From a virus: a stretch of DNA of 64,000 nucleotides. Shown here piece after piece: positions 1 through 64,000 of the stretch. Location of the stretch: positions 1 to 64,000 of IMG/VR virus record IMGVR_UViG_3300035204_001725; one strand, 5' to 3'. Both the position numbers and the translations under genes were made by a program. The notes under the pieces are model-generated. The model searched no databases and had not been told where the DNA came from. It worked only from the letters and a program-made list of their open reading frames with translations. Every line of letters starts with the position of its first letter. The stretch's first letter is position 1.

Positions 1-428
1 AGAACGAAGAACTATTAATCTCCACGGGAATGTCTAAAGAAGAAGAGATAGAGCAATGTGTTAAGGCTTGTAGTCCAGACGTAATTTTCCATACAAATTC
101 TACCTATCCGTCTCCAGTTTCAGAGCTTAACCTTTCGTACATAACTTGGCTGAAAGAAAAGTACCCTCATTCGTTCATTGGGTATAGTGGGCATGAATAC
201 GGACTAGTTCCTACATTTGCTGCGGTCGTTATGGGAGCGAGGTACGTTGAGAGACATATCACCCTAGATCGAACTGCGTGGGGCTCAGATCAAATGGCTT
301 CGGTAGAACCTGCGGGATTAATCAAAATGACTAAAGCTATTAGAGATATCGAGTCAGCCATAGGCGATGGAGGTCCAAGAACTCTACTAGAAGGAGAAAA
401 AACGAAAAGGACGAGCTTAAGAAAATGA
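1..428 (+). CDS. neuB: N-acetylneuraminate synthase family protein (NeuB-like), 5' truncated by window
   Basis: The frame is open from base 3, so the N-terminal part lies outside the window. NeuB-family enzymes condense phosphoenolpyruvate with an amino sugar to make a nonulosonic acid such as sialic or legionaminic acid. Visible family signatures are LLISTGMS, then YSGHEYGL, then ERHITLDR followed by GSDQMASVEP, the conserved end of the TIM barrel. The protein stops about 25 residues after the barrel, so the C-terminal SAF (antifreeze-like) domain usual in bacterial NeuB is absent. The stop overlaps the next start (ATGA). A CMP-sugar synthetase gene at 4881 supports a nonulosonic acid pathway. 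The exact sugar cannot be read from this fragment. Confidence 0.85.
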   Translation, partial: NEELLISTGMSKEEEIEQCVKACSPDVIFHTNSTYPSPVSELNLSYITWLKEKYPHSFIGYSGHEYGLVPTFAAVVMGARYVERHITLDRTAWGSDQMASVEPAGLIKMTKAIRDIESAIGDGGPRTLLEGEKTKRTSLRK

Positions 429-1453
429 AAAAAGCTTTACATGCGTATGCGGTAAATGGAAAGGCTAATTCGGGAGACTTTTTCTTGGGACCAGCTACTC
501 GTTGGCACTTTGAAAAAAATATTGCCCAAGAAGACCTTGAGTGGAGCAAAATAGACATCCGCAACTCTTTTTCTCATGGTGAGGCGGATTACGCTAATAC
601 TTTTGATTATTTCGTTGTCGGAGGCGGAGGCTTAATGTTACCGGACACAAACAAAAACGATATTTCATGCTGGCAGTGGCCCGTAAATAATGACGCACTC
701 AAAAAGATAACTACTCCTTTACATGTGGTAAGCATGGGGTATAACTTGTTTCATGGTCAACGAGTGGGAGACAGCTCGAGCGACGATTGCCCAAGATACA
801 AAAAGTTTAAGAAGAGTATCGAGACTCTCATCGATGTCAGCAATAGCTTTTCTTTGCGCCACAATGGCGACTGTGAGCGTTTAAAAGAAATAGTAGACCC
901 CAAGTACCATAATAAAATTAAACTTGAATTATGCCCCACTATTGATTATTGTAAACACCGTATATCTACTGAAGATCTTCCTTCAGTTAAAAGAGATATT
1001 TATGCTTTCGAGATCAAAGACGATAGGCCCGAAAGAAGATATTACAATACGTCTAGATCAATCTTTTATGAGCATTTAAAAAACTTTATTTTTCACTTAT
1101 TGGATTTAAATAAAGAAGTATGCGTATTGTCTCATGATGGAAGCAGATCTTTCAGAGACTATTTAAACAGTAATAACGTAAATGTTGGATTTATTGACAA
1201 CTCTGTCGCTTCTGAAAAAGAAATTATATCCAATTATTTAAAAATTGAAAAGTTATTCTGCACGGCAGGCCATAGTCAGATGATGGGCCACGCTTTGGGG
1301 TGCGATGTTATTAGTATGATAACTCACGAAAAACAAAAATATTTTTTACAAGATATAGGAGAATATACGGATAATAAATACATAGACGTCAATCATGATA
1401 CCGTATACAACAAATTAATATTTATATATGAACAACTTAAAAAAGAAAATTAG
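425..1453 (+). CDS. Polysaccharide pyruvyl transferase-like protein
   Basis: This 342-residue protein resembles the polysaccharide pyruvyl transferase family (CsaB/WcaK type), which transfers a pyruvyl group from PEP to a sugar or has a related GT-B-like role. Supporting features are the N-terminal NSGDFFLGPA segment, the glycine-rich VVGGGGLM at about residues 65-72, the SLRHNGD segment near 142, and the C-terminal CTAGHSQMMGHALGC stretch that matches the conserved C-terminal sugar-binding region of the family. The start overlaps the NeuB-like stop by 4 nt and the end overlaps the PhyH-like gene by 26 nt, indicating translational coupling. Family assignment is by motif only; substrate unknown. 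Confidence 0.65.
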   Translation: MKKALHAYAVNGKANSGDFFLGPATRWHFEKNIAQEDLEWSKIDIRNSFSHGEADYANTFDYFVVGGGGLMLPDTNKNDISCWQWPVNNDALKKITTPLHVVSMGYNLFHGQRVGDSSSDDCPRYKKFKKSIETLIDVSNSFSLRHNGDCERLKEIVDPKYHNKIKLELCPTIDYCKHRISTEDLPSVKRDIYAFEIKDDRPERRYYNTSRSIFYEHLKNFIFHLLDLNKEVCVLSHDGSRSFRDYLNSNNVNVGFIDNSVASEKEIISNYLKIEKLFCTAGHSQMMGHALGCDVISMITHEKQKYFLQDIGEYTDNKYIDVNHDTVYNKLIFIYEQLKKEN

Positions 1454-2096
1454 AAAAGATGGCTTTATTGTCATAAAAGACTTTTTTAGCGAAGAAGAAG
1501 CCTCCAGATATAGGGCCCTGTGTGACAATTATTTTAATAACCATTCGTCCTTTCAGTGTGACGGGGGCAAAGTCGTACCCGGTTGGGCGGGGAACACTCC
1601 AGAGATGGAGGAACTAAACCTATTATATGAAAATTCAAAAATGACAGATATAGTGAGTGAAATCTTGGGTGACGCTTATCTATTCGCGGAACACTCAGAT
1701 TTACATCAAGATAAAATAACAGGGTGGCATAGAGACACTTATGACTACCAAAGAGGGGGAGGAGTATGGCCTCAATGGACCGAGGACTTTTTTGTAATCA
1801 AAGTCGCCTTTTTGCTTCAAGACCATTCCAGTAACGATCATGGATTATGGATGGACATTTATTCTCATAGATCAGAGGGGAGCCACAATCCAATATATAT
1901 ACCAAGTGGGCCGATGGATCTAATTATATTTGATCAAAAAATAAATCATAGAGGTCAATCAAGTCAATATCTCGATAAATATGGAGAGCATAGATACTTA
2001 ATAACTTATGGGTATGGACTAGATAACGAACACACGTTAATGCACAATGCTGGATGTAAGAAAAGGCAGGACGCTCAAAGATTGGAAATGAAATGA
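1428..2096 (+). CDS. Phytanoyl-CoA dioxygenase (PhyH) family Fe(II)/2-oxoglutarate oxygenase
   Basis: PhyH-family proteins hydroxylate small molecules using Fe(II) and 2-oxoglutarate. The N-terminus has the typical 'KDGFIVIKDFFSEEEASRY' opening. The metal triad is visible as H101-R-D103 (GWHRDTYD) and H174 (INHRGQ), with basic residues downstream that could hold 2-oxoglutarate. Length (222 aa) is a little short for the family but all core strands appear present. It lies inside the sugar operon, overlapping both neighbours, so its substrate is likely a sugar or sugar-linked precursor; that is inference. Confidence 0.8.
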   Translation: MNNLKKKIRKDGFIVIKDFFSEEEASRYRALCDNYFNNHSSFQCDGGKVVPGWAGNTPEMEELNLLYENSKMTDIVSEILGDAYLFAEHSDLHQDKITGWHRDTYDYQRGGGVWPQWTEDFFVIKVAFLLQDHSSNDHGLWMDIYSHRSEGSHNPIYIPSGPMDLIIFDQKINHRGQSSQYLDKYGEHRYLITYGYGLDNEHTLMHNAGCKKRQDAQRLEMK

Positions 2097-2914
2097 AAAT
2101 AGACATAGCAATGAACTTTAATGATCTAATTCCACCAACAGGTCATTCTATGGCCATGTGGAATAAGCCTCCGTATTATGAACAGTTGTTATCTTTAATA
2201 AAATCAATAAAATTAAATTGGGACAAGCAAGTTTATGATTATTCTATATATGTTTATTATTCAAGAGATCTAGCTAGAGAAAAAATAGAAGAACTACGAT
2301 CACTGGGATGTCATACAGTTTTTAACCCAAGTGAAATTCAACCATACTTTAATAGAGAAAACGTATTTTCGCATCAAACCGATGGGGATTTTACATTAAA
2401 CCTAGATACAGATATGCTTGTTCTTAATACCCCCTCTTTAAGCTTTGAGCATGAAGTATTAATGAAACCAGCAGGGCACTCCGCAATGTCGCACGATAAA
2501 TGGAGGATTGCGTCAGAAAAACTAGGAATAAAGCATGACCCGCGATCGTATCATCATTTTAACGGGGGGTGCATGCTAATTAAAAATGATTGTAAAAAAG
2601 TACTATACGACTGGTATGTGGACCCAGAGAACCTAAAGATACTAAGACTATTAGAAAAGTATGACCGTCACTTTTCAGAGCAATTTTATTATAGCATCTT
2701 AATTAGAAGATTAGATTGGGGAATCTTAAATAAAAGGGTAAACGCTTATTCCGACTCTTTTGGAGAATATAGTTTAGACATGCCTGTAGATATCTTACAT
2801 TATTTAGGGAAAAATGGCTATAACGAAAAGGTGGAGTCTTTAATTAAAGAAGTAGTGAGGGGTTATATCTTGAACAGTCGAACCACAAAATCCAGAGGTT
2901 TTAATGTTGCATAA
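2093..2914 (+). CDS. GT-A fold glycosyltransferase, GT8-like
   Basis: A 273-residue putative retaining-type glycosyltransferase. The metal-binding DxD motif is visible in LNLDTDMLVL near residues 101-110, and FNGGCMLIKND near 156-166 corresponds to the 'N-A/G-G-x-x-x-x' segment of GT8/glycogenin-like enzymes. Several clustered histidines (SYHHF) precede it. The start overlaps the PhyH-like stop by 4 nt. The donor is likely a nucleotide sugar; donor and acceptor cannot be inferred. Probably cytoplasmic, as no signal peptide or membrane segment is seen. Confidence 0.6.
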   Translation: MKIDIAMNFNDLIPPTGHSMAMWNKPPYYEQLLSLIKSIKLNWDKQVYDYSIYVYYSRDLAREKIEELRSLGCHTVFNPSEIQPYFNRENVFSHQTDGDFTLNLDTDMLVLNTPSLSFEHEVLMKPAGHSAMSHDKWRIASEKLGIKHDPRSYHHFNGGCMLIKNDCKKVLYDWYVDPENLKILRLLEKYDRHFSEQFYYSILIRRLDWGILNKRVNAYSDSFGEYSLDMPVDILHYLGKNGYNEKVESLIKEVVRGYILNSRTTKSRGFNVA

Positions 2915-3533
2915 TCCTTATAAAGCGGTAAGGATGTTTGAAGAAGAAATCGCTTCTTATACTGGTGCACCGTATGCGATCTCCGTAGATAGCTGTACAA
3001 ATGCTTTATTTCTTTGCTGTAAGTATTTAAAGGCCAAAGAGGTCACTATACCCAGCAAAACGTATCTTTCTGTGCCTATGAGCATTATTCATTCGGGCGG
3101 AGAAGTCGTTTTCGATAAATCAAAAGAAACGAACAGTTGGTCAGGAACTTATCAACTTAAGCCTTATCCAATATATGATGCAGCAAAGAAACTAACCTCT
3201 AACATGTATATAGAGGGTACTTTTATGTGCCTGTCTTTTCACATAAAGAAGCTCTTACCCATAGGAAAAGGAGGTATGATACTCACAGATAACGAAGGAG
3301 CCGTAGAGTGGTTTAAAAGAGCTAGGTATGAAGGTCGAAGTGAAAAATTTTACAAAGAGGATAGCGTAGAGAGTTTGGGGTGGAATATGTATATGACTCC
3401 CGAGCAAGCAGTGCGTGGATTAGCGCTTTTTCAGAATTACCCAGAGTACCAAAAAGACTTGGGCGAACCCGGAGGGTATAGAGACCTAACGGAATTCCCA
3501 GTATTTAAAAATTGTAAAATAATTCAATCATGA
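2904..3533 (+). CDS. DegT/DnrJ/EryC1/StrS-family aminotransferase, shortened
   Basis: The family makes amino sugars by PLP-dependent transamination of keto-sugar nucleotides. Seen here: YAISVDSCTNALFLC (phosphate/PLP-binding loop), IYDAAKK (the conserved Asp), and SFHIKKLLPIGKGGMILTD, where K116 aligns with the Schiff-base lysine. The protein ends at 209 residues, whereas family members usually have 360-400, so the C-terminal small domain is essentially missing; a remnant ('MYMTPEQAVRGLALFQ') matches the region just after the large domain. It may be a minimal phage version or non-catalytic. It overlaps both flanking genes, so the stop is not an obvious recent break. Confidence 0.75.
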   Translation: MLHNPYKAVRMFEEEIASYTGAPYAISVDSCTNALFLCCKYLKAKEVTIPSKTYLSVPMSIIHSGGEVVFDKSKETNSWSGTYQLKPYPIYDAAKKLTSNMYIEGTFMCLSFHIKKLLPIGKGGMILTDNEGAVEWFKRARYEGRSEKFYKEDSVESLGWNMYMTPEQAVRGLALFQNYPEYQKDLGEPGGYRDLTEFPVFKNCKIIQS

Positions 3534-4204
3534 CAAATAGTGAAGAAGATAGAGGATCATGGGCTCGATCGACGCCGAGAGAGTATGTCTTACCCGACGG
3601 AATGAGAACAAGATTCTATAACCCCCAGCCCTATGACGAAAGCGGAGATACGACCCTGTTTAGGACCTTAGAGTGGCATCAAGAAAATGTTATTCCATTA
3701 ATTCAACAAAATCTCACTAGTCGAAAATCAGTGTTGGATTTAGGCTGTGGAAATGGGAGATATAATAAATTAACTCACGGAATATTTGAAAATATACTAT
3801 GCGTTGACCCCATAGAAACTATGGATGAAAAATTTACATTTAGTAACACAAAATTTGAGAGAACACACCTTCATGAACTACAGGGTAAATTCGATAACAT
3901 ATTAATGATCGGGCCTATGTGTGCTATATGGAAAAAATACGGGGAGGACACCATGAGATATTTGCACTCCTTATTAAATAAAAACGGCTTGGTCTTTATG
4001 GAAATCGATGAAGCGAGCCCGTGCTCTTTTAAGCGATGGAACGCTCGCGGTCAGTCGCCCGTGTTTCATCCGGTCTTTGAATACCGACCTCCCGACGGGT
4101 GTTCTGGTCGATACAAACCAGTTATTAAATCCGAAGGATATCATTTCACAGCCAAGCAATATGATTTATATCGGACGACCTTGGTCGTTTGGGAAAGTAA
4201 ATGA
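3530..4204 (+). CDS. Class I SAM-dependent methyltransferase
   Basis: The protein has the glycine-rich SAM-binding motif I (VLDLGCGNGRYNK, about residues 67-79), an acidic strand-2 end (CVDPIE), and a motif IV-like region (FDNILMIGPM). The first 60 residues are a variable cap. The family methylates small molecules, sugars or proteins. It sits in the sugar cassette with 4-nt overlaps on both sides, so methylation of a sugar is the most economical guess. No metal-binding or membrane features are apparent. Confidence 0.7.
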   Translation: MTNSEEDRGSWARSTPREYVLPDGMRTRFYNPQPYDESGDTTLFRTLEWHQENVIPLIQQNLTSRKSVLDLGCGNGRYNKLTHGIFENILCVDPIETMDEKFTFSNTKFERTHLHELQGKFDNILMIGPMCAIWKKYGEDTMRYLHSLLNKNGLVFMEIDEASPCSFKRWNARGQSPVFHPVFEYRPPDGCSGRYKPVIKSEGYHFTAKQYDLYRTTLVVWESK

Positions 4205-4884
4205 AAGCATCTAAAGAGCTCCTTAGTAAAACGTTAAGTATCTCCAAGTGGGTTGCGGCCAACATGCATGGAAGGGACGAAGCGGAATTTAAAAGGATTT
4301 ATCACTGTGATCATCACATAGCGCTATACATAAAAGACTATGTAATGAAGGAGCAGTGTAAAACCTATTTTGAAATAGGCGCGCATTTTGGGCATAGTAT
4401 ATGTACGCTCTTACAGAGTCAATACAAATCAAATTTTATTACTTGTGATTTATTTGATTCGGGGGCATCTAATTTTTATACCAACAAAAACGTTCAGCAT
4501 TTTAACTCACACAATTATAATTGTGAGATCATTAAAGCCAACTCTAATGAAGAAGGAACAAGAGATTTAGTAAATGACTCTTGTCCAGACGGAATAGATT
4601 TACTTTTTATAGACGGTGATCACAGGTATTGGGGTGTGACTAAAGATTTCCAGCTTTATTTTCCTTTGGTAAATTCAGGGGGGTATATAGTATTCGATGA
4701 TTATTTACCCTTTTCTTGGAAAGGTAAAGAAAGAGAATGTCCGGTAGCCATTAGGGACATTATAAAAAAACACGAAGACGAACTAGAGATCATGGGTGAA
4801 GCAAAAAGTATTGATCCAGACGACTCTCTCGGCGGCACGGAGTCTATCAGGGACAATACTGCGTTTATAGTTAAAAAGAAATGA
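4201..4884 (+). CDS. Class I SAM-dependent methyltransferase (Methyltransf_24-like)
   Basis: A second methyltransferase, of the group with TYFEIGAHFGHS as motif I (about residues 59-70) and DLLFIDGDHRYWGVTKD near 137-153, the acidic/His signature of cephalosporin hydroxylase-like and Methyltransf_24 enzymes, followed by GGYIVFDDY. Those residues commonly bind a divalent metal and catechol or sugar hydroxyls in relatives. It is not closely similar to the preceding methyltransferase, so the two genes are not a tandem duplication. The start overlaps the upstream stop (ATGA). Confidence 0.75.
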   Translation: MKASKELLSKTLSISKWVAANMHGRDEAEFKRIYHCDHHIALYIKDYVMKEQCKTYFEIGAHFGHSICTLLQSQYKSNFITCDLFDSGASNFYTNKNVQHFNSHNYNCEIIKANSNEEGTRDLVNDSCPDGIDLLFIDGDHRYWGVTKDFQLYFPLVNSGGYIVFDDYLPFSWKGKERECPVAIRDIIKKHEDELEIMGEAKSIDPDDSLGGTESIRDNTAFIVKKK

Positions 4885-5513
4885 AAACATGCACGGTCAT
4901 ATTAGCTAGGGGCGGAAGCAAGGGTATACCCAACAAAAACATAATTAAATTAAAAGGGTCGCCCCTTCTGCAATATGTAATTGATTCCTCCAGAGGGTCT
5001 GAGGTAGATGAAACATGGGTAAGCACCGATTGTCCATTAATAAGCGGCGTAGCCGACGGGTTAGGTGCACGTGTTATACGTAGACCGAATGAGATTTCCC
5101 AAGATCACTCGAAAAGCGATGAAGCGCTAATCCATTTTGCCGAAAATATAGACTTCGATATATTAGTATTTATTCAGCCCACATCACCCCTTCTTAAGCC
5201 GGGAGATATAAATCGAGGCTTGGGAATGATTGAAGACTACGACTCGGTATTCTCTGTCTATAAAGAGCATTGGATTCCAGAGTGGAATTTAGATGGGACA
5301 CCGCACAACTGGGATTTAAACAGCAGGCCCATGAGGCAAGACGTTCCAGAAACTTACGTGGAAAACGGAGCTTTTTATATTACCACTAAGGAAGCCCTAT
5401 TAAGCTCTGGGTTGAGGTACAGCGGTAAAATAGGAATGGTGGAGATGCCGAAATACAGGAGTTTTCAAATAGATACGTTAGACGATTTGACTTTAATTGA
5501 AAAATTGTTATAA
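4881..5513 (+). CDS. neuA: CMP-nonulosonate cytidylyltransferase (NeuA-like)
   Basis: This enzyme activates a nonulosonic acid with CTP to CMP-sugar. The nucleotide-binding signature LARGGSKGIPNKN (residues 8-20) is intact, as are the LVSTD-type segment (WVSTDCPLIS), the FIQPTSPLL motif and the C-terminal FQIDTLDDL ending typical of NeuA/KdsB-like proteins. Length 210 aa is normal for the short form without an extra hydrolase domain. Together with the NeuB-type gene at the left edge it gives two consecutive steps of a sialic-acid-like pathway in one operon. Whether the product is CMP-Neu5Ac or another nonulosonate is not determinable here. Confidence 0.85.
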   Translation: MKTCTVILARGGSKGIPNKNIIKLKGSPLLQYVIDSSRGSEVDETWVSTDCPLISGVADGLGARVIRRPNEISQDHSKSDEALIHFAENIDFDILVFIQPTSPLLKPGDINRGLGMIEDYDSVFSVYKEHWIPEWNLDGTPHNWDLNSRPMRQDVPETYVENGAFYITTKEALLSSGLRYSGKIGMVEMPKYRSFQIDTLDDLTLIEKLL

Positions 5514-5519
5514 TAAATA

Positions 5520-6185
5520 GTGAGAAAGTCGCATAAAGAACTAAAAAATATACACAAAGGAAAGGATATATGGGTTGTCGCCGCTGGGCCTTCTATGAAC
5601 TATGTTGATCCCGGTTTTTTTGATAAAAATAAGATAGTCATAGGAGTTAATAGAATTAGTAACTTTTTCAAATGCGACTATACCGTAAATAAAGATCATA
5701 GAGGGTTTGAAGAACTAAAAGAGAACTTAAACGAAACTAAGGTTATACTCTCTCAGTGGCGACATGGAAATCCGGGTACTCAAGAAAATACTATAGATTG
5801 CGATTTCTATTTTTTTACTCACCCGAGCAAGCCCGAGGAACAGCCCGACCTAGACGTAATAGGAACAGACGATATAGTTGTTAGTTGGTCTACAATTACT
5901 AGCGCTCTACATTTGGCAGCGTATATGGGAGCAAAAAACATATTGATTTGCGGACACGATTGTGGCGCGCTTAACGGAGAAATTACGGTTAAAGATTATT
6001 ATAAAAATTTAAATCCCGACCAAGGAAACATTGACGTATATCACACTTGGTTAAAAACGAGTATAGAAGATCACACCATTAAGGTGAAAGAAAAAATAAA
6101 AGAAATATACGGAACAAATATATATTCACTAAATCCTTTTATTAATTTAGCGTTGGAAGGCAATAAATATGAAAGAAGAAGCTAA
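5520..6185 (+). CDS. DUF115/MptE-like Rossmann protein; possible sialyltransferase-type enzyme
   Basis: The start is GTG at 5520, preceded by an AT-rich TATAATAAATA stretch. The first motif, DIWVVAAGPSMNYVDP, matches the 'GxGPSL' nucleotide-binding loop shared by DUF115/motility-associated (Maf) proteins and, more loosely, by GT42 sialyltransferases. ILICGHDCGALNG near 140-152 matches the second conserved segment of DUF115 proteins. Because the operon makes a CMP-nonulosonate, a role in transferring that sugar is attractive but is inference. Cytoplasmic; no signal peptide. Confidence 0.5.
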   Translation: MRKSHKELKNIHKGKDIWVVAAGPSMNYVDPGFFDKNKIVIGVNRISNFFKCDYTVNKDHRGFEELKENLNETKVILSQWRHGNPGTQENTIDCDFYFFTHPSKPEEQPDLDVIGTDDIVVSWSTITSALHLAAYMGAKNILICGHDCGALNGEITVKDYYKNLNPDQGNIDVYHTWLKTSIEDHTIKVKEKIKEIYGTNIYSLNPFINLALEGNKYERRS

Positions 6186-6849
6186 GCTAGACGTTATAGT
6201 AGCGACTTATCACCAAGACGAGCCGCTAAAGTGCCTTATTAATTGTTTTAAGTCACAGACTAGTCCAGATTGGAACCTGTACCTTATTCATGATGGTGAG
6301 GATGACGAATATCACAGAATTAAACAAACCTTGGTTGACGATAATTACATAAACCAATCCAACATTGTCTTTGATCACACACCTAAAAAATCTGAAACTC
6401 CTTGGGGGCACGAAAGTAGGGATTATGGGATGACAAAATACATTGAGGCTAACTCTAATGTATTACTTCACACAAATGGCGACAACTATTATGCTCCTAT
6501 CCTTGTAAAATATGTTTTGGAACAGTTTTCCTTAAATCCAGACTTAAAGCTCTTTTATTGGAATATGATCCATTCTCATAATAATCCGGGTCACCCCAAT
6601 TTTTATCCACCGGGAGCAGGAAGTTATTCGCTTTTGTATACGGAACTACAGCATGCATATGTGGATTTGGGTTGTGTTGCCATTAAAAATAGTGTAGTTA
6701 AAAATATAGGATTTAAACATAACGAGCACGACGGAGATTGGTTTTATTTTAATGACGCCTTGGATACTCTGCCACACAGCATAAGTGAAACAAAAACAGA
6801 AGAAACAGTAGTCTCAAAATCTCATAAAACATTACTTGTACATAACTAA
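6169..6849 (+). CDS. Glycosyltransferase family 2-like protein
   Basis: The N-terminus 'KLDVIVATYHQDEPLKCLI' is the classic GT2 opening, followed by WNLYLIHDGEDDEY for the UDP-binding strand and LLHTNGDNYYAP in place of the usual DxD segment (N-G-D-N here). At 226 residues it is a minimal GT-A domain with no membrane segments. It overlaps the preceding gene by 17 nt and its stop abuts the rmlB-like start. Donor and acceptor are unknown. The altered metal motif is worth noting but does not exclude activity. Confidence 0.7.
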   Translation: MKEEAKLDVIVATYHQDEPLKCLINCFKSQTSPDWNLYLIHDGEDDEYHRIKQTLVDDNYINQSNIVFDHTPKKSETPWGHESRDYGMTKYIEANSNVLLHTNGDNYYAPILVKYVLEQFSLNPDLKLFYWNMIHSHNNPGHPNFYPPGAGSYSLLYTELQHAYVDLGCVAIKNSVVKNIGFKHNEHDGDWFYFNDALDTLPHSISETKTEETVVSKSHKTLLVHN

Positions 6850-7826
6850 TGAATTTATTAATTACAGGCGGAGCGGGGTTCATTGGAGCCAACTTTCTTA
6901 AATACGTGCTAAAGAAAAGAGCGGGCTTTAAGCTGTTTGTTGTAATGGATAGTTTAACCTACGCTGCGGACTATGAAAACATAAGAGAAGACGTAGAAGA
7001 CCACCCAAAACTAAAATTCGCCAACGTTGATATAACGGACTCTCGGTATGTGGATGCCACGTTTGTGAAATATGGAATTACTCACGTAATTCACTTCGCC
7101 GCAGAGTCTCACGTAGACAATTCTATTTTGGGTCCCCAAACCTTTATCGAGACTAACGTGCTTGGAACGCTTAATCTTTTAGAGGCAGCAAAAAAGTACG
7201 AAATACAAAGATTTCATCACATTTCAACCGACGAAGTATTCGGTCATCTAGAAAAGGAAGACAAGAAGTTTACAGAAGAAACACCATACGCTCCTAGGAA
7301 CCCGTATTCTGCTTCTAAGGCGTCTTCTGATCATTTGGTACGATCATACTACCACACGTATGATATGCCCGTTACGATATCAAATTGCTCCAATAACTAT
7401 GGGCCCTATCAGCATGAAGAAAAATTTATCCCCACAATCATCAATTCTATATTAAAAAGAAAAAAGATACCTGTATATGGCCAAGGCTTAAACGTAAGAG
7501 ACTGGATCCATGTCGAAGATCATTGCGATGCTTTGCTTACCATACTCCAGAAGGGCAGAGAGGGGGAAACGTATAATATAGGAGCAAATTGTGAAAAAAG
7601 AAATTTAGATGTCATTCAAGCCGTGTGCGATATTTTAAAAGTAGAGTCTGAAGACTGTACGGAATTTGTTTGTGACAGGCTGGGGCATGACTTTAGGTAC
7701 GCCATAGACGCAGCGAAGATTAGAAAAGAATTAAAATGGAAACCAAAAATAACCTTTGAAAAGGGTATAGCTAGAACAGTTGCTTACTATAAAAGTATAT
7801 ATGATACCGAATTTCGTGATTTATAG
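6849..7826 (+). CDS. rfbB: dTDP-glucose 4,6-dehydratase-like SDR enzyme
   Basis: An extended short-chain dehydrogenase that converts a nucleotide-glucose to its 4-keto-6-deoxy form using bound NAD+. TGGAGFIG (residues 6-13) binds NAD. The catalytic T127-D128-E129 of STDEVFG and the Y153-S-A-S-K157 pair are intact, and AAESHVD and NCSNNYGPYQ match the RmlB signature. Length 325 aa is close to the usual 330-360. It is the last gene of the sugar operon and would feed a keto-sugar to the DegT-type aminotransferase. dTDP versus other nucleotides is assumed from similarity to RmlB. Confidence 0.9.
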   Translation: MNLLITGGAGFIGANFLKYVLKKRAGFKLFVVMDSLTYAADYENIREDVEDHPKLKFANVDITDSRYVDATFVKYGITHVIHFAAESHVDNSILGPQTFIETNVLGTLNLLEAAKKYEIQRFHHISTDEVFGHLEKEDKKFTEETPYAPRNPYSASKASSDHLVRSYYHTYDMPVTISNCSNNYGPYQHEEKFIPTIINSILKRKKIPVYGQGLNVRDWIHVEDHCDALLTILQKGREGETYNIGANCEKRNLDVIQAVCDILKVESEDCTEFVCDRLGHDFRYAIDAAKIRKELKWKPKITFEKGIARTVAYYKSIYDTEFRDL

Positions 7827-7842
7827 TGTGTAATATTAATTA
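7825..7842 (+). promoter_or_regulatory. Recurrent AGTGTAAT-type element before phoH-like gene
   Basis: AGTGTGTAATATTAATTA directly precedes the ATG at 7843 with no Shine-Dalgarno sequence. It is one of seven similar elements at gene starts in this window and may be a phage promoter giving a very short leader. Confidence 0.45.
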
Positions 7843-8625
7843 ATGCCTGCTAAAAAAACTAATGGTAAGGTTAAGATTAGGGGCGATAGAGAATTCGCTG
7901 ACGATCTAAACGAAACGGAAAAAAAATTTGTTGTTGAAAATCCAATCAAAAGACAAATTAAAATTAACCAACTACCGTGGACCGAGAAACAAAAAGAGTT
8001 TTTTAGAATAGCATTAGACTATAATACCAAAATAGTCTTTGTCAATGGACCAGCGGGCACATCCAAGACGCTTTTATCCGTTTACTGCGGGCTGCAGCTT
8101 TTAAATATGAAAGCTATTTCAGATATTATGTATTTGAGATCAGCCGTAGAGAGTTCTGAATCTAAACTGGGTTTTCTCCCGGGATCAGCGGACGATAAAT
8201 TAAAATTTTATAACTTGCCATTTTTAGATAAGCTAGACGAGTTATTAATAACTACCAAACCCGAAAAGCTAGAAGAGGAAAAAAGAGTTTCTATGTTTCC
8301 AGTGAACTTCGCAAGAGGCATGAACTGGACAGGAAAGTGTATTATTCTAGACGAAGCGCAGAACTCTACACTAAAAGAGATCGTAACCGTGCTTACAAGA
8401 ATGGGACCGGGCAGCAGGTGCTTCGTGTTAGCGGACCCCATGCAAACAGACCTAAGGGGGGAGTATAATCAAGGAGCTTTCGAAAAGCTAGAAAATATAT
8501 TTTCTGACGACGAAAGCGCAGCAATGGGGATATATAATTTTAATTTTACTGAAGAGGATATTATGAGATCTGAATTGGTTAAATTTATCGTTCAAAAACT
8601 TAGTAAACAGGAGGAAGAAGAATGA
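7843..8625 (+). CDS. phoH: PhoH-like P-loop ATPase
   Basis: PhoH-family ATPases are common in marine phages; their precise role is not established (an RNA helicase or nuclease link is suggested for relatives). Walker A is GPAGTSKT at residues 69-76, Walker B is IILDEAQN near 166-173, and FVLADPMQTDL gives the sensor region typical of PhoH. A 45-residue lysine-rich N-terminus precedes the ATPase domain. The stop overlaps the start of the ClpP-like gene by 4 nt, so the two are translationally coupled. No Shine-Dalgarno precedes the start; an AGTGTAAT-type element does. Confidence 0.9.
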   Translation: MPAKKTNGKVKIRGDREFADDLNETEKKFVVENPIKRQIKINQLPWTEKQKEFFRIALDYNTKIVFVNGPAGTSKTLLSVYCGLQLLNMKAISDIMYLRSAVESSESKLGFLPGSADDKLKFYNLPFLDKLDELLITTKPEKLEEEKRVSMFPVNFARGMNWTGKCIILDEAQNSTLKEIVTVLTRMGPGSRCFVLADPMQTDLRGEYNQGAFEKLENIFSDDESAAMGIYNFNFTEEDIMRSELVKFIVQKLSKQEEEE

Positions 8626-9428
8626 GTGAAGAAATAATTAAAAGAACCAAAAAAGAAATAGAACTTGATGTAAAAATAAAACAGGCCGAGCTGGACCAAA
8701 AACTGGCAGAAATCGATAAGACTAAGGCTGAAACTGAAAAAATGCAGAGTGAGTCCGGGAAGGCCTACCTTGAATACGAAAAAGCTTTATCTTCTAGAAA
8801 CAAAGATACCTACTCAGACGAAGAAAATAATTTATATAGATTTTCTAAAGACGTTTCTCACCACTCTGTTCAGGCCTGTATGAGCAAGCTCACCCAGTGG
8901 CATCGCAAGGATCCGAAATGTAAGATAGAAATAGTCTTCTCTTCTCCCGGAGGAAGCATTATCGATGGATTTGAATTATTTGATTTTATTCAAGAATTAA
9001 GAGCCAAAGGGCACCATATCACCACGGGGTCGTTAGGAATGGCTGCGTCCATGGCTGGGATCCTTCTTCAAGCTGGGAGCACCAGATGGATTGGTCATCA
9101 GGCTTGGATGATGATTCACCGTGCGGCCTTCGGGGCAATCGGCAAAACTTACGAAGTGGAAGACGAAGTAAGGCTAGTTAAAAGAATTGAAGAAAGATGC
9201 TTAGATATTTTTGTATCTCGTTCAAATCTAACCAAAATTAAAATTAAAAGAAACTGGGACCGCAAAGATTGGTGGATAGACGCAGACGAAGCCGTAACAC
9301 TAGGCCTAGTAGATGAAGTCCGAGCGATGATGCCCGAACACCAAATCAACAATAAAAAACCTGCAACGAAAAAAGCTGCACCCAAAAAGAAAGTAAAAAG
9401 AAATGTACGGAAATCTAAAGGATCCTGA
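8622..9428 (+). CDS. ClpP/crotonase-fold serine protease (ClpP-like)
   Basis: An AGGAGG ribosome site precedes the start. Residues 1-60 form a charged helical or coiled-coil stretch absent from ordinary ClpP. The protease core follows: SSPGGSIIDG (oxyanion loop), GMAASMAG with the nucleophile Ser, MMIHRAAFG with the catalytic His, and WIDADEAVTLGLVDE at the end of the fold with an acidic residue just before it. The tail is Lys-rich. ClpP-like proteins can act as phage head-maturation proteases, but a separate prohead-protease candidate exists at 23428, so this one may be regulatory or accessory. Its last 26 nt overlap a small ORF. Confidence 0.85.
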   Translation: MSEEIIKRTKKEIELDVKIKQAELDQKLAEIDKTKAETEKMQSESGKAYLEYEKALSSRNKDTYSDEENNLYRFSKDVSHHSVQACMSKLTQWHRKDPKCKIEIVFSSPGGSIIDGFELFDFIQELRAKGHHITTGSLGMAASMAGILLQAGSTRWIGHQAWMMIHRAAFGAIGKTYEVEDEVRLVKRIEERCLDIFVSRSNLTKIKIKRNWDRKDWWIDADEAVTLGLVDEVRAMMPEHQINNKKPATKKAAPKKKVKRNVRKSKGS

Positions 9429-9561
9429 AAAATACGGAGCATGGACTAGAGCTATAAAAGCTTGGTTAAAAAAAATTTTTAATAAAGCTAGACATTGGGT
9501 TTGTAAGGTGGGACTTTGTACTTTAGACAAGTGCGGCTGCCTTTGTCATAAAGAAAAATGA
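9403..9561 (+). CDS. Small basic protein with Cys-rich C-terminus
   Basis: A 52-codon frame starts at ATG 9403 inside the end of the ClpP-like gene and its stop TGA overlaps the sulfotransferase ATG (ATGA), the same coupling used throughout this region. The N-terminal half is amphipathic and rich in Trp/Lys; the C-terminal 20 residues contain five cysteines (including CGCLCH), suggestive of metal binding. It fills what would otherwise be a 130-nt gap. The position and coupling support reality; no homologue is recognised. Confidence 0.5.
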   Translation: MYGNLKDPEKYGAWTRAIKAWLKKIFNKARHWVCKVGLCTLDKCGCLCHKEK

Positions 9562-10292
9562 TCATCAGTTATAGACATAAATTTATTTTCTTGTCTAACC
9601 CAAAATGTGGCTCTTCTTTATTTAGGAAAATGATGGGGCCCTATATGGACGCGGGAATCGGTCACGTATTAAGGTTTGACCCCAAAACCGCTGAGGAAGG
9701 AGACTTAACCGAAGAACAGGTCAATTTGGTTAAAGGGGGGATTCTTAATTTATTGCATATTAGTGCCCCTGAATTAAAACCCGCGATCAACGACGTGGAT
9801 GATTCTACCGCGGACGAGGACTACGGTAACTGGGACACTTATTATACATTTACGACAATAAGGAATCCGTTTACGAGGTTCGTATCATGGTACTTTTTTC
9901 TCCAGCCAGATAAAAATTTTAAAACGATAATGCATAAGGGAGAATGGGACGAGAGCACGTCTTTTCATCACCACTTTAATGATTTTTTAGATTATGGTAT
10001 TCATAACGATATAGCTCCCCCCACTTACGAGTGGTTTTGCTGCGATAGAGAAACTAAAGAAAAATTAGTAACTGACGTTTTTAAGCTAGAAGAGATCAAT
10101 GAAGTTTTTCCTTCTAGGTTTAAAGAAAAGACCGGAATAGACGTTTTAACTCCCCTTAGAAAGGTCGCTCCCGCATTAGGAATAAGATACAACGGGAACC
10201 CTTATGACTTGTATAACCAAAACTCAATAGACTTAATTAACGAGGTATACAAAAGTGATATAGAAACTTTTAACTATGAATTTGGTCAGTAA
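9558..10292 (+). CDS. PAPS-dependent sulfotransferase-like protein
   Basis: The protein opens with FIFLSNPKCGSSLFRK (residues 9-24), matching the 5'-phosphosulfate-binding loop of carbohydrate sulfotransferases (family Sulfotransfer_2-like), and has TIRNPFTRFVSWY near 100-113, matching the 3'-phosphate-binding motif. The middle contains a histidine-rich HHHF segment. No signal peptide is seen, so it would work in the cytoplasm on a phage or host glycan precursor or on a protein. It is separated from the sugar operon only by PhoH and ClpP genes, so it may complete the same glycan decoration. Confidence 0.75.
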   Translation: MIISYRHKFIFLSNPKCGSSLFRKMMGPYMDAGIGHVLRFDPKTAEEGDLTEEQVNLVKGGILNLLHISAPELKPAINDVDDSTADEDYGNWDTYYTFTTIRNPFTRFVSWYFFLQPDKNFKTIMHKGEWDESTSFHHHFNDFLDYGIHNDIAPPTYEWFCCDRETKEKLVTDVFKLEEINEVFPSRFKEKTGIDVLTPLRKVAPALGIRYNGNPYDLYNQNSIDLINEVYKSDIETFNYEFGQ

Positions 10293-10494
10293 GTTTTCTT
10301 TCTATTATTTTGCTTAATTCATGAGCTTCATTATTAATTCTAACTGAATAAGCTCTTATTTCATCGTCCGAGTCTTTACAGTAGTATAGAGATAATTTCA
10401 TAATCTTTTCGGCCATCTCAAGCGCCTCTTTTTTAGCGGACTTCTCCATGTCTATTTTAGCGGTAGAGCATAAAAAATTAACAAAATAATTCAA
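10270..10494 (-). CDS. Hypothetical helical protein, minus strand
   Basis: A 74-codon frame (TTG start; ATG at 10449 would give 59 residues) that fills the 223-nt gap between two plus-strand genes and overlaps the sulfotransferase end by 23 nt. The translation is charged, helical and of normal composition, unlike most antisense shadows here. No clear ribosome site is seen, and the TTG start would lie under the plus-strand promoter at 10478-10507. It could be a convergent accessory gene or chance; no family is recognised. Confidence 0.4.
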   Translation of the reverse strand: MNYFVNFLCSTAKIDMEKSAKKEALEMAEKIMKLSLYYCKDSDDEIRAYSVRINNEAHELSKIIERKLTDQIHS

Positions 10495-10507
10495 ATAGTG
10501 GTATAAT
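10478..10507 (+). promoter_or_regulatory. Sigma70-like promoter, near-leaderless
   Basis: TTAACA (10478-10483), an 18-nt spacer and TATAAT (10502-10507) lie immediately before the ATG at 10516. A start site 6-8 nt after the -10 box would put the transcript 5' end at or next to the initiator codon; no Shine-Dalgarno is present. Confidence 0.55.
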
Positions 10508-10515
10508 ATACTGAT

Positions 10516-10875
10516 ATGTTAAAGCTATATTGTCAAAAGTGCGGAGCGCTAAACGCCTACGTTTCTGAAAAACCCAATTTTTGTCAAAAATGTGGGAAAT
10601 CTTTTGGCGAAGAATCACAAGCCTCTTTGGAAGACGAAAGCGAAAACATTGAAGAAAAAGAAGAGCAAGAAACAGACTTTAACTTGCAAAACGGGCTAGA
10701 TGTAGATATAGATACAGGAAGGACGAACACAGATAAACTAGGGTCTATTTTAGGCACGGCAAAAGAAGGTCAGGGAATGGAAGGGAAACCTCCCGCGGTC
10801 GACGAAAAATATACAATGGAAGATTTTCAAAGAGAAGCGGGGTCAATAAGAGGTGGGAATGGACCGGAAACCTAA
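10516..10875 (+). CDS. Zinc-ribbon protein with acidic tail
   Basis: The first 30 residues form a compact zinc ribbon: CQKCG at 7-11 and CQKCG at 23-27, two CxxC knuckles 16 apart. After that the protein is acidic (several Glu/Asp runs) and probably disordered up to residue 119. Such small zinc-ribbon proteins often contact nucleic acid or RNA polymerase. It precedes and overlaps the sigma factor gene by 17 nt, so a role in phage transcription is a reasonable guess but unproven. Confidence 0.65.
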   Translation: MLKLYCQKCGALNAYVSEKPNFCQKCGKSFGEESQASLEDESENIEEKEEQETDFNLQNGLDVDIDTGRTNTDKLGSILGTAKEGQGMEGKPPAVDEKYTMEDFQREAGSIRGGNGPET

Positions 10876-11575
10876 AAAGAAAACGACTAAGAAGAAGATC
10901 AAGAAAAGGTACGAGGATTATATAGATGTTATAAACGAAGAAATTGCAAAAAAAAGGTATAAGTGGAGCTTAACTTCTTTAACTTGGATGGATTACGACG
11001 ATGTATCTCAGATACTGAGGTTCCATATTTTTAAAAAATGGCACCTATATGATCCCACCAAGAACCTAAAGCCTTGGATTAGAACAGTTATAACTAATCA
11101 AATTAAAAATTTAATACGAAACAATTATACAAACTTTATTAAACCGTGCAATAGGTGCGAGGCCGCCAAGGAAGAAACTAAATGCGACATATACGAAACT
11201 CAATGCAGCCTGTGTCCTTTATATAAGAACTGGGAAAAAAATAAGAAAAGCGGGCTTGCGGCAAAAATGCCAGTTTCACTTGAAAATTATAAACAAGAAG
11301 TATATCATATATCTAACACGCAAAATATAAATTTAGAAAAAAGCGCTAGTAATTTACATAAAAAAATGGAAAAAGTATTAAAGCCTCACGAATGGAAGAT
11401 TTATGTTTTATTATATATAGATCACTTAAGTGAGCTAGAAGCCGCTAAAGAAATGGGATATAAAACCTCAGAAAAAAATAAGTCTCCGGGGTATAAGCAA
11501 ATTAAAAACGTTAAAAAGAAAATAATTACAAAAGCGAAAGAGCTAGTCAATAGTGGAGAGGTAGATATTTGGTAA
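10859..11575 (+). CDS. Sigma-70-like transcription factor with cysteine-rich insert
   Basis: ATG 10859 was chosen over the in-frame GTG at 10853 because AGAGG lies at correct spacing before it. After a Lys-rich start, residues of the DYDDVSQILRFHIF and WIRTVITNQIKNLIR segments match sigma region 2 (core binding and -10 recognition, as in ECF and phage late sigma factors). A Cys cluster follows (C97, C100, then C, C and CxxC within 25 residues), likely a zinc site. The C-terminus (LKPHEWKIYVLLYIDHLSEL, then EAAKEMGYK and a basic helix) resembles sigma region 4. It is the obvious candidate to direct middle or late transcription. Confidence 0.75.
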   Translation: MDRKPKKKTTKKKIKKRYEDYIDVINEEIAKKRYKWSLTSLTWMDYDDVSQILRFHIFKKWHLYDPTKNLKPWIRTVITNQIKNLIRNNYTNFIKPCNRCEAAKEETKCDIYETQCSLCPLYKNWEKNKKSGLAAKMPVSLENYKQEVYHISNTQNINLEKSASNLHKKMEKVLKPHEWKIYVLLYIDHLSELEAAKEMGYKTSEKNKSPGYKQIKNVKKKIITKAKELVNSGEVDIW

Positions 11576-12663
11576 TGAACAAAATAGAATTAACAGAAGA
11601 ACAAAAGGAAAAGGTCCTCAAAGAGTGGGACGATAGAGAAAGTAATCCGCCTTCGCTTTTGGAATTGATTAGGATTGCGTATCCAGAAGAGCCTTACTTA
11701 GACGGTCGGAGCAAAGAGGGGAAAGCAGTCAAGGCTTTTTTAGCGACGAGGGAAATTAAGCCTCTCGCTTCTCACCAGTATCAACCGAAGAAGATAGAGC
11801 TAACGGAAGATTACAAAGAGTTTATTAATAACAACTTTGGAATGATGTCTGCGGTAGAGATGGCTAGAGTTTTATTTAAAAAAAACGAACTGACAAACCT
11901 TAATCAAGAATCTAGGGCTGTAGATGAATATGTGAAGACGTTAAATCCTGCCGCAGCTTTTCAGCCGAATAGTCAAATCCCAGAGGAAGAATATAAGCCG
12001 CCGAAGACTATGCCAGCAGCAATCGCCAAAATTAATCATTATGTTTTAAATGGTATAGATAAAAATAAAATTACCCCTAGGAATAAAAAAGATATCAATT
12101 CTTTAATAGGTTATCTTCACACCTACAGATTCCTCCATCAAATGAACACTTATGAAAGTCAAACAGACAGGGAGCTGTTTGAAAGTAGTTTCGTCCGTTA
12201 TACGCATGATAAAAATGATTTAACTCAAGAAGAAGTAGATCAGTATATAGTTTTATCAACGGAAGTTGTTATTGCTTCTAATATCCAAAGAAGAGTCGAG
12301 CGTTTGCAACAGCACCTCGATGCGTCCGCAGAAGACACGGACGGTAGGCGTATCGCCATGGCTCTTGTGGACGCTATCAATACTGCGCAAACGGAATATA
12401 ATCAATGTGTTAATCGACAACAGAAGCTCCTCGAGAGCTTAAAAGAAAAAAGAAGCGATAAACTTAAAAAACAAATTAAAGAAAATGCTAGCATTCTTAG
12501 TCTTGTGGAAATGTGGAAAGAAGAAGAGACGCGGAAAAAGATGATAGAGTTAGCGGAAAAACGTAAGGAAATAGTTAAAGATGAAGTTAATAATTTAAGC
12601 TCAATGGACGATGTTAAAGCTAGAATATTGGGGCTATCAGAAGGGGAGGTTTTAGATGGTTAG
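11575..12663 (+). CDS. Hypothetical protein upstream of terminase; possible small terminase or DNA-binding protein
   Basis: The start is taken at ATG 11575, which overlaps the preceding stop as TAATG; a TTG six bases earlier is weaker. Residues about 3-60 and 75-120 look like two related helical repeats, each beginning with IELTE and containing a 'S(L/A)xE(L/M)xR' helix, suggestive of tandem helix-turn-helix units. The C-terminal half is a long charged helix. The location two genes before the large terminase would suit a small terminase subunit, but no family motif is decisive. The last 8 nt overlap the nuclease gene. Confidence 0.5.
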   Translation: MNKIELTEEQKEKVLKEWDDRESNPPSLLELIRIAYPEEPYLDGRSKEGKAVKAFLATREIKPLASHQYQPKKIELTEDYKEFINNNFGMMSAVEMARVLFKKNELTNLNQESRAVDEYVKTLNPAAAFQPNSQIPEEEYKPPKTMPAAIAKINHYVLNGIDKNKITPRNKKDINSLIGYLHTYRFLHQMNTYESQTDRELFESSFVRYTHDKNDLTQEEVDQYIVLSTEVVIASNIQRRVERLQQHLDASAEDTDGRRIAMALVDAINTAQTEYNQCVNRQQKLLESLKEKRSDKLKKQIKENASILSLVEMWKEEETRKKMIELAEKRKEIVKDEVNNLSSMDDVKARILGLSEGEVLDG

Positions 12664-13606
12664 ATGTAAAAAATGTAAGGATTGTTTCGAGAACGACGTG
12701 GCTTTACATAGACACCTAAAATCTCATAAGATATTAATTGTAGACTATTATCACGCTTATTATCCTAGGCGCGACTTGCACACTGGCGACTTAATAAAGT
12801 TTAAAAACAAAAATCAATATTATTCTGAAGATTTTAATACTAGAACAAGTATGAAGGCGTGGTTCAAAACCGCCGACGCGGAATCTGCTAAAAATTATTG
12901 TCATGATTATTTAAAGAGAAGGGTAACAAAAAAACAAATAAAATACACCCCTTGCGAAGTGGAAGTACGATCGTTAATGTGTCCGCCTGTGCCGTTTCTA
13001 CAGCAATCCTTGGGTAGTTATTATCACCACGCGGAGAAAAATTTCGGCTTGATTAACAAATATACAAAGTATCCAACTGAGGTACAAGACACTCAAGATG
13101 AAGCCAGCGCTTTTAAAAATCGCCTACATAAAATATTCGTTGATACAAGGGAGCAAAAGCCCCTCAAGTTCGCATTACCAATTGAAGTACAGACCCTAAA
13201 GTTCGGAGACTATGCATTTAGTAATTCGTCGATGAGTCTTAATACCTACATAGAGAGGAAGTCAATTACGGATTTTATAGGAACCATGAGCGGAGGATTA
13301 CAAAGGTTTAAGAAGGAGATAGAGAGATCGGAAGAACAAGAGGCTAAATTGGTAGTTTTAGTCGAAGAGAGTATGACTAGCTGTTTATCATTTAATCACC
13401 TGCCCTATGTTTCTAAGAAGATAAAAGCTACGCCTGAATTTATTTTTCATAACGTAAGGGAGCTATTACAGTCCCATAAAAATTTACATTTTTTATTTGT
13501 TAAGGGCAGGAAAGAAGCCTCTAGGGTAATTGAAAAGCTATTTTTACAAGGAAGGATATATCATAAGGTTGACTTGCAGCTAGCTTATGACCTTAGAAAA
13601 TTGTAG
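12656..13606 (+). CDS. ERCC4/XPF-type nuclease with N-terminal C2H2 zinc finger
   Basis: Residues 4-24 form a classical C2H2 finger (C4-x2-C7-x12-H20-x3-H24). After about 130 residues of linker, the nuclease domain has VDTREQKP near 161-168, LKFGDYAF, and YIERKSITDFIGTM near 198-211, with the ERK-S/T-x2-D/F core of XPF/ERCC4 nucleases, followed by LQRFKKEIER. The family cuts structured or flap DNA. It sits directly before the large terminase and overlaps it by 20 nt; a role in processing branched replicative DNA before packaging is plausible inference. AGGTTT precedes the start. Confidence 0.75.
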   Translation: MVRCKKCKDCFENDVALHRHLKSHKILIVDYYHAYYPRRDLHTGDLIKFKNKNQYYSEDFNTRTSMKAWFKTADAESAKNYCHDYLKRRVTKKQIKYTPCEVEVRSLMCPPVPFLQQSLGSYYHHAEKNFGLINKYTKYPTEVQDTQDEASAFKNRLHKIFVDTREQKPLKFALPIEVQTLKFGDYAFSNSSMSLNTYIERKSITDFIGTMSGGLQRFKKEIERSEEQEAKLVVLVEESMTSCLSFNHLPYVSKKIKATPEFIFHNVRELLQSHKNLHFLFVKGRKEASRVIEKLFLQGRIYHKVDLQLAYDLRKL

Positions 13607-15434
13607 TATGTGGTACTGCCCAGACAAATATAATAAAGATATTCCTAACGTTAATCAAGAGCTCTTGAAGCTGAAGGGCGATCTTTTAGATAAAGAGGCT
13701 AAAATTTCTTTAGCCAAGTTCCTTAAGTCTAACTTGGGGCTAACTACAGAATTAATATCGGATATTAAGCTAGCCCCTTTTCAGGAGATTACACTAAAGG
13801 GAATGATGAATAGAAACTTCTCCATGTGTGTATGGGGTCGTGGTTGTGGTAAAACTTTTATCGCTTCAGTCTTCTGCTTCCTTCAGTGTATTTTTGAGCC
13901 CGGAACGAAAATTTTAATTGCGGGCCCCACCTTTCGTACAGCGAGATTTATATTTGAAAATTTGGAAAAGATAGTAGACTCTAAGGGGGCGGAGCTGTTA
14001 ATGCAAGCTTTCGGAGCAAAGTCAAAACGCAATGATCAATTTAAGTGGGATATTAATGGCGGCACGATTACGGCTATTCCGTTAAGCGGTGAAAAAATTC
14101 GTGGTTTCCGCGCTAACGTACTCGTGCTCGACGAGTATCTCTTACTCCCGGAAGATTTGATTAAAACAGTTTTAATGCCCTTTCTGGTGGCGCCGCAAGA
14201 CATGAAAGAGCGGATAGAGATAAGAGAAATGGAAGACAAGCTCATCTCTGAGGGTAAAATAGAAGAGGGGGACAGAATGGTATTTGAAAACGACTCCAAA
14301 ATGATTGCTTTGTCTTCTGCCTCTTATACGTTTGAAAATTTATATAAACAATATAAAGAATGGACAGAAAAAATTTATAGTTCAGAAACGTCTGACGCAA
14401 ATTATTTTATTTCTCAAATGGGATACGAAGCATTACCAGAGCATATGATTGACACAACTATTATCGAGGAGGCCCAAAATGGAGGGCAAAGTCATTCTAG
14501 CTTTATGCGAGAGTACTGCGCTCAATTTACCGACGGGTCGGATAGCTATTTTAGTGCAAAAAAAATGCACCTGTGTACGGTGCCAGACGGAGAATCGCCG
14601 ACAACAAAAATAATGGGCGATAAAGATAAAAAATATATACTCGGCATTGACCCCAGCTTCTCTAATAGTCCGACCTCTGACTTTTTCGCTATGTCTATTT
14701 TAGAGCTAGACGAAGAAGCGCAGCAAAGTACGTTAGTTCATAGCTATGCGATTGCGGGCGGGAACCTTAAGGACCATATCCGATATATGTATCATGTAGT
14801 TAAAAATTTCAATTTAGAAATGATTGTTATTGATAATGCAGGTTATCAATTTATAGATAGCTGTAATGAAAATGGCTTATTTAGAAATGATAAAATAGAA
14901 TTAAAGTTTTTTGACTTTAAAAGCGACTTGGATGGCGCGGATTATGATAAAGAGTTAATTAACGCGAGAAGAGCATATAACAAAGAAGGGAAAGTCATAT
15001 GCTTTAAGCAAGTGTTTTCGTCTGACTGGCTACGCAAGGCTAATGAGCACTTACAGGCCGCTATTGATCATAAAAAGATATGGTTTGCTTCAAAAACGGT
15101 AGCTAACCCGACCGCTTTCAATAGGTACTCGAGCCAAAGAGTCACCTTAAAAAACATCCCCGAACCGACGGTACTTGAATTTATCGAAAGTCAGGACGCT
15201 TTAATATATCAAACAAAAAAGCAATGTACCCTAATTGAAGTTAAAACGACCGCAAGGGGCACACAAACATTTGACCTTCCTCAGCACCTAAAACGCTCCA
15301 CAAGCGCGTCTAGGGCTCGCAAAGATAATTATACGACGCTTATGCTATCTAATTGGGCAGCTAAATGCTACATTGATATGATGGCAAAACCTGTTGAAGA
15401 TAATGTTGGCACTTTTGTTCCAAGGATGATATAA
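13587..15434 (+). CDS. terL: Terminase large subunit (DNA packaging motor ATPase/nuclease)
   Basis: This motor packages phage DNA at the portal and cuts it. Walker A is WGRGCGKT near residues 82-89, Walker B is VLVLDEYLLLPED near 179-191. The RNase H-like nuclease domain starts at ILGIDPSFSN (about 352) with MIVIDNAGY near 412 and further acidic residues downstream. Length 615 aa is normal. The start at 13587 overlaps the previous gene; ATG 13608, one base after that gene's stop, is an alternative that removes seven residues. Neither has a strong ribosome site. Confidence 0.93.
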   Translation: MTLENCSMWYCPDKYNKDIPNVNQELLKLKGDLLDKEAKISLAKFLKSNLGLTTELISDIKLAPFQEITLKGMMNRNFSMCVWGRGCGKTFIASVFCFLQCIFEPGTKILIAGPTFRTARFIFENLEKIVDSKGAELLMQAFGAKSKRNDQFKWDINGGTITAIPLSGEKIRGFRANVLVLDEYLLLPEDLIKTVLMPFLVAPQDMKERIEIREMEDKLISEGKIEEGDRMVFENDSKMIALSSASYTFENLYKQYKEWTEKIYSSETSDANYFISQMGYEALPEHMIDTTIIEEAQNGGQSHSSFMREYCAQFTDGSDSYFSAKKMHLCTVPDGESPTTKIMGDKDKKYILGIDPSFSNSPTSDFFAMSILELDEEAQQSTLVHSYAIAGGNLKDHIRYMYHVVKNFNLEMIVIDNAGYQFIDSCNENGLFRNDKIELKFFDFKSDLDGADYDKELINARRAYNKEGKVICFKQVFSSDWLRKANEHLQAAIDHKKIWFASKTVANPTAFNRYSSQRVTLKNIPEPTVLEFIESQDALIYQTKKQCTLIEVKTTARGTQTFDLPQHLKRSTSASRARKDNYTTLMLSNWAAKCYIDMMAKPVEDNVGTFVPRMI

Positions 15435-15436
15435 TT

Positions 15437-15450
15437 AGTGTAAATATTTA
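15437..15450 (+). promoter_or_regulatory. Recurrent AGTGTAAT-type element before portal gene
   Basis: AGTGTAAATATTTA lies 6 nt before the portal ATG (15456); only a weak AAAGAG could serve as ribosome site. One of seven related elements. Confidence 0.45.
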
Positions 15451-15455
15451 AAGAG

Positions 15456-17546
15456 ATGAAAAAAGGTCAAAATAGCCCAAAAGAGACAACCGCTAAGACA
15501 CCCACCAAAACCCCCGCGAAAAGGACGAGGAGAAAGACGGGAAAAGCGGCCGCTTCCGCCACACCCCTTATGGAGTCCTCTGCGGCAACGACAGCGACCC
15601 GATCAAGACGGAACAGGTCTTCCAGCATAGAACGAACAGATAGGTTTATTAATATTGATATGGGAATGATCCCATTTAATTACAGTACGGCTGGATACGG
15701 AAATAAGACTTCCAATATTGACGTAAAAGACGCAGTTATTTTATGCCAAAAAGCGTATTATAACTTTTCTGTATTTAGAAACGCAATCGACATGATGGCC
15801 GAGTTTTCTTGTAGTGACATTTATCTTACCGGAGGAAGCAAAAAGTCTAGGGAATTTTTTAATACGCTGTTTAGCAAGGTAAATATGTGGAATCTACAAG
15901 ATAGATTTTTTAGAGAGTATTATCGTAGTGGTAATGTGTTTGTCTATAGGTTTGATTCTAAAATTAAAAAGTCAGATTTAAATAAAATGACGCGGACCTT
16001 CGGTCTGTCCGCTGCAAATCAGAAATATATTATTCCCGCTAGATATGTTATTTTAAATCCTGCTGATATACAAGTCGGCGGAAACATCTCTTTTGCGGCA
16101 AGTGTTTACTATAAAAGAATCACGGGTTATGAGCTATCTAGACTTAGAAATCCGAGGACGGAAGAGGATAAAGAAGTTTATAATGCTTTATCTCCAGAGA
16201 GCAAGGAGCAAATTAAAACTAATACCGACGTCGTTATTCCACTTAATGAAAATAAAATTAATGCCGTTTTTTACAAGAAGCAAGATTATGAGCCGCTAGC
16301 TGTTCCCATGGGTTATCCAGTGCTAGATGACATCAACTGGAAAGCGGAAATGAAAAAAATGGACATGGCTGTTTCTCGTACAATGCAGCAGACCATTCTT
16401 CTTGTTACGATGGGAACGGATCCCGAAAAGGGCGGAGTTAATCAACAAAACCTCGCAGCGATGCAAGAACTTTTCAGAAACGAATCGGTAGGGAGAGTTT
16501 TAATAGCAGATTACACCACTAAAGCAAACTTTGTAGTTCCCGAAATCGGGAATATACTTGATCCCAAAAAATACGAAGTCGTTGACAAAGACATCGCCAT
16601 GGGATTAAGCGCAATCATCACCGGCGGGACAGAAAAGTTCGCAAACCAATCGATTAAGGTCGAAATGTTCGTCGCTAGGCTTAAACAAGCTAGGCAAGCT
16701 TTTTTAAATCAGTTTTTACTTCCCGAGATAAAAAGGATAGCAAAAGATTTGGGTTTTAAAAGTTACCCCAAAGCTAACTTCCATAAGTTGTCACTCAAGA
16801 ATGACCCAATCTTGGCTAGGATTTACGCAAGGTTTGTGGAGATGGGAATCATGACTCCCGAAGAGGGAATGCAAGCAATTGAAAATGGTAGATTACCACT
16901 AAATGAAGAATCGATTACTTCTCAAGAGCAATTTAAGAAACTTAAAAGCAAGGGTCTTTACGAGCCCGTGGTCGGCGGGCCCGTTACCCAAAAAGAAATG
17001 GCTGACAAACAACACGAATCATCCATGGAGCTTCAGAAGGAAAGCTTAAAGTCTCAAGAAAAGATCAATGATGAAAAAATAAAACAAGTAGAAAAAACTA
17101 GCAAACAACAGGCTCAGCAGAAAAAGCCAAACCAGCAAGCTGGTCGTCCCGGAGGAACGAGCTCTCCACAGACGACGAAGCGAGTGTCGCCAATCGGAGC
17201 AAAGTACACGAAAGACGGCAAGCCGTATAACTCATATAACTTCTTGCTTACAAAAGTTAAAGACAACTTTATCGAAGCAGACAAGCTCAATAAAAAAGTA
17301 GAAGCTTCATTAAGAAGGAAGCACAAAATAAAAGAATTAAGCGAAGATCAAAAAGCTATCGCTTTTGATATAACCAAGATAATTGTCGCTAACGAAGAAC
17401 CGGGGAACTGGAGCAAAAAAGCTAAAGACTATATAAAGAATCCGGTGGATACAAATCCAGACAGAGTAAAAGAAATTCAAGCTGTCGCCGCCGAACATCA
17501 GGTAGATGATTACCTCGCTAGCATCTTATATTTAAGTAAAGAATGA
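15456..17546 (+). CDS. Portal protein
   Basis: The 696-residue product lies directly after the large terminase and has the portal layout: a disordered basic N-terminus (about 60 residues rich in Thr, Lys, Arg), a wing/stem core with 'FFREYYRSGNVFVYRF' and PARYVILNPADI, a region with GLSAIITGGTEKFANQSIKVE matching the conserved stem segment of many large portals, then a coiled-coil and Gln/Lys-rich linker near 510-560 and a small C-terminal domain. It would form the dodecameric DNA channel at one capsid vertex. The C-terminal 130 residues after the linker are an unusual extension. Confidence 0.85.
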   Translation: MKKGQNSPKETTAKTPTKTPAKRTRRKTGKAAASATPLMESSAATTATRSRRNRSSSIERTDRFINIDMGMIPFNYSTAGYGNKTSNIDVKDAVILCQKAYYNFSVFRNAIDMMAEFSCSDIYLTGGSKKSREFFNTLFSKVNMWNLQDRFFREYYRSGNVFVYRFDSKIKKSDLNKMTRTFGLSAANQKYIIPARYVILNPADIQVGGNISFAASVYYKRITGYELSRLRNPRTEEDKEVYNALSPESKEQIKTNTDVVIPLNENKINAVFYKKQDYEPLAVPMGYPVLDDINWKAEMKKMDMAVSRTMQQTILLVTMGTDPEKGGVNQQNLAAMQELFRNESVGRVLIADYTTKANFVVPEIGNILDPKKYEVVDKDIAMGLSAIITGGTEKFANQSIKVEMFVARLKQARQAFLNQFLLPEIKRIAKDLGFKSYPKANFHKLSLKNDPILARIYARFVEMGIMTPEEGMQAIENGRLPLNEESITSQEQFKKLKSKGLYEPVVGGPVTQKEMADKQHESSMELQKESLKSQEKINDEKIKQVEKTSKQQAQQKKPNQQAGRPGGTSSPQTTKRVSPIGAKYTKDGKPYNSYNFLLTKVKDNFIEADKLNKKVEASLRRKHKIKELSEDQKAIAFDITKIIVANEEPGNWSKKAKDYIKNPVDTNPDRVKEIQAVAAEHQVDDYLASILYLSKE

Positions 17547-17547
17547 C

Positions 17548-19212
17548 ATGTCTAGAAATAGAATTATCCACAATGTCCAAGACGTATTCGTGGGATCTGC
17601 GCCTGACGAAGCGGACGATTTGGTTACAGGTATAGTTAATCACCAAGTTCTAAAAAGATTAACTAGGGTTCAGAATTTTAATTATTCTATAGATTTACCT
17701 CAGCAAGATGCTTTAACTTTAGGAAGGTCAAAGCCTTTTTCTAGAAGAGTTAATGAGCCTCCCGCGATAAACGTTTCTTTTTCCTATCTTTTGAACGGCG
17801 TTGATAACGAAAGAAGAATCGGTTTAAATACGGGCTTAAGTCAGTGTCTCACTCATGACATACTGACCTCAAGGACAAAAGATGCAAGGAATATCTATTT
17901 AACTGTTAATAGTCAAGAGGAAGACATGCATTCCGGCGCGACGTGGCCGCATGGTAGCGAACTAGAAAGTTATGAGCACACCGAATCCGAGATCGGTGAC
18001 TCAAGCGCAACCGGGTATAGCGTTGTTGCTTTTCAAAATTGTTATTTAAATAGCTATAGCTTGGATATCTCCCCGGGATCTTTACCAGCCGTTAGCTTAA
18101 GCTACGCTGCAGATAATATGAACGCTTACGCATCTGGCAGCGGAATTTACGTTCCTCACCTAGATTTAAAAGATGGAAAAGTTACGAATAAAATTACCGA
18201 TGCTTACATCTCAGATTTCGTTACGGACACAGACAATTGGGACGCGCAGAACGTGGTGACGGATATAGTTGACGTTGTAGACGGTGTGCCCAATCCGCTT
18301 GAGATACAAGTCGGTGATGACGATGACGAAACGCATTATATAGAAAGAGATACCGCGTTCTTAACAATAGGTAAAAAATATAAAATTACAGGATGGGGCC
18401 GATTGCACTCATCAGCAAGCTTTGACTCCATCCGTTTCTATGATGGAAATACATCTACCGAGTCTGTTTATAATATTGGGGACGCAGTTACTCAACAGCT
18501 CGGAACTTGGCAATATTTTTCATTAGAGTTTACGGCCCAAACGAATTATATTCAGATATATCTAATAATGACTGGCGCGCCCGAGGAAGGGACAAAATGG
18601 AGTGGTAATACGACAACCGACGTAGCTTGGCTTAAAGACATCGTGATAAGCGAAATAACGGACGCTAGGAAGTTTATCATTCCCAAGTCTTTTAAAGATG
18701 ACCCAAATTACACAAGCGACTTTACAAAAGACTATAGAAGAACTGTAGTTACCGTTTCTAACGCGGGGGTAAGCGGCGTAACCGGATTTCTTAATGATGA
18801 AATAACAGAGTGCTCCGTTGGCTTTTCGATAGCTAGAGACGATATAGCATTTGTGGGTCATAAACTAATCTCCGAAAGGAAGCCTAAGATTCCCATGATG
18901 TCCGACCTTTCCTTCGGAATCATGGCAAAAGAAAATATAACTGGATCGTTCTTAGGTAACATGAAAGAAAACGAAAATTATAATGTTACTATAGACCTAA
19001 AAGATAAAGATGATTCTACACTTAGTAAGTATATTTTTTCTGGAGCCAAGTTCGAAGGGATAAGCTATGACTCTAGCATCGGCTCGAATAAAACGGCCTC
19101 TTTGAAATTTTCTAATTATATGGATTTAGAAAATCCAACAGAGGGGGTTTTTGTATCGGGGAAAATAACCTCCGCGATTTCTGGCTCAAGTACTATATAC
19201 CCCCAGTTTTAA
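17548..19212 (+). CDS. Tail tube-like protein paralogue with inserted beta-sandwich domain
   Basis: The N-terminus (NRIIHNVQDVFVG, then LKRLTRVQNFNYSID) and C-terminus (GAKFEGISYDSSIGSNKTAS, ending near GVFVSG) align by eye with the tail tube protein at 58262 (NRVIYQSQAVYAG; AKLDSQSLSQSIGDNQTV; GLFLSG). Between about residues 220 and 370 it carries an extra domain with GKKYKITGWGRLHSSASFD, resembling carbohydrate-binding jelly rolls. It follows the portal by one base. It could be a second tube protein, a decorated tube subunit or a tail completion ring. The other virion genes around it make a structural role very likely. Confidence 0.6.
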   Translation: MSRNRIIHNVQDVFVGSAPDEADDLVTGIVNHQVLKRLTRVQNFNYSIDLPQQDALTLGRSKPFSRRVNEPPAINVSFSYLLNGVDNERRIGLNTGLSQCLTHDILTSRTKDARNIYLTVNSQEEDMHSGATWPHGSELESYEHTESEIGDSSATGYSVVAFQNCYLNSYSLDISPGSLPAVSLSYAADNMNAYASGSGIYVPHLDLKDGKVTNKITDAYISDFVTDTDNWDAQNVVTDIVDVVDGVPNPLEIQVGDDDDETHYIERDTAFLTIGKKYKITGWGRLHSSASFDSIRFYDGNTSTESVYNIGDAVTQQLGTWQYFSLEFTAQTNYIQIYLIMTGAPEEGTKWSGNTTTDVAWLKDIVISEITDARKFIIPKSFKDDPNYTSDFTKDYRRTVVTVSNAGVSGVTGFLNDEITECSVGFSIARDDIAFVGHKLISERKPKIPMMSDLSFGIMAKENITGSFLGNMKENENYNVTIDLKDKDDSTLSKYIFSGAKFEGISYDSSIGSNKTASLKFSNYMDLENPTEGVFVSGKITSAISGSSTIYPQF

Positions 19213-19213
19213 T

Positions 19214-19480
19214 ATGAAAAAGGATAAACCAAAAATGGATTTAGGTGAAGCATTTAATATGCTAGCGCAGTTAGCGAGAGCTAACAAGATGACTTATGCC
19301 GAGCATGAAAGAGCTACGGTTGCAATAGAAACAGTCCTAGCCGCTTTAAATAGAGACCCGGTAATTAGAGAGACTAGACACTTGGACGCGCAAGAAAACA
19401 AGCAAAAAAAAGAAGAGAAAAAGGAAGAAAAGACCAGAATATTAAAAAAGTCCCCTTTTAATAAAACGACAGCACAGTAG
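19214..19480 (+). CDS. Hypothetical small protein with charged C-terminus
   Basis: An 88-residue protein starting one base after the previous stop. The first 55 residues form an amphipathic helix bundle-like stretch (ALNMLAQLARANKM type) and the remainder is very Lys/Glu-rich. It could bridge portal or scaffold proteins. No family is recognised. Coding status rests on tight spacing and normal codon pattern. Confidence 0.6.
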   Translation: MKKDKPKMDLGEAFNMLAQLARANKMTYAEHERATVAIETVLAALNRDPVIRETRHLDAQENKQKKEEKKEEKTRILKKSPFNKTTAQ

Positions 19481-19493
19481 AAAGCGCTTATAA

Positions 19494-19508
19494 AGTGTAA
19501 TTATACTA
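19494..19508 (+). promoter_or_regulatory. Recurrent AGTGTAAT-type element
   Basis: AGTGTAATTATACTA sits just before the GTG start at 19510, which has no Shine-Dalgarno. One of seven related elements. Confidence 0.45.
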
Positions 19509-19509
19509 C

Positions 19510-19701
19510 GTGCTAACCTACCCAGAGATTCGCGGGGTATTAGCTCAAATGGAAGCAGAGTTTAAAGAGCAGTCCAAACACCCGCAACAAGAAGCCTTTG
19601 CAAAAAAGGCCGGTTTTGTCTTAGCTATGGTTGATAAAAGACTAGCGGATAAGATTCGAGAAAAGCATCGCAAGGACGGAAAACCAAAATTTTTCTTTTA
19701 A
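19510..19701 (+). CDS. Hypothetical small helical protein
   Basis: A 63-residue product with a GTG start placed right after an AGTGTAAT-type element. It is predicted by eye to be helical and basic at the end (KHRKDGKPKFFF). It opens a cluster of small accessory genes and is followed after two bases by a membrane protein gene. No homologue recognised; start codon less certain than the frame. Confidence 0.5.
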   Translation: MLTYPEIRGVLAQMEAEFKEQSKHPQQEAFAKKAGFVLAMVDKRLADKIREKHRKDGKPKFFF

Positions 19702-19703
19702 TT

Positions 19704-20144
19704 ATGAAAAACCTACTACTTAAATTTAAAGGTTGGCTCGGCGCCGTATGGGCCGGGGTGCTAGATCACTATGTATGTGTTTGTTCAGTTTTAATTCTGA
19801 TCATCTGCTTTTTTAGTTATACGCTAAAGCTGACAGCGGATTACGAAAAAGAGCTAAACGAATTAATGAAAAGCAACGTGGAGGCTATTGGTCTTATACA
19901 AGATCAAGGAGAAGCGCTCACGTTAACAGAGGGAGCAATGGAGAGGCAGAGTGACGCACTCCAAGAACAAGGAGAGCTTATTAACGAGTTGGTTAATGTA
20001 CTTAATCAACAAAAAGCTACTATAGAATATCAAAATCGAATTATAGAAGGGCTGGTTAAAAGATTAAGAGATAATAACCTCTTACCCGAACCCCCTAGTA
20101 GAAGCGAAGCTAATTGGATCCTTTATGAGTCTCCGCATTTTTAA
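19704..20144 (+). CDS. Membrane-anchored coiled-coil protein
   Basis: A single hydrophobic segment near residues 22-42 (VCVCSVLILIICFFSY core) follows a short basic N-terminus, so the protein is likely N-in with the rest outside the cytoplasm. Residues 45-125 form a continuous coiled coil rich in Glu, Gln and Leu. This is the architecture of an i-spanin (lysis) or of a phage membrane tether, but no endolysin or holin gene is seen nearby to support lysis. The last 20 nt overlap the next gene. Confidence 0.6.
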   Translation: MKNLLLKFKGWLGAVWAGVLDHYVCVCSVLILIICFFSYTLKLTADYEKELNELMKSNVEAIGLIQDQGEALTLTEGAMERQSDALQEQGELINELVNVLNQQKATIEYQNRIIEGLVKRLRDNNLLPEPPSRSEANWILYESPHF

Positions 20145-20403
20145 TAAAACCAACGCTCACTATTGGGATAAAAAAAAGACCGATTGGGCCGTGCAGGATA
20201 AAGACGGGTTTTGGTGGATCGTTCCCGGCTCTGAGATGGCAGAGAACAAACTCGACAAAACTAAAAAGATGAACATTCCGTCTAGAAAAAAAATGCGTCA
20301 ATCCTCTATGATGGCAACTCCAGATAGAATGATTCTTATTATTGTCTCTGCGCTATTAGGTATAAGCTTGGGGATTAATGTGGTGTATTACTTAATGAGG
20401 TAA
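20125..20403 (+). CDS. Small protein with C-terminal membrane segment
   Basis: A 92-residue product beginning within the end of the coiled-coil gene. The first 60 residues are polar with several Trp (FWWIV) and basic residues; residues about 68-88 form one membrane helix (MILIIVSALLGISLGIN). The tail-anchored form suggests N-terminal part in the cytoplasm. It could partner the upstream membrane protein. Function unknown. Confidence 0.55.
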   Translation: MSLRIFNKTNAHYWDKKKTDWAVQDKDGFWWIVPGSEMAENKLDKTKKMNIPSRKKMRQSSMMATPDRMILIIVSALLGISLGINVVYYLMR

Positions 20404-20406
20404 ACA

Positions 20407-20961
20407 ATGAAAGACTTACATATATTAACTTATCCGAAACTATCTCTTGATGAAATAAAAAGCTTACACAATGAAGAATCCGATTTTATTGTGCTTAATT
20501 ACGGCGGGGATGACGACATAAAGAACTGGGTCGACCTTATAAGCAACGTACGGGAGTATCATTACTGCCTTAAGGATGGGCAGGAGTGGTCGAGCAAGGG
20601 AAGATCAGTTAGCGCTCACAGAATAAACTTTAATAATTTAGAAGAGGCAGAGGCTTATGTACTTAAAAATGTTTCTGGGGATTTCCAAGGCGAATACGCA
20701 AATTTTTTAATAGCGGGCTCAAACGATCACGCTAACGAGGTCGTTGAAGAGGTCGTTGAAGAGGTCGTTGAAGAGGTCGTTGAAGAAGACGAATTGCTTC
20801 ACGAACATGAAGGCGGAGAAGTCCATTCTCACGAAGGTGGAGATCAACCTCACGAACACGAAGAAGACTTAGATGAAGAAATTGAAGATAATGACATATC
20901 TAGCGGCTCTGATTCTGGCAGTGGGACCAATCCTTGGGTGTGGGGTAATCAATCCTCATAG
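20407..20961 (+). CDS. Hypothetical protein with EVVE repeats and His/acidic tail
   Basis: Residues 1-105 look globular (starting DLHILTYPKLSLDEIKSLH). They are followed by four EVVE repeats encoded by a perfect 12-bp tandem repeat, then a His/Glu/Asp/Gly-rich stretch (HEHEGGEVHSHEGG) that could bind metal, and a Ser/Gly tail. The last 89 nt are read in another frame as the signal peptide of the next gene, so the tail composition may be constrained by overlap. Function unknown; the globular part was not recognised. Confidence 0.6.
   Translation: MKDLHILTYPKLSLDEIKSLHNEESDFIVLNYGGDDDIKNWVDLISNVREYHYCLKDGQEWSSKGRSVSAHRINFNNLEEAEAYVLKNVSGDFQGEYANFLIAGSNDHANEVVEEVVEEVVEEVVEEDELLHEHEGGEVHSHEGGDQPHEHEEDLDEEIEDNDISSGSDSGSGTNPWVWGNQSS
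20737..20784 (+). repeat. 12-bp tandem repeat, four perfect copies
   Basis: GAGGTCGTTGAA is repeated four times without change, encoding EVVE units. The identity at DNA level points to recent expansion by slippage. Confidence 0.9.
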
Positions 20962-21394
20962 AAAAAACTCGGAAGGATACTATCAAGCACATTATTGTTC
21001 TTGCGGCCCACAAGCTTTAGAAAAAGCTTTTTTAGCATATTTCGAAAAAAAAGGAATAGCTTATTGCGTAAGAGCGGAACTGATTAGTAAACGAATTCAG
21101 TCCAAAGGAATGGCTAGAAAAGAGCTTCTGGCTTTTTTTGATAAGAATGCCATACAGATAACTTGGCCCGCGGAAATCAAAAAGATCGCAAGTGAACATG
21201 GATTTGATATCGTCACCATTAACAAATTAAGCTCGCTTGATCCTCTAAAAGACATTGCTATAGTCTTAATTCATGGTAAATTACTATCTAGACAATATCA
21301 TTGGGTAGTATATCCAGTTGATCAAGTCGAAAGCTTTTATGAAAAAAAAACAGTTATTGACAAAATATATCTACTAAAATGGAAAGGAGAATAA
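20873..21394 (+). CDS. Lipoprotein with C39-like cysteine peptidase signature
   Basis: The first 22 residues are a clear lipoprotein signal: basic MKKLK, hydrophobic core, and lipobox ILGC with Cys 23. The mature part has HYCSCGPQALEKAF, matching the SCGPxAL active-site helix of C39/papain-like peptidases, and QYHWVVYPVD, matching their GHxVV histidine strand. It would be anchored in a membrane facing the periplasm and cleave or sense a peptide there, if active. The start lies 89 nt inside the previous gene in a different frame; the signal peptide makes that start convincing. Confidence 0.65.
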   Translation: MKKLKIMTYLAALILAVGPILGCGVINPHRKNSEGYYQAHYCSCGPQALEKAFLAYFEKKGIAYCVRAELISKRIQSKGMARKELLAFFDKNAIQITWPAEIKKIASEHGFDIVTINKLSSLDPLKDIAIVLIHGKLLSRQYHWVVYPVDQVESFYEKKTVIDKIYLLKWKGE

Positions 21395-21398
21395 AATT

Positions 21399-21593
21399 AT
21401 GAAAAATTTAAAATTAATTCCACTATGGGCTTGGGCAGTTTTGCTCGGAGCGGGAATCGTACTGGGCGTTTGGCTTAGCGACGGCGATAACGGGTGTGAC
21501 GGATGTGGTTGCGACGCTGGGTGTTGCGACGCTGGGTGTTGCGATTCTGGGGCTTGCGCTGTAGAAGACTGCGCCTGCGCCTGTAAAAAGTAA
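21399..21593 (+). CDS. Small membrane protein with cysteine-rich tail
   Basis: AAAGGAG precedes the ATG at good spacing. Residues 7-27 form one membrane helix ending in SDGD; the remaining 34 residues contain 11 cysteines in CDAGCC-type units, partly encoded by a 15-bp tandem repeat. The tail looks like a metallothionein-like metal site or a disulfide-rich knob outside the membrane. No family recognised. Confidence 0.6.
   Translation: MKNLKLIPLWAWAVLLGAGIVLGVWLSDGDNGCDGCGCDAGCCDAGCCDSGACAVEDCACACKK
21511..21540 (+). repeat. 15-bp tandem repeat, two perfect copies
   Basis: GCGACGCTGGGTGTT occurs twice in tandem, followed by a diverged third copy, encoding the CDAGC units of the cysteine-rich tail. 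Confidence 0.85.
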
Positions 21594-21657
21594 AAAAATA
21601 CTTGCCTTAGCTTCGGTATTCTGCTATTATTAATCTATCCTCAAAGAGGGGGTTTAA

Positions 21658-21900
21658 TTGATAAATAGTATGAAAATGATTAAAATTATCTGTATCGGGG
21701 CGTTGCTCACGGCTTATTCCGTGGGCTGCGCCGTAACTCAAAATCTGCCGTCAGTCACCCTTGGCCCTAAAGCTAACAGTCATAATAAACTGGTTGGAGC
21801 AAGCGTCAGTAAGGAAGGTGTATCGGTAGTAGCACCTCTTATAGAAGTGTCTGTACCAACTCCATCACTTAAGTGCGGAGACGGCAAAAAGAAGAAGTAA
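21658..21900 (+). CDS. Small lipoprotein
   Basis: TTG 21658 is preceded by GAGGGGG at good spacing, giving an 80-residue product; ATG 21670 (76 residues) lacks a well-placed ribosome site. Either start leaves a complete lipoprotein signal with lipobox SVGC. The mature part is short, rich in Val/Ser, with a Lys-rich end. It may be an outer or inner membrane lipoprotein. It is the last gene before a strong terminator. Function unknown. Confidence 0.6.
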   Translation: MINSMKMIKIICIGALLTAYSVGCAVTQNLPSVTLGPKANSHNKLVGASVSKEGVSVVAPLIEVSVPTPSLKCGDGKKKK

Positions 21901-21901
21901 G

Positions 21902-21917
21902 ATTCTCTATAGAGAAT
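21902..21917. repeat. Perfect 16-bp palindrome
   Basis: ATTCTCTATAGAGAAT reads the same on both strands and sits between the lipoprotein stop and the terminator. It may be an operator, an RNA processing hairpin or part of a bipartite terminator. Confidence 0.5.
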
Positions 21918-21924
21918 TCGCAAG

Positions 21925-21957
21925 CCCCCCATTTTAGATGGGGGGTTATTTTTTTTT
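21925..21957 (+). terminator. Rho-independent terminator
   Basis: CCCCCCAT (21925-21932), loop TTTAG, ATGGGGGG (21938-21945), then TT-A and nine T. A very strong hairpin closing the accessory cluster before the head genes. Confidence 0.92.
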
Positions 21958-22042
21958 AGTTTTGGCGATATTTAAACTAAAATAGGTGTATTAATTATTA
22001 GCTCTTATTGCGCAGACAAATAATTTTAAGATAGATCTATTT

Positions 22043-22576
22043 ATGGATAAACTCGAGTTTGAAAACTTTGAAGTAAATGCTTCTGAACAGAATGATGATC
22101 AGGAGCAAATTGATGATGTACGTCCTTCTGAAGAGCAAGCTATTAAATTTTCTTCAAACGTAATAGCCGCATTAGAGCAAAAAATCAAAGAACATAATAA
22201 CAAATACGACTCTAAGGTATCCTCTAGTCAACTAAAAAAAGTATATAGGCGCGGAGCGCAAACCGTGGAAAAGGACAAGGGGTTACGCGCCATGGCTCGT
22301 GTTAATATGTTCTTGAGAATGAAACAAGAAGGCAAAATTACTTATCAAGCGCCTAGGGTAGAAGTAAAATCAGAATTAAAAGAATTAGTTTTTGAGACCA
22401 AAGCGAGAATTAAAGTAAATACTTTCGTTGACATCACTGAAAATTGGCTACCAATAGAGGGGGACTTTATTCAGGCCGAGGAAGATATTAAAATATTTAA
22501 ACTAGACTATGAGTTTGAAGACGTTAATGATCTATACCTTGATGATTACGAAAAATTAGACATTATCTGGGGATAA
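22043..22576 (+). CDS. Hypothetical protein of head gene region
   Basis: A 177-residue acidic protein with a disordered first 35 residues, a helical segment with KKVYRRGAQTVEKDKGLRA near 65-85 and a beta-rich C-terminal half ending DIIWG. The segment VYRRGAQTVEKDKG and ARVNMFLRM resemble short phage proteins encoded next to prohead genes, but no named function can be given. Preceded by a terminator and an AT-rich leader without a good ribosome site. Confidence 0.6.
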   Translation: MDKLEFENFEVNASEQNDDQEQIDDVRPSEEQAIKFSSNVIAALEQKIKEHNNKYDSKVSSSQLKKVYRRGAQTVEKDKGLRAMARVNMFLRMKQEGKITYQAPRVEVKSELKELVFETKARIKVNTFVDITENWLPIEGDFIQAEEDIKIFKLDYEFEDVNDLYLDDYEKLDIIWG

Positions 22577-22577
22577 G

Positions 22578-23120
22578 ATGGAAATAGATTTCACAGACCA
22601 AATCAAAAAACTAAAAGAGCAAGAGCCCTGCAAGCACTGCACGTGTAATCCTTGTATTTGCGGCACGCGCAATTGGAGAACTATCGCCGATCAAAAAGCC
22701 GGCTACCCGCCTAATTGTAATGAGGGTTATGAAGAGAAGGACGGCAAATGCATCATGATTGAGGGGTACTGGAAAAAGAAAACAAAGGCAGAAAAAAGTT
22801 ATCCCGGAAAAAACGTAGAACGCCGTGAGGATGGAGTGCCCAAAAAGAAAATGAAAAAGCGCGCTTGCAAAAAGGGGGAGTATAGAGATAAGAGCGGCAA
22901 GCTTAAAAAAACAAAGGGAGCAGAAGACTTGGATCCGCAAGCTATCAAACCAAAAGGTATCTCCCCAGACCGTCTTGAAAGTAATCCCAATTTCAATAAA
23001 GAGAATATCGAAGTACAGGAAACCGAACTTCCGCTGCCTCCGACAAAGGGATTAGAAAACCCCCGAAACATAAACGAGTACTATAAAAATTTATACAGAA
23101 AAGTGAAAGGATTAGATTAA
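22578..23120 (+). CDS. Hypothetical Lys-rich protein with N-terminal Cys cluster
   Basis: The first gene base follows the previous stop by one nucleotide. Residues 18-28 hold CKHCTCNPCICG, five cysteines in eleven residues, likely to bind metal. The middle is strongly basic (KKKMKKRACKKGEYRDKSGK) and the C-terminus is Pro-rich and ends in a short helix (NEYYKNLYRKVK). It lies between head genes; a virion-internal or assembly role is possible. No homologue recognised. Confidence 0.6.
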   Translation: MEIDFTDQIKKLKEQEPCKHCTCNPCICGTRNWRTIADQKAGYPPNCNEGYEEKDGKCIMIEGYWKKKTKAEKSYPGKNVERREDGVPKKKMKKRACKKGEYRDKSGKLKKTKGAEDLDPQAIKPKGISPDRLESNPNFNKENIEVQETELPLPPTKGLENPRNINEYYKNLYRKVKGLD

Positions 23121-23426
23121 ATGGCATTTAAAGATACAGGAAGACCTAGAGCGGGATTAGTCGTAAGCGTTCTAGCGAGCAGCCTTACAAACGGGTGGAT
23201 TCTCGCGGCGCCGGGAGAAAATAAGCAATATGTTATACTTAGTATAGGTACTACGTCAAACGGAAGTCTGGGCACGGCTGCAGATGGAGCAACTAGGGTT
23301 TATTATATGCGAGACGGAAACATAACTTTCCCTCTTGGTTTTTCACTGGGAGAAAACAAGGGTCTGTCCACGGACGTAACAGGAACGAATTACATCAGTA
23401 TAACTTATTATATAGAAAAGGCTTAA
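23121..23426 (+). CDS. Small beta-rich structural protein, possible head decoration protein
   Basis: A 101-residue, Gly/Thr-rich protein starting right after the previous stop. It is beta-rich with no charged tracts and a final segment TNYISITYYIEKA, like small capsid-associated or fibre-tip jelly rolls. Its place directly before the protease-scaffold gene suggests a head component. Assignment is by context only. Confidence 0.45.
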   Translation: MAFKDTGRPRAGLVVSVLASSLTNGWILAAPGENKQYVILSIGTTSNGSLGTAADGATRVYYMRDGNITFPLGFSLGENKGLSTDVTGTNYISITYYIEKA

Positions 23427-23427
23427 T

Positions 23428-24936
23428 ATGAAAGAGTTCAAATATACAACAGTTTTTAGTTCTACTTTAAAACCGCTCGTTTCCGAAGAAAAAGATAAGT
23501 ATCTAGCAATGGCCAGTTTAATGGAAATTGCGGACTTTATTCCTGATGTAGACACTAATAGAGATGTAGATTTGTTACCCATTGCTTTTAATGCTTGTGT
23601 AGCCAATAGGGTTAATAAAAACGGAGATGTAATTGATAACGCTACAGCAGTAAAAGTTTATAAGAATTTTATTAACAAACCTATAAATATTGAACATAAT
23701 AGAGACAGAATTGTAGGTACGATTCTCACCGCAGGATTTAGCGAGTTTGGAACAGATAAGGCTCTCACTGAGACTGAAGCAGTCGAAATGAAAGCTCCTT
23801 TCAATATTACGCTGGGAGGAGTCATTTGGAAGGTCGCCAGCTCTGAACTGGCAGACCTGATTGAAGACTCCGCGGATCCTACGAGTGAGAATTATTTAAA
23901 AATTTCAGCCAGTTGGGAATTGGGTTTTACCGATTACCATTTGGTGATTTTGCCCGAAGATGAAAAAAACATTGAGAATGGTCAGTTTATTACGGAAGCG
24001 GAAGAAATTGACAAGCTCAGTAGTCATTTGAGGGCTTTGGGCGGTGACGGAAAGCTGGATAACGGCAAAAACGTTTATCGTCAGGTAGTGGCCGAAGTTG
24101 TTCCTCTGGGCATCGGCCTCACTGAAACTCCCGCGGCGGAAGTCAAAGGGGTTGCAACTGAGGAAGATAAGAAGGAGGGATCTCCGGACAATCAACAAAA
24201 GAACGAAAGTTCACAAATCGAAACAAATAAAGCGAGTGAAATAAAAATGAAAAAGACAATCGAAAATATTAATGAAATCAACGATTCTTCGTTGAATGAG
24301 ATGTCTGCTTCTACCATCACCGACTTCATTAAAAGCGAGCTCGAGAAGGCCGCTGATCAGTACAAACTGGAGATGACCGAAAAGGAAGAGGCTCTTAAGG
24401 CCGCTACCGAGAAATCCGACACTCTTCAAGCGGAGCATGATCAGTTAACCGACGAACTCACCAAAGTGAAGGACGCCTTGGGCGAGCTTGAGAAAGCTAG
24501 TGCTGAAAGAGAAGCGGAAGAAAAGTTTAATCAACGCATGTCCGTCTTGGATGAAAAGTATGCCCTTACCGATGAAGATCGGGAAGTTATTGCTTCTGAT
24601 ATCAAGGACATGGACGAAGAGGCTTTTACTGCATACCAAACCAAGCTCTCTGTTCTTTTAAGTTCTAAGAGTAAAGCTGCTATCGCTGAGGCCGAGGCCA
24701 AAGCTGAAGAAGCTAAGACTGAAGAAGTAAAAGAGCAGAAAGAAGCTGTCGCTTCTGAGACTCCCGAGGAGACTCAAGCCGCAGTTAAGGAAGTAGTAGA
24801 AGAGGTTTTAGAGAACGCCGAAACTGAACAAGATGAGGTTCCGGTAAGCTCTGAGGCTCAAGAGCCCACTGTATATGATAAATATGCTAAAGCTTTTGGT
24901 CTCGATCAATTCGAAATCAATATCAACAATAAATAA
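23428..24936 (+). CDS. Putative prohead protease fused to scaffold
   Basis: Residues 1-235 look like a prohead protease of the assemblin/HK97 type: NIEHNRDRIVGTI supplies the conserved His, and LKISASWELGF the likely nucleophile Ser. After a Glu/Lys/Ser linker, residues 285-460 are a long coiled coil (EKEEALKAATEKSDTLQAEH type), Ala/Glu-rich, ending with VYDKYAKAFGLDQFEI, which is a usual scaffold arrangement. Fusion of protease and scaffold is known in several phages. An internal in-frame ATG at 24248, at the domain boundary, could give scaffold alone. Directly upstream of decoration and capsid genes. Confidence 0.65.
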   Translation: MKEFKYTTVFSSTLKPLVSEEKDKYLAMASLMEIADFIPDVDTNRDVDLLPIAFNACVANRVNKNGDVIDNATAVKVYKNFINKPINIEHNRDRIVGTILTAGFSEFGTDKALTETEAVEMKAPFNITLGGVIWKVASSELADLIEDSADPTSENYLKISASWELGFTDYHLVILPEDEKNIENGQFITEAEEIDKLSSHLRALGGDGKLDNGKNVYRQVVAEVVPLGIGLTETPAAEVKGVATEEDKKEGSPDNQQKNESSQIETNKASEIKMKKTIENINEINDSSLNEMSASTITDFIKSELEKAADQYKLEMTEKEEALKAATEKSDTLQAEHDQLTDELTKVKDALGELEKASAEREAEEKFNQRMSVLDEKYALTDEDREVIASDIKDMDEEAFTAYQTKLSVLLSSKSKAAIAEAEAKAEEAKTEEVKEQKEAVASETPEETQAAVKEVVEEVLENAETEQDEVPVSSEAQEPTVYDKYAKAFGLDQFEININNK

Positions 24937-24958
24937 ATTATAATAGGAGAAATATAAA

Positions 24959-25543
24959 ATGGCATCAAAATTATTACCATTTAGACAAATCGACGAGCAA
25001 GATGTAGTAAACATGTTCGCGTATGACGGTACTACCGCTCAGCGGGGCTTAATTGTCAAGCTCAAAACTACAGCAGGGTGGAAACTGTCAGACGCTCACG
25101 AGCTTTCTGCAGTTAGCCCGAACAACAGCTATACTAACACGGTTACTGATCGTTATGCTGTCAAAGCCCGAGTGGAAACTTGTGCATCTGGCAACACACC
25201 TTTCGGTATGCTTATGTATGACGTAGCTGAGACGGATGAGAACGGGGAAAAGCTTATTTGGCATCCTCGTAAAGCTCATGAAATGCAAGTGTCTGTTAGC
25301 GGTCAAGCCGTTCCTGTATTAACCAAGGGCATTGTCCTTCTTAATATGGCTGACGCGGATCGCAACAATGTAGCAATCGCAGCCGGTACCGAAGCTTACG
25401 CTGGTGCTGCTGGTGCGGTTATTGCTCATAGCAGCGCTTCTGGCACTGGACTTAAAAGAGTCGGGACCTTCTTAGGCGCCCGTGAGACTACAGGCGAAGT
25501 CCTTGTGAAGCTAGACTTCCAAGGTGTAATCGACAAGGCCTAA
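24959..25543 (+). CDS. Capsid decoration/stabilisation protein candidate
   Basis: AATAGGAGAAATATAAA before the ATG is an excellent ribosome site, nearly the same as that of the next gene, so both are expected to be made in large amounts. The 194-residue product is beta-rich, Ala/Gly/Val-rich and without Cys clusters, as expected of a cement protein. It lies between scaffold and major capsid genes, the usual decoration-protein position. Identification is by context and composition. Confidence 0.6.
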   Translation: MASKLLPFRQIDEQDVVNMFAYDGTTAQRGLIVKLKTTAGWKLSDAHELSAVSPNNSYTNTVTDRYAVKARVETCASGNTPFGMLMYDVAETDENGEKLIWHPRKAHEMQVSVSGQAVPVLTKGIVLLNMADADRNNVAIAAGTEAYAGAAGAVIAHSSASGTGLKRVGTFLGARETTGEVLVKLDFQGVIDKA

Positions 25544-25569
25544 ACAATTAACATAGGAGAAATAATATA

Positions 25570-26691
25570 ATGAAATTAAAGTTAAAAAATACTCCAGAAC
25601 AGGTAGAATTAATTAAGGCCCTTGGCTCTAAAGATCAATTTATCTCTTCAGAAGCGGCTTCCGCTTTTGCAGCATTTATTGGCCCCGTGATCTCCAAGGT
25701 CATTTCTACAGCTGGAACAGCTAATCTTATTTTTAGCGACGTAGAGTACGATGAAGATGATAGCCCAAGCTATCCGCTTGATTTATTCTATGATGAAAAG
25801 GAGGGTTATGTAACCACTTGGTCACAGAATCTTGCTGGTGGTATGCCGACCTCGCAAGTCGAGGGCGTCAAAGAAATGAAGATTGCTACCTATCGTCTCG
25901 ATAGCGCAGTAAGCTTCATGAAAAAGTATGCTCGCAAGAGTCGTCTTGATGTAATCAGCAAGGCTCTTGAGCGTATGGCACAGGAAATTCTTGTTAAGCA
26001 AGAAAGAAACGGCTGGGCTGTTGTACTTAAGGCTCTTGCCGAGTCCAGCACTTCCCATTCATCTGGTAAAGATGACTGTCACGTCCTTGCTTCTGATACG
26101 CAAGGCAGCTTTGTTGTCAACGACATGAGCAGGTTGTTAACCCTCATGAGGCGCTTAAGCACCTCTTGGTCGGGTCACACCCCTTCTGGCGGTGACTCTT
26201 ATGGACTTACCGACTTGTTCGTAAGCCCCGAGATTAAGCAACAGATTCGTGGTTTTGCTTACAATTCCATGAATGCCGGAAATGACTACGCCACGCTTCC
26301 CGATGGAACCAGACAAGGAATTTATAATTCCGCTGGCACCAACGAGATCTACGGCGTGAGAATTACTGACCTCCTTGAGCTTGGTACGTCTAAAAAGTAT
26401 AACATACTCTTTAACGACTTCAGCCCCAAGAGTGTCGGTCATACTGGTGCTTCTGGTAATGCTCAAAGCGATCCGTTCTCAACTTCGGCTGACGAACTTT
26501 TGATCGGTTTAGATGCTTCTCGCGAAGCGTTTATCCGTCCTGTCGCTCGTCAGAATGACAGTGGTGGAACCTTTAGTGCATTGCCTGATGATCAATTCGC
26601 TGCTCGTGCTGACAAGACCGGTTTTTACGGTTTCTTGGAAGAGGGCCGCGTTTGCATCGACGCAAAAGCTATCGTTGGCATGGTTGTCTAA
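25570..26691 (+). CDS. Major capsid protein
   Basis: A 373-residue product with a strong ribosome site (ATAGGAGAAATAATATA), codon use shifted toward frequent codons, and a terminator right behind it, all typical of the most abundant head protein. The sequence has an N-terminal helical arm, a YDLDLFYDEKEGYVTTW-like extended loop near 62-80, a spine-helix region (KSRLDVISKALERMAQEILVK split over 110-135) and a Gly/Ala-rich C-terminal domain with NEIYGVRIT, all compatible with the HK97 fold. Position after scaffold supports the call. No cleavage site can be stated with confidence. Confidence 0.8.
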   Translation: MKLKLKNTPEQVELIKALGSKDQFISSEAASAFAAFIGPVISKVISTAGTANLIFSDVEYDEDDSPSYPLDLFYDEKEGYVTTWSQNLAGGMPTSQVEGVKEMKIATYRLDSAVSFMKKYARKSRLDVISKALERMAQEILVKQERNGWAVVLKALAESSTSHSSGKDDCHVLASDTQGSFVVNDMSRLLTLMRRLSTSWSGHTPSGGDSYGLTDLFVSPEIKQQIRGFAYNSMNAGNDYATLPDGTRQGIYNSAGTNEIYGVRITDLLELGTSKKYNILFNDFSPKSVGHTGASGNAQSDPFSTSADELLIGLDASREAFIRPVARQNDSGGTFSALPDDQFAARADKTGFYGFLEEGRVCIDAKAIVGMVV

Positions 26692-26712
26692 GACATTATG
26701 CTGAAAATTATT

Positions 26713-26743
26713 ACTCGGGGGGGAAACTCCCCGAGTTTTTTTT
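26713..26743 (+). terminator. Rho-independent terminator after capsid gene
   Basis: ACTCGGGG (26713-26720), loop GGGAAACT, CCCCGAGT (26729-26736), then a run of T. It ends the head transcription unit. Confidence 0.92.
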
Positions 26744-26770
26744 GCTTTTAATTGTGTAATATATTATAAT
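26742..26770 (+). promoter_or_regulatory. Sigma70-like promoter with GTGTAAT element
   Basis: TTGCTT (26742-26747), 17-nt spacer, TATAAT (26765-26770). The spacer includes GTGTAAT (26754-26760), the recurrent element. It would start the first fibre-region transcript just after the capsid terminator. Confidence 0.6.
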
Positions 26771-26790
26771 AGACAGCGAATTTTACCATT

Positions 26791-28296
26791 ATGGCTAGGA
26801 ACAAATACAAAAGCGAGCCAAGGCCCGAAGAGAAGCCCAAGGGGTATTTACAGATAGAAAAGAATTTCAGCGTTCCCCTGTCTAAGACTCCTTATTTAAA
26901 CGATGAGGGAGTTTTGTCCGTAGAAAATATAGAAGAAAGGACCAGTAGTGACTTGTCCTTTCAGTACGATAAGAAGAACGAGTCTTTTCTTTTTGCTAAA
27001 AACCTAGATACAAATACTGAAGTCCAATACGTTCCGAAGTATGTAGACAAAGTCTATAAAACGAAAGTATCTTTCAAAGGCGAAATAAAAGAGGCCTTTG
27101 CTGTTTATAGAAACGAAGTGAAAAGGTTTATTATTGAAGAACTGGATCGATATACCTGTCTACCCAAAGCGCACAAAAAAGAGATAGATACCATTTTGAA
27201 AGCGAAAAATCAGTATATTTTTACTGAAGATATCGGAGGAATGAACTGGAATAAAGTATATATTGACGCCACCTCTTTTGGCCCTTATAATTATGACGTT
27301 AATCTTTATGTGTCAAAAGATATAGAAATGATTAACGATTTAATTGTTGTAAAGACCGGATATTTTGACGCAGTAACGGCCCTACCGAGCGGAGGGAAAC
27401 ACGTAGCTTGGGTCTCTTCTCACGACGCGGTATCTTATTCGGACCCGACGATGTACCATTCCACTGGGTATTGGTATACCAACAGGGCGACGGGTGATTA
27501 TATTGATAGCCCTTACGCTTCTGGCGCGACCTCTTTTAATAGAAATTTCGGAGTAACAAATACAGGTATTACAAATGCACTGACTTCTAAATTTAATATT
27601 ATCGCTAAAGGGCAGAACCTGTATAGCGGAACTAGATATACTAATACAGTAAATGGTTTTGGTTACGAAAGGCAAAATCCATTAATTGATGATTTCTCAT
27701 ATGTTTATGAAGAAAGCGGAAGGTATAGAACTACGTTTAACGATGTGGGCTGGAATGGTGTGATTCCTTCTGGGGTTCCATTTTCCATAGAGACTTGGTC
27801 TACAAATCCTAGATATATTGGTTTTGATGGAGAAATTACTATTAAACCAACCGGAGTTAACGATCCAACTTGTACTTATTCTGCCACAATTGAAGGGACG
27901 GCTCAATCTAAAGATTACCAAAAATCAATTAGGTACGCAATGGCTGCAGCAAAGAAAAAGTTTTATAAAAATTTAAATAAAATTTTAATACAAAAAGGTA
28001 TAAAAAAGAAAAATTCTAGAATTACAAGGTACGAAAAAATGCTAGAAAGAGTGGCTCAAAATGTTTATGATGGTCTCACCGTGGTCAGAAATGAGAATAT
28101 AGCAAAAACACAAGGGCTTGAGTCTAATCCGTTGGACTCTCCGGTATACTATGACGGGACGGCAAAGATGTACGATGGAGACAACTCTACGTCTTTGTAT
28201 GATGCTAACAAGACTCGCGCATATAGACTAGAATCGGGCTCTGCGGCGCAATCACAAACAAGTAGTAGTAGCAGTAGCAGCGGAGGGAGTTATTAA
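26791..28296 (+). CDS. Hypothetical virion protein, Ser-rich C-terminus
   Basis: A 501-residue protein that opens the fibre region. The N-terminal 130 residues are charged (PRPEEKPKGYLQIEKNF), the middle 200-390 is beta-rich and aromatic (many Tyr, Gly, Asn), and residues about 375-440 form a basic helix before a Gln/Ser tail. No domain is recognised. Context (between capsid and fibres, promoter just upstream) suggests a structural role such as a head fibre or connector. Confidence 0.6.
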   Translation: MARNKYKSEPRPEEKPKGYLQIEKNFSVPLSKTPYLNDEGVLSVENIEERTSSDLSFQYDKKNESFLFAKNLDTNTEVQYVPKYVDKVYKTKVSFKGEIKEAFAVYRNEVKRFIIEELDRYTCLPKAHKKEIDTILKAKNQYIFTEDIGGMNWNKVYIDATSFGPYNYDVNLYVSKDIEMINDLIVVKTGYFDAVTALPSGGKHVAWVSSHDAVSYSDPTMYHSTGYWYTNRATGDYIDSPYASGATSFNRNFGVTNTGITNALTSKFNIIAKGQNLYSGTRYTNTVNGFGYERQNPLIDDFSYVYEESGRYRTTFNDVGWNGVIPSGVPFSIETWSTNPRYIGFDGEITIKPTGVNDPTCTYSATIEGTAQSKDYQKSIRYAMAAAKKKFYKNLNKILIQKGIKKKNSRITRYEKMLERVAQNVYDGLTVVRNENIAKTQGLESNPLDSPVYYDGTAKMYDGDNSTSLYDANKTRAYRLESGSAAQSQTSSSSSSSGGSY

Positions 28297-28299
28297 ATT

Positions 28300-29802
28300 A
28301 TGAGCAGTTATAAGCCGCCCGTTAGGAGCAATAAGATAAATAGGAACTTTCAAATAAAAGTACATTTGTACTTTAACCCTAATTCTTTTAATAGATCTAC
28401 AGATCCAACGCCGAGGTTTTATTTGGCGCCCATAGAGCTGTTACATGTAGAAGACGCGGCTTTTTCAGATAAAGCAGAAGAAAACGGGTATGTTAGGTAT
28501 GCGAATAACTATTGGAGATATAAGGACAACACCTCCCTGTCAGAGTCTGAAGTTTTATCTATTTACGAAAAAATAAAAACTAGTTATCCGTATGGATATA
28601 TAACAAATGACCCAGCGTCTATTAATAAATATATTGCTGACGTAAAAGAAAATGAAGGCTTTCAGTCCTTTTATAAAAAATATTGGGAAAATAACTCGGC
28701 AAAAATTATCGAGCCAAGTTTCGCCTCAGACGGAACAAAGGAATATCCTTATTCATATATAGAATTTACAATAAACGAAATTGTTACTCAAAAATATACG
28801 GTGGGCACCGTTCCAGCCCTAGAAGATGGTTTAACAACTGCCGCGGAGTATGGAACAGGCACAATTTATTCAGAGCCAAGTATGTGGGCTTGTAACGACG
28901 ACATTATTCAAGTCGGAACAAACGGTACAAGATTTTCTGTGCAAGGTATTCCTCATTACTCATTAAAACTTCAAACTAGCGGAAAATATAGAATTGATTT
29001 AATGTCAGATCTTGAAGGCTATAATTCAATGTACGTATGGCCCACGGGAGGGTCTTATGGCGGTTATAGCGGTTATAGATTTAGACTAAGCACCGGGATA
29101 GATGGTAGTCACAATGGGTTTTCTGATTATACGAACGGAGTAAGCTACATCGAGACGCCTGAAGTAGGTAATTTTTTTACGAAAGTTATTCCAAAAACTA
29201 GCTATTTGGGCGGCAACGACGATACACACCCATATTATTATAGCGGAAGCTCAGATGGTTTTGGTTTAAGCGGGAGTGGGTCGGGAACGCTAGCAACGGG
29301 TATTAATATTAGCGGCTTTGGATATGATGAGGCCCCGCTTCTTACTTTAAGAAAACGCTCAACTTATTACTTTAATCAATATGACAGTTCTAACGTTGGG
29401 CATCCCTTGTATATAAGCACTCATCCGTCTGGTCAGGGTTCTCACCTATACACCTCCGGTGTTACACATCATTTTTTTGGGGGAGACACTGTTTTAGGGG
29501 GCTCCTATTTACCCGGGACAACGGGTTACCACGTTAAATTTACGGTACCCGAAGACGCGCCGAGTACGCTTTATTACGGTTGTCTCAATCATGCGTATAT
29601 GGGGGGGCAAATTAACATTATAAGTGATCAGCCTCCCGCGTCTTACACGGGAAGTATTCCGCAAGAAAGTATCCTTATAGATTTAAGCAGTAACACAGAG
29701 GAAAAGACGATACATTACTACTCTCCTGACGTATCAGGTATGGGCGGAAGAGTTTTTATCAAAAATGACTGCTCGGATGACGTTTTGTTTGCGAATTATT
29801 AG
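28300..29802 (+). CDS. Virion protein with cupredoxin-like domain
   Basis: The 500-residue protein is Tyr/Gly/Ser-rich and probably structural. Its last third carries a cupredoxin-like fold: an upstream ligand histidine in NVGHPLYIS, then TLYYGCLNHAYMGGQINI, where Cys-x2-His-x2-Met is the classic type 1 copper ligand set. Similar 'YYxCxNHxxMGG' domains occur in marine bacterial and phage proteins. A copper site could stabilise the domain or do redox chemistry; neither can be told from sequence. It precedes the group I intron region. Confidence 0.7.
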   Translation: MSSYKPPVRSNKINRNFQIKVHLYFNPNSFNRSTDPTPRFYLAPIELLHVEDAAFSDKAEENGYVRYANNYWRYKDNTSLSESEVLSIYEKIKTSYPYGYITNDPASINKYIADVKENEGFQSFYKKYWENNSAKIIEPSFASDGTKEYPYSYIEFTINEIVTQKYTVGTVPALEDGLTTAAEYGTGTIYSEPSMWACNDDIIQVGTNGTRFSVQGIPHYSLKLQTSGKYRIDLMSDLEGYNSMYVWPTGGSYGGYSGYRFRLSTGIDGSHNGFSDYTNGVSYIETPEVGNFFTKVIPKTSYLGGNDDTHPYYYSGSSDGFGLSGSGSGTLATGINISGFGYDEAPLLTLRKRSTYYFNQYDSSNVGHPLYISTHPSGQGSHLYTSGVTHHFFGGDTVLGGSYLPGTTGYHVKFTVPEDAPSTLYYGCLNHAYMGGQINIISDQPPASYTGSIPQESILIDLSSNTEEKTIHYYSPDVSGMGGRVFIKNDCSDDVLFANY

Positions 29803-29809
29803 AATTTAT

Positions 29810-29838
29810 TTGACTTAAATAATTTAATACTGTATAAT
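29810..29838 (+). promoter_or_regulatory. Strong sigma70-like promoter before group I element
   Basis: TTGACT (29810-29815), 17-nt spacer, TATAAT (29833-29838), seven bases after the upstream stop codon. It is the best consensus promoter seen in the window. Expected start about 29845, so the transcript would begin just before intron helix P3. Confidence 0.65.
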
Positions 29839-29844
29839 ATAATA

Positions 29845-30145
29845 GATTTAAATCGGCCTTATTGGGTGAATTCGGTAGAACTCTCTCGTAGACAATACCG
29901 AGCCAAGTCGGAAGTGGGCTTAGTGCTTCCGAAGGGTGTAGAGACTAGAGGGTGAGTCCCAACAATAACCCCTCCACGAGCGCCCAACACCGAAAGGTGA
30001 AGATATAGTCCGAACTGTATGGCGACATACAGAAGTCGTAATTAAAAAAGCGACGGTAACATATTGGATTACGTGATTGGTGCAGTGTACTAACTAGGGA
30101 CCATGCAGTTTCTAGCCAAGTAAACTAAATTGCGTGTCGGCTGAA
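29845..30145 (+). ncRNA. Group I intron (IA-type core), no ORF
   Basis: The only gene-free stretch over 300 bases. The catalytic core can be drawn directly: P3 TTGGGTG (29862-29868) with CGCCCAA (29981-29987); P4 TCGGTA (29872-29877) with TACCGA (29896-29901), followed by GAGCCAAG as in element Q; P6 TCGGAAG (29908-29914) with CTTCCGA (29926-29932); P7 GACTA (29943-29947) with TAGTC (30006-30010); P8 CACC-GAAA-GGTG (29988-29999); J8/7 AAGATA; P9 CTGTATG-GCGA-CATACAG (30015-30032). Elements R (GTGTAGAGACTAGA) and S (AAGATATAGTCC) are near consensus. An extra stem between P7 and P3' (GAGGGT/ACCCCTC) fits subgroup IA. Splice sites, P1 and the interrupted gene are not identified; ends are approximate. 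Confidence 0.85.
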
Positions 30146-30159
30146 CCCCAATTAATATT

Positions 30160-30546
30160 ATGGCTAAAAAAAAGAAAAGCGCGAAAGCGTCAAAGAAAAA
30201 GGTAGAACTAAAAGAGATGGATCAAACCGATGGAATGGACCAGACCGAAAAGAAGTTTCAATCCTCTACGTTGGATCAAGTGTGGGGAGATGATGGAACC
30301 TCTCAGTACAGGACCATGGACGCTGAAGTTTATGAAAAGGTTATTCATAACATGTCTAAAGCCGACTTGAAAGCAGAAGCAATTAGGGTTGGACTATTGC
30401 CTATTGATAATGTTGATCAGCTTGTAATTAGGCTGGTTAGGCAATTTAATTCACACGTGTCCGCATATAAAATGCCTCTTGATCAACAAAAAAAGGGGAT
30501 GACTCTAAGTGAAGAGTCTATGAAAATTCTGGGAGAAGGTAAATAA
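30160..30546 (+). CDS. Hypothetical Lys-rich protein with SAP/Rho-N-like segment
   Basis: The 128-residue protein begins with a basic tract (KKKKSAKASKKK), has a charged middle, and ends with a helical segment (ADLKAEAIRVGL, then VDQLVIRLVRQF) reminiscent of SAP or Rho N-terminal helix-extended-helix domains that bind nucleic acid. It follows the group I element; an in-frame TGA at 30138 separates it from intron sequence. It may be a virion or DNA-associated protein. No firm family. Confidence 0.55.
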   Translation: MAKKKKSAKASKKKVELKEMDQTDGMDQTEKKFQSSTLDQVWGDDGTSQYRTMDAEVYEKVIHNMSKADLKAEAIRVGLLPIDNVDQLVIRLVRQFNSHVSAYKMPLDQQKKGMTLSEESMKILGEGK

Positions 30547-30568
30547 TTTCTCAATAACCTAAGCAACG

Positions 30569-30584
30569 AGTGTAATATCTATAT
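30569..30584 (+). promoter_or_regulatory. Recurrent AGTGTAAT-type element
   Basis: AGTGTAATATCTATAT ends 6 nt before the ATG at 30591, which has no Shine-Dalgarno. One of seven related elements. Confidence 0.45.
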
Positions 30585-30590
30585 GGTATT

Positions 30591-30950
30591 ATGGCACTCG
30601 TTAATTACAATTTAGACATTATTCAGGGCTCTACTTTTTCCGCCCAACTTATTGCGAAAAACGCTGATGGTACAGCCGTCAATTTAACTGACTATTCAGT
30701 TAGGGGCGTTATGAAATATAATTACGGCACGGGTGTGTCCCTGCTTAACTTAAACCCTTCTGTAAATACAACCTCTCCGAACACTGCTGCGAGCGGTGTC
30801 ATTGATGTAAGCATATCCGCTGCGGCTGCATCAGCCTTACCTGTTACCGTGGGCGTCTATGATATAGAAATGTATAACAACAACGAAACCGAGGTTAAGA
30901 AACTGCTTGACGGTAGAATTAAGGTATATCCGGAAGTCACCAATATTTAA
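30591..30950 (+). CDS. Small Ig-like phage structural protein
   Basis: A 119-residue beta-sandwich protein. The opening 'LDIIQGSTFSAQLIAKNADG' with NLTDYSVRGVMKY and a C-terminal VYDIEMYNNNETEVKKLLDG matches a known type of small phage structural protein in which each strand is short and the chain ends with GRIKVYPEVT. These are usually fibre- or baseplate-associated. It precedes a fibre gene by five bases. Confidence 0.55.
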   Translation: MALVNYNLDIIQGSTFSAQLIAKNADGTAVNLTDYSVRGVMKYNYGTGVSLLNLNPSVNTTSPNTAASGVIDVSISAAAASALPVTVGVYDIEMYNNNETEVKKLLDGRIKVYPEVTNI

Positions 30951-30955
30951 AGTGA

Positions 30956-32038
30956 ATGCCGAACGATCCACAAAAAATTAATGTAGTCATATCTGGCAGT
31001 CCAGACGCGCAGGTAGTTTACCCTAGTGCGAATACAATTAATTTAAACCAAACTTCGAGCACGGTTAACGTTACGCAGTCCTCTTCTTCGTCGTCTGTAT
31101 CGTCCACTCCAGAGTCTAATATAAATGTAGGCTTCATGGGTATTCAGGGTATAGCTGGAAGCGCTGTCACCGCTCCGGGAGCAGCTTTAGACGGAGAAGT
31201 ATTATATAACGAAAATGGTTATGTTTCTGGTGCTCGGGGGTTCTTTTATAATAAAGGTGCGAGTGAAATTAAAATAAGCGGAAATAATTTACTGTTGACT
31301 AGTGGGAGCACGGCTGTTTTATCTGGAACGACTGACGAAAGTGCGTTCTTACTTAGAGATGCTAACGCAGACCTACTCAAGGTTGATACTAAAAATAAAA
31401 AAATATTATTATCAAATAATACTTCATCAACTCAATACCGGATAGGAATTGGAGGGGATACGCCTCGGGAAAAAGTACATATATCAGGTGGCAACTTAAG
31501 GGTAGATGGAAACATGTTAGTAAGTGGCAATATTCTTCCCCTAAAGAGCGGTGAATTTAATTTGGGCTCTCCCACTTTTCCGTTCAAGGACGTATATCTT
31601 CATGGAGATAGTATTGTTTTCGTTGATAAAGACTCAAAGATAACCGCGTCAAATACAGGCTTTTCTTTTCAGGTTACTAACGCTGAAGGGGTGACTAGGG
31701 AAATAGGTTCAATTACAACAGAAAACGTGGGGATATTTAAAGGTGACGGCTCGGGATTAACTGGGGTTAAATATAGCGGTTTACAGGACGCTGGAGCATT
31801 TATACAACAAGTAGTACCAAGCGGATCAGAAAAGGTAACCGTTGACTATGGTAAAACTTTGAATTATGACCCCGCCGTTATATGCGCTCTTACCTCGCCC
31901 ACGGGCAATAACAATGCTTATTTTACACATGTAGAAAGCATTTCTAGAACCGGCTGTAAGGCCCTTTTTAGTGAAAATATTGACGGAAATGGATTTATCT
32001 TAAATTCTCACATTTCTCCCATAAACCCAGTATTTTAA
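30956..32038 (+). CDS. Tail fibre-like protein
   Basis: A 360-residue fibre-type protein. The first 60 residues are Ser/Thr/Gln-rich with a run of Ser; the middle has short beta motifs (KISGNNLLLTSGSTAVLSG, NLRVDGNMLVSGNI) like those of fibre shafts; the C-terminal 75 residues (from VTVDYGKTLNYDPAV) form a compact beta domain that is related to the end of the next fibre at 32091, with shared 'FTHVESISRTGCKALFS' versus 'LHAMVTGLYTTGVHVAFS' patterns. That end domain is likely the receptor-binding or trimerising tip. Confidence 0.65.
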   Translation: MPNDPQKINVVISGSPDAQVVYPSANTINLNQTSSTVNVTQSSSSSSVSSTPESNINVGFMGIQGIAGSAVTAPGAALDGEVLYNENGYVSGARGFFYNKGASEIKISGNNLLLTSGSTAVLSGTTDESAFLLRDANADLLKVDTKNKKILLSNNTSSTQYRIGIGGDTPREKVHISGGNLRVDGNMLVSGNILPLKSGEFNLGSPTFPFKDVYLHGDSIVFVDKDSKITASNTGFSFQVTNAEGVTREIGSITTENVGIFKGDGSGLTGVKYSGLQDAGAFIQQVVPSGSEKVTVDYGKTLNYDPAVICALTSPTGNNNAYFTHVESISRTGCKALFSENIDGNGFILNSHISPINPVF

Positions 32039-32065
32039 TTTTCGGTATAACTCGCTAATTGCGTG

Positions 32066-32073
32066 TATAAATA
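32066..32073 (+). promoter_or_regulatory. TATAAATA late-promoter-like box
   Basis: TATAAATA is the T4-type late promoter consensus and sits 17 nt before the ATG at 32091, which also has AGGAG at 32077-32081. One match to a short AT-rich word could be chance. Confidence 0.35.
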
Positions 32074-32090
32074 GATAGGAGTTTTTAATT

Positions 32091-33866
32091 ATGGCCAATA
32101 AAGTATTTAATGTAGATCAACTAAGGTTAGGCGGCAACTTACTAACCGGTAATGTAGGCGGCGAGCTTTTCTATCAAGGAATTAAGTTAGCGAACGGCGA
32201 TTCCGCAGTTCCATTAACGAGGACGATTACTCTCGCCGGAGGTGTTAGTTATAGTGACGGCACGGACAGTAAGAGTCTTGCCACCAACTTAACTCTTCAA
32301 GTTAATGTAGACAATAGTACTATCGGAGTTAACGGCGCAGACGCGATATACGTTAAAACTGGTGGGGTTAACTGGAATCAATTGCATGCAGATGTCGCTG
32401 GCCCCGGTCTTGGTGGTGGACACACTAGTAATCTTTATGTAAATGCTGGCTCCGGTATTCAGGTCAGTAATGACCAAGTACACGTTAAGCCCTTGGGTAT
32501 CGAAACCTCCATGATCAAGGCTGACGCGGTTACAAACGATCAATTGGCTCAGATAACTGAGGTCGGAAAAATCCAAGGTGGAGCGGTCACTCTACACGGA
32601 ACTACCCTAGCGACAGGATCTACTAAGGGGTTAATGATTAAGGCTGGCGGAGTCGGCCTAGATGAAATTTCTACTAACATAGCTGGTAACGGTCTTCAAG
32701 GTGGAGGCGGTAGTAAAATTGATATTGTTCCAGCGTTTGGTTCGGGCATCGCCGTAAGCTCTACCGAGATCGGCGTTGGTCTCTTGGGCGTTACAAACGC
32801 CATGTTGGCTGGTAGTATCACCAACGGTAAATTAGAAGACATTACTACTACTAACAAGGTATACGGTGGAGCGGTAAGGCATGACTCTACCCTCGGTGTA
32901 ACGAGTAACAACCTTCATATCGCTTCTCAAGGCGTTAACGTAAATCAACTTCATTCTAATGTAGCAGGTAATGGTATTAACGGAGGTAATGGTGCTCAAC
33001 TTACTGCGGATCCGGGTTCCGGTATCGTAGTTAACACCAACGGCATTAACATTGGTCCTACTGGTGTTCTTACCAGCATGATCAAAGACGGTCAGGTTAC
33101 CAATGCTAAGTTGGCCGGATCGATCGACTCTAGTAAGCTGAATCTGGTCGGGGGCTCTGGTCTAGTCCTAAATGGTAACGACATGGACGCCGGCGCCGGC
33201 GACGGTATTAACGTAACCGCTAATGCTATCAGCGTTGATTCTACCGTTGTTAGAACTAACGCTACACAAACTTTAGACGGAAATTACACTTTCAATAATG
33301 CTGTAACTTTCGAAACGGGAATCTTAGTTAAAGGTGATCTAACTGTTAAAGGTCAAACGATCCTTCTTGATTCCAATACAGTAAATATCGGTGACAATAT
33401 TATCGTCCTTAATGCCGACTATGCGGGCACTGAAGCTGCAGCGGTAGACGCCGGTATTGAAATCGAACGTGGACAAGCGACTAACAACGCTTACATACTT
33501 TTCGATGATTATCAAAGCGACGTCTGGAAAATCGGTACGGCGCCCGCTAATGCGGCAGATCCGTCTGCCTCACTTTATCAAGTGCATAGTGCTGAGTTTA
33601 CTCGCTCTTACTCCGCGGAAATTAGTTCTGGCGTATGTTACTATCACCTACCGTTTGCACACACTTTCTCATCACTGCCCAATGTGACCGTGTCCTTAGA
33701 GCACACTGGCAAATACAGCATAAACAATCCCGACCTACTCCATGCGATGGTGACCGGCCTATATACAACTGGCGTACACGTGGCATTTTCTGCGAATACT
33801 CCTGCATCTGGTTATTTCTTACACGCTAACGTTTCTTCAGTAGGAACAAGAACGGTTCTTAGTTAA
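32091..33866 (+). CDS. Repetitive tail fibre protein
   Basis: AGGAG precedes the ATG well spaced. The 591-residue protein opens KVFNVDQLRLGGNLL and repeats units of about 90 residues with VNWNQLHADVAG, VGLDEISTNIAGNG and VNVNQLHSNVAGNG, and ATSMIK-TNDQLA-type segments, which indicates a beta-solenoid or triple-stranded shaft. Codon use looks shifted to frequent codons, as in capsid and tube genes, so it is probably abundant. Its C-terminal 75 residues are related to the end of the preceding fibre. A terminator follows. Confidence 0.75.
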   Translation: MANKVFNVDQLRLGGNLLTGNVGGELFYQGIKLANGDSAVPLTRTITLAGGVSYSDGTDSKSLATNLTLQVNVDNSTIGVNGADAIYVKTGGVNWNQLHADVAGPGLGGGHTSNLYVNAGSGIQVSNDQVHVKPLGIETSMIKADAVTNDQLAQITEVGKIQGGAVTLHGTTLATGSTKGLMIKAGGVGLDEISTNIAGNGLQGGGGSKIDIVPAFGSGIAVSSTEIGVGLLGVTNAMLAGSITNGKLEDITTTNKVYGGAVRHDSTLGVTSNNLHIASQGVNVNQLHSNVAGNGINGGNGAQLTADPGSGIVVNTNGINIGPTGVLTSMIKDGQVTNAKLAGSIDSSKLNLVGGSGLVLNGNDMDAGAGDGINVTANAISVDSTVVRTNATQTLDGNYTFNNAVTFETGILVKGDLTVKGQTILLDSNTVNIGDNIIVLNADYAGTEAAAVDAGIEIERGQATNNAYILFDDYQSDVWKIGTAPANAADPSASLYQVHSAEFTRSYSAEISSGVCYYHLPFAHTFSSLPNVTVSLEHTGKYSINNPDLLHAMVTGLYTTGVHVAFSANTPASGYFLHANVSSVGTRTVLS

Positions 33867-33917
33867 GGCGATCCGTCCTCTATTAACATAGAATATACAT
33901 AATTCAGCCTTATAATC

Positions 33918-33947
33918 AAACCTCACTGAAAAGTGGGGTTTTTTTAT
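33918..33947 (+). terminator. Rho-independent terminator after fibre gene
   Basis: AAACCTCACT (33918-33927), loop GAAA, AGTGGGGTTT (33932-33941, one G-T pair), then T-rich tail. Confidence 0.9.
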
Positions 33948-33976
33948 TTACATTTCTTATTATTTAAAAATATAAT
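33947..33976 (+). promoter_or_regulatory. Sigma70-like promoter
   Basis: TTTACA (33947-33952), 18-nt spacer, TATAAT (33971-33976), 20 nt before the ATG at 33997 and directly behind the terminator. Confidence 0.5.
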
Positions 33977-33996
33977 AAAAGTGGGATGCTATACCT

Positions 33997-34323
33997 ATGA
34001 ATAAACTACAAAAAAAGAAGGTAGAACAAATTACTAATTTTATAGTAAATAATATCACCTTAGCTGAAGTTAGTTCTCTAGTTGTGGAGAGAGCCTCAGA
34101 GACAGCGGAGTTTATTGTAAAAAATGAACTAGACCCGAAAGACTTTAATTCCGCGATTGCTAGAAAAAAGCTATATAAGAAAATTGTAATAAAGGACGGA
34201 AAGGTACAAATAAAAGAAGAAAAGAGTTGGTATGATAATCTATTAAATAAAATCGGAATTCGTAAGGAAGAAAAAAAAGAAAAAAAAGTAGTTACCTTAA
34301 CGACAAAGAATACTAAGGGATGA
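33997..34323 (+). CDS. Hypothetical small helical protein before collagen-like fibres
   Basis: A 108-residue, Lys/Glu-rich helical protein ([20 protein letters not shown] opening, then a long basic tail). It overlaps the collagen-like fibre start by 4 nt, so it is likely made with it and may be a fibre chaperone or a connector. No family is recognised. Confidence 0.55.
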
Positions 34324-35270
34324 ACGGAAGAAATTTATTTTTAGGTAATGTTTTAGGCCCTACGGGACCGCAAGGGCCTCCGGGCACCATAGGAGTGGAT
34401 GGAGCCACGGGAGCGACGGGCCCCTCAGGAAGCCCCGGGGGAGCAACGGGCCCAACGGGGATGACGGGACCTATAGGCCCTACGGGAGCTACGGGGCCCA
34501 AGATAAACATAACTGGTTATTCTAGTACGACTTTGACTTTGTCCGCCTTGACTACTGGAGACGCAATTACTTTTACCGTGTCTCCTTCTAGTTTAGAGTA
34601 TGCCGTAGGTCATCATATAAGGTTTTATAGTACGGGAACATCTACAGATCACGTAGAGGGCACCATATTTTATTATTCTCAAGACACGCTATCCATTAAC
34701 GCAGAAAATATCGTAGGAAACGGAACATACAGTGGGTGGAAGGTAAGTATAGCTGGAGAGAAGGGAGACAGGGGAGAGATGGGGTCCACCGGACCAGCGG
34801 GAGCATTGGGGCAGCTCCCAGCTAATTATTTTGTTAAAGCAAATAACGAAGGAATGAGTGACGTGGGAGTTTTATATCAAAGCGAAGCGGACGACTATAT
34901 CGGCGTAAATAATACGGATCCCATCGCTCATTTGGATGTAAGTGGTACCTTGAGATCAAGGAACATAAACCAAGGGGCCGCGGCGATGAGTGGTCATGTG
35001 GTAATTGATCCAGATCAGACGAGTGCTTCGTTTGGAATATTACACCATATAGTTCCCAAAGTAGAATATCAAGAATTAGCCGGGGACGGATATATTTCTG
35101 ACTTTGAATTGACCTCTTCGTGTAGGTCAAAAGACTGGTTATTCATTTGGGACGCAAATAATACGCGCCTCTATACTCCCAATGAATATGAAGTCAACGG
35201 AAAGATATTAACTTTCGCTAACGACAGCAAGCCCCCGGGAGCGTTTCAAGTAAGGCATACTATATTATAA
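34320..35270 (+). CDS. Collagen-like tail fibre
   Basis: Residues 5-60 are Gly-X-Y repeats ([10 protein letters not shown] type), followed by an approximately 90-residue beta domain ([17 protein letters not shown] to [13 protein letters not shown]) and a second short collagen run. This collagen/beta/collagen module is common in phage fibres and recurs in the genes at 36358 and 40877. The C-terminal 150 residues include a [19 protein letters not shown] segment typical of fibre ends. Overlaps its neighbours at both ends (ATGA; shared A). Confidence 0.8.
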
Positions 35271-36358
35271 TGAGTACTCAGAAAACATTTGTTACTGATA
35301 AAATACGCACTTCAGAAATTTGCGGTTTGGATGGGGGAGCCGTAACTATTTGTGGCGTCCTCGCTGACTCTAATAGTATAGAAAGTTTAAGTGGTCATTT
35401 CATAACCGGAGACAATTTGACTATTAGCGGTTTAAATGATTCTTTGATATATACTAAATCTGGAATATTTGATGTTATTAAAGCTAATGAAATAATAGTT
35501 GACGGAACTGGGAGCTTTGATGAATTAATTATTGACGGTATAAAGTATACGCCCAGAGATCATATTGCTTACGCTTTTTATTTTGGTGGCCCTCCAGTAA
35601 AAGTACCTAATAGGTTTGCTCATATAACAGGACAAGGAATACCTGATGAAAATAACCCTCAGCTTTTTACGGGATTGGCCATGGGGCAAAATTATATATT
35701 TCTCGACTCTACAGAGTCCTTTAAGTCGGGAGATCATGGGATAATTAATCCCGGGGGAGTATATAACGATGGGAAAACTCAAGAAAAATTTACGGTTTCT
35801 GGAATAGATTATTACAGACCTAGTAATTGTTGCAATGCAAAAGCTGCTGGGAGTTATGTCGCCGGAGTAGATACCGTTAGTCACCTTGACGAGGATAATG
35901 ATGGTTACCGATTTTACGGTGGAGACGTAATAAAGATCGAGGGAAGTAATACCGCATATACCGTAACTGGTACAGACGTATCTACATCAACTACTAGATA
36001 CGTCGAAGTCTCCCCCCCCTTAACTGACGCGGTTCCTTTGAGCGGGTGTCTATGTCTGGTTCATCCTACATTAAAAACTAATGAAGTTTTAAAAAACAAT
36101 TATCCACCGTGGACACGAGTAGCAAATAGGCACTCGGATCTGGTAGAAGGAAATCCCGGAACAGCTATCCCGGGATGCAGCGGTAAGTGTTATGATAATA
36201 AATATCTTTATCTTGAACAAGGAGTATATACTGGAAACTTCGATTGGTATTTAACAGGTTATAGGGAATATTTTGTAGACTTTTCTGGCATTGATGTTCA
36301 TGCTACCGGCGATAATACATCGGGCATATTAACTTTAATATATCCAGACTTAATGTAA
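35270..36358 (+). CDS. Hypothetical fibre-region virion protein
   Basis: A 362-residue protein between two collagen fibres with one-base overlaps. The first 100 residues have short repeated beta motifs like fibre shafts (HFITGDNLTISGL). The rest is Gly/Tyr/Asp-rich with several Cys, including SNCCNAK and GCLCLVH, and EEDNDGYRFYGGD-like acid loops that may bind calcium. No named domain could be assigned. Confidence 0.6.
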   Translation: MSTQKTFVTDKIRTSEICGLDGGAVTICGVLADSNSIESLSGHFITGDNLTISGLNDSLIYTKSGIFDVIKANEIIVDGTGSFDELIIDGIKYTPRDHIAYAFYFGGPPVKVPNRFAHITGQGIPDENNPQLFTGLAMGQNYIFLDSTESFKSGDHGIINPGGVYNDGKTQEKFTVSGIDYYRPSNCCNAKAAGSYVAGVDTVSHLDEDNDGYRFYGGDVIKIEGSNTAYTVTGTDVSTSTTRYVEVSPPLTDAVPLSGCLCLVHPTLKTNEVLKNNYPPWTRVANRHSDLVEGNPGTAIPGCSGKCYDNKYLYLEQGVYTGNFDWYLTGYREYFVDFSGIDVHATGDNTSGILTLIYPDLM

Positions 36359-39300
36359 TGGCTAATTTATTTTTAGGTAATATTCTTGGAGCTACGGGCC
36401 CGACAGGGCCTCAGGGACTAATAGGCCCCAGTGGCGTTACTGGGCCGAGCGGATCGCCCGGGGGAGCTACGGGACCAAGCGGGGCAACGGGTGCGACCGG
36501 ACCAATGGGCGCGACAGGTCCGCTAGCGGACTGTAACGATACGATATCCCTCACCCTAAGCATGTCTAGTTACAGCGAGGGTCAAACGGTTACAATGAAC
36601 GTCAATACCGGAAAGTGCTGGGGCGCTGGACAGACTTTGATAATTAAAAATACAACGGGTTCGGCTTATTTTGTTGTTCGAGTCGTGAGTTATAACATTG
36701 CCACTGGAGAGTTGAGCTTCGTTATTTTAGTCAAATCGGGAGTGGGGGAATATAGTTCTTGGAATATTACCTTAACAGGAGAAATGGGTCCGTCTGGGCC
36801 AGTAGGCGGACAAGGGCCTGTTAAAGAAGATATAGATACGGTTACGACGAACTTGTTTATTACTGGAACAAATACGGTTTACGGTAGCGGGGGGGATGTA
36901 TTTGATAATAATACTGGAACGTATTGGCTTGCCGAGGGTAATGCGCAGGGGGACCCTAATTGGGATTCCACAAAGTTGCTTATTCAGTCGGAAGCAACAA
37001 CAAGTAATGCGATTACTGATATTTCTAATAGTCAACAAGTCGTTACTCGTTACGGGGACGCGCGTCAATCTTCGCAGAATAAAAAATTTGGTAATTCATC
37101 AATGTATTTCGATGGTGATAAAGATTTTATTCAGATAACGGATGCGGCAGATTTACGTTTAGGAGCGGGAGACTTCACAGTGGAGTTTTGGTTATATTGG
37201 GAAGATAATGATTCATATTCGACCATAGCTTCAAAGGGGTATATTGATACGGACGGATGGGGTATTCAGTCCCTTCAGAATTCAACACAACTTCAGTGGT
37301 TTGCAAAGGGAAATACGGAGCAAATTAATGAGACTGACGCGGGGCCCTTAAATCAATGGTTGCATTATGCATTTGTTCGAGAGGGAATCTCGTTAAAAAT
37401 CTATAGAAATGGTGTAGAGACGGGCTCGGGCACTTCCGCCTCTGAGTTAGACTCAACGGATCCTCTAAATATAGGCGCGACACAAGAGGGCGATAGCAAT
37501 TCATTGGGCAATCATGAATTTAAAGGGTATATGGAAGAGTTCCGTATAACAAAGGGCGTCGCCAGATCTATATCTGCTTCTCCTACTACTGCGTTTGGAA
37601 GGGACGACATAAACGATCCCTATTGGGACAATGTCACGCTCCTCCTTCCTCCAGACGTTACGTCCAGTCTTTTCACCGACTCTTCCCCTTCAAACCATGC
37701 TATTATTCCGTATGGCGGCGTTCAGCACAATGCGGGCGCCGCGAAATGGGGCAATACTTCTATTAATTTTGATGGAAGTGTCGATAGACTGGCGATAAAA
37801 ACTACAGCCAGTACAGATTTGTCCGCGACCGACTTCGCTATGGGAGGTTCTGATTTTACGGTAGAATCATGGGTTAGGTTGGATAGCGATGCCCTAGGTG
37901 TCGATAGAAACATTATAGGAAAATGGGACGAGGGCGGACAAGGTACCAATTTTAAACAATTTTTATTAAGCTACAATGGCGCTGGATATGCTAATAATTT
38001 TAACGATTCATCCGATAAGAATCATAGCATCGATAGTCATGCGGGGACCGTCGCTCACGACTCAAATGAGGCGAGATGGGGGGATACCTCTATAAGGTTC
38101 GACGGCAACGGAGATTATTTAACCATTCCTCATTCAACAGATTTTAATTTTGATGATAGTCATGTGACTATAGAGTTCTGGTGGAAACACAAGGCTCATT
38201 CGTTCGTTGGTCATGACGCTTTAGCGGAAGATTGCATAATCAGTAAAGGAAGAACTAATACCGAGGAATATGGCTGGATGTTCCGCTTGGCTACGAATGG
38301 CTATCTTAATTTTTCGTTAATGTCAAATTTTTCGGGCGGGAGGAATTTGTCTTCAGACACTGCTTTAGATGATGGAACTTGGCATCATATTGCCGTTTGT
38401 AAGGATGACTGGCTGTCGCAAGACAATTGGTGGATGTATGTCGATGGAGTGAAACAGGCGCAAACTGTTACTGACTTTACTCACAATTTTGATACGAGTT
38501 ATGATATATTGATAGGTGCAGGTAGAAAGTATGGAAATGGAGAGATAGGTTATTTTGGTAACTTTTGGCTTGAAGACTTTAGATTTACGAAGGGCGTTGC
38601 TCGTTATCCGTCACAATTAGGAGCCACTTCAGCGACAAATATCGTAGATTCATCCGATGCCTCTCGTTCGATAACGATAAACGGGGACGTCCACCACAGT
38701 GAAGGCGCCGCGAAATGGGGCCATACTTCTCTTTACTTTGATGGAGCAGGGGATTATTTAACTATCGATCAAGATTACAGCAATTTGAGTTTCAGCGCCG
38801 ATCTTACTGTCGAGTGCTGGATTAAAACTGACGTTTCATCTCATTCTTCGGGCGGCTTCAATAAAAGGATTATAGCATTTGGAAACAACCCTGATAAGTC
38901 TATACAGTTGATATTGGATCAGCCGGGATCAACTGGAGGAATTAAGGTTGTTTTTCTGGGCGACCACCAGTATAACTCCGGTGCTGCTTACCTGATAACG
39001 AACAATACCAGCATAGACGACAATAACTGGCATCACGTAGCCCTTGTACGAAAAAATGGTGTTTTTAAATTATATGTCGATGGTAACCCAACAGATATTA
39101 ACGGTAGTACTGCTGGTTTGGCGAATACTGACACATGGGTTAATAACACCGACCTGACTATAGGTAAAATGCCTAACGGTTCGAGCGCGCAACAATCTTA
39201 TTGCAGTAGTGTTAGCGGGGGGGATTGCGCGGGTTATTGGGAAGGATACATGGATGAAATTCGCGTAAGCGAAGTCGCTCGCTATGATGGGTCCTTTAAT

Positions 39301-40866
39301 GCAGGAACGCTGATTCCATTCGTCTCAGATACCGACACTGAGTTGCTAATTCATTCTGATTTCCCAGCCCATCAAGGAGGTGCTACTTCAGCGACAGATA
39401 TCGTAGATTCATCTAATACCTCTCTTTCGTTAGGACTGATCGGGGACGTCCACCACACGACGTCTAAAAAGAAGTTTAATTTTTCTTCTATTGAATTTGA
39501 TCAAACTGATGGTAGCACCGATTACATTGATGTACCCACTAATAGCGTCTTTAATTTTGGAACCAACGATTTCACTGTTGAGTTTTGGATGAACAGCACA
39601 GGGAGTTCGCTATCATATAATCAAGGAAGAATGCATGCAATTTCTTTCGGAACTTATGGATCAAGTAATCTGGAGTGTAATATCAATGATCCGGGCTTGA
39701 ATGTCAACGGCGTTACAACGAATAAAAATATATCATGGTATTGGAATAGTAGCGGCGCCAACATGATAAGGTCTGCTGTAGACGTGACTGACGGTGAGTG
39801 GCATCATATAGCCCTCCAAAGAACGGGAACTACAATAGAGTTTTACATAGACGGTGTGAAACAGGATGACGGTAACGATCAGGGGGTTAATTATACTGCA
39901 GCGATCGATCTAACTAGCAGCAGGAGGATCATAGGTGGAGCCAGCACAATAGCCGGATGGTGGTACGTTGGCTATCTTGATGAAATACGCATAAGTAAAA
40001 CCGCTCGTTACTGCTCGCATTCTACGTGTAATCCGCCATTGCTTCCTCCGCCGGGAACAGCTTTTAATAACGACGATAATACCGTGTTACTAATTCATTC
40101 TGATTGGGCAAATTTTGGTTTTAATCCCGTGCAAGCCAAAACAGGAACAGATGACGAACACTGGAGTTCGGTAAATTTATTTCTGCGATCTGAAGTGATT
40201 GGCTCATCATTTAATTTCAAAGTAAGTACCGATGGGACCGCAAATGCGGCCGAAGCAGCGGGGGTGACTAGGCCTGTCGCGGGCCCTTGGTATCACGTTG
40301 CGGGAGTTAGGCATGGAAACGTTATTAAGCTTTTTGTAAATGGAAACTTGGAAAGAACTGTAACTTGTCTGGGAGACCTTTATAATAATTGGTCCGTACC
40401 TCTGACTATCGGTAATAAAAGGAGGAATGGCGTGGACATCGGGGCCGACGCAGAGAGCGTCGAGTTTTATAAAGGATATATGGAGGATATACGCGTAAGT
40501 AAAGTGGCGCGGTATACTACCACAGGCCCCATGCCTGCTTCGACATTTATTGCGCGGCAACAGGAAGACAATGACGTTTATTTGAAAGTAGATTATGGGG
40601 CGGGAGTTAAGCAGACAATAAATAAATACTATTTTACTGTTAATAGTACTGTCGACGCGGGCATGATGCCTAAGGATTGGCACCTTCAGGCGTCCGACAA
40701 CGATGTCGATTGGTCGACTTTGGACACTAGGATAAATCAATTTTTCGTTTCTGGAAGATTTAATTATGGATTGGCTAATACAGAAGAATTTAGATATTAT
40801 AGAATGCATCTTGTTTCAGGGCATAGTACTGGAATTAAACTAACCGAAATGGATTTCGTAGCATAG
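36358..40866 (+). CDS. Giant collagen-like adhesin with LamG array in a split discoidin-like domain
   Basis: 1502 residues. About 10-56 collagen-like, 57-150 the shared beta domain. Residues about 165-195 (GGDVFDNNTGTYWLAEGNAQ) look like the first part of an F5/8-type (discoidin) domain whose remainder (DVYLKVDYGAGVKQTINKYY, then DWHLQASDNDVDWSTLD) is at about 1400-1502. Between lie LamG/concanavalin-like domains near 247-403, 465-545 (front half only), 580-751, 790-978, 1043-1218 and 1270-1388 (back half only), each with a (T/S)S(I/L)xFDG start and a GYMDEIRVS-type end. Such domains bind sugars. Domain borders are by eye. Confidence 0.75.
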   Translation: MANLFLGNILGATGPTGPQGLIGPSGVTGPSGSPGGATGPSGATGATGPMGATGPLADCNDTISLTLSMSSYSEGQTVTMNVNTGKCWGAGQTLIIKNTTGSAYFVVRVVSYNIATGELSFVILVKSGVGEYSSWNITLTGEMGPSGPVGGQGPVKEDIDTVTTNLFITGTNTVYGSGGDVFDNNTGTYWLAEGNAQGDPNWDSTKLLIQSEATTSNAITDISNSQQVVTRYGDARQSSQNKKFGNSSMYFDGDKDFIQITDAADLRLGAGDFTVEFWLYWEDNDSYSTIASKGYIDTDGWGIQSLQNSTQLQWFAKGNTEQINETDAGPLNQWLHYAFVREGISLKIYRNGVETGSGTSASELDSTDPLNIGATQEGDSNSLGNHEFKGYMEEFRITKGVARSISASPTTAFGRDDINDPYWDNVTLLLPPDVTSSLFTDSSPSNHAIIPYGGVQHNAGAAKWGNTSINFDGSVDRLAIKTTASTDLSATDFAMGGSDFTVESWVRLDSDALGVDRNIIGKWDEGGQGTNFKQFLLSYNGAGYANNFNDSSDKNHSIDSHAGTVAHDSNEARWGDTSIRFDGNGDYLTIPHSTDFNFDDSHVTIEFWWKHKAHSFVGHDALAEDCIISKGRTNTEEYGWMFRLATNGYLNFSLMSNFSGGRNLSSDTALDDGTWHHIAVCKDDWLSQDNWWMYVDGVKQAQTVTDFTHNFDTSYDILIGAGRKYGNGEIGYFGNFWLEDFRFTKGVARYPSQLGATSATNIVDSSDASRSITINGDVHHSEGAAKWGHTSLYFDGAGDYLTIDQDYSNLSFSADLTVECWIKTDVSSHSSGGFNKRIIAFGNNPDKSIQLILDQPGSTGGIKVVFLGDHQYNSGAAYLITNNTSIDDNNWHHVALVRKNGVFKLYVDGNPTDINGSTAGLANTDTWVNNTDLTIGKMPNGSSAQQSYCSSVSGGDCAGYWEGYMDEIRVSEVARYDGSFNAGTLIPFVSDTDTELLIHSDFPAHQGGATSATDIVDSSNTSLSLGLIGDVHHTTSKKKFNFSSIEFDQTDGSTDYIDVPTNSVFNFGTNDFTVEFWMNSTGSSLSYNQGRMHAISFGTYGSSNLECNINDPGLNVNGVTTNKNISWYWNSSGANMIRSAVDVTDGEWHHIALQRTGTTIEFYIDGVKQDDGNDQGVNYTAAIDLTSSRRIIGGASTIAGWWYVGYLDEIRISKTARYCSHSTCNPPLLPPPGTAFNNDDNTVLLIHSDWANFGFNPVQAKTGTDDEHWSSVNLFLRSEVIGSSFNFKVSTDGTANAAEAAGVTRPVAGPWYHVAGVRHGNVIKLFVNGNLERTVTCLGDLYNNWSVPLTIGNKRRNGVDIGADAESVEFYKGYMEDIRVSKVARYTTTGPMPASTFIARQQEDNDVYLKVDYGAGVKQTINKYYFTVNSTVDAGMMPKDWHLQASDNDVDWSTLDTRINQFFVSGRFNYGLANTEEFRYYRMHLVSGHSTGIKLTEMDFVA
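38623..38698 (+). repeat. Near-identical 76-bp repeat inside LamG array (copy 1)
   Basis: Begins GCCACTTCAGCGACA and ends GGGGACGTCCACCACA; the partner lies at 39382-39457 with the same length and most bases conserved at both edges. It marks the linker between LamG units and suggests duplication by recombination. Confidence 0.75.
39382..39457 (+). repeat. Near-identical 76-bp repeat inside LamG array (copy 2)
   Basis: Begins GCTACTTCAGCGACA and ends GGGGACGTCCACCACA; pairs with 38623-38698. Confidence 0.75.
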
Positions 40867-40876
40867 GAGAAAAACA

Positions 40877-41755
40877 ATGTCTGTTACATATTTAGGAAAT
40901 ATTTTAGGTCCGACTGGGCCGCAGGGGCAGGGATTAACTGGCTATACGGGACCCACTGGAGCGACGGGCCCCGCTGGAGCTAATGGTTCTGCTGGTGGAG
41001 CAACTGGACCGACGGGCCCCCCGGGGCAAGAGGGAGGAACAGGCTCCACGGGCCCCTCTAAATCTTGTACGGGGACGTCTTCCACCTCTATCGATATAGC
41101 GAGCCTTTCTACGGGAGACCCGTTAAGCCTAACCACTCAAGCCGACAAGTGTTGGACTGTCGGAAACTATATTTTAATATATAGCGCCGATACGAATTAT
41201 AGCGGTCAATATATTTGCGGTAGGATTACGGTTTATGACCCCACGCAAACCATGCTCTCAATTACCGTCTCTGAAAAAAGCGGAGCGAACACAGTAAGTA
41301 ATTGGAACGTGGGTTTAAGCGGGGAGACGGGTAAGACCGGTGCCTCGGGACCTCTGGGTCCTTCTGGGCCCACGGGCCCCACGGGACCAAAAGGAGACCC
41401 GGCTGCATATAGTCTTAGGGGAGCAAGTAATAGCAAAATTGCTTTGACTACGACGGGAGCTACAAAAACGTTAAATGCTTCTGCTACAGACGCTTTTTAT
41501 TTAGAGCTTTCAAACACGACCACTCTAAGCGTTTCCGGAATGAATAACGGACAGCAGGTATATATTTTTGTAGAGACAACGCCCGCTGGTCAAAGTGGGG
41601 GAGCAGAAATAAATTGGGATTCTAATGTAGTTATAACTTGGAGAGATAAGGATAAGCCCAGAGCGCTTACGACCTCTAATAGGGGAGTGCTAATTAAACT
41701 TATAAAAATAAATGATAAAATTCTAGGCTCATACCAAAAAGAATATTATAACTAA
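40877..41755 (+). CDS. Collagen-like tail fibre
   Basis: ATAGGAG precedes the ATG. The 292-residue protein has collagen runs at about 10-55 and 150-178 around the shared beta domain (IASLSTGDPLSLTTQADKC to SNWNVGLSGETG), then a C-terminal approximately 110-residue beta domain (IALTTTGATKTLNASATDAF to IKINDKILGSYQ), a common phage fibre end domain. It is convergent with, and overlaps by 4 nt, the minus-strand glycosyltransferase. Confidence 0.8.
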   Translation: MSVTYLGNILGPTGPQGQGLTGYTGPTGATGPAGANGSAGGATGPTGPPGQEGGTGSTGPSKSCTGTSSTSIDIASLSTGDPLSLTTQADKCWTVGNYILIYSADTNYSGQYICGRITVYDPTQTMLSITVSEKSGANTVSNWNVGLSGETGKTGASGPLGPSGPTGPTGPKGDPAAYSLRGASNSKIALTTTGATKTLNASATDAFYLELSNTTTLSVSGMNNGQQVYIFVETTPAGQSGGAEINWDSNVVITWRDKDKPRALTTSNRGVLIKLIKINDKILGSYQKEYYN

Positions 41756-42876
41756 TGAGGGTAATATTTATTAAGCCAATTTAAATTATTTTTATTATTT
41801 AATTCATAAAACCCTCCCCTGTTTAAATCATCTATATTTTCAAGGTACTCTTTATACATTTCAGATACTCTTTTCAGGGAAAAATTATTTTTAGCCCAAC
41901 TTCTACAGTCAGCGGGAACTATATTTTTTATATTATTAAGAGCCCATACAAAGTGGTTCATATTACGACATCTATATCCAGTAACTCCATGGAGATTATT
42001 CTCTGAGAAACATCCCCAATCGGTAGTTATAATAGGAGTTCCGCTGAATAAAGCCTCTATTGTGACTCCCCCGAAGGGCTCGATGTAGTGTGTCGGGAGG
42101 ATAAGAGCCTGAGCATCTCTCAGAAGGGTCCTTCTTGCCTCCAGATTCGCGTATCCGGCGACTTTTACGTGGCTGGGTATTCGATCATACCCTAGGTCCT
42201 TAAGCTCTCCCTGACCCGCTATGACGAGCTTTTTGCCCGCTCTCTCGGTTGCGTCTATGGCGATGTGAAGACCCTTGATCTCAGTAACCCTTCCTAGATA
42301 AAGAATGTAATTATCTTTTGCGCAACCAAATTCAAAATCTTCAGGATCAAAGTAATTGGGAATAACCGCATCGTACCAAGCGGGATGCTTCTTTCCTAGT
42401 TCGCCGTAGATAGTATGCATGACAGCGTATGACTCAAATACTTTATGCGGAGCAAAGGTTGCGCCCGCATCATATCCTATTCCGGGCTCAATTATAAAAG
42501 CCTGTTCTTTAAATTCGTCCGCAATCGGTTGATGGCCGTTTCCCCAAAAACATAATATCGCATCACCCTGTTCTACTCTCTTTTTTAGTTCGATTTTTCC
42601 TTTTTGATAAAAAGTTTGATGCGCGTGATCAGCCGTATCGTGCTTAAAGAATTCCTTTTTCCAATCATAACTACCATAAGCCTTAAATAGATCATCATTT
42701 GTCGTTAGAGTGACGTGCTCTGCGCAGTCTACTTCCGAGTCTTCGTGCCCATAATGAATAACCTCATAATGTGGGCTCATCATTTCACAGAACTTTAATA
42801 CTTTCTGGGTAAAAGCGCAGGAAAGATATTCTTTTGAGGTAATTGTGTGTGGTATAGCTAGCGCGTGTAGTTTCAT
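41752..42876 (-). CDS. GT4-type glycosyltransferase (GT-B fold)
   Basis: 374 residues. The C-terminal half carries the glycosyltransferase group 1 signature: ILYLGRVTEIKGL for the nucleotide-sugar domain, KLVIAGQGEL, LLRDAQALILPTHYIEPFGG and IEALFSGTPIITTDWG, where EPFGGVTIEAL is the E-x7-E motif of retaining GT4 enzymes. The N-terminal half is less typical. The only clear minus-strand gene, it sits among fibre genes, convergent with the collagen-like fibre and divergent from 42949. It may glycosylate fibre proteins or belong to the glycan cassette; this is inference. Confidence 0.85.
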   Translation of the reverse strand: MKLHALAIPHTITSKEYLSCAFTQKVLKFCEMMSPHYEVIHYGHEDSEVDCAEHVTLTTNDDLFKAYGSYDWKKEFFKHDTADHAHQTFYQKGKIELKKRVEQGDAILCFWGNGHQPIADEFKEQAFIIEPGIGYDAGATFAPHKVFESYAVMHTIYGELGKKHPAWYDAVIPNYFDPEDFEFGCAKDNYILYLGRVTEIKGLHIAIDATERAGKKLVIAGQGELKDLGYDRIPSHVKVAGYANLEARRTLLRDAQALILPTHYIEPFGGVTIEALFSGTPIITTDWGCFSENNLHGVTGYRCRNMNHFVWALNNIKNIVPADCRSWAKNNFSLKRVSEMYKEYLENIDDLNRGGFYELNNKNNLNWLNKYYPH

Positions 42877-42893
42877 TAGTTTACAATAAAAAA

Positions 42894-42926
42894 GATATTA
42901 CATTTTACCTATTTTTGCAAGATAAT
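42894..42926. promoter_or_regulatory. Divergent promoter region
   Basis: The 72-nt gap between the minus-strand glycosyltransferase and the gene at 42949 holds, on the plus strand, TTACAT (42899-42904), 16-nt spacer, GATAAT (42921-42926); on the minus strand ATGTAATATC (42903-42894) resembles the recurrent GTGTAATATC element. Both are moderate matches. Confidence 0.35.
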
Positions 42927-42948
42927 ACTAGGGAGAAAGTAACAAATT

Positions 42949-43587
42949 ATGTCACATAAACAGCCAGACGGAGATAGTTGTAAAAATTATTTTAAATATG
43001 GAAAATCTTTTCCGGATAATGTCGAGGATGCCATTTGCAACGCAAGCGGTATATTCGGTTCGACAGGGCCGACAGGGCCAGAGGGACCCGCGGGCCCATC
43101 GGGAGTCGGTGCGGTAAATTTTCCAGCGATTTTACCAGATATATTAGCCGGAGTAAACGGCGTAAGTACAAACAGAACTATTTCCACTTATGTTGATCCT
43201 TCGGGATGGTATCACGCTTCTAATCAATACGCCCCTTTGGTTGTAATCGAAAGTCTAACCAATGAAACGTATCAACCGGACGCATTGAATACGGTTATAT
43301 TCGATATAACCTATAATGGAGCTTGTCTTATCGCTGCTCCTAAAAACATGGCGAACGGTAGAACGATTACTATATGTTTAAGGCAGGGCGCTGGAGGAAA
43401 TCACAGTATTAATTGGGATCCAGTTTATCATTTTGATGGAGGATATAAATTCATTACAGAAAACGAGGGGGCCAAGGATGTCATGGTCGGTACAAAAATT
43501 AATGATTTTGTTTTTAGTACCATAGCTTCAGATTGCAAAAATACAGATAGCACGATTTTGGGACAATCTTCCACCATCGTTTACTAA
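42949..43587 (+). CDS. Short collagen-like fibre protein
   Basis: 212 residues with a short collagen run (STGPTGPEGPAGPSG near 37-51) and a C-terminal beta domain with YVDPSGWYHASNQYAP and AGGNHSINWDPVYHFDGGYK, related in style to the end domain of the fibre at 40877 (NWDSNVVITWRDKDKP). AGGGAGA about 14 nt upstream is a loosely spaced ribosome site. Probably an adhesin tip or fibre subunit. Confidence 0.7.
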   Translation: MSHKQPDGDSCKNYFKYGKSFPDNVEDAICNASGIFGSTGPTGPEGPAGPSGVGAVNFPAILPDILAGVNGVSTNRTISTYVDPSGWYHASNQYAPLVVIESLTNETYQPDALNTVIFDITYNGACLIAAPKNMANGRTITICLRQGAGGNHSINWDPVYHFDGGYKFITENEGAKDVMVGTKINDFVFSTIASDCKNTDSTILGQSSTIVY

Positions 43588-43603
43588 GTTGGGTTAAAGA
43601 TAG

Positions 43604-46600
43604 ATGAGGAATCATCCACAACCATTAAGAAGAAACTCAGCGCTTCATAGAGAGCTTGATGATTTAATTTTGTGGTTAAAGTATGAAGACAACTTTGATG
43701 ACTCTAGCTATTATCAACAAAAGACAACTCCATTCAACCCGCACCCGATTCCAATAACGCAAGAAGTAATTGAAAATCCTGTATTTGATTTTAATAACTT
43801 TACTCATGATAAAAGTTCTGCTAGATATAATTTGGCAGGTTACCCCCCATTAACGGATCTATACGTATACGACTATAACAAAGCAGATAAATACGTATAT
43901 GATGCCGCCGATCAAATCCCTGATAGTGTAGCGGCCAGATTTAAAAATATAACATTAACGAGCAGTGACGGTAACAATGACGGAGTTAACGCGAGCTCTA
44001 GCGCTATAGAAGCTCAGCACCTTACTCTCGGTCCACATGTAGATTTTGGAGACTATACGCTAGAGTTTAGATATCCAGATATAGTGCGAGTTTATAAAAA
44101 AACTGACTTAGGTGATACCGGCTTTATATCTGAAAAAAGATTAGGAACAGAAAATACGGTTGACCAATTTCGCGTGGGTACTTCCATGGCGCTTCCAACT
44201 CGTAAGTTCACAGTGGACTGGGAAAACAACGAAAAATCTACCCCTTTTAATTTGGATCCTAATGCTGAATATAATACTCTTCCGAACGAAGAGGTCGATC
44301 TTTTTTTGAGAAAGTTAGTTTGTATTGATCCAGATGAACAGTCTCGTGACGAGCACTTTTCTAAAGTTTCTCTCTTGGTTCAGTCCATGGACGACGATGG
44401 ATCTACAAAAACGACTTTTAAGGACTCGTCGGTCTGGTCTCATGACATTCAAGTTGATATCGACACTCAAAATTATATTAACGGAGTTCAGGGCGCAACG
44501 GATCCATGGGTTGAGCATTCTTTGCCAGTAACGGTGAATGGTATTCGGACGGGAGGGGGCCGCGTTGGCACAAGCGCTATTAATTTTAAGGAACAGGTAA
44601 TAGATGCGCAACGGTATTCTTATATAGAGAAAAAAGGATTTTTGAAAATCGCTGATAATAGCGCTTTTGATTTGACTGCAGATTTTACTATAGATTTTTG
44701 GGTACAACCGGGAGTCACTAATGGAAAAAAGAAAGTGCCCTTTTTCGCTAGGGGAAATTACCACCCCAACGCGCTAAACTTTAATCCGGGCTTGGCACGC
44801 CAAGAAAACAAACATAACATTTTAATTAATCATACGAACGGTGAAGTGGAATGTATGATGCGAGGACCAAGAACGATATCCTTTTCGGGTAATCCTGCAG
44901 CTCATTACCAAACCCATTATGCGATAATAGCAAAATTATCTTCAAGCCAAACGGGTATAAAATTAAAAAGTGATCAATGGAACCACATCGCATTTACTAG
45001 GGATGATGACAGTTTCTTTTTACATATAAACGGAGAATTCGCGGCTGAGGCCTCTTCAACAATAACGCCCGCGGAGTTTAGCAAGGAGTTCAGCGGCGGG
45101 CTCATATCAATCGGAAACGAAATCGGGGACCTTTTAGCAGGGCACCCTTACCATTATCTGCAGGGTAATTCAATAGACGCTGATAATTTTTCTGGTTATA
45201 TCGAAGACTTCAGGGTAACGAAGGGAGTAGCGAGATATACTAAGGACCCCTTTGTTCCTCCCGTCGTTGAGTCTCCCCAGTCCATGAATAAGAGCGAGGG
45301 TTTGTTAGTAATGCTCAACAAGGGCGACGAAGCTAACCCGCAAAGAACAGAAACTATAGTCTGTTATTCTATAACTGAAACGGGAAAAGATTTGTCATTT
45401 AGTAATCCGCGAATGTGGTCTCTGAAAGATTATAACGACAAGTGGGGCACTTCATGGAATTTTATAAACGATATTCGTTACGATCGTAAAGGTAGGTTAT
45501 TTTATGCACCCGTCTCGGATGGGCCTACGATTTTTGCGGGCGGACGAAGAACTGCAACGGGCAAGGTAGGAATCGCAGTTTTCGAAATTACTTCGGTAAA
45601 CGGAACGGACCAGCTTCGAATAGCTAACTCCGTAGCGGGTTACGATAGAGTAGGAATTTTTAACAGCGGACCGATTATACGACTCGAAACGTCTAATGGA
45701 GCAGGAAACTGTAGGACAGAAATAAACGCTTCTGGCTTATGGTGGTCCAACTTTGCTGTATCGAACAATAACCTATACGCTAGTGAGTATTATTGGTTTG
45801 GTACGAACTGCTCCAAAATGGGCGTAAGAATTACCCGGTGGGAATGGGTCGGGGGGTATTTAGAGCATAAGGGGGCTATATTAGCTTTTGTTTATGACGA
45901 AGAAACGGATTGCGATATTACTAGAACGTCTCCTCTTGCTGTCAGCGAAGACGGAGAATATCTTTATGCGTTAATTTACAAACATGGATGTGACGCGAGT
46001 AAAGGTCAGGTTTTAAAGGCTTTCAAGATCGCTGCAGATGGGTCCTTATCTGTCGCTGCTGCAGACGTATCCAATACAAAATGGTCAAGTGAAAAATTTT
46101 ATCAGACAATCCGATGCGTCGGGGGGTTTTTATTTGTTTATTATCAAACGCAAACCGTAAATGACCCGTCCTTGGGAGCCGCGCCCCCGTCACACTATAG
46201 CCCTTATTGGACAGACGTATATGAACTTAAAAATGGAAGATTAGATATTATTTATAATGCTTATGAGAAATACCTAGCCGGAGAGAATCCAATTTTATTT
46301 AGATATGTTAATGACAAGATCGCATGGGCAGTCCAATACGATAAAGATAAACTTGTTGAGCCTACTTATAAGGTAATGTCTTTGCCCGGAGGAGTCACGC
46401 ATACTAAATCAAGACATCCTCAATCCGTTTTAGTTAGCGGAAGCGGGGTATATAGCTTATCTACCGATTTTGATTCTGCGGGGCTATTTAATTTAGAGGA
46501 AGATTTTACTATTGAATGCTGGGCAAAATTCAAGGGGATTCCAAAGGGCTCAGATGATAATCCCGGTGTAGTATTATGGGACTTCGGTAATTTAAAATTA

Positions 46601-49600
46601 AGCAATACCAGCGGGTACTTTTCTATGCATGGTCCAGACGGGGATGTTACAGATTATTTCGATCCAGAGCTGGTTGAAACGCAAGATAACGGGAAATCGC
46701 TTCTTGAAAATAAATTTATTCATTGCGCGGTTCAAAGAAGGGATAACGCGCTCCAGCTTTGGATGGACGATTACGATGAGAAAGGCAATAAGTACTTTAA
46801 TATCGTTGCTGAAGATGAACAAGCGTTGGGAACAATTACGGGAATAGTCGGATCGCCTTATAATAGCGCTAGGGCAATAGGGAGTACGATAACGGGAACG
46901 AATTTCTTTACCGGGTGGATAGACGAGGTTAGAGTATGGAAAGAGGCTATATATGACGGTGTTATCGTAGACGGTGGGCCTTCAGTGAATGGCATACATG
47001 TAAGTTATAACACTTATTATCGATGGGATTTTAGATATGGGCATAGATCTACTCATCATTGGAAGTATAAAAACTTGACTCATGTTAAAGCTTGCGAGGG
47101 GGATAAGATATTTCTCAGCGTCAGCGTCAAAACGGTTTATGACCCTAGATGGAGTACCCTTCGTCCTTTGCCTTACATTATAGAATGGTATAAAGACAAC
47201 ATACTCATAGCTGTGGTTAATAGCGAAGCGGGTTTTGCCGGAGCGCAAATACTTCCCAGTCTAATAGGCGGCGCGGGTGGAGGTATTAGTTTAAATCAAT
47301 ATAACTATGGGGAACTTCAAATTAAAGCTGACCAAGGCAATGCAGGGTACTATAACGCCGTTGTTAAAATGGGTCCCGTTAATAGACCAAAATATATATT
47401 TAGATATCCCCCGATTGTGCCCGTGCGCCTTACTTGTAACGAATGTCCGGTTGTTTACCCTCCGCCTCCCCCACCCCCGAAGGCGGCTTTAATTCAAGTT
47501 TGCCCCAGTAATCGAATTGTCGAATTAGGAGCTAATGTAACCATAAGGGGCACTTTTTGGTGCCCGAACTGCTGGTGGGCAAAAGTGGCTCCATGGGGGC
47601 CATGGTGGCAAGGTACAGAAACCGTCGGACCCAAGAAGCCAATAAAATGGACGTGGACCAATAAGGGAAGAGGTATACAAAAGGATGGGTGTGATCCTAA
47701 CGTGCCGTCCGGTCTGCTAAGTGGCGGCACTTACGGTCAACCGTGCTGGCCACAGTCCAAACTAACATTTAATAACATAAGAAAGAGTATTAAAGGTCCC
47801 ATATGCGTCGAGGCCGAAGACGGTGATGGATACACTCATGGACCGGTTTGCTGTAGCGGCATCACACTTAAATTACCAAATATAGAATGCCCCATTATTA
47901 CTAATATACAACCCGACACGAGCACAAAAACATGGACCGTTACGAATTACCAGTATCGAAACCCACGGTGGTATTATCGTATGTTATATTACTATTGTAA
48001 ATATTTTTCTGGTTCACTTCAAGCTGCTCACGGATTAACGCAAGCGGATATAAAACTAAGTTTTGACGTAACTGACCCAAATGTAGCAGAGTTGCTAACT
48101 GGCGGGTACACTGTATCGTGGAGGATGTGGGGAAGTGATTCTTCACCTACAACGGGTAACCCTATAAATATTCGTGTTCCCTCGACAGGCTATACGCTAG
48201 GCGGGACCAGCAGGACATATACAATAAACGAGCACTTTAATGGAGTAGTAGAGGCTCTTATCCAATGGGTTAATTACCCTAATGGGACAATATCACAGGA
48301 CCCCGAGGGTAGAAATCAACACGGAAAGGGAGCCTTGATTAGCTGGAGTATAAATTTTCCAGAATGTCACGAGCCTTATGTTACCGCGACTCGTCCATAT
48401 ATATCAGGTAGTTATATTCCCGGGAGAACGTCTGTGATTTATCGTTGGTGGGCGAGGGCGTCTAGTGCTGGCATCTACATCGCGGGATCTCATAACAGCA
48501 TAACAACAAATCAATTAGGGCGGACAGGGAGAGAAATGGATATATCAGAGCAATCTATAGCTCTACAGCCATGCACGTCTGTGGAATTTTCTCACGGATT
48601 CCTTCAGGAAACTCCCGGTAGGCTAGCGTGGTTTAAAAAAGATGCGTGGAACAATAGGGGTCTTACAAAAACGATTGGGGTTCAGGGGACTATTGCGGGA
48701 ATAAATGGCCCACAAATAACCTACAATCCGTATGCATTTGCGACAGGCGGTATGGGATTTAATACGTATTATATGTCGAATCCTCCTGACCGAGCTGTTT
48801 TTGAAAAGACTTTCTATAGCGGTGATAGCGGCTATTTTGACATCGTATTCAAAAATGACTGCGGCGAAAGAAGACTAAGATATAACGTAACTGTTAATCA
48901 ACAGCGTCCACCTCTACTCAGTCCGGGCGGTAGCTATGGTACGGGCGGTACACATAATCGTTTCGGAACGTCGTACTTCAACCCCCCGACGGCTTTAACT
49001 TTTTATTATCAAGAATGGTTATGGTGGAACTGGCCCGCTCAACAATATGAATTATATTATAAAAGATGGCCATCGCACAGCTTGAGTTATATATCCGCAT
49101 TTCATATGGGGTCTTGTTCTTGTAACAGGATAACGGTTAATGGCAAAGTAGTAAAAAATTGGGGTGATAATTGGGATTATAATTCTACTGGATTTACGGT
49201 AACAGGAAGCTCGGGAAGTCCTCAATATAATCTTATAACACTAAGCGTATTTCATGACCGAAACGCTTGGCCGAACGATAGCAATACAATAAAGTTTGAG
49301 ATATCTAATAATTTGCCGTGCGCCCCTTCGCCGTCGTGCTGCTCTCAAGGACAGATCACAAGCTTAACATATACAGTTAATTTTAATACATTACCAAGAT
49401 TTACTAGTCCTATGCTAAATCATTGGTGGACTTGCGGTTGGTGGGGAGGTGCAGGTGGGAGCTTGATTAATTATGGATGGCAGTGGCCTTGGACTAGACG
49501 ATTTGGAGACTGGGGTCGAAGGTCATATTGTTGGTATTATACCCCCACCAGCGGAGGGTGGATTACTATGAACGTCATTTACGCGGCAAGTAGAGCAAAC

Positions 49601-49666
49601 AGAATGGGCTCCGGAAGGGGGTATGCATTAACCCCGTTAACTACCACTCCAAATATAGCCCCATAA
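43604..49666 (+). CDS. Giant virion protein with two LamG domains and Trp-rich C-terminus
   Basis: 2020 residues, the largest gene here. A LamG domain at about 250-550 ends YIEDFRVTKGVARYT. Residues about 565-930 contain repeated short beta motifs with WSNFAVSNNNLYASEYYW and LAVSEDGEYLYALI, suggestive of a beta-propeller. A second LamG is at about 939-1118 (ending WIDEVRVWKEA). A seven-Pro run near 1286 separates the C-terminal 730 residues, which are rich in Trp, Gly, Tyr and paired Cys and look like successive Ig- or PKD-like domains. Likely a host-contact protein; the propeller and Ig assignments are weak. Confidence 0.65.
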   Translation: MRNHPQPLRRNSALHRELDDLILWLKYEDNFDDSSYYQQKTTPFNPHPIPITQEVIENPVFDFNNFTHDKSSARYNLAGYPPLTDLYVYDYNKADKYVYDAADQIPDSVAARFKNITLTSSDGNNDGVNASSSAIEAQHLTLGPHVDFGDYTLEFRYPDIVRVYKKTDLGDTGFISEKRLGTENTVDQFRVGTSMALPTRKFTVDWENNEKSTPFNLDPNAEYNTLPNEEVDLFLRKLVCIDPDEQSRDEHFSKVSLLVQSMDDDGSTKTTFKDSSVWSHDIQVDIDTQNYINGVQGATDPWVEHSLPVTVNGIRTGGGRVGTSAINFKEQVIDAQRYSYIEKKGFLKIADNSAFDLTADFTIDFWVQPGVTNGKKKVPFFARGNYHPNALNFNPGLARQENKHNILINHTNGEVECMMRGPRTISFSGNPAAHYQTHYAIIAKLSSSQTGIKLKSDQWNHIAFTRDDDSFFLHINGEFAAEASSTITPAEFSKEFSGGLISIGNEIGDLLAGHPYHYLQGNSIDADNFSGYIEDFRVTKGVARYTKDPFVPPVVESPQSMNKSEGLLVMLNKGDEANPQRTETIVCYSITETGKDLSFSNPRMWSLKDYNDKWGTSWNFINDIRYDRKGRLFYAPVSDGPTIFAGGRRTATGKVGIAVFEITSVNGTDQLRIANSVAGYDRVGIFNSGPIIRLETSNGAGNCRTEINASGLWWSNFAVSNNNLYASEYYWFGTNCSKMGVRITRWEWVGGYLEHKGAILAFVYDEETDCDITRTSPLAVSEDGEYLYALIYKHGCDASKGQVLKAFKIAADGSLSVAAADVSNTKWSSEKFYQTIRCVGGFLFVYYQTQTVNDPSLGAAPPSHYSPYWTDVYELKNGRLDIIYNAYEKYLAGENPILFRYVNDKIAWAVQYDKDKLVEPTYKVMSLPGGVTHTKSRHPQSVLVSGSGVYSLSTDFDSAGLFNLEEDFTIECWAKFKGIPKGSDDNPGVVLWDFGNLKLSNTSGYFSMHGPDGDVTDYFDPELVETQDNGKSLLENKFIHCAVQRRDNALQLWMDDYDEKGNKYFNIVAEDEQALGTITGIVGSPYNSARAIGSTITGTNFFTGWIDEVRVWKEAIYDGVIVDGGPSVNGIHVSYNTYYRWDFRYGHRSTHHWKYKNLTHVKACEGDKIFLSVSVKTVYDPRWSTLRPLPYIIEWYKDNILIAVVNSEAGFAGAQILPSLIGGAGGGISLNQYNYGELQIKADQGNAGYYNAVVKMGPVNRPKYIFRYPPIVPVRLTCNECPVVYPPPPPPPKAALIQVCPSNRIVELGANVTIRGTFWCPNCWWAKVAPWGPWWQGTETVGPKKPIKWTWTNKGRGIQKDGCDPNVPSGLLSGGTYGQPCWPQSKLTFNNIRKSIKGPICVEAEDGDGYTHGPVCCSGITLKLPNIECPIITNIQPDTSTKTWTVTNYQYRNPRWYYRMLYYYCKYFSGSLQAAHGLTQADIKLSFDVTDPNVAELLTGGYTVSWRMWGSDSSPTTGNPINIRVPSTGYTLGGTSRTYTINEHFNGVVEALIQWVNYPNGTISQDPEGRNQHGKGALISWSINFPECHEPYVTATRPYISGSYIPGRTSVIYRWWARASSAGIYIAGSHNSITTNQLGRTGREMDISEQSIALQPCTSVEFSHGFLQETPGRLAWFKKDAWNNRGLTKTIGVQGTIAGINGPQITYNPYAFATGGMGFNTYYMSNPPDRAVFEKTFYSGDSGYFDIVFKNDCGERRLRYNVTVNQQRPPLLSPGGSYGTGGTHNRFGTSYFNPPTALTFYYQEWLWWNWPAQQYELYYKRWPSHSLSYISAFHMGSCSCNRITVNGKVVKNWGDNWDYNSTGFTVTGSSGSPQYNLITLSVFHDRNAWPNDSNTIKFEISNNLPCAPSPSCCSQGQITSLTYTVNFNTLPRFTSPMLNHWWTCGWWGGAGGSLINYGWQWPWTRRFGDWGRRSYCWYYTPTSGGWITMNVIYAASRANRMGSGRGYALTPLTTTPNIAP

Positions 49667-49674
49667 TAATATTT

Positions 49675-52600
49675 ATGACGCAGACAGTTAAAGTATATAC
49701 GTTTGAATGGAGTGCTCTTTGCCCCTGCGGCCTTGAGTTCCCTGACGGTTTACCTGTCGGCTTCACTCTGGTCGGCGGAACCAAGGGGGATGACGGAAAA
49801 TATTCATCTCCGCCAGAATTACATATAACTGAAGACGTTGTCGCCGGGGAATATGAAATACAGGTAGTTTTAGTAGATGTCAATAATGTAAAATCTAATG
49901 ATCCTAGATTCGGTGGGGATGGAGAGATATTTAAGATAGGCCCGCTCCTTATCCTCGAAGATAGTTTTATGGCCGTTGCTACGATGGCAGCTGATTTACA
50001 GGTACAATTTCAAAATATAGGTTTGTGCGAGGGCGGTTGTAATGCAGAAAATAAATTTATTAAATTAGATGATAGTATAAATGATATTAACTCAACATAT
50101 AAGCTGTCTAGAATTAGTACTAACACCAACGAGATAATCTGGGCTTATACTGGACTTGAAGATCCTATGCCTTTTGATAGGGGAATCTCTCCGACTCCCC
50201 CATTTAAATCTGAAACTATTTGCAATGACACAAATTCAAATTTATGCACAGGGTATGGAGTAAAAGGGGTCCTATATTATGAAAGAGATTTTTCTGCGGA
50301 AGAAGACGATTGTTCTTGCGGGGGAATTAATACGCCGGGATACGCTAATATACGCGCTAAGTTAACGCATAATGCCTGTCCAGACTTAGAAGTCTTCGAT
50401 AAGAAGGGAGATATATTTGAAATAAGTTATGACGGTGGGAGTTGCGATACCAGTGGGAATCTTTTTTATGCGAAATATTGCGAAGGAGATCCTTATACGG
50501 CATTGGGAGGAGAGGCATGGACGAATGTCCGTACTGACTGCGAGGTAAGCGGTATAGCGTGTGATAATAAAGTCGTTGGAATCGGTGGGCAAGCCTATAC
50601 CTCTTTTGATAATTGTGGGAATTTTAGTGAGATAATTATAAAACAAACCCCGACGCCTTATCCTAGCTGTACCGTTACGTTAACGCCGTCTGAGACCGCT
50701 ACGTCTTCGGCCTCTGATTCGGCAACCGAAAGCGCTTCCCCTACGGAGAGCGCGTCAGTTGCTCCATCAGAAACGATCACTCCGTCAGTTTCGCCGACAT
50801 TTACGCCAAGTGAAACGACTACCCCTACCGCATCCGCTACGGACTTTCCGTGGAGCGGTGTTTTGTTTTCAGTGAAGTCGTGCGCATCCTCGTTCACCGC
50901 TTATCCGGGGGAAATTTTCTCTTGTATACTCGATCCAAGTAACTTTAAAATTCGTAATAAATTTGCTATACCGGGAAGCGATGACATATTAAAAATAAAT
51001 AATATATGCTACACGAGTGAAGACATACATTCTGACCGGACTCGTCCGGATATGATTTATTTAGAGAGAAACGAATTTGGTGATCCGATCTACTCAAATG
51101 ATAGTGCGAGTATTTATGGTGGCTTTAATAATTACTATACCCTAATGGGTGGACAAAATCTAGAGTCAATGGAGAAAAGCTGGTGGGACGCAAGAATTAG
51201 TGATACGGTATATGCTAGCTTAAGTGACGCTTTAAATAGCGTGGATAGTAATTGGTCTACCGTAGCAGGTTGTGATGACTGCGCTTCCGCTACAGCTTCA
51301 TTGTCCCCCACTGCCACCGCTACGTTAACGGCGTCTCCGACGATTACGCCGACAACCTCGCTTACTTTGACGCCGTCAGTTTCACCAACCGCTTCAATAA
51401 GTCCCACACACTCGCCAAGTGTTTCGGCGACGGCAGCCGCACAGGATTGTGATTATAGCGTAAAGTTCGAGTTGCATTGGCCCAAGTCAGACACGATCTT
51501 TAATTGGTTGGATGACGGCGATGGTCGTGATCACGATGAAGATAAGCCTCGCCGCCGCATCGAAAAAGGCACCCCTGTCGATTATGATCTTTATGTTGCA
51601 GCCGCCACGGACCAATCTACGATTTATAGACAGACTGGAGTTTATTTTAATAATACTCACCAAGAATCTCTAGTTTCTGAATGTCCGTGGAGTTTAGATT
51701 TTAAGGAAGACGTTTATAAGGACTGTAAAGATGAAACGCTTGGAGGCTCGGAGGCTCATCCTCCAGAAATAATTGAAGGTCGTTTTAGTAGCGACGCTAC
51801 TGTTGCTGTTTGGTATAATCGATACAATCAGCAATGTGGGGGAGTGATGTCGTGGCTACAAAATTTTGGCCCGGACCCCAATGACAGATTAGAGCCCCCG
51901 CATAGAATAGGGTTACCCCACGGTAACCGACAGGTTCAAAGCGTGGTTACGGTTAGAAACCATGGAACCTCCAGCATCAAAGTCACCAATCCTTTTGACG
52001 GCCAAGTGACGACTATTCCCGGAATTTTATCTACTTGGCAACCGGGTCAGGAAATAACTTTCGTAGGGGGAGGGGATACGGTGGGGGAACCGGGCTTTAT
52101 GTTTGATCCTCAAGACGGTGAACGGCCAGACGTGCCCACTAACTGTCACCTCTGGAAAATAGAAACAGACTGCTCTTGTCCTTCGACGACTGCTAGCCCA
52201 TCTGCTAGTCATTCAATGACCCCATCGTTGACCGCTTCGCTATCAGCATCACCAAGTCCGACGGCGTCGTTAAGCCCGACAGCGTCTTTAAGCCCGACAG
52301 CGTCGTTAAGTCCGTCGGAATCGCCGACACCGTCCGCTTCGTTATCGGATGCGCCGTCCACTACGTTAACTGCGTCAGCGACACCGACCGCTTCGCTGTC
52401 AGCATCATCAAGCCCTACAGCGTCGTTAAGCCCGACAGCGTCGTTAAGTCCGTCGGAATCGCCGACACCGTCCGCTTCGTTATCGGATGCGCCGTCCACT
52501 ACGTTAACTGCGTCAGCGTCGTTAAGCCCGACAGCGTCGTTAAGTCCGACAGCGTCGTTAACGCCGTCAGCTTCGCCAACGTTATCGGCGTCGCCTACGA

Positions 52601-53514
52601 TTTCACCGACCATCTCGCCATCAGCGTCGTTAACGCCGTCAAATTCGGCAAAGTTAACGGCGACGCCTTCGATTTCACCGACCATCTCGCCATCAGCGTC
52701 GTTATCACCAACTATGTCGGCATTAGCTACGCCAACGGCGTCAGATGAAGAAGCGACATGTTGGGGCTGTATAGAAGTCGCGGGTCATACTGTTGATAGA
52801 CTTAACGGTATTTGGGAAAGATTAAGCTCTACACATGGAGGCAAAGCAGCTTGGCATAAATACATCGGTGACAGTGGTATCTTTAACGATGCTTACATAT
52901 ATCATAACCCCGGAACAAGTAGGTGGGAAATGAGTTACTCTAGTTACAACGGTACCGGCACGGGATATGCTTGGTTTGGATACGCAGATGTTGGGACGCA
53001 AGATTGCCCGCCGCCACATGATACCACCCTACTATATGTTGATAACTTTATCGAAGGTGCTTGTTCAGAGTGCGATAGCAGTGGATCGGCTTATTTCGAT
53101 GTTGCTCCGAGCTATGACTGTACCACTAATACTAATACGCCATCTGCTACGGTGACGGCATCGGCATCCGAAGAAGGTACAGAGGACGAATCTGCGTGTC
53201 CTGATTGCGTGGATAGCGGCGAGACGATTGAGGGGATAAAGTACAAGGTTTTCGAAGCGGTGGAATGTAATCCGAATGACGGTTATTACCCAACCGGTCC
53301 GACTGTCTATGTTTGCGAAGAGAGCGTTGACGCGGTATCGTCTAATGTCCCATACTTTACTAGGGCTACATCTTGCATTGATCCCAATGATATAATTTGT
53401 GTGAAAATCGATTACGCCGACGACGTTCGTGATCAGCAGTTTGATGCCACAAGAGTCGTAACATCTAATATTGGAACTCATTGTGACGACTGTACTGATA
53501 CGTTAGACGATTAA
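49675..53514 (+). CDS. Virion protein with mucin-like Ser/Thr/Pro/Ala tracts
   Basis: 1279 residues. Cys-containing beta domains alternate with low-complexity tracts at about 333-392, 538-589 and 838-1022, made of units such as PTASLSP, TPSASLSD and TISPSAS. The last tract is encoded by repeats that are partly identical at DNA level. Such tracts stay extended and are typical O-glycosylation acceptors. The final 260 residues have CxxC pairs (CWGCIEV, CPDCVD, CDDCTD). Probably an elongated fibre or spike with linkers. No catalytic motif is seen. Confidence 0.65.
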   Translation: MTQTVKVYTFEWSALCPCGLEFPDGLPVGFTLVGGTKGDDGKYSSPPELHITEDVVAGEYEIQVVLVDVNNVKSNDPRFGGDGEIFKIGPLLILEDSFMAVATMAADLQVQFQNIGLCEGGCNAENKFIKLDDSINDINSTYKLSRISTNTNEIIWAYTGLEDPMPFDRGISPTPPFKSETICNDTNSNLCTGYGVKGVLYYERDFSAEEDDCSCGGINTPGYANIRAKLTHNACPDLEVFDKKGDIFEISYDGGSCDTSGNLFYAKYCEGDPYTALGGEAWTNVRTDCEVSGIACDNKVVGIGGQAYTSFDNCGNFSEIIIKQTPTPYPSCTVTLTPSETATSSASDSATESASPTESASVAPSETITPSVSPTFTPSETTTPTASATDFPWSGVLFSVKSCASSFTAYPGEIFSCILDPSNFKIRNKFAIPGSDDILKINNICYTSEDIHSDRTRPDMIYLERNEFGDPIYSNDSASIYGGFNNYYTLMGGQNLESMEKSWWDARISDTVYASLSDALNSVDSNWSTVAGCDDCASATASLSPTATATLTASPTITPTTSLTLTPSVSPTASISPTHSPSVSATAAAQDCDYSVKFELHWPKSDTIFNWLDDGDGRDHDEDKPRRRIEKGTPVDYDLYVAAATDQSTIYRQTGVYFNNTHQESLVSECPWSLDFKEDVYKDCKDETLGGSEAHPPEIIEGRFSSDATVAVWYNRYNQQCGGVMSWLQNFGPDPNDRLEPPHRIGLPHGNRQVQSVVTVRNHGTSSIKVTNPFDGQVTTIPGILSTWQPGQEITFVGGGDTVGEPGFMFDPQDGERPDVPTNCHLWKIETDCSCPSTTASPSASHSMTPSLTASLSASPSPTASLSPTASLSPTASLSPSESPTPSASLSDAPSTTLTASATPTASLSASSSPTASLSPTASLSPSESPTPSASLSDAPSTTLTASASLSPTASLSPTASLTPSASPTLSASPTISPTISPSASLTPSNSAKLTATPSISPTISPSASLSPTMSALATPTASDEEATCWGCIEVAGHTVDRLNGIWERLSSTHGGKAAWHKYIGDSGIFNDAYIYHNPGTSRWEMSYSSYNGTGTGYAWFGYADVGTQDCPPPHDTTLLYVDNFIEGACSECDSSGSAYFDVAPSYDCTTNTNTPSATVTASASEEGTEDESACPDCVDSGETIEGIKYKVFEAVECNPNDGYYPTGPTVYVCEESVDAVSSNVPYFTRATSCIDPNDIICVKIDYADDVRDQQFDATRVVTSNIGTHCDDCTDTLDD
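52288..52518 (+). repeat. 93-bp perfect direct repeat in Ser/Thr/Pro tract
   Basis: Bases 52288-52380 and 52426-52518 are identical, offset by 138 bp (46 codons). A further 35-bp repeat ending CATCAGCGTCGTTA is at 52598-52632 and 52670-52704. Codons are also conserved, so this is recent duplication, not only similar protein sequence. Confidence 0.85.
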
Positions 53515-53528
53515 AGGAGATATAAAAA

Positions 53529-55793
53529 ATGGCTAAATTACCACAATATCCTTCATTATTTGAGGAATGTAATAAACCAACTATGGAAAAGCCGCCACCG
53601 GTGGTGTTGTTTAGTTGTATTTATGAGTTTGTTTCTGTTTTAGATTGTGCTGCAAGGGGAATGACTCAAAACGATTCAATTTATAATGATATTAATGGAA
53701 CAATAATAACTATATCAGTGGGGGTTTTTAATAATTTAAGCGTGACTATGCTCGCGCCCGGCAACTCAATAATTACCGTTGGCGCACCCGTTACACATCC
53801 ATGGAGCTTGGGATACGTAACTGCCGCGAACTGGAAAATATTAGCGATTGATCAAGGGATGAGAAACGTAAATACTATTACTGGCGGGCCGGGATGGATA
53901 CACACTCCTCACCACAATGCTTTGTCTAATACAAATCGCTGGAAAGTAGCAAAATTTTATTATGAAACTAGGACTTACTTGCCCAAATGGGACCCGGAGA
54001 CCGGAGTTCTAACCGAATTCAAGTGTCCAATATTCACAAGTTATAGCCCTCCTTCGCCTACCGCGGACTGGTGGGAGCAACACGTAACTTGTCCAAAATA
54101 TTATGAGCTAAAAGCTTGTACTAGTTGCAATGCGGAAACATCTAATATCCCGAACGTTCTGGTTGAATCAAGCGATGACAACATGGACTCCCCCATAATT
54201 AACGCCAAGCCTGTTGGCGCGAAAGACAATACGGGCGCTTACCAGTGCTATGACGTAATTAGTAAGCCACAGGGAGAAGGGGTAAGAACAGATTCCGATT
54301 TATATCTAGCGCCTCCGCCGAATCCTGTTCCGGGCCAACTTAATACTTTTTATAAAAACCTAGTTATAGAAAACTTTACTGGCGGTAAAGACAATTTATA
54401 CAAGAACTATAAAGACTGTCAAGAATGTCGATTACCCTATATACTTATAACGTCTGATGTCGCCAATTGCGAGAGCGAGGGGTGTGACGCTGCGCTTGTT
54501 GGTCGAATAAATATAATAAACGCTTGGGATCAGCAGATACAGGACTGGGTTGATGCTGGAAATCTAAATATTTATAGCCTTGATAAAAATGCTAATAATG
54601 ACGCCTTTTTTAATAAGCATGGTCAAATCTTTTACTTTTGGGAATTTACTGGGGCAGCTTTAAATATTAAGGGTCGATGCAAAAAAGCGTACCTTATCGA
54701 TATACCCAGCCTGCGGAGCGTCGGTAGTTGCGCTCATAAAGATATAATTGACAGGGCTCTCGCGAACAACATGGGAGATATAGGATCAAGGATTCCTGAC
54801 GCACAAATATATAAGACCACTTGCACGTGCGAAACTGGAGGGGGATATATCGGAAGCCCAATCGATCAAAGTTCGGCGTGGAAGGCGTGTCACCCATTGA
54901 GCGGGTCTTTAACAATTTTAACGCACCCAACTAATCAAGAAGTTGACGAAGGAGAAGATGCTATATTTTCAACTAGCGTGACCGCTCCAAATGCTTTTTT
55001 TAATTGGAGGATTGAGAAGCCGGGGTTAATACCGGGAACGGTAATGGCGTCAAGTAACCTGTGGAATGGAATGACTTGGAATGAAACGGATTCAAGCGGG
55101 GTTAGGAGAACTATATCAGTTAGTATATCTAACACAACAGCATTTGGGGTAAGGTATAGTACTATAACTTTAAAAAACGTATCAACGAATATCAGCGAAT
55201 GGAACGTAGTGTGTACGATAAATAACGGATTGGGAACGACCAAACAGACAAACAGGGCTATGCTCGTGGTAAATGAAACTGCCAAGAAAATTATATTAGA
55301 CTCCACAACGGTGACCCTCATGAAAATTAGCTCTTGGTGTATCGACAGTTTCGACCCAGTCGCGAGTGGATACGATGTGAAACGGGGAGCGCTATCTATA
55401 GATAATGAGTATCGTTGGGTCGTGGGGGATTTTTCTGCTTGGAAAAATAAATGGTTTCTAACGTCAACGACAGGCGCGAACTTGCGAGCAACGTGCTTGT
55501 CTTCGGCGTGGGACTGTAAAAAGATAGGCGGAATAGAATATGCGAGTAACTTACCGCGATGTAGCATTTTTTGGGACGGTCTTGACTCGGCCGGCACACT
55601 AAATCAGCGCCCGATAGCTTTTAAAATAAACGAAATTACCGCAACGACAACTTGGAAATACCTCAAGAGGAGGTACCCTTTCGTAAAGGGGATTACTCCT
55701 AAATCTAAAGGTAATGAAACAAATAGGTGGCAATTAGGAATTCTTAGCGGCCCGTATAACAAATGGGATGAGATACCATATGTCGTAAGTTAA
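53529..55793 (+). CDS. Virion protein with Ig-like domain
   Basis: AAAGGAGATATAAAAA is a strong ribosome site. Of the 754 residues, an Ig-like domain lies at about 460-588 (ILTHPTNQEVDEGEDAIFST to VVCTINNGLGTTKQTNRAM, the conserved V-C of the F strand). The N-terminal part has CxxC-type cysteines (KACTSCNAE, DCQECRLPY) and Pro-rich stretches. C-terminal 170 residues are Trp- and basic-rich. It closes the fibre region; likely a tail-tip or fibre attachment protein. Apart from the Ig domain nothing is recognised. Confidence 0.6.
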   Translation: MAKLPQYPSLFEECNKPTMEKPPPVVLFSCIYEFVSVLDCAARGMTQNDSIYNDINGTIITISVGVFNNLSVTMLAPGNSIITVGAPVTHPWSLGYVTAANWKILAIDQGMRNVNTITGGPGWIHTPHHNALSNTNRWKVAKFYYETRTYLPKWDPETGVLTEFKCPIFTSYSPPSPTADWWEQHVTCPKYYELKACTSCNAETSNIPNVLVESSDDNMDSPIINAKPVGAKDNTGAYQCYDVISKPQGEGVRTDSDLYLAPPPNPVPGQLNTFYKNLVIENFTGGKDNLYKNYKDCQECRLPYILITSDVANCESEGCDAALVGRINIINAWDQQIQDWVDAGNLNIYSLDKNANNDAFFNKHGQIFYFWEFTGAALNIKGRCKKAYLIDIPSLRSVGSCAHKDIIDRALANNMGDIGSRIPDAQIYKTTCTCETGGGYIGSPIDQSSAWKACHPLSGSLTILTHPTNQEVDEGEDAIFSTSVTAPNAFFNWRIEKPGLIPGTVMASSNLWNGMTWNETDSSGVRRTISVSISNTTAFGVRYSTITLKNVSTNISEWNVVCTINNGLGTTKQTNRAMLVVNETAKKIILDSTTVTLMKISSWCIDSFDPVASGYDVKRGALSIDNEYRWVVGDFSAWKNKWFLTSTTGANLRATCLSSAWDCKKIGGIEYASNLPRCSIFWDGLDSAGTLNQRPIAFKINEITATTTWKYLKRRYPFVKGITPKSKGNETNRWQLGILSGPYNKWDEIPYVVS

Positions 55794-55798
55794 TTTTA

Positions 55799-55814
55799 AG
55801 TGTAATTATATAAT
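55799..55814 (+). promoter_or_regulatory. Recurrent AGTGTAAT-type element, best copy
   Basis: AGTGTAATTATATAAT directly abuts the ATG at 55815; there is no room for a Shine-Dalgarno. A transcript from here would be leaderless or nearly so. Confidence 0.5.
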
Positions 55815-56294
55815 ATGAAAATAGTAGACGTCGCAAATGAGTTATATATGGAATTGGGGGAACCCACTTCCCTTTCGGTTCCAGCCATTGCCTTTTGGAT
55901 AAGGACCAATTTGGGCAATTTGAACGCTAGGCTTAACACCGTTTATAATATGGGTAGCGACTTTGAGATCACGCCGGTGTTGGGATTAAAGGAAAAGGAT
56001 ATTTTTAAAAAGCTTTATTTGATTCATCACTACGATTCTCAGCTAAGATCTTCCCTAGGCGCGGCGTCTACAGACACTTGGGTAGAGATCTCATCTGATG
56101 GCACGTCGGTTCGCAGAGTAAATAAGATACAACAGAGCCAAACTTATCAAACCGCGAAAAGGGTTGAGCTAGAAGAGCTAGAAAGGTTGGTGGCATCCTA
56201 TAAGATGAGCGCTTCTTCCCCGTTGCAAATCGCTGGAGACGATACGGTAGAAGGAAGCTATTCGCCAGACAACATTAACATTAGGGGAGAATAA
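55815..56294 (+). CDS. Head-tail connector (adaptor) candidate
   Basis: A 159-residue, mostly helical protein with VANELYMELGEPTSLSVPAI and WIRTNLGNLNARLN segments, followed by KKLYLIHHYDSQLRSS. Small helical proteins encoded just before tail tube genes commonly form the adaptor ring on the portal, and the opening pattern (short alpha-helical dimer-like core, then flexible tail) fits. It begins the connector/tail cluster. Assignment rests on position and fold style. Confidence 0.5.
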   Translation: MKIVDVANELYMELGEPTSLSVPAIAFWIRTNLGNLNARLNTVYNMGSDFEITPVLGLKEKDIFKKLYLIHHYDSQLRSSLGAASTDTWVEISSDGTSVRRVNKIQQSQTYQTAKRVELEELERLVASYKMSASSPLQIAGDDTVEGSYSPDNINIRGE

Positions 56295-56741
56295 ATGGGT
56301 AGTTTATTAACAGACGCAGACAAACTTTCGTTTAAGAATTCAATCATTGATTTGTTTGATACTTTTTCTAGGTCTATAGTTATACATAAAGAACCTAAAA
56401 AAATCGTGTCCCAAACTAATCCAGCCAGCCCTCCTTTACCGGGTTACGGAAACGATGCAAGTCCGGCTAACATCGAATATGTTCCCGAATCGAAAACCTT
56501 TAAAGCGATGATCAGGTATAACAATAAACAGAGTATTGAAACCGATCACTTTGCAGGGACGCAAATCCCCACAGGCATGGTAGCTATTAAAGTTCAAGAA
56601 GATGCTAGAGACTATATAAATATCGGGAAAACGGAAAAGGTCGTATTAGATGGAAAGTCATTTAAGATCGCTAGTAGCGACGCCGTAAAGGACCATTTCG
56701 GTTATGCTCTGTATGTTTATTTTATAGAAGAAATTAAATAA
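56295..56741 (+). CDS. Head-closure/connector candidate
   Basis: A 148-residue protein immediately after the adaptor candidate (no gap) and overlapping the next gene by one base. Its beta-rich second half (FAGTQIPTGMVAIKVQEDA to YALYVYFIEEI) resembles stopper-type head-closure proteins, but this is not proven. The first 30 residues contain a helix with DLFDTFSRSIVI. Confidence 0.45.
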   Translation: MGSLLTDADKLSFKNSIIDLFDTFSRSIVIHKEPKKIVSQTNPASPPLPGYGNDASPANIEYVPESKTFKAMIRYNNKQSIETDHFAGTQIPTGMVAIKVQEDARDYINIGKTEKVVLDGKSFKIASSDAVKDHFGYALYVYFIEEIK

Positions 56742-57340
56742 TGGCTAGGTATACAAAAATATTAAAAACAAAAGCTATAAACAAGCTGTCTAAGGATACG
56801 ACTGTCCAGCAGAGAGTATACCAAAAAAGCAAGGAGATCTTTGACCTGAGAAAGAGGCAAATGCTGGAGGAATTTAAAAATCATCCAGTTACAAGAGAAA
56901 TAGAAGAGGGGCCAGAGGCTTCAAATGTAAGTAATACGATTTTGGGAAAGGGGAACTTATATAGTTTTATTGGTTTCAGAGACGGAGAAAGACCCATCGA
57001 TAAAGTATATAACTTATTAAATGCGGGGACAAAATTATCAAGAATAAAACCCAGAACTCAGAAAGTGGGTCGTAGTGTATATATGGGATTCAGGGTCATA
57101 ACTCCCACTGTATCAGAATTGTCTAGAGTAAGCAAAATGCCTTGGGAACCCGGGAGCTGGCTGTTTAAGGTAGAAAGGGGCATATCTGGGCTGGGCTATT
57201 ACATATATGAAAAATATATCAAGGCTAGTAGGTCTGGTACGGGTATTCAGGTGGATGGAAAAGTAAGAGCAGGTGGGTATAAGGCCACGAAATATATGAG
57301 TGCCATATTAAACACGTTTAAAAAGAATTTTAGAAAATGA
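56741..57340 (+). CDS. Tail completion/neck candidate
   Basis: A 199-residue basic protein with a helical N-terminal segment (STKAINKLSKDTTVQQRVYQ type), a central beta part (NLYSFIGFRDGERPIDKVY) and a helical C-terminus ending KKNFRK. HK97 gp10-like neck proteins have a comparable layout. It overlaps the preceding gene by one base and the next by 4 nt, so the cluster 55815-58188 looks co-translated. Confidence 0.4.
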   Translation: MARYTKILKTKAINKLSKDTTVQQRVYQKSKEIFDLRKRQMLEEFKNHPVTREIEEGPEASNVSNTILGKGNLYSFIGFRDGERPIDKVYNLLNAGTKLSRIKPRTQKVGRSVYMGFRVITPTVSELSRVSKMPWEPGSWLFKVERGISGLGYYIYEKYIKASRSGTGIQVDGKVRAGGYKATKYMSAILNTFKKNFRK

Positions 57341-58188
57341 AAACTCAATACGAAAATAGAGTATTATCAAGTTTTTTATTGTGGTTTGATCATACGCTTC
57401 TAGACAAGGGAGAAGCGTTTACTAATCACGGGTCCAAGTTTTACTCGACTAATGGGCTTTATTATAACTATTTTGCCTACGGTGCGCCGTTTAAACAGTT
57501 TGTTACTGACTCCTCAATAAGCAACGCTGTTGTGATGAGTGGCGTACACGTAGGCTCTTCTTTTCATAAGACTGGACAGGGAAATCTCGTTGATATCAAC
57601 TATGACCAAGGTCAGGTTTATTTTAGCGCAGATCAAGGAACCAGTGTTCTTAGCGGAAACTATGCCCTTAAGGACTTTAATGTATACCTTACCAGTAAGG
57701 CCGAGCAAGAGATCCTCTTTGAAGATAAAATCCAGCTAAGGCCGTCGACTTCTCAAACGGAGACGGGCTTGGCTTCGGAAGTGTCAACTTATCCAGCGGT
57801 TTTTATCAAAAATAACGGGGGCCAAAACGACCCCTTTGCCTTTGGGGGCGAAGACGCGACGAAAACAGATGTTAGGGCGATTGCTCTGGCTGATTCCCAA
57901 TTTAACCTAGATGCGCTGTGCTCAATCTTTAAAGATCAAGCGCGAATTCGGGTTCCAATTTTACCTGATGATAAATATCCACTAAATGCTCTCGGCGGAC
58001 TGAAATCAGGTGTATATAATTACACAGGACTTGTGGACGGGATACAAGACGAAGTTTATTTAAAAAACGTTGAAGTTTCCCGCTTTAGTTTAGGGTATAT
58101 GGAAAATCTTAATAACACCAACCCTGATGTTTTTAAGGCAATAATTGATTTCGAATTAGAAGGTTACCGCTTTCCTCGCGCGAGTTAA
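57337..58188 (+). CDS. Tail terminator or neck protein candidate
   Basis: A 283-residue mixed alpha/beta protein with LKNVEVSRFSLGYMENLN near 245-262 and a final IDFELEGYRFP. It lies just before the tail tube gene, the usual place for tail terminator or tail completion proteins. No diagnostic motif; longer than typical terminators (about 130-200 aa), so another virion role is possible. Confidence 0.4.
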   Translation: MKTQYENRVLSSFLLWFDHTLLDKGEAFTNHGSKFYSTNGLYYNYFAYGAPFKQFVTDSSISNAVVMSGVHVGSSFHKTGQGNLVDINYDQGQVYFSADQGTSVLSGNYALKDFNVYLTSKAEQEILFEDKIQLRPSTSQTETGLASEVSTYPAVFIKNNGGQNDPFAFGGEDATKTDVRAIALADSQFNLDALCSIFKDQARIRVPILPDDKYPLNALGGLKSGVYNYTGLVDGIQDEVYLKNVEVSRFSLGYMENLNNTNPDVFKAIIDFELEGYRFPRAS

Positions 58189-58261
58189 GCTAGGCTAAAG
58201 GCACAAGTTCAGTAAAACTAACAACAAATTAACAATATATATATAAGGAAAATAACTAGTT

Positions 58262-59401
58262 ATGGCTAAAAACAGAGTAATCTATCAAAGTCAGGCCGTA
58301 TATGCAGGTCGTGACAAAAACGCTAAGGGTGATACCGGATGGCAATCCGAGTCCGGAGACGGAAGTGCGACGCACGCAAATCACCCCAACCAATTAAAAC
58401 GAGTACAGAGTGCTAACTATGGGTTTGATATCACTCGTACTGATGTAAACCAATTCGGCGAATTGGCTCGTATCGACAGTATCATTCTTGAGTCTCCAGT
58501 GGTAAACTTTGACTCTTCTTGGTACCTGTGTAACTTTTATAACGAAGATCAAATCGGACTTAAAGTTAATCAAACCGGTGTAGCAAACGCTAGCTTGGCG
58601 AGTATCTTGTCAGATGTTCTTACGTCACACGCTGGAGAAAGAAATTATTATATCCGCGTCGTTGACGAAGGTAGCGATGCCAAAGGATATACTAACGCCA
58701 GTGAAGTTAGTACTAACAGTGACGTTATCGGTATTGGTAACGCTTTCTTAACTAACTGGAGCTGCGAAGGCGCAGTCGGTGGATTCCCAACAGCGAATAT
58801 TACTGTCGAAGGTATGAACATCGCGTTCACAAAGGGAACCGGCGGCTTACAGCCTTGGGTCAGTGGCGCTAATGGAGCAAAGAACACCTCTAAATACTTC
58901 ACCCTTCCTGCGGTTACATCCGCTGGCGACTCAGCGAGCACGCAGTCGGCTATCAAGCCCGGAGATGTTACCCTAACCTTACCGAGTGAGCAGGGTGGCG
59001 CGGAGTTGGGTCAAATGCACGTTCAAAGCTTCAACGCTGCCGTGGATATGTCCAGAGAGCCATTGCAAAAGCTTGGTTCACGTTTTGCTTATTCCCGTGA
59101 GATCACGTTCCCAATTAACGCGACAATGTCTGTTGACGCGTTGGTAAGTGACATGAAGACTGGCGACTTAGTAGACATGATTGACCGTAACATCGACAAT
59201 ACTATCATTGTCAATATGACCAATACAGCCGGCGACAGCAAAGGCGACATGGCAATCGTCATGAAAAAGGCTAAGTTGGATAGTCAGAGCTTGTCTCAAA
59301 GCATCGGTGATAATCAAACTGTTACCTACAACTGGAGCGCCCAGATCGGTTCCTCGACGGATACCGCTAATGGCCTCTTCTTGAGCGGTAATCACGCTTA
59401 A
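58262..59401 (+). CDS. Major tail tube protein
   Basis: The 379-residue product is encoded right before the tail assembly genes and the tape measure, has codon use like the capsid gene, an upstream AAGGA, and a strong terminator behind it, as expected for the most abundant tail protein. Beta-rich with two related Ser/Thr/Gly segments; shares N- and C-terminal patterns with the protein at 17548 (see there), showing a duplicated tube fold. The region 150-270 may hold a surface-exposed loop domain. No sheath gene is seen beside it. Confidence 0.7.
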   Translation: MAKNRVIYQSQAVYAGRDKNAKGDTGWQSESGDGSATHANHPNQLKRVQSANYGFDITRTDVNQFGELARIDSIILESPVVNFDSSWYLCNFYNEDQIGLKVNQTGVANASLASILSDVLTSHAGERNYYIRVVDEGSDAKGYTNASEVSTNSDVIGIGNAFLTNWSCEGAVGGFPTANITVEGMNIAFTKGTGGLQPWVSGANGAKNTSKYFTLPAVTSAGDSASTQSAIKPGDVTLTLPSEQGGAELGQMHVQSFNAAVDMSREPLQKLGSRFAYSREITFPINATMSVDALVSDMKTGDLVDMIDRNIDNTIIVNMTNTAGDSKGDMAIVMKKAKLDSQSLSQSIGDNQTVTYNWSAQIGSSTDTANGLFLSGNHA

Positions 59402-59420
59402 TCTAACCCCAATTCACAAG

Positions 59421-59450
59421 CCCCCCAAGAAATTGGGGGGTTTTTTATTT
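59421..59450 (+). terminator. Rho-independent terminator after tail tube gene
   Basis: CCCCCCAA (59421-59428), loop GAAA, TTGGGGGG (59433-59440), then TTTTTTATTT. Confidence 0.93.
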
Positions 59451-59477
59451 TATATCTATATCGCTTTTTCTTATAAT
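59449..59477 (+). promoter_or_regulatory. Possible promoter before tail assembly genes
   Basis: TATAAT (59472-59477) 17 nt after TTTATA (59449-59454); the -35 part is poor and overlaps the terminator tail. ATG at 59494 with AGGAAAAAGG upstream. Confidence 0.35.
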
Positions 59478-59493
59478 AAGTAGGAAAAAGGCT

Positions 59494-59721
59494 ATGACTG
59501 GGGATCCGGATAAAGGGAGGGATTTCATTAAATTCCATCACAAGCGCAAGACAATTAACTTGTGTAAGTCTTTTTTGTTTTTATTAGAAGACATAAAGGG
59601 CGAATCGTTGTCTGAAGATAAGTATCAAAAAGTTAGAAAAAGGATTCTTGATATGGGTAATGATTCCATAAGGGAGTTCGATGATCATTTAGAAAGCTTT
59701 AACATTAATATAAGGTTATAA
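59494..59721 (+). CDS. Small tail-region protein
   Basis: 75 residues, helical, highly charged (DFIKFHHKRKTINLCKSF, then KVRKRILDMG). It lies between the tail tube and the tail assembly candidate with a reasonable ribosome site (AGGAAAAAGG). Possibly a chaperone subunit; unidentified. Confidence 0.55.
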   Translation: MTGDPDKGRDFIKFHHKRKTINLCKSFLFLLEDIKGESLSEDKYQKVRKRILDMGNDSIREFDDHLESFNINIRL

Positions 59722-59725
59722 GGAT

Positions 59726-60598
59726 ATGAAAAAATTATTTGAATTTACGCTTCCAAAGGAAGAGCTGGTAAAAGAAACCGAAACGTCGAAAAACGAAAAT
59801 GGCGAAGAAATCACCACCACCAAAGAAGTTAAAAAAACAATAGACAAGCAGTACTTTTTGCGTAAACCTACGAGAAGGCTCTTCGACGAAGCGGAGTTAT
59901 TTTACGGAGTACAATTGTCCAAGGGTATTAAAGCTGGACTATTAACTAGAGCTTTACTGCAAAAAAGATTTAGTAATGACGGAGGTACGCTTGGAGAAAA
60001 AGAGCGCGAAGAATGGGCAAATTTATATAGTGAAATTTTTGATAAACAAGTCGAAATACAAAAACTTGTCCTTATCGATGACCGTTCTCCAGAAGAGGAG
60101 ACTCAATTTTTAAACGCAAAAGAATACCTTAAAGATGCAAGAGTACGTATTCAGGAATTTGAAATGCAACAATCTTCGTTGTATGACCAAACCGCTGAGA
60201 ACCGAGCGAGAAACAAAACTATTTTATGGTGGGTATTACATTTAGCTAGCTATACAGATAGTGAAGATAACCAGAAACCCTTTTTTGGAGACGGGGAATA
60301 CGAAGATAGGATTCAAATATACGACCGTATGGAAGAGGAGGAAGAAGAGTTCATGGCGACATGTATTAATAAGTTCTTTTATTATGTGAGCTTCTGGTAC
60401 GTTAGTAAGACTAGTGATCCCGAACAGTTTAAGGATTTAATTAAATTTGCCGAACAACAAGACTTGGAGGATAGAGAAAGAGCTTCTGTCGAAGAAGCGA
60501 GTGAAGAAGAATCCACGACAACAGAAATCACTGAGGAGCCCGCTGAGGAAGATCCATTTGAGGATATTACTGAAGAAGCTCCAGATAGTCAAGACTAA
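59726..60598 (+). CDS. Tail assembly chaperone candidate
   Basis: A 290-residue, acidic, helical protein between tail tube and tape measure, the place of gpG-type chaperones. It has a KKTIDKQYFLRKPTRRLFDEA segment, charged helices and an extended Glu-rich C-terminal tail (EESTTTEITEEPAEEDP). It contains two hydrophobic stretches (NKTILWWVLHLASY; FFYYVSFWYVS) that are unusual. No programmed frameshift signal was found joining it to a longer product. Identification is by position only. Confidence 0.5.
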   Translation: MKKLFEFTLPKEELVKETETSKNENGEEITTTKEVKKTIDKQYFLRKPTRRLFDEAELFYGVQLSKGIKAGLLTRALLQKRFSNDGGTLGEKEREEWANLYSEIFDKQVEIQKLVLIDDRSPEEETQFLNAKEYLKDARVRIQEFEMQQSSLYDQTAENRARNKTILWWVLHLASYTDSEDNQKPFFGDGEYEDRIQIYDRMEEEEEEFMATCINKFFYYVSFWYVSKTSDPEQFKDLIKFAEQQDLEDRERASVEEASEEESTTTEITEEPAEEDPFEDITEEAPDSQD

Positions 60599-60618
60599 TA
60601 ATGCCTATCGTAACCTTG

Positions 60619-60645
60619 GGGGCCCTAACAACAGGGCCCCTTTTT
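60619..60645 (+). terminator. Rho-independent terminator
   Basis: GGGGCCCT (60619-60626), loop AACAAC, AGGGCCCC (60633-60640), TTTTT. It ends only 4 nt before the next ATG (60650). Confidence 0.85.
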
Positions 60646-60649
60646 GCTT

Positions 60650-61684
60650 ATGCCCGAAGAAGTAATACCAAAAGCCGCAGAAATTGACTTAAAGCTGGTC
60701 TTCGCTGACGTTTTAAGGGGCCATACGGTCATCAAAAATAGACACTTGGGGGAAAATGAATTTTATATTAAACATTTAAATTTGTTTGATAATATCCAAA
60801 CCGACAAGAACTATAACGAAGCCTTAGAGAAAGCGAAGAAAAAAAATCTTCCGACGGAAAGAGATCAAAAAAAATATTTAGAAGAAGAGGGCCTTTGGAC
60901 GAAAGAAAACGAAAGGGAGGTGGCTGAACTAGGGCCTTATATATCTAATTTAAAAGTTACTAAAAGTAAATTATTTTTATTGTCCCAAGTAAAACCAATT
61001 AAAAAAGACATAGAAGAAGCCGAACGAAAGCTAGAGTCTTTGATATTAGAGCGTTCAGAACTAATGGGGTTTACTGCAGAAAGATACGCTCACAAGAAAT
61101 CAAATGAAATGTATATTCAATACGCTGTCTACAAGGATAAAGAATTTAAAGAGCTGGCTTTAGACGATGAAAAGTTTAATCATCTGTCGGACGAGCAATT
61201 AAGCGAATTAACTACTGACTATAATAAAGCGACCTTGTATGTAACTTTGGATAATTTAAAGAGAATATCACTATCTCCCTTTTTCGGTAACTACTTTTAT
61301 TTATGCGACGATAATCCTCAAATTTTTTACGGAAAACCCGTGATAAACTTAACCTTTTTTCAGGCAGAGCTTTTTGCTTATGGAAGATATTTTAAAAGCT
61401 TGGCTCAGGACTCCAAGGCCTCTCCTCCAGATGATATAAGCAATGATCCCGATAAGCTAATAGAATTTTATGAAATGAGAAAGAACGCGGACGAAGTTAT
61501 GCAAAAGATTGACGAGAAAGCCGGAGACAAATCGGGCGCGACATCTCTTGTCGGCGCGACGAAGGAGGATTTGAAGGCAATCGGCGTTAACAGTGCCGGG
61601 CCGCAAACAGTTAATTTGTCAAAACTCGCCAAGGAAAAAGGCGGCACTTTAAGTATGGATGATTTTGTAGATTTACATAGCTAA
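60650..61684 (+). CDS. Hypothetical tail-region protein
   Basis: 344 residues from ATG 60650 (a TTG six bases earlier is less likely). The product is helical and Lys/Glu-rich, with a long charged helix at about 90-150 (EEAERKLESLILERSE type), an aromatic segment (SPFFGNYFYLCDDN) and a final MDDFVDLHS. It immediately precedes the tape measure. The start lies just after a terminator hairpin and has no Shine-Dalgarno. Possibly a second tail assembly protein; unrecognised. Confidence 0.55.
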   Translation: MPEEVIPKAAEIDLKLVFADVLRGHTVIKNRHLGENEFYIKHLNLFDNIQTDKNYNEALEKAKKKNLPTERDQKKYLEEEGLWTKENEREVAELGPYISNLKVTKSKLFLLSQVKPIKKDIEEAERKLESLILERSELMGFTAERYAHKKSNEMYIQYAVYKDKEFKELALDDEKFNHLSDEQLSELTTDYNKATLYVTLDNLKRISLSPFFGNYFYLCDDNPQIFYGKPVINLTFFQAELFAYGRYFKSLAQDSKASPPDDISNDPDKLIEFYEMRKNADEVMQKIDEKAGDKSGATSLVGATKEDLKAIGVNSAGPQTVNLSKLAKEKGGTLSMDDFVDLHS

Positions 61685-61697
61685 AATTCCCAAAATT

Positions 61698-61712
61698 AGT
61701 GTAATTATATAT
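61698..61712 (+). promoter_or_regulatory. Recurrent AGTGTAAT-type element before tape measure
   Basis: AGTGTAATTATATAT lies 12 nt before ATG 61725. One of seven related elements. Confidence 0.45.
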
Positions 61713-61724
61713 GGAATAAGGTAA

Positions 61725-64000
61725 ATGGCTAGAGACGACACAATGATCATGGAGCTGAGGCTTAGGCTTGACAAGGCCGAAAGAGAATTGGGTCGTTTCG
61801 TAAAAAAAGCAGAACGAACACAGATCAACCTTAAAGGTATCGATCATAGAAAATTTACTCAACCCTTGGGTAAAATTACCGGTTCCGTTTCGGAATTTCA
61901 AAAGTCCTTAGAAGCTTCTAACGCGCGCGTTATTGCGTTTACTGCGTCGGCGGGAGTACTGTTTACTGTTACCAAGGCTTTTCAGGAGATGGCGAGAGCT
62001 ACGATTAACGTTGAAAAGAATTTACAAGACATCAACGTTATCATGGGGGCCACCACCAGAAATTTAAAACAATTTGGTAATGAATTGTTTAACGTAGCGC
62101 AAACCACTGGCCAAAGTTTTGATGAAGTCGCCCAAGCCGCAACAGAGTTCGCTCGTCAAGGGTTAACTATGGAGAAAACCCTTATTCGTACGAGAGACGC
62201 TCTGATTTTAACAAGGCTTTCGGGTATGGATGCAACCGCTGCGGTTAATGCTCTAACTGCCGCTATTAACTCTTTCAGTAGAAGCGCTATTACTTCGACG
62301 GAAATTATTAATAGGATGGCTAATGTCGATGCCGCATTCGCTGTAAGTACGAATGACTTAGCTGAAGCTATTCGTCGTGTCGGCGCAAGCGCAGACGACG
62401 TTAACGTATCGTTTAACGAACTGATTTCCGTCGTTACTTCGGTTCAGCAAACTACCGCTCGTGGCGGTAATGTCATTGGTAACTCGCTTAAGACTATCTT
62501 CACTAGAATTCAAAGGACAGAGGTAATCGATCAACTTCAAACCCTAGGGGTAACAGTTAGAGACCTACAAGGCAATATGCGTCCCGCCATGCAGGTCTTA
62601 CAAGACTTTGCTAAGGTATACGATAAAATCAATCCCGCTCTTAAGGCTCAAACCGCCGAGTTAGTCGGTGGCGTATACCAAATGAATATTTTAAAGTCTA
62701 TCCTTAAAGACTTAAAGAGCGAATATTCAATCTATAACAACGCATTGGATGTTGCAAATAACAGTACGGATGAGGCAATTAAAAGGAACGCCGAACTGAA
62801 TAAAACCCTTTCTGCTTTAATCAATGAATCTATACAGGGATTAACTAAAATTGGGGCGGAAGCGGGCAAGGTAACTTTAGAGCCATTGTTTAGGAGGATA
62901 TTAGACGGCTTTAATACCTTAAGTAGCGAAATAGAATTGTTCGGCGACATTGGTGACCTATTTGGCTTTAACAAAGAAGACGCCAGTAAATTCGGTAAAG
63001 ATTTGGCTAGTAATATAATGGGCTCTATCGGCAACTTTCTGTCTGGCCCGGGTTTCATTGCGTTGGGCGCGATAGCTGGCAAACTGTTTTTAGATTTTAC
63101 AAAGTTCTTGGGCAAGGCGGTAATGGATTTCGCTAATCTTAATAAAAATGCTCAACAGCAAGCGGTTCTACAGGAACAAATTAGGTTGTCCTTAGCCTCA
63201 AACCCAGATCTAGTAGACTCTATCACTAGGAAAGAAAAGACTCGTAATGATGTAGAACGAATGATCTTGGCCTCATTAAAAGAAGAAATTTTACTAAGAC
63301 AACAAATAGAAAAATTGTCTGCCGGCGCGGGAGCTAGAGCTCAGGCCGCGGGTTATGGCGCGGTTACTAATAAGGGAACTGGAGAAAGCAGAATTACTTA
63401 TCGAGGTAAATCTAAAGGATTTGTTCCCAACTTCAGCAATATACAAGAATACGTGGGTGCGGTTTCTGGGGGTTATAAACCCGGCGATATCAAAAAGATG
63501 TTTATTAAAGGCGAGGGTAATGTAACATATAATACCGCAGAAAAAGTTAAGAAGTTCCCGGGGATGGAACAACGAGCCATTATGCCACCAGAGAACAGTG
63601 AAGCGGGAGAAGAATACAAAAAGAAATTTTCGAAACAGCACGGTTTCAATCCCTATGCAAGTGGCGGTTTCCTTCCTAATTTGATGGGTGTTCTTACCTC
63701 GATGAGGACACATGTTTCAAACCCAACCGGGGGGAAAACTGGAAGTATGTCGAACATGCTTAAGATTCCTTACGACAACCTAACTAATCTCAGTAAGGAT
63801 AATGGTACCAAACCATGGATGAAGCCGATTTGGAAACACATACTTAGACCCGGCGAAGGGGTTAATTTAAGAACGATGGGTCATCAGCCCACCCTCCAGA
63901 ATCAAGCTGGACTTTCAACAGGCCGAGGTAGAGGGGGGCATGATCGAGGGCTTGAGGTAGAATCGCGCTTGGCGCAAAGACAAGGGAATTTTTCGTTTAA
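61725..64000 (+). CDS. Tape measure protein, 3' truncated by window
   Basis: The frame is open from ATG 61725 to the end, at least 758 residues. The opening MARDDTMIMELRLRLDKAERE, the coiled/helical N-terminal part and a TP901-type core with NVEKNLQDINVIMGATTRNL, EVAQAATEFARQGL and GNVIGNSLKTIFTRIQRTEV match phage tail tape measure proteins, which set tail length and enter the cell first. A hydrophobic stretch near 430-450 (GPGFIALGAIAGKLFLDF) may be membrane-active. Short repeats 'GF(V/L)PN' occur (SKGFVPNFSN; GGFLPNLM). It would fit after tail tube and assembly genes. Confidence 0.9.
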   Translation, partial: MARDDTMIMELRLRLDKAERELGRFVKKAERTQINLKGIDHRKFTQPLGKITGSVSEFQKSLEASNARVIAFTASAGVLFTVTKAFQEMARATINVEKNLQDINVIMGATTRNLKQFGNELFNVAQTTGQSFDEVAQAATEFARQGLTMEKTLIRTRDALILTRLSGMDATAAVNALTAAINSFSRSAITSTEIINRMANVDAAFAVSTNDLAEAIRRVGASADDVNVSFNELISVVTSVQQTTARGGNVIGNSLKTIFTRIQRTEVIDQLQTLGVTVRDLQGNMRPAMQVLQDFAKVYDKINPALKAQTAELVGGVYQMNILKSILKDLKSEYSIYNNALDVANNSTDEAIKRNAELNKTLSALINESIQGLTKIGAEAGKVTLEPLFRRILDGFNTLSSEIELFGDIGDLFGFNKEDASKFGKDLASNIMGSIGNFLSGPGFIALGAIAGKLFLDFTKFLGKAVMDFANLNKNAQQQAVLQEQIRLSLASNPDLVDSITRKEKTRNDVERMILASLKEEILLRQQIEKLSAGAGARAQAAGYGAVTNKGTGESRITYRGKSKGFVPNFSNIQEYVGAVSGGYKPGDIKKMFIKGEGNVTYNTAEKVKKFPGMEQRAIMPPENSEAGEEYKKKFSKQHGFNPYASGGFLPNLMGVLTSMRTHVSNPTGGKTGSMSNMLKIPYDNLTNLSKDNGTKPWMKPIWKHILRPGEGVNLRTMGHQPTLQNQAGLSTGRGRGGHDRGLEVESRLAQRQGNFSF

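Follow-up and report, generated by a model that had tools for sequence, protein, structure and literature searches.

A conserved group I ribozyme without a 5′ exon precedes a phage gene start and probably trims itself off the message

A group I ribozyme is located directly upstream of a gene for a 128-amino-acid protein in the window, the whole 64,000-nucleotide stretch of DNA that was analysed, which covers almost the whole of a virus record of 64,365 bases. It follows a sigma70-type promoter motif, arose once within a clade of related phages, has no 5′ exon, and is closed by a covarying helix formed between its own two ends. The element is probably not a splicing intron. We consider it, on balance, likely to be a self-processing leader which cuts at its own 3′ end and frees an mRNA with a short leader, the ribozyme probably trimming itself off the message. 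Three options had been raised in a preliminary description of this DNA, namely a spliced leader or UTR intron, a promoter-driven free-standing ribozyme with a regulatory role, and an intron joining the flanking genes into one protein. The second of these fits best, and splicing and the fused protein are unsupported.

A scan of the window with the Rfam models identified a match to the group I intron family RF00028 at positions 29811-30032 of the plus strand (Bitscore: 64; gathering score: 50; E-value: 6.5e-14). No other Rfam family exceeded its gathering score there, and the same scan of the window found no aptamer family. Per-record searches of the 11 relatives yielded exactly one RF00028 match in each carrier record (57.9-79.2 bits), including those of L012 (71.3 bits) and L016 (72.3 bits), which were both unlisted in the locus scans. 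Together with the covariation in the 12-member alignment described below, this match identifies the element as a group I ribozyme, as had been proposed. Conservation among the 12 members starts at U29853 and stops at A30144, close to the limits of 29845-30145 first given, and the element measures 292-297 nt across the members. It contains no ORF and lies, as initially described, in the intergenic region between the stop codon of 28300-29802 and the ATG at 30160. When the single sequence was folded by minimum free energy, the group I fold did not appear (z: -1.36), as would be expected of a pseudoknotted RNA, and comparison was therefore needed to establish the structure. The P1 helix aligned by Rfam (29815-29843) was rejected, as it overlaps the promoter and is unconserved. 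The coordinates of all features are given in Table 1.

Table 1. Features of the ribozyme locus and the evidence or pairing partners associated with each.
Feature	Positions	Strand	Details
Sigma70-type promoter TTGACT-17-TATAAT, 11/12	29810..29838	+	Conserved in relatives
Group I (IA-like) ribozyme, whole conserved element	29853..30144	+	292 nt; comparison with 11 relatives
Guide strand UCGGCC	29853..29858	+	Pairs with 30139-30144 (GGCUGA), 6 bp
P3 5′ strand	29862..29868	+	Partner 29981-29987
P4 and P5	29871..29902	+	P4 29871-29876/29897-29902; P5 29882-29885/29889-29892
P6 and P6a	29903..29936	+	P6a 29908-29914/29926-29932; 6/7 P6a pairs compensatory
P7 5′ strand GACUA	29943..29947	+	Partner 30006-30010 UAGUC; guanosine-binding helix, invariant
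P7.1	29948..29974	+	29948-29952/29970-29974; three compensatory pairs
P8	29988..29999	+	12-member alignment
P9.0 5′ strand GA	30012..30013	+	Partner 30137-30138 UC; invariant in 12/12
P9	30015..30032	+	GNRA loop GCGA; GAGA and GUGA in relatives
P9.1 hairpin	30035..30054	+	Covariation alignment
P9.2	30072..30134	+	30072-30078/30128-30134; inner hairpin 30094-30100/30109-30115
3′ end UCG-GCUGA	30137..30144	+	P9.0, omega-G 30139, P10 strand
Gene led by ribozyme, 128-aa protein	30160..30546	+	Homologues follow ribozyme, or promoter, in 21 loci

The secondary structure was evaluated in the alignment of 12 members, including the window, for 15 helices comprising 80 proposed pairs. Standard pairs account for 95.9% of these (85.8% in shuffles) and 36 pairs have changed on both sides (19.0 in shuffles), values which were reached by none of the 500 shuffles, and pairing falls to 35-39% when the partner columns are slid by one to three positions. 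Compensatory changes can be observed in P3, P4, P6a, P7.1, P8, P9, P9.1 and P9.2, as well as in all seven pairs of the inner hairpin of the latter, and the fourth pair of P5 is broken in half of the members (6/12), the window among them. The core from P3 to P9, with its P3/P7 pseudoknot, therefore covaries, P7 being supported by its conservation rather than by covariation; both P7 and P9.0 fall outside covariation testing, because neither ever varies. The loop of P9 is of the GNRA type in all 12 members, and P7, P9.0, the junctions and the omega-G are invariant amid surrounding helices that vary freely, as is expected if catalysis has been selected. Extra helices between P7 and P3 (P7.1/P7.2) define the IA subgroup, P7.1 being typical of IA introns. 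The IA type proposed earlier is in agreement with the compensated P7.1 found here, an assignment which is based on this helix and on likeness to phage IA introns, as Rfam holds no subgroup model.

The 5′ end of the ribozyme pairs with its own 3′ end, a feature that had been missed in the preliminary description. This end helix, 5′ U(U/C)G(G/A)CC / 3′ GG(C/U)U(A/G)A, is 100% paired in all 12 members and shows compensatory changes, with U-A replaced by C-G in the window and L034 (U.G in L009), and G-C replaced by A-U in L053, while the pair G29855.U30142 in its middle is invariant. All 12 members end in UCGG(C/U)U(A/G)A, and the 3′ end has, at the level of sequence, the geometry of a 3′ splice site, comprising P9.0 (GA/UC), the omega-G at 30139 and P10 (UCGGC/GCUGA). 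The predicted cut lies at 30139/30140, with 30142/30143 as the alternative: if the end helix is instead taken for a P1 that draws its substrate strand from the 3′ end, the G.U pair would place the cut after U30142.

No counterpart of this arrangement is found on the 5′ side. The strand at 29853-29858 corresponds to that portion of an internal guide sequence which forms P10, the portion for P1 being missing, and only 4 nt separate the P10 strand from P3, compared to 1+6+7 (14) nt in the psbA introns of cyanophages; by this comparison, the 5′-exon-binding part of the guide is absent here. Furthermore, the upstream sequence of the 12 loci contains no 5′ exon with a terminal U.G that pairs to the guide beyond what is seen in shuffles, and hence no P1 helix with an exon ending in U. 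The argument concerning the 5′ exon rests on this pairing search and the psbA comparison, the stem test being weak in that two control introns failed it too. Given the lack of upstream exon pairing and the truncated guide, the element is therefore probably not a splicing intron. The folding of P1 and P10 suggested at the outset thus yields a compensated P10 and no P1; the remark that no exon of an interrupted gene was obvious holds for all 12 loci, and the option of a spliced leader or UTR intron loses its footing.

The position of the ribozyme relative to the promoter and the downstream start codon is likewise maintained. In 11 of the 12 carriers, the ribozyme begins 2-18 nt past the TATAAT box, the predicted transcription start in the window being near 29845. 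In L053, where the -10 box is a mere 2 nt from the guide, the start would be expected inside the guide. The exception is L016, in which an open frame of 50 codons separates the promoter from the ribozyme, so that the RNA is expected to have a longer 5′ part. This frame (L016 12107-12259) has a lipoprotein-like start and many cysteines, and the ribozyme may separate two cistrons in this phage. The sequence upstream of the ribozyme is unconserved except for the promoter. The latter had been called strong and the best of the window; it ranks level with two others within 25000-36000 and is thus not uniquely the best, but it is conserved in relatives. Downstream, the ATG of the 30160 gene homologues lies 0-33 nt past the conserved end of the ribozyme, directly adjoining the end helix in L013 (GGCUAAAUG). 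A Shine-Dalgarno sequence follows the ribozyme in three carriers, and no terminator-like site was found between the ribozyme and the ATG. In relatives without the ribozyme, a -10-like box is present 6-24 nt before the ATG of the same gene, and leaderless mRNA is predicted for the five in which this distance is 6-7 nt. As the promoter in these relatives leads to the same start codon, the ribozyme occupies what would be the mRNA leader.

Direct protein searches recovered no close IMG/VR relatives of the 28300 and 30160 proteins. A search with the capsid protein identified 26 IMG/VR loci (53-76% identity), and a search for the P9/P9.1 pattern added L046 and L053. The same ribozyme is present at the same place, before homologues of the 30160 gene, in 12 sequences including the window, while its exact pattern occurs in none of 84,980 bacterial and archaeal genomes. 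On the capsid tree, the ten carriers for which a capsid sequence is available fall into a single clade (support: 96/99), and the presence of the ribozyme requires one change on this tree (8.4 in shuffles); it therefore arose once and was then kept. The ribozyme RNAs share 72-96% identity, compared to 40-70% for the protein that they lead. Ribozyme distances correlate with those of the capsid (Mantel r: 0.64; p: 0.014), but hardly with those of the 128-amino-acid protein (r: 0.22; p: 0.08).

Other structured RNAs were observed in the course of these scans. Two relatives without the ribozyme carry a manA RNA (L017, 4499-4684) and a tRNA gene (L031, 13945-14018), respectively. Consecutive group I matches are found at 1453-1694, 1763-2091 and 2097-2418 of Pseudoalteromonas phage H101 (L002; KR534323.1), the first overlapping the end of an annotated gene and the others lying behind it, which may represent either tandem copies or three introns whose exons are tiny. 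In Acinetobacter phage ME3 (L006; KU935715.1; 1209-2031), another group I match falls in a region that carries no gene annotation; a tRNA-Met gene lies upstream of it, and the next annotated gene starts shortly after its end. It is possibly a second case outside a coding gene.

The late genes of the window include a T4-type terminase and a capsid-like protein (25570-26691), which is called the major capsid protein (MCP) from its place and conservation and matched nothing among 50,697 phage records. All known members of its family come from uncultured contigs; one of these contigs (L065) was binned with a Rickettsiales genome, providing a weak hint of the host. An intrinsic terminator (26713-26736) directly follows the capsid-like gene and is itself followed by a TATAAT box, an arrangement kept in most relatives, and terminator-plus-promoter units seem to be placed between the late genes of these phages. 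Where the ribozyme is absent, the gene order is MCP, terminator, promoter and 30160 gene. In all carriers except L053, the genes 26791 and 28300, which are structural, or their counterparts precede the promoter, ribozyme and ATG. Residues 344-441 of the 28300-29802 product match the C-terminal part of cyanophage baseplate wedge/tail fibre connector proteins. In L053, an unrelated gene of 2244 codons precedes the ribozyme; as the upstream gene thus differs and the ribozyme is constant before the 30160 homologues, the ribozyme goes with the 30160 gene rather than with its upstream neighbour. Intact, separate genes flank the ribozyme, with no exons that join into a known product. The proposed joining of 28300-29802 and 30160-30546 was rejected, since both proteins have homologues encoded as separate genes, the upstream gene of L053 is unrelated, and the second gene stands complete and alone in relatives that lack the ribozyme. 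The N-terminus of the 128-amino-acid protein is basic, and the protein contains a helical segment that is SAP/Rho-N-like by shape only. Its structural model (pLDDT: 74) shows weak fold resemblance to its best PDB match (E-value: 0.45), and searches of protein families, PDB sequences and folds assigned no function.

We suggest that, in an ancestor of the clade, a single insertion placed a group I ribozyme in the leader of the 30160 gene, downstream of the transcription start and ahead of the start codon. Since transcription would then start at the ribozyme's own 5′ end, there would be no 5′ exon and exon joining would be unneeded, and an intron at the very start of a transcript would require only the 3′ reaction for its own removal. 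The 5′-exon-binding part of the guide would subsequently have been lost, with the remainder folding back onto a 3′ end that retains 3′ splice-site geometry (P9.0, omega-G30139 and P10). We infer that the RNA is catalytic and that it affects the expression of the gene it leads. It is predicted to cut itself at 30139/30140 by hydrolysis or transesterification, or at the G.U pair, at 30142/30143, with an external guanosine. The resulting mRNA leader would be 20 or 17 nt long in the window and 5 or 2 nt long in L013, resembling the short leaders of the ribozyme-less relatives. Cutting might be dispensable for translation in the three carriers with a Shine-Dalgarno sequence behind the ribozyme.

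Conservation alone does not prove catalysis, and the group I fold may instead have been kept as a non-cutting, structured leader which protects the 5′ end, binds protein or governs access to the start codon. The abutment of the end helix and ATG in L013 would suit such a role, as would the basic downstream protein with its SAP-like segment, which could bind RNA. We nevertheless regard this reading as rather unlikely, as P7, the junctions, P9.0 and the omega-G are invariant while the helices vary. Loss of all function is a far poorer explanation: a formerly mobile intron that persists as a neutral relic could account for the fixed place and the lack of a homing endonuclease gene, yet is very improbable for an RNA with compensatory changes and 72-96% nucleotide identity next to a protein that retains only 40-70%.

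Two further readings assume that exons are joined, for which the intact core is suitable in form. A trans-splicing ribozyme, adding the 30160 exon to the 5′ exons of other transcripts, could make use of the 3′ splice site geometry and of a free 5′ end through which the guide might reach other RNAs. The guide is, however, already paired to the RNA's own 3′ end, the would-be exon-binding stretch consists only of C-N-U-A, in which N varies and a G to form the usual U.G pair is lacking, and the downstream gene has its own complete start, all of which renders this reading improbable. Transcripts of the upstream genes may cross the ribozyme, and an ordinary cis-splicing intron could then act on such read-through RNA with a short or weakly paired 5′ exon in the leader, possibly joining 28300-29802 with 30160-30546. 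This appears, if anything, marginally more improbable, as guide-exon pairing does not exceed chance in the 12 loci, nothing upstream is conserved save the promoter, the upstream gene differs in L053 and the downstream gene is complete in relatives that have no ribozyme.

Nearly all known group I ribozymes are introns, and to our knowledge the lariat-capping ribozyme is known only from protists. It has been described as a unique example of a group I ribozyme with a new job in gene expression (PMC3679873). If the self-processing leader proposed here is real, it would constitute an independent instance of an intron that has become a regulatory ribozyme: a conserved group I RNA that lacks a 5′ splice site, keeps its place in the leader of a single gene and is passed on by vertical descent within a phage clade. 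It would also demonstrate a simple route to such a function, in which an intron at the transcription start needs only the 3′ half-reaction.

The ribozyme shares its core helices and the P9.0-omega-G-P10 arrangement at its 3′ end with phage group IA introns of the cyanophage psbA and T4 td type, and the core stretch AACTCTCTCGTAGACAAT is identical in the psbA introns. In the four cyanophage psbA introns used as a control, exon 1 (GAGCGU) pairs with a GCGCUC guide and exon joining gives MHERNAHNFPLD, restoring the reading frame, whereas the ribozyme described here has no 5′ exon paired to a guide, restores no reading frame and leads an mRNA instead. A group I RNA also sets the 5′ part of a bacterial message in the c-di-GMP aptamer/group I tandem in a 5′ UTR of Clostridioides difficile (PMC3984707); there, the 5′ splice sites are chosen by the aptamer, whereas no aptamer family was found at the present ribozyme. 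The order of ribozyme and substrate strands is altered both here and in a permuted group I precursor of mushroom coral mitochondria (cited in PMC8637638). The latter back-splices exons; in the present RNA, the resemblance is limited to the end helix, which looks like a P1 that receives its strand from the 3′ end. Searches of open-access literature yielded no paper describing natural permuted or leader group I ribozymes in phages, nor a known bacterial or phage group I RNA working as a self-trimming leader.

In function, the nearest parallel is the lariat-capping ribozyme (GIR1) of Didymium, Naegleria and Allovahlkampfia, which is group I derived, joins no exons and acts at its P9/P10 junction, located a few nucleotides upstream of the AUG of a protein gene (PMC3679873, PMC4167309). 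Here too, the P9.0-omega-G-P10 arrangement lies just before an AUG. The present ribozyme differs in being located outside any other intron, behind its own promoter, and in leading a gene without a recognised homing endonuclease. It is not a member of the GIR1 family, as the region 29500-30600 contains no match to the lariat-capping model RF01807 up to an E-value of 1, and the three or four nucleotides between the end-helix strand and P3 leave no place for the 5′ strand of P15; judged from this spacing, the P3/P15 pseudoknot and P2.1 appear to be absent. We raise, as a tentative and more far-reaching idea, that this phage lineage may have converted a group I intron into a ribozyme which resides permanently in an mRNA leader and matures the 5′ end of the message of a capsid-adjacent gene, perhaps with a lariat or guanosine cap, and which would be the separately evolved, bacterial-virus counterpart of the eukaryotic lariat-capping ribozyme.
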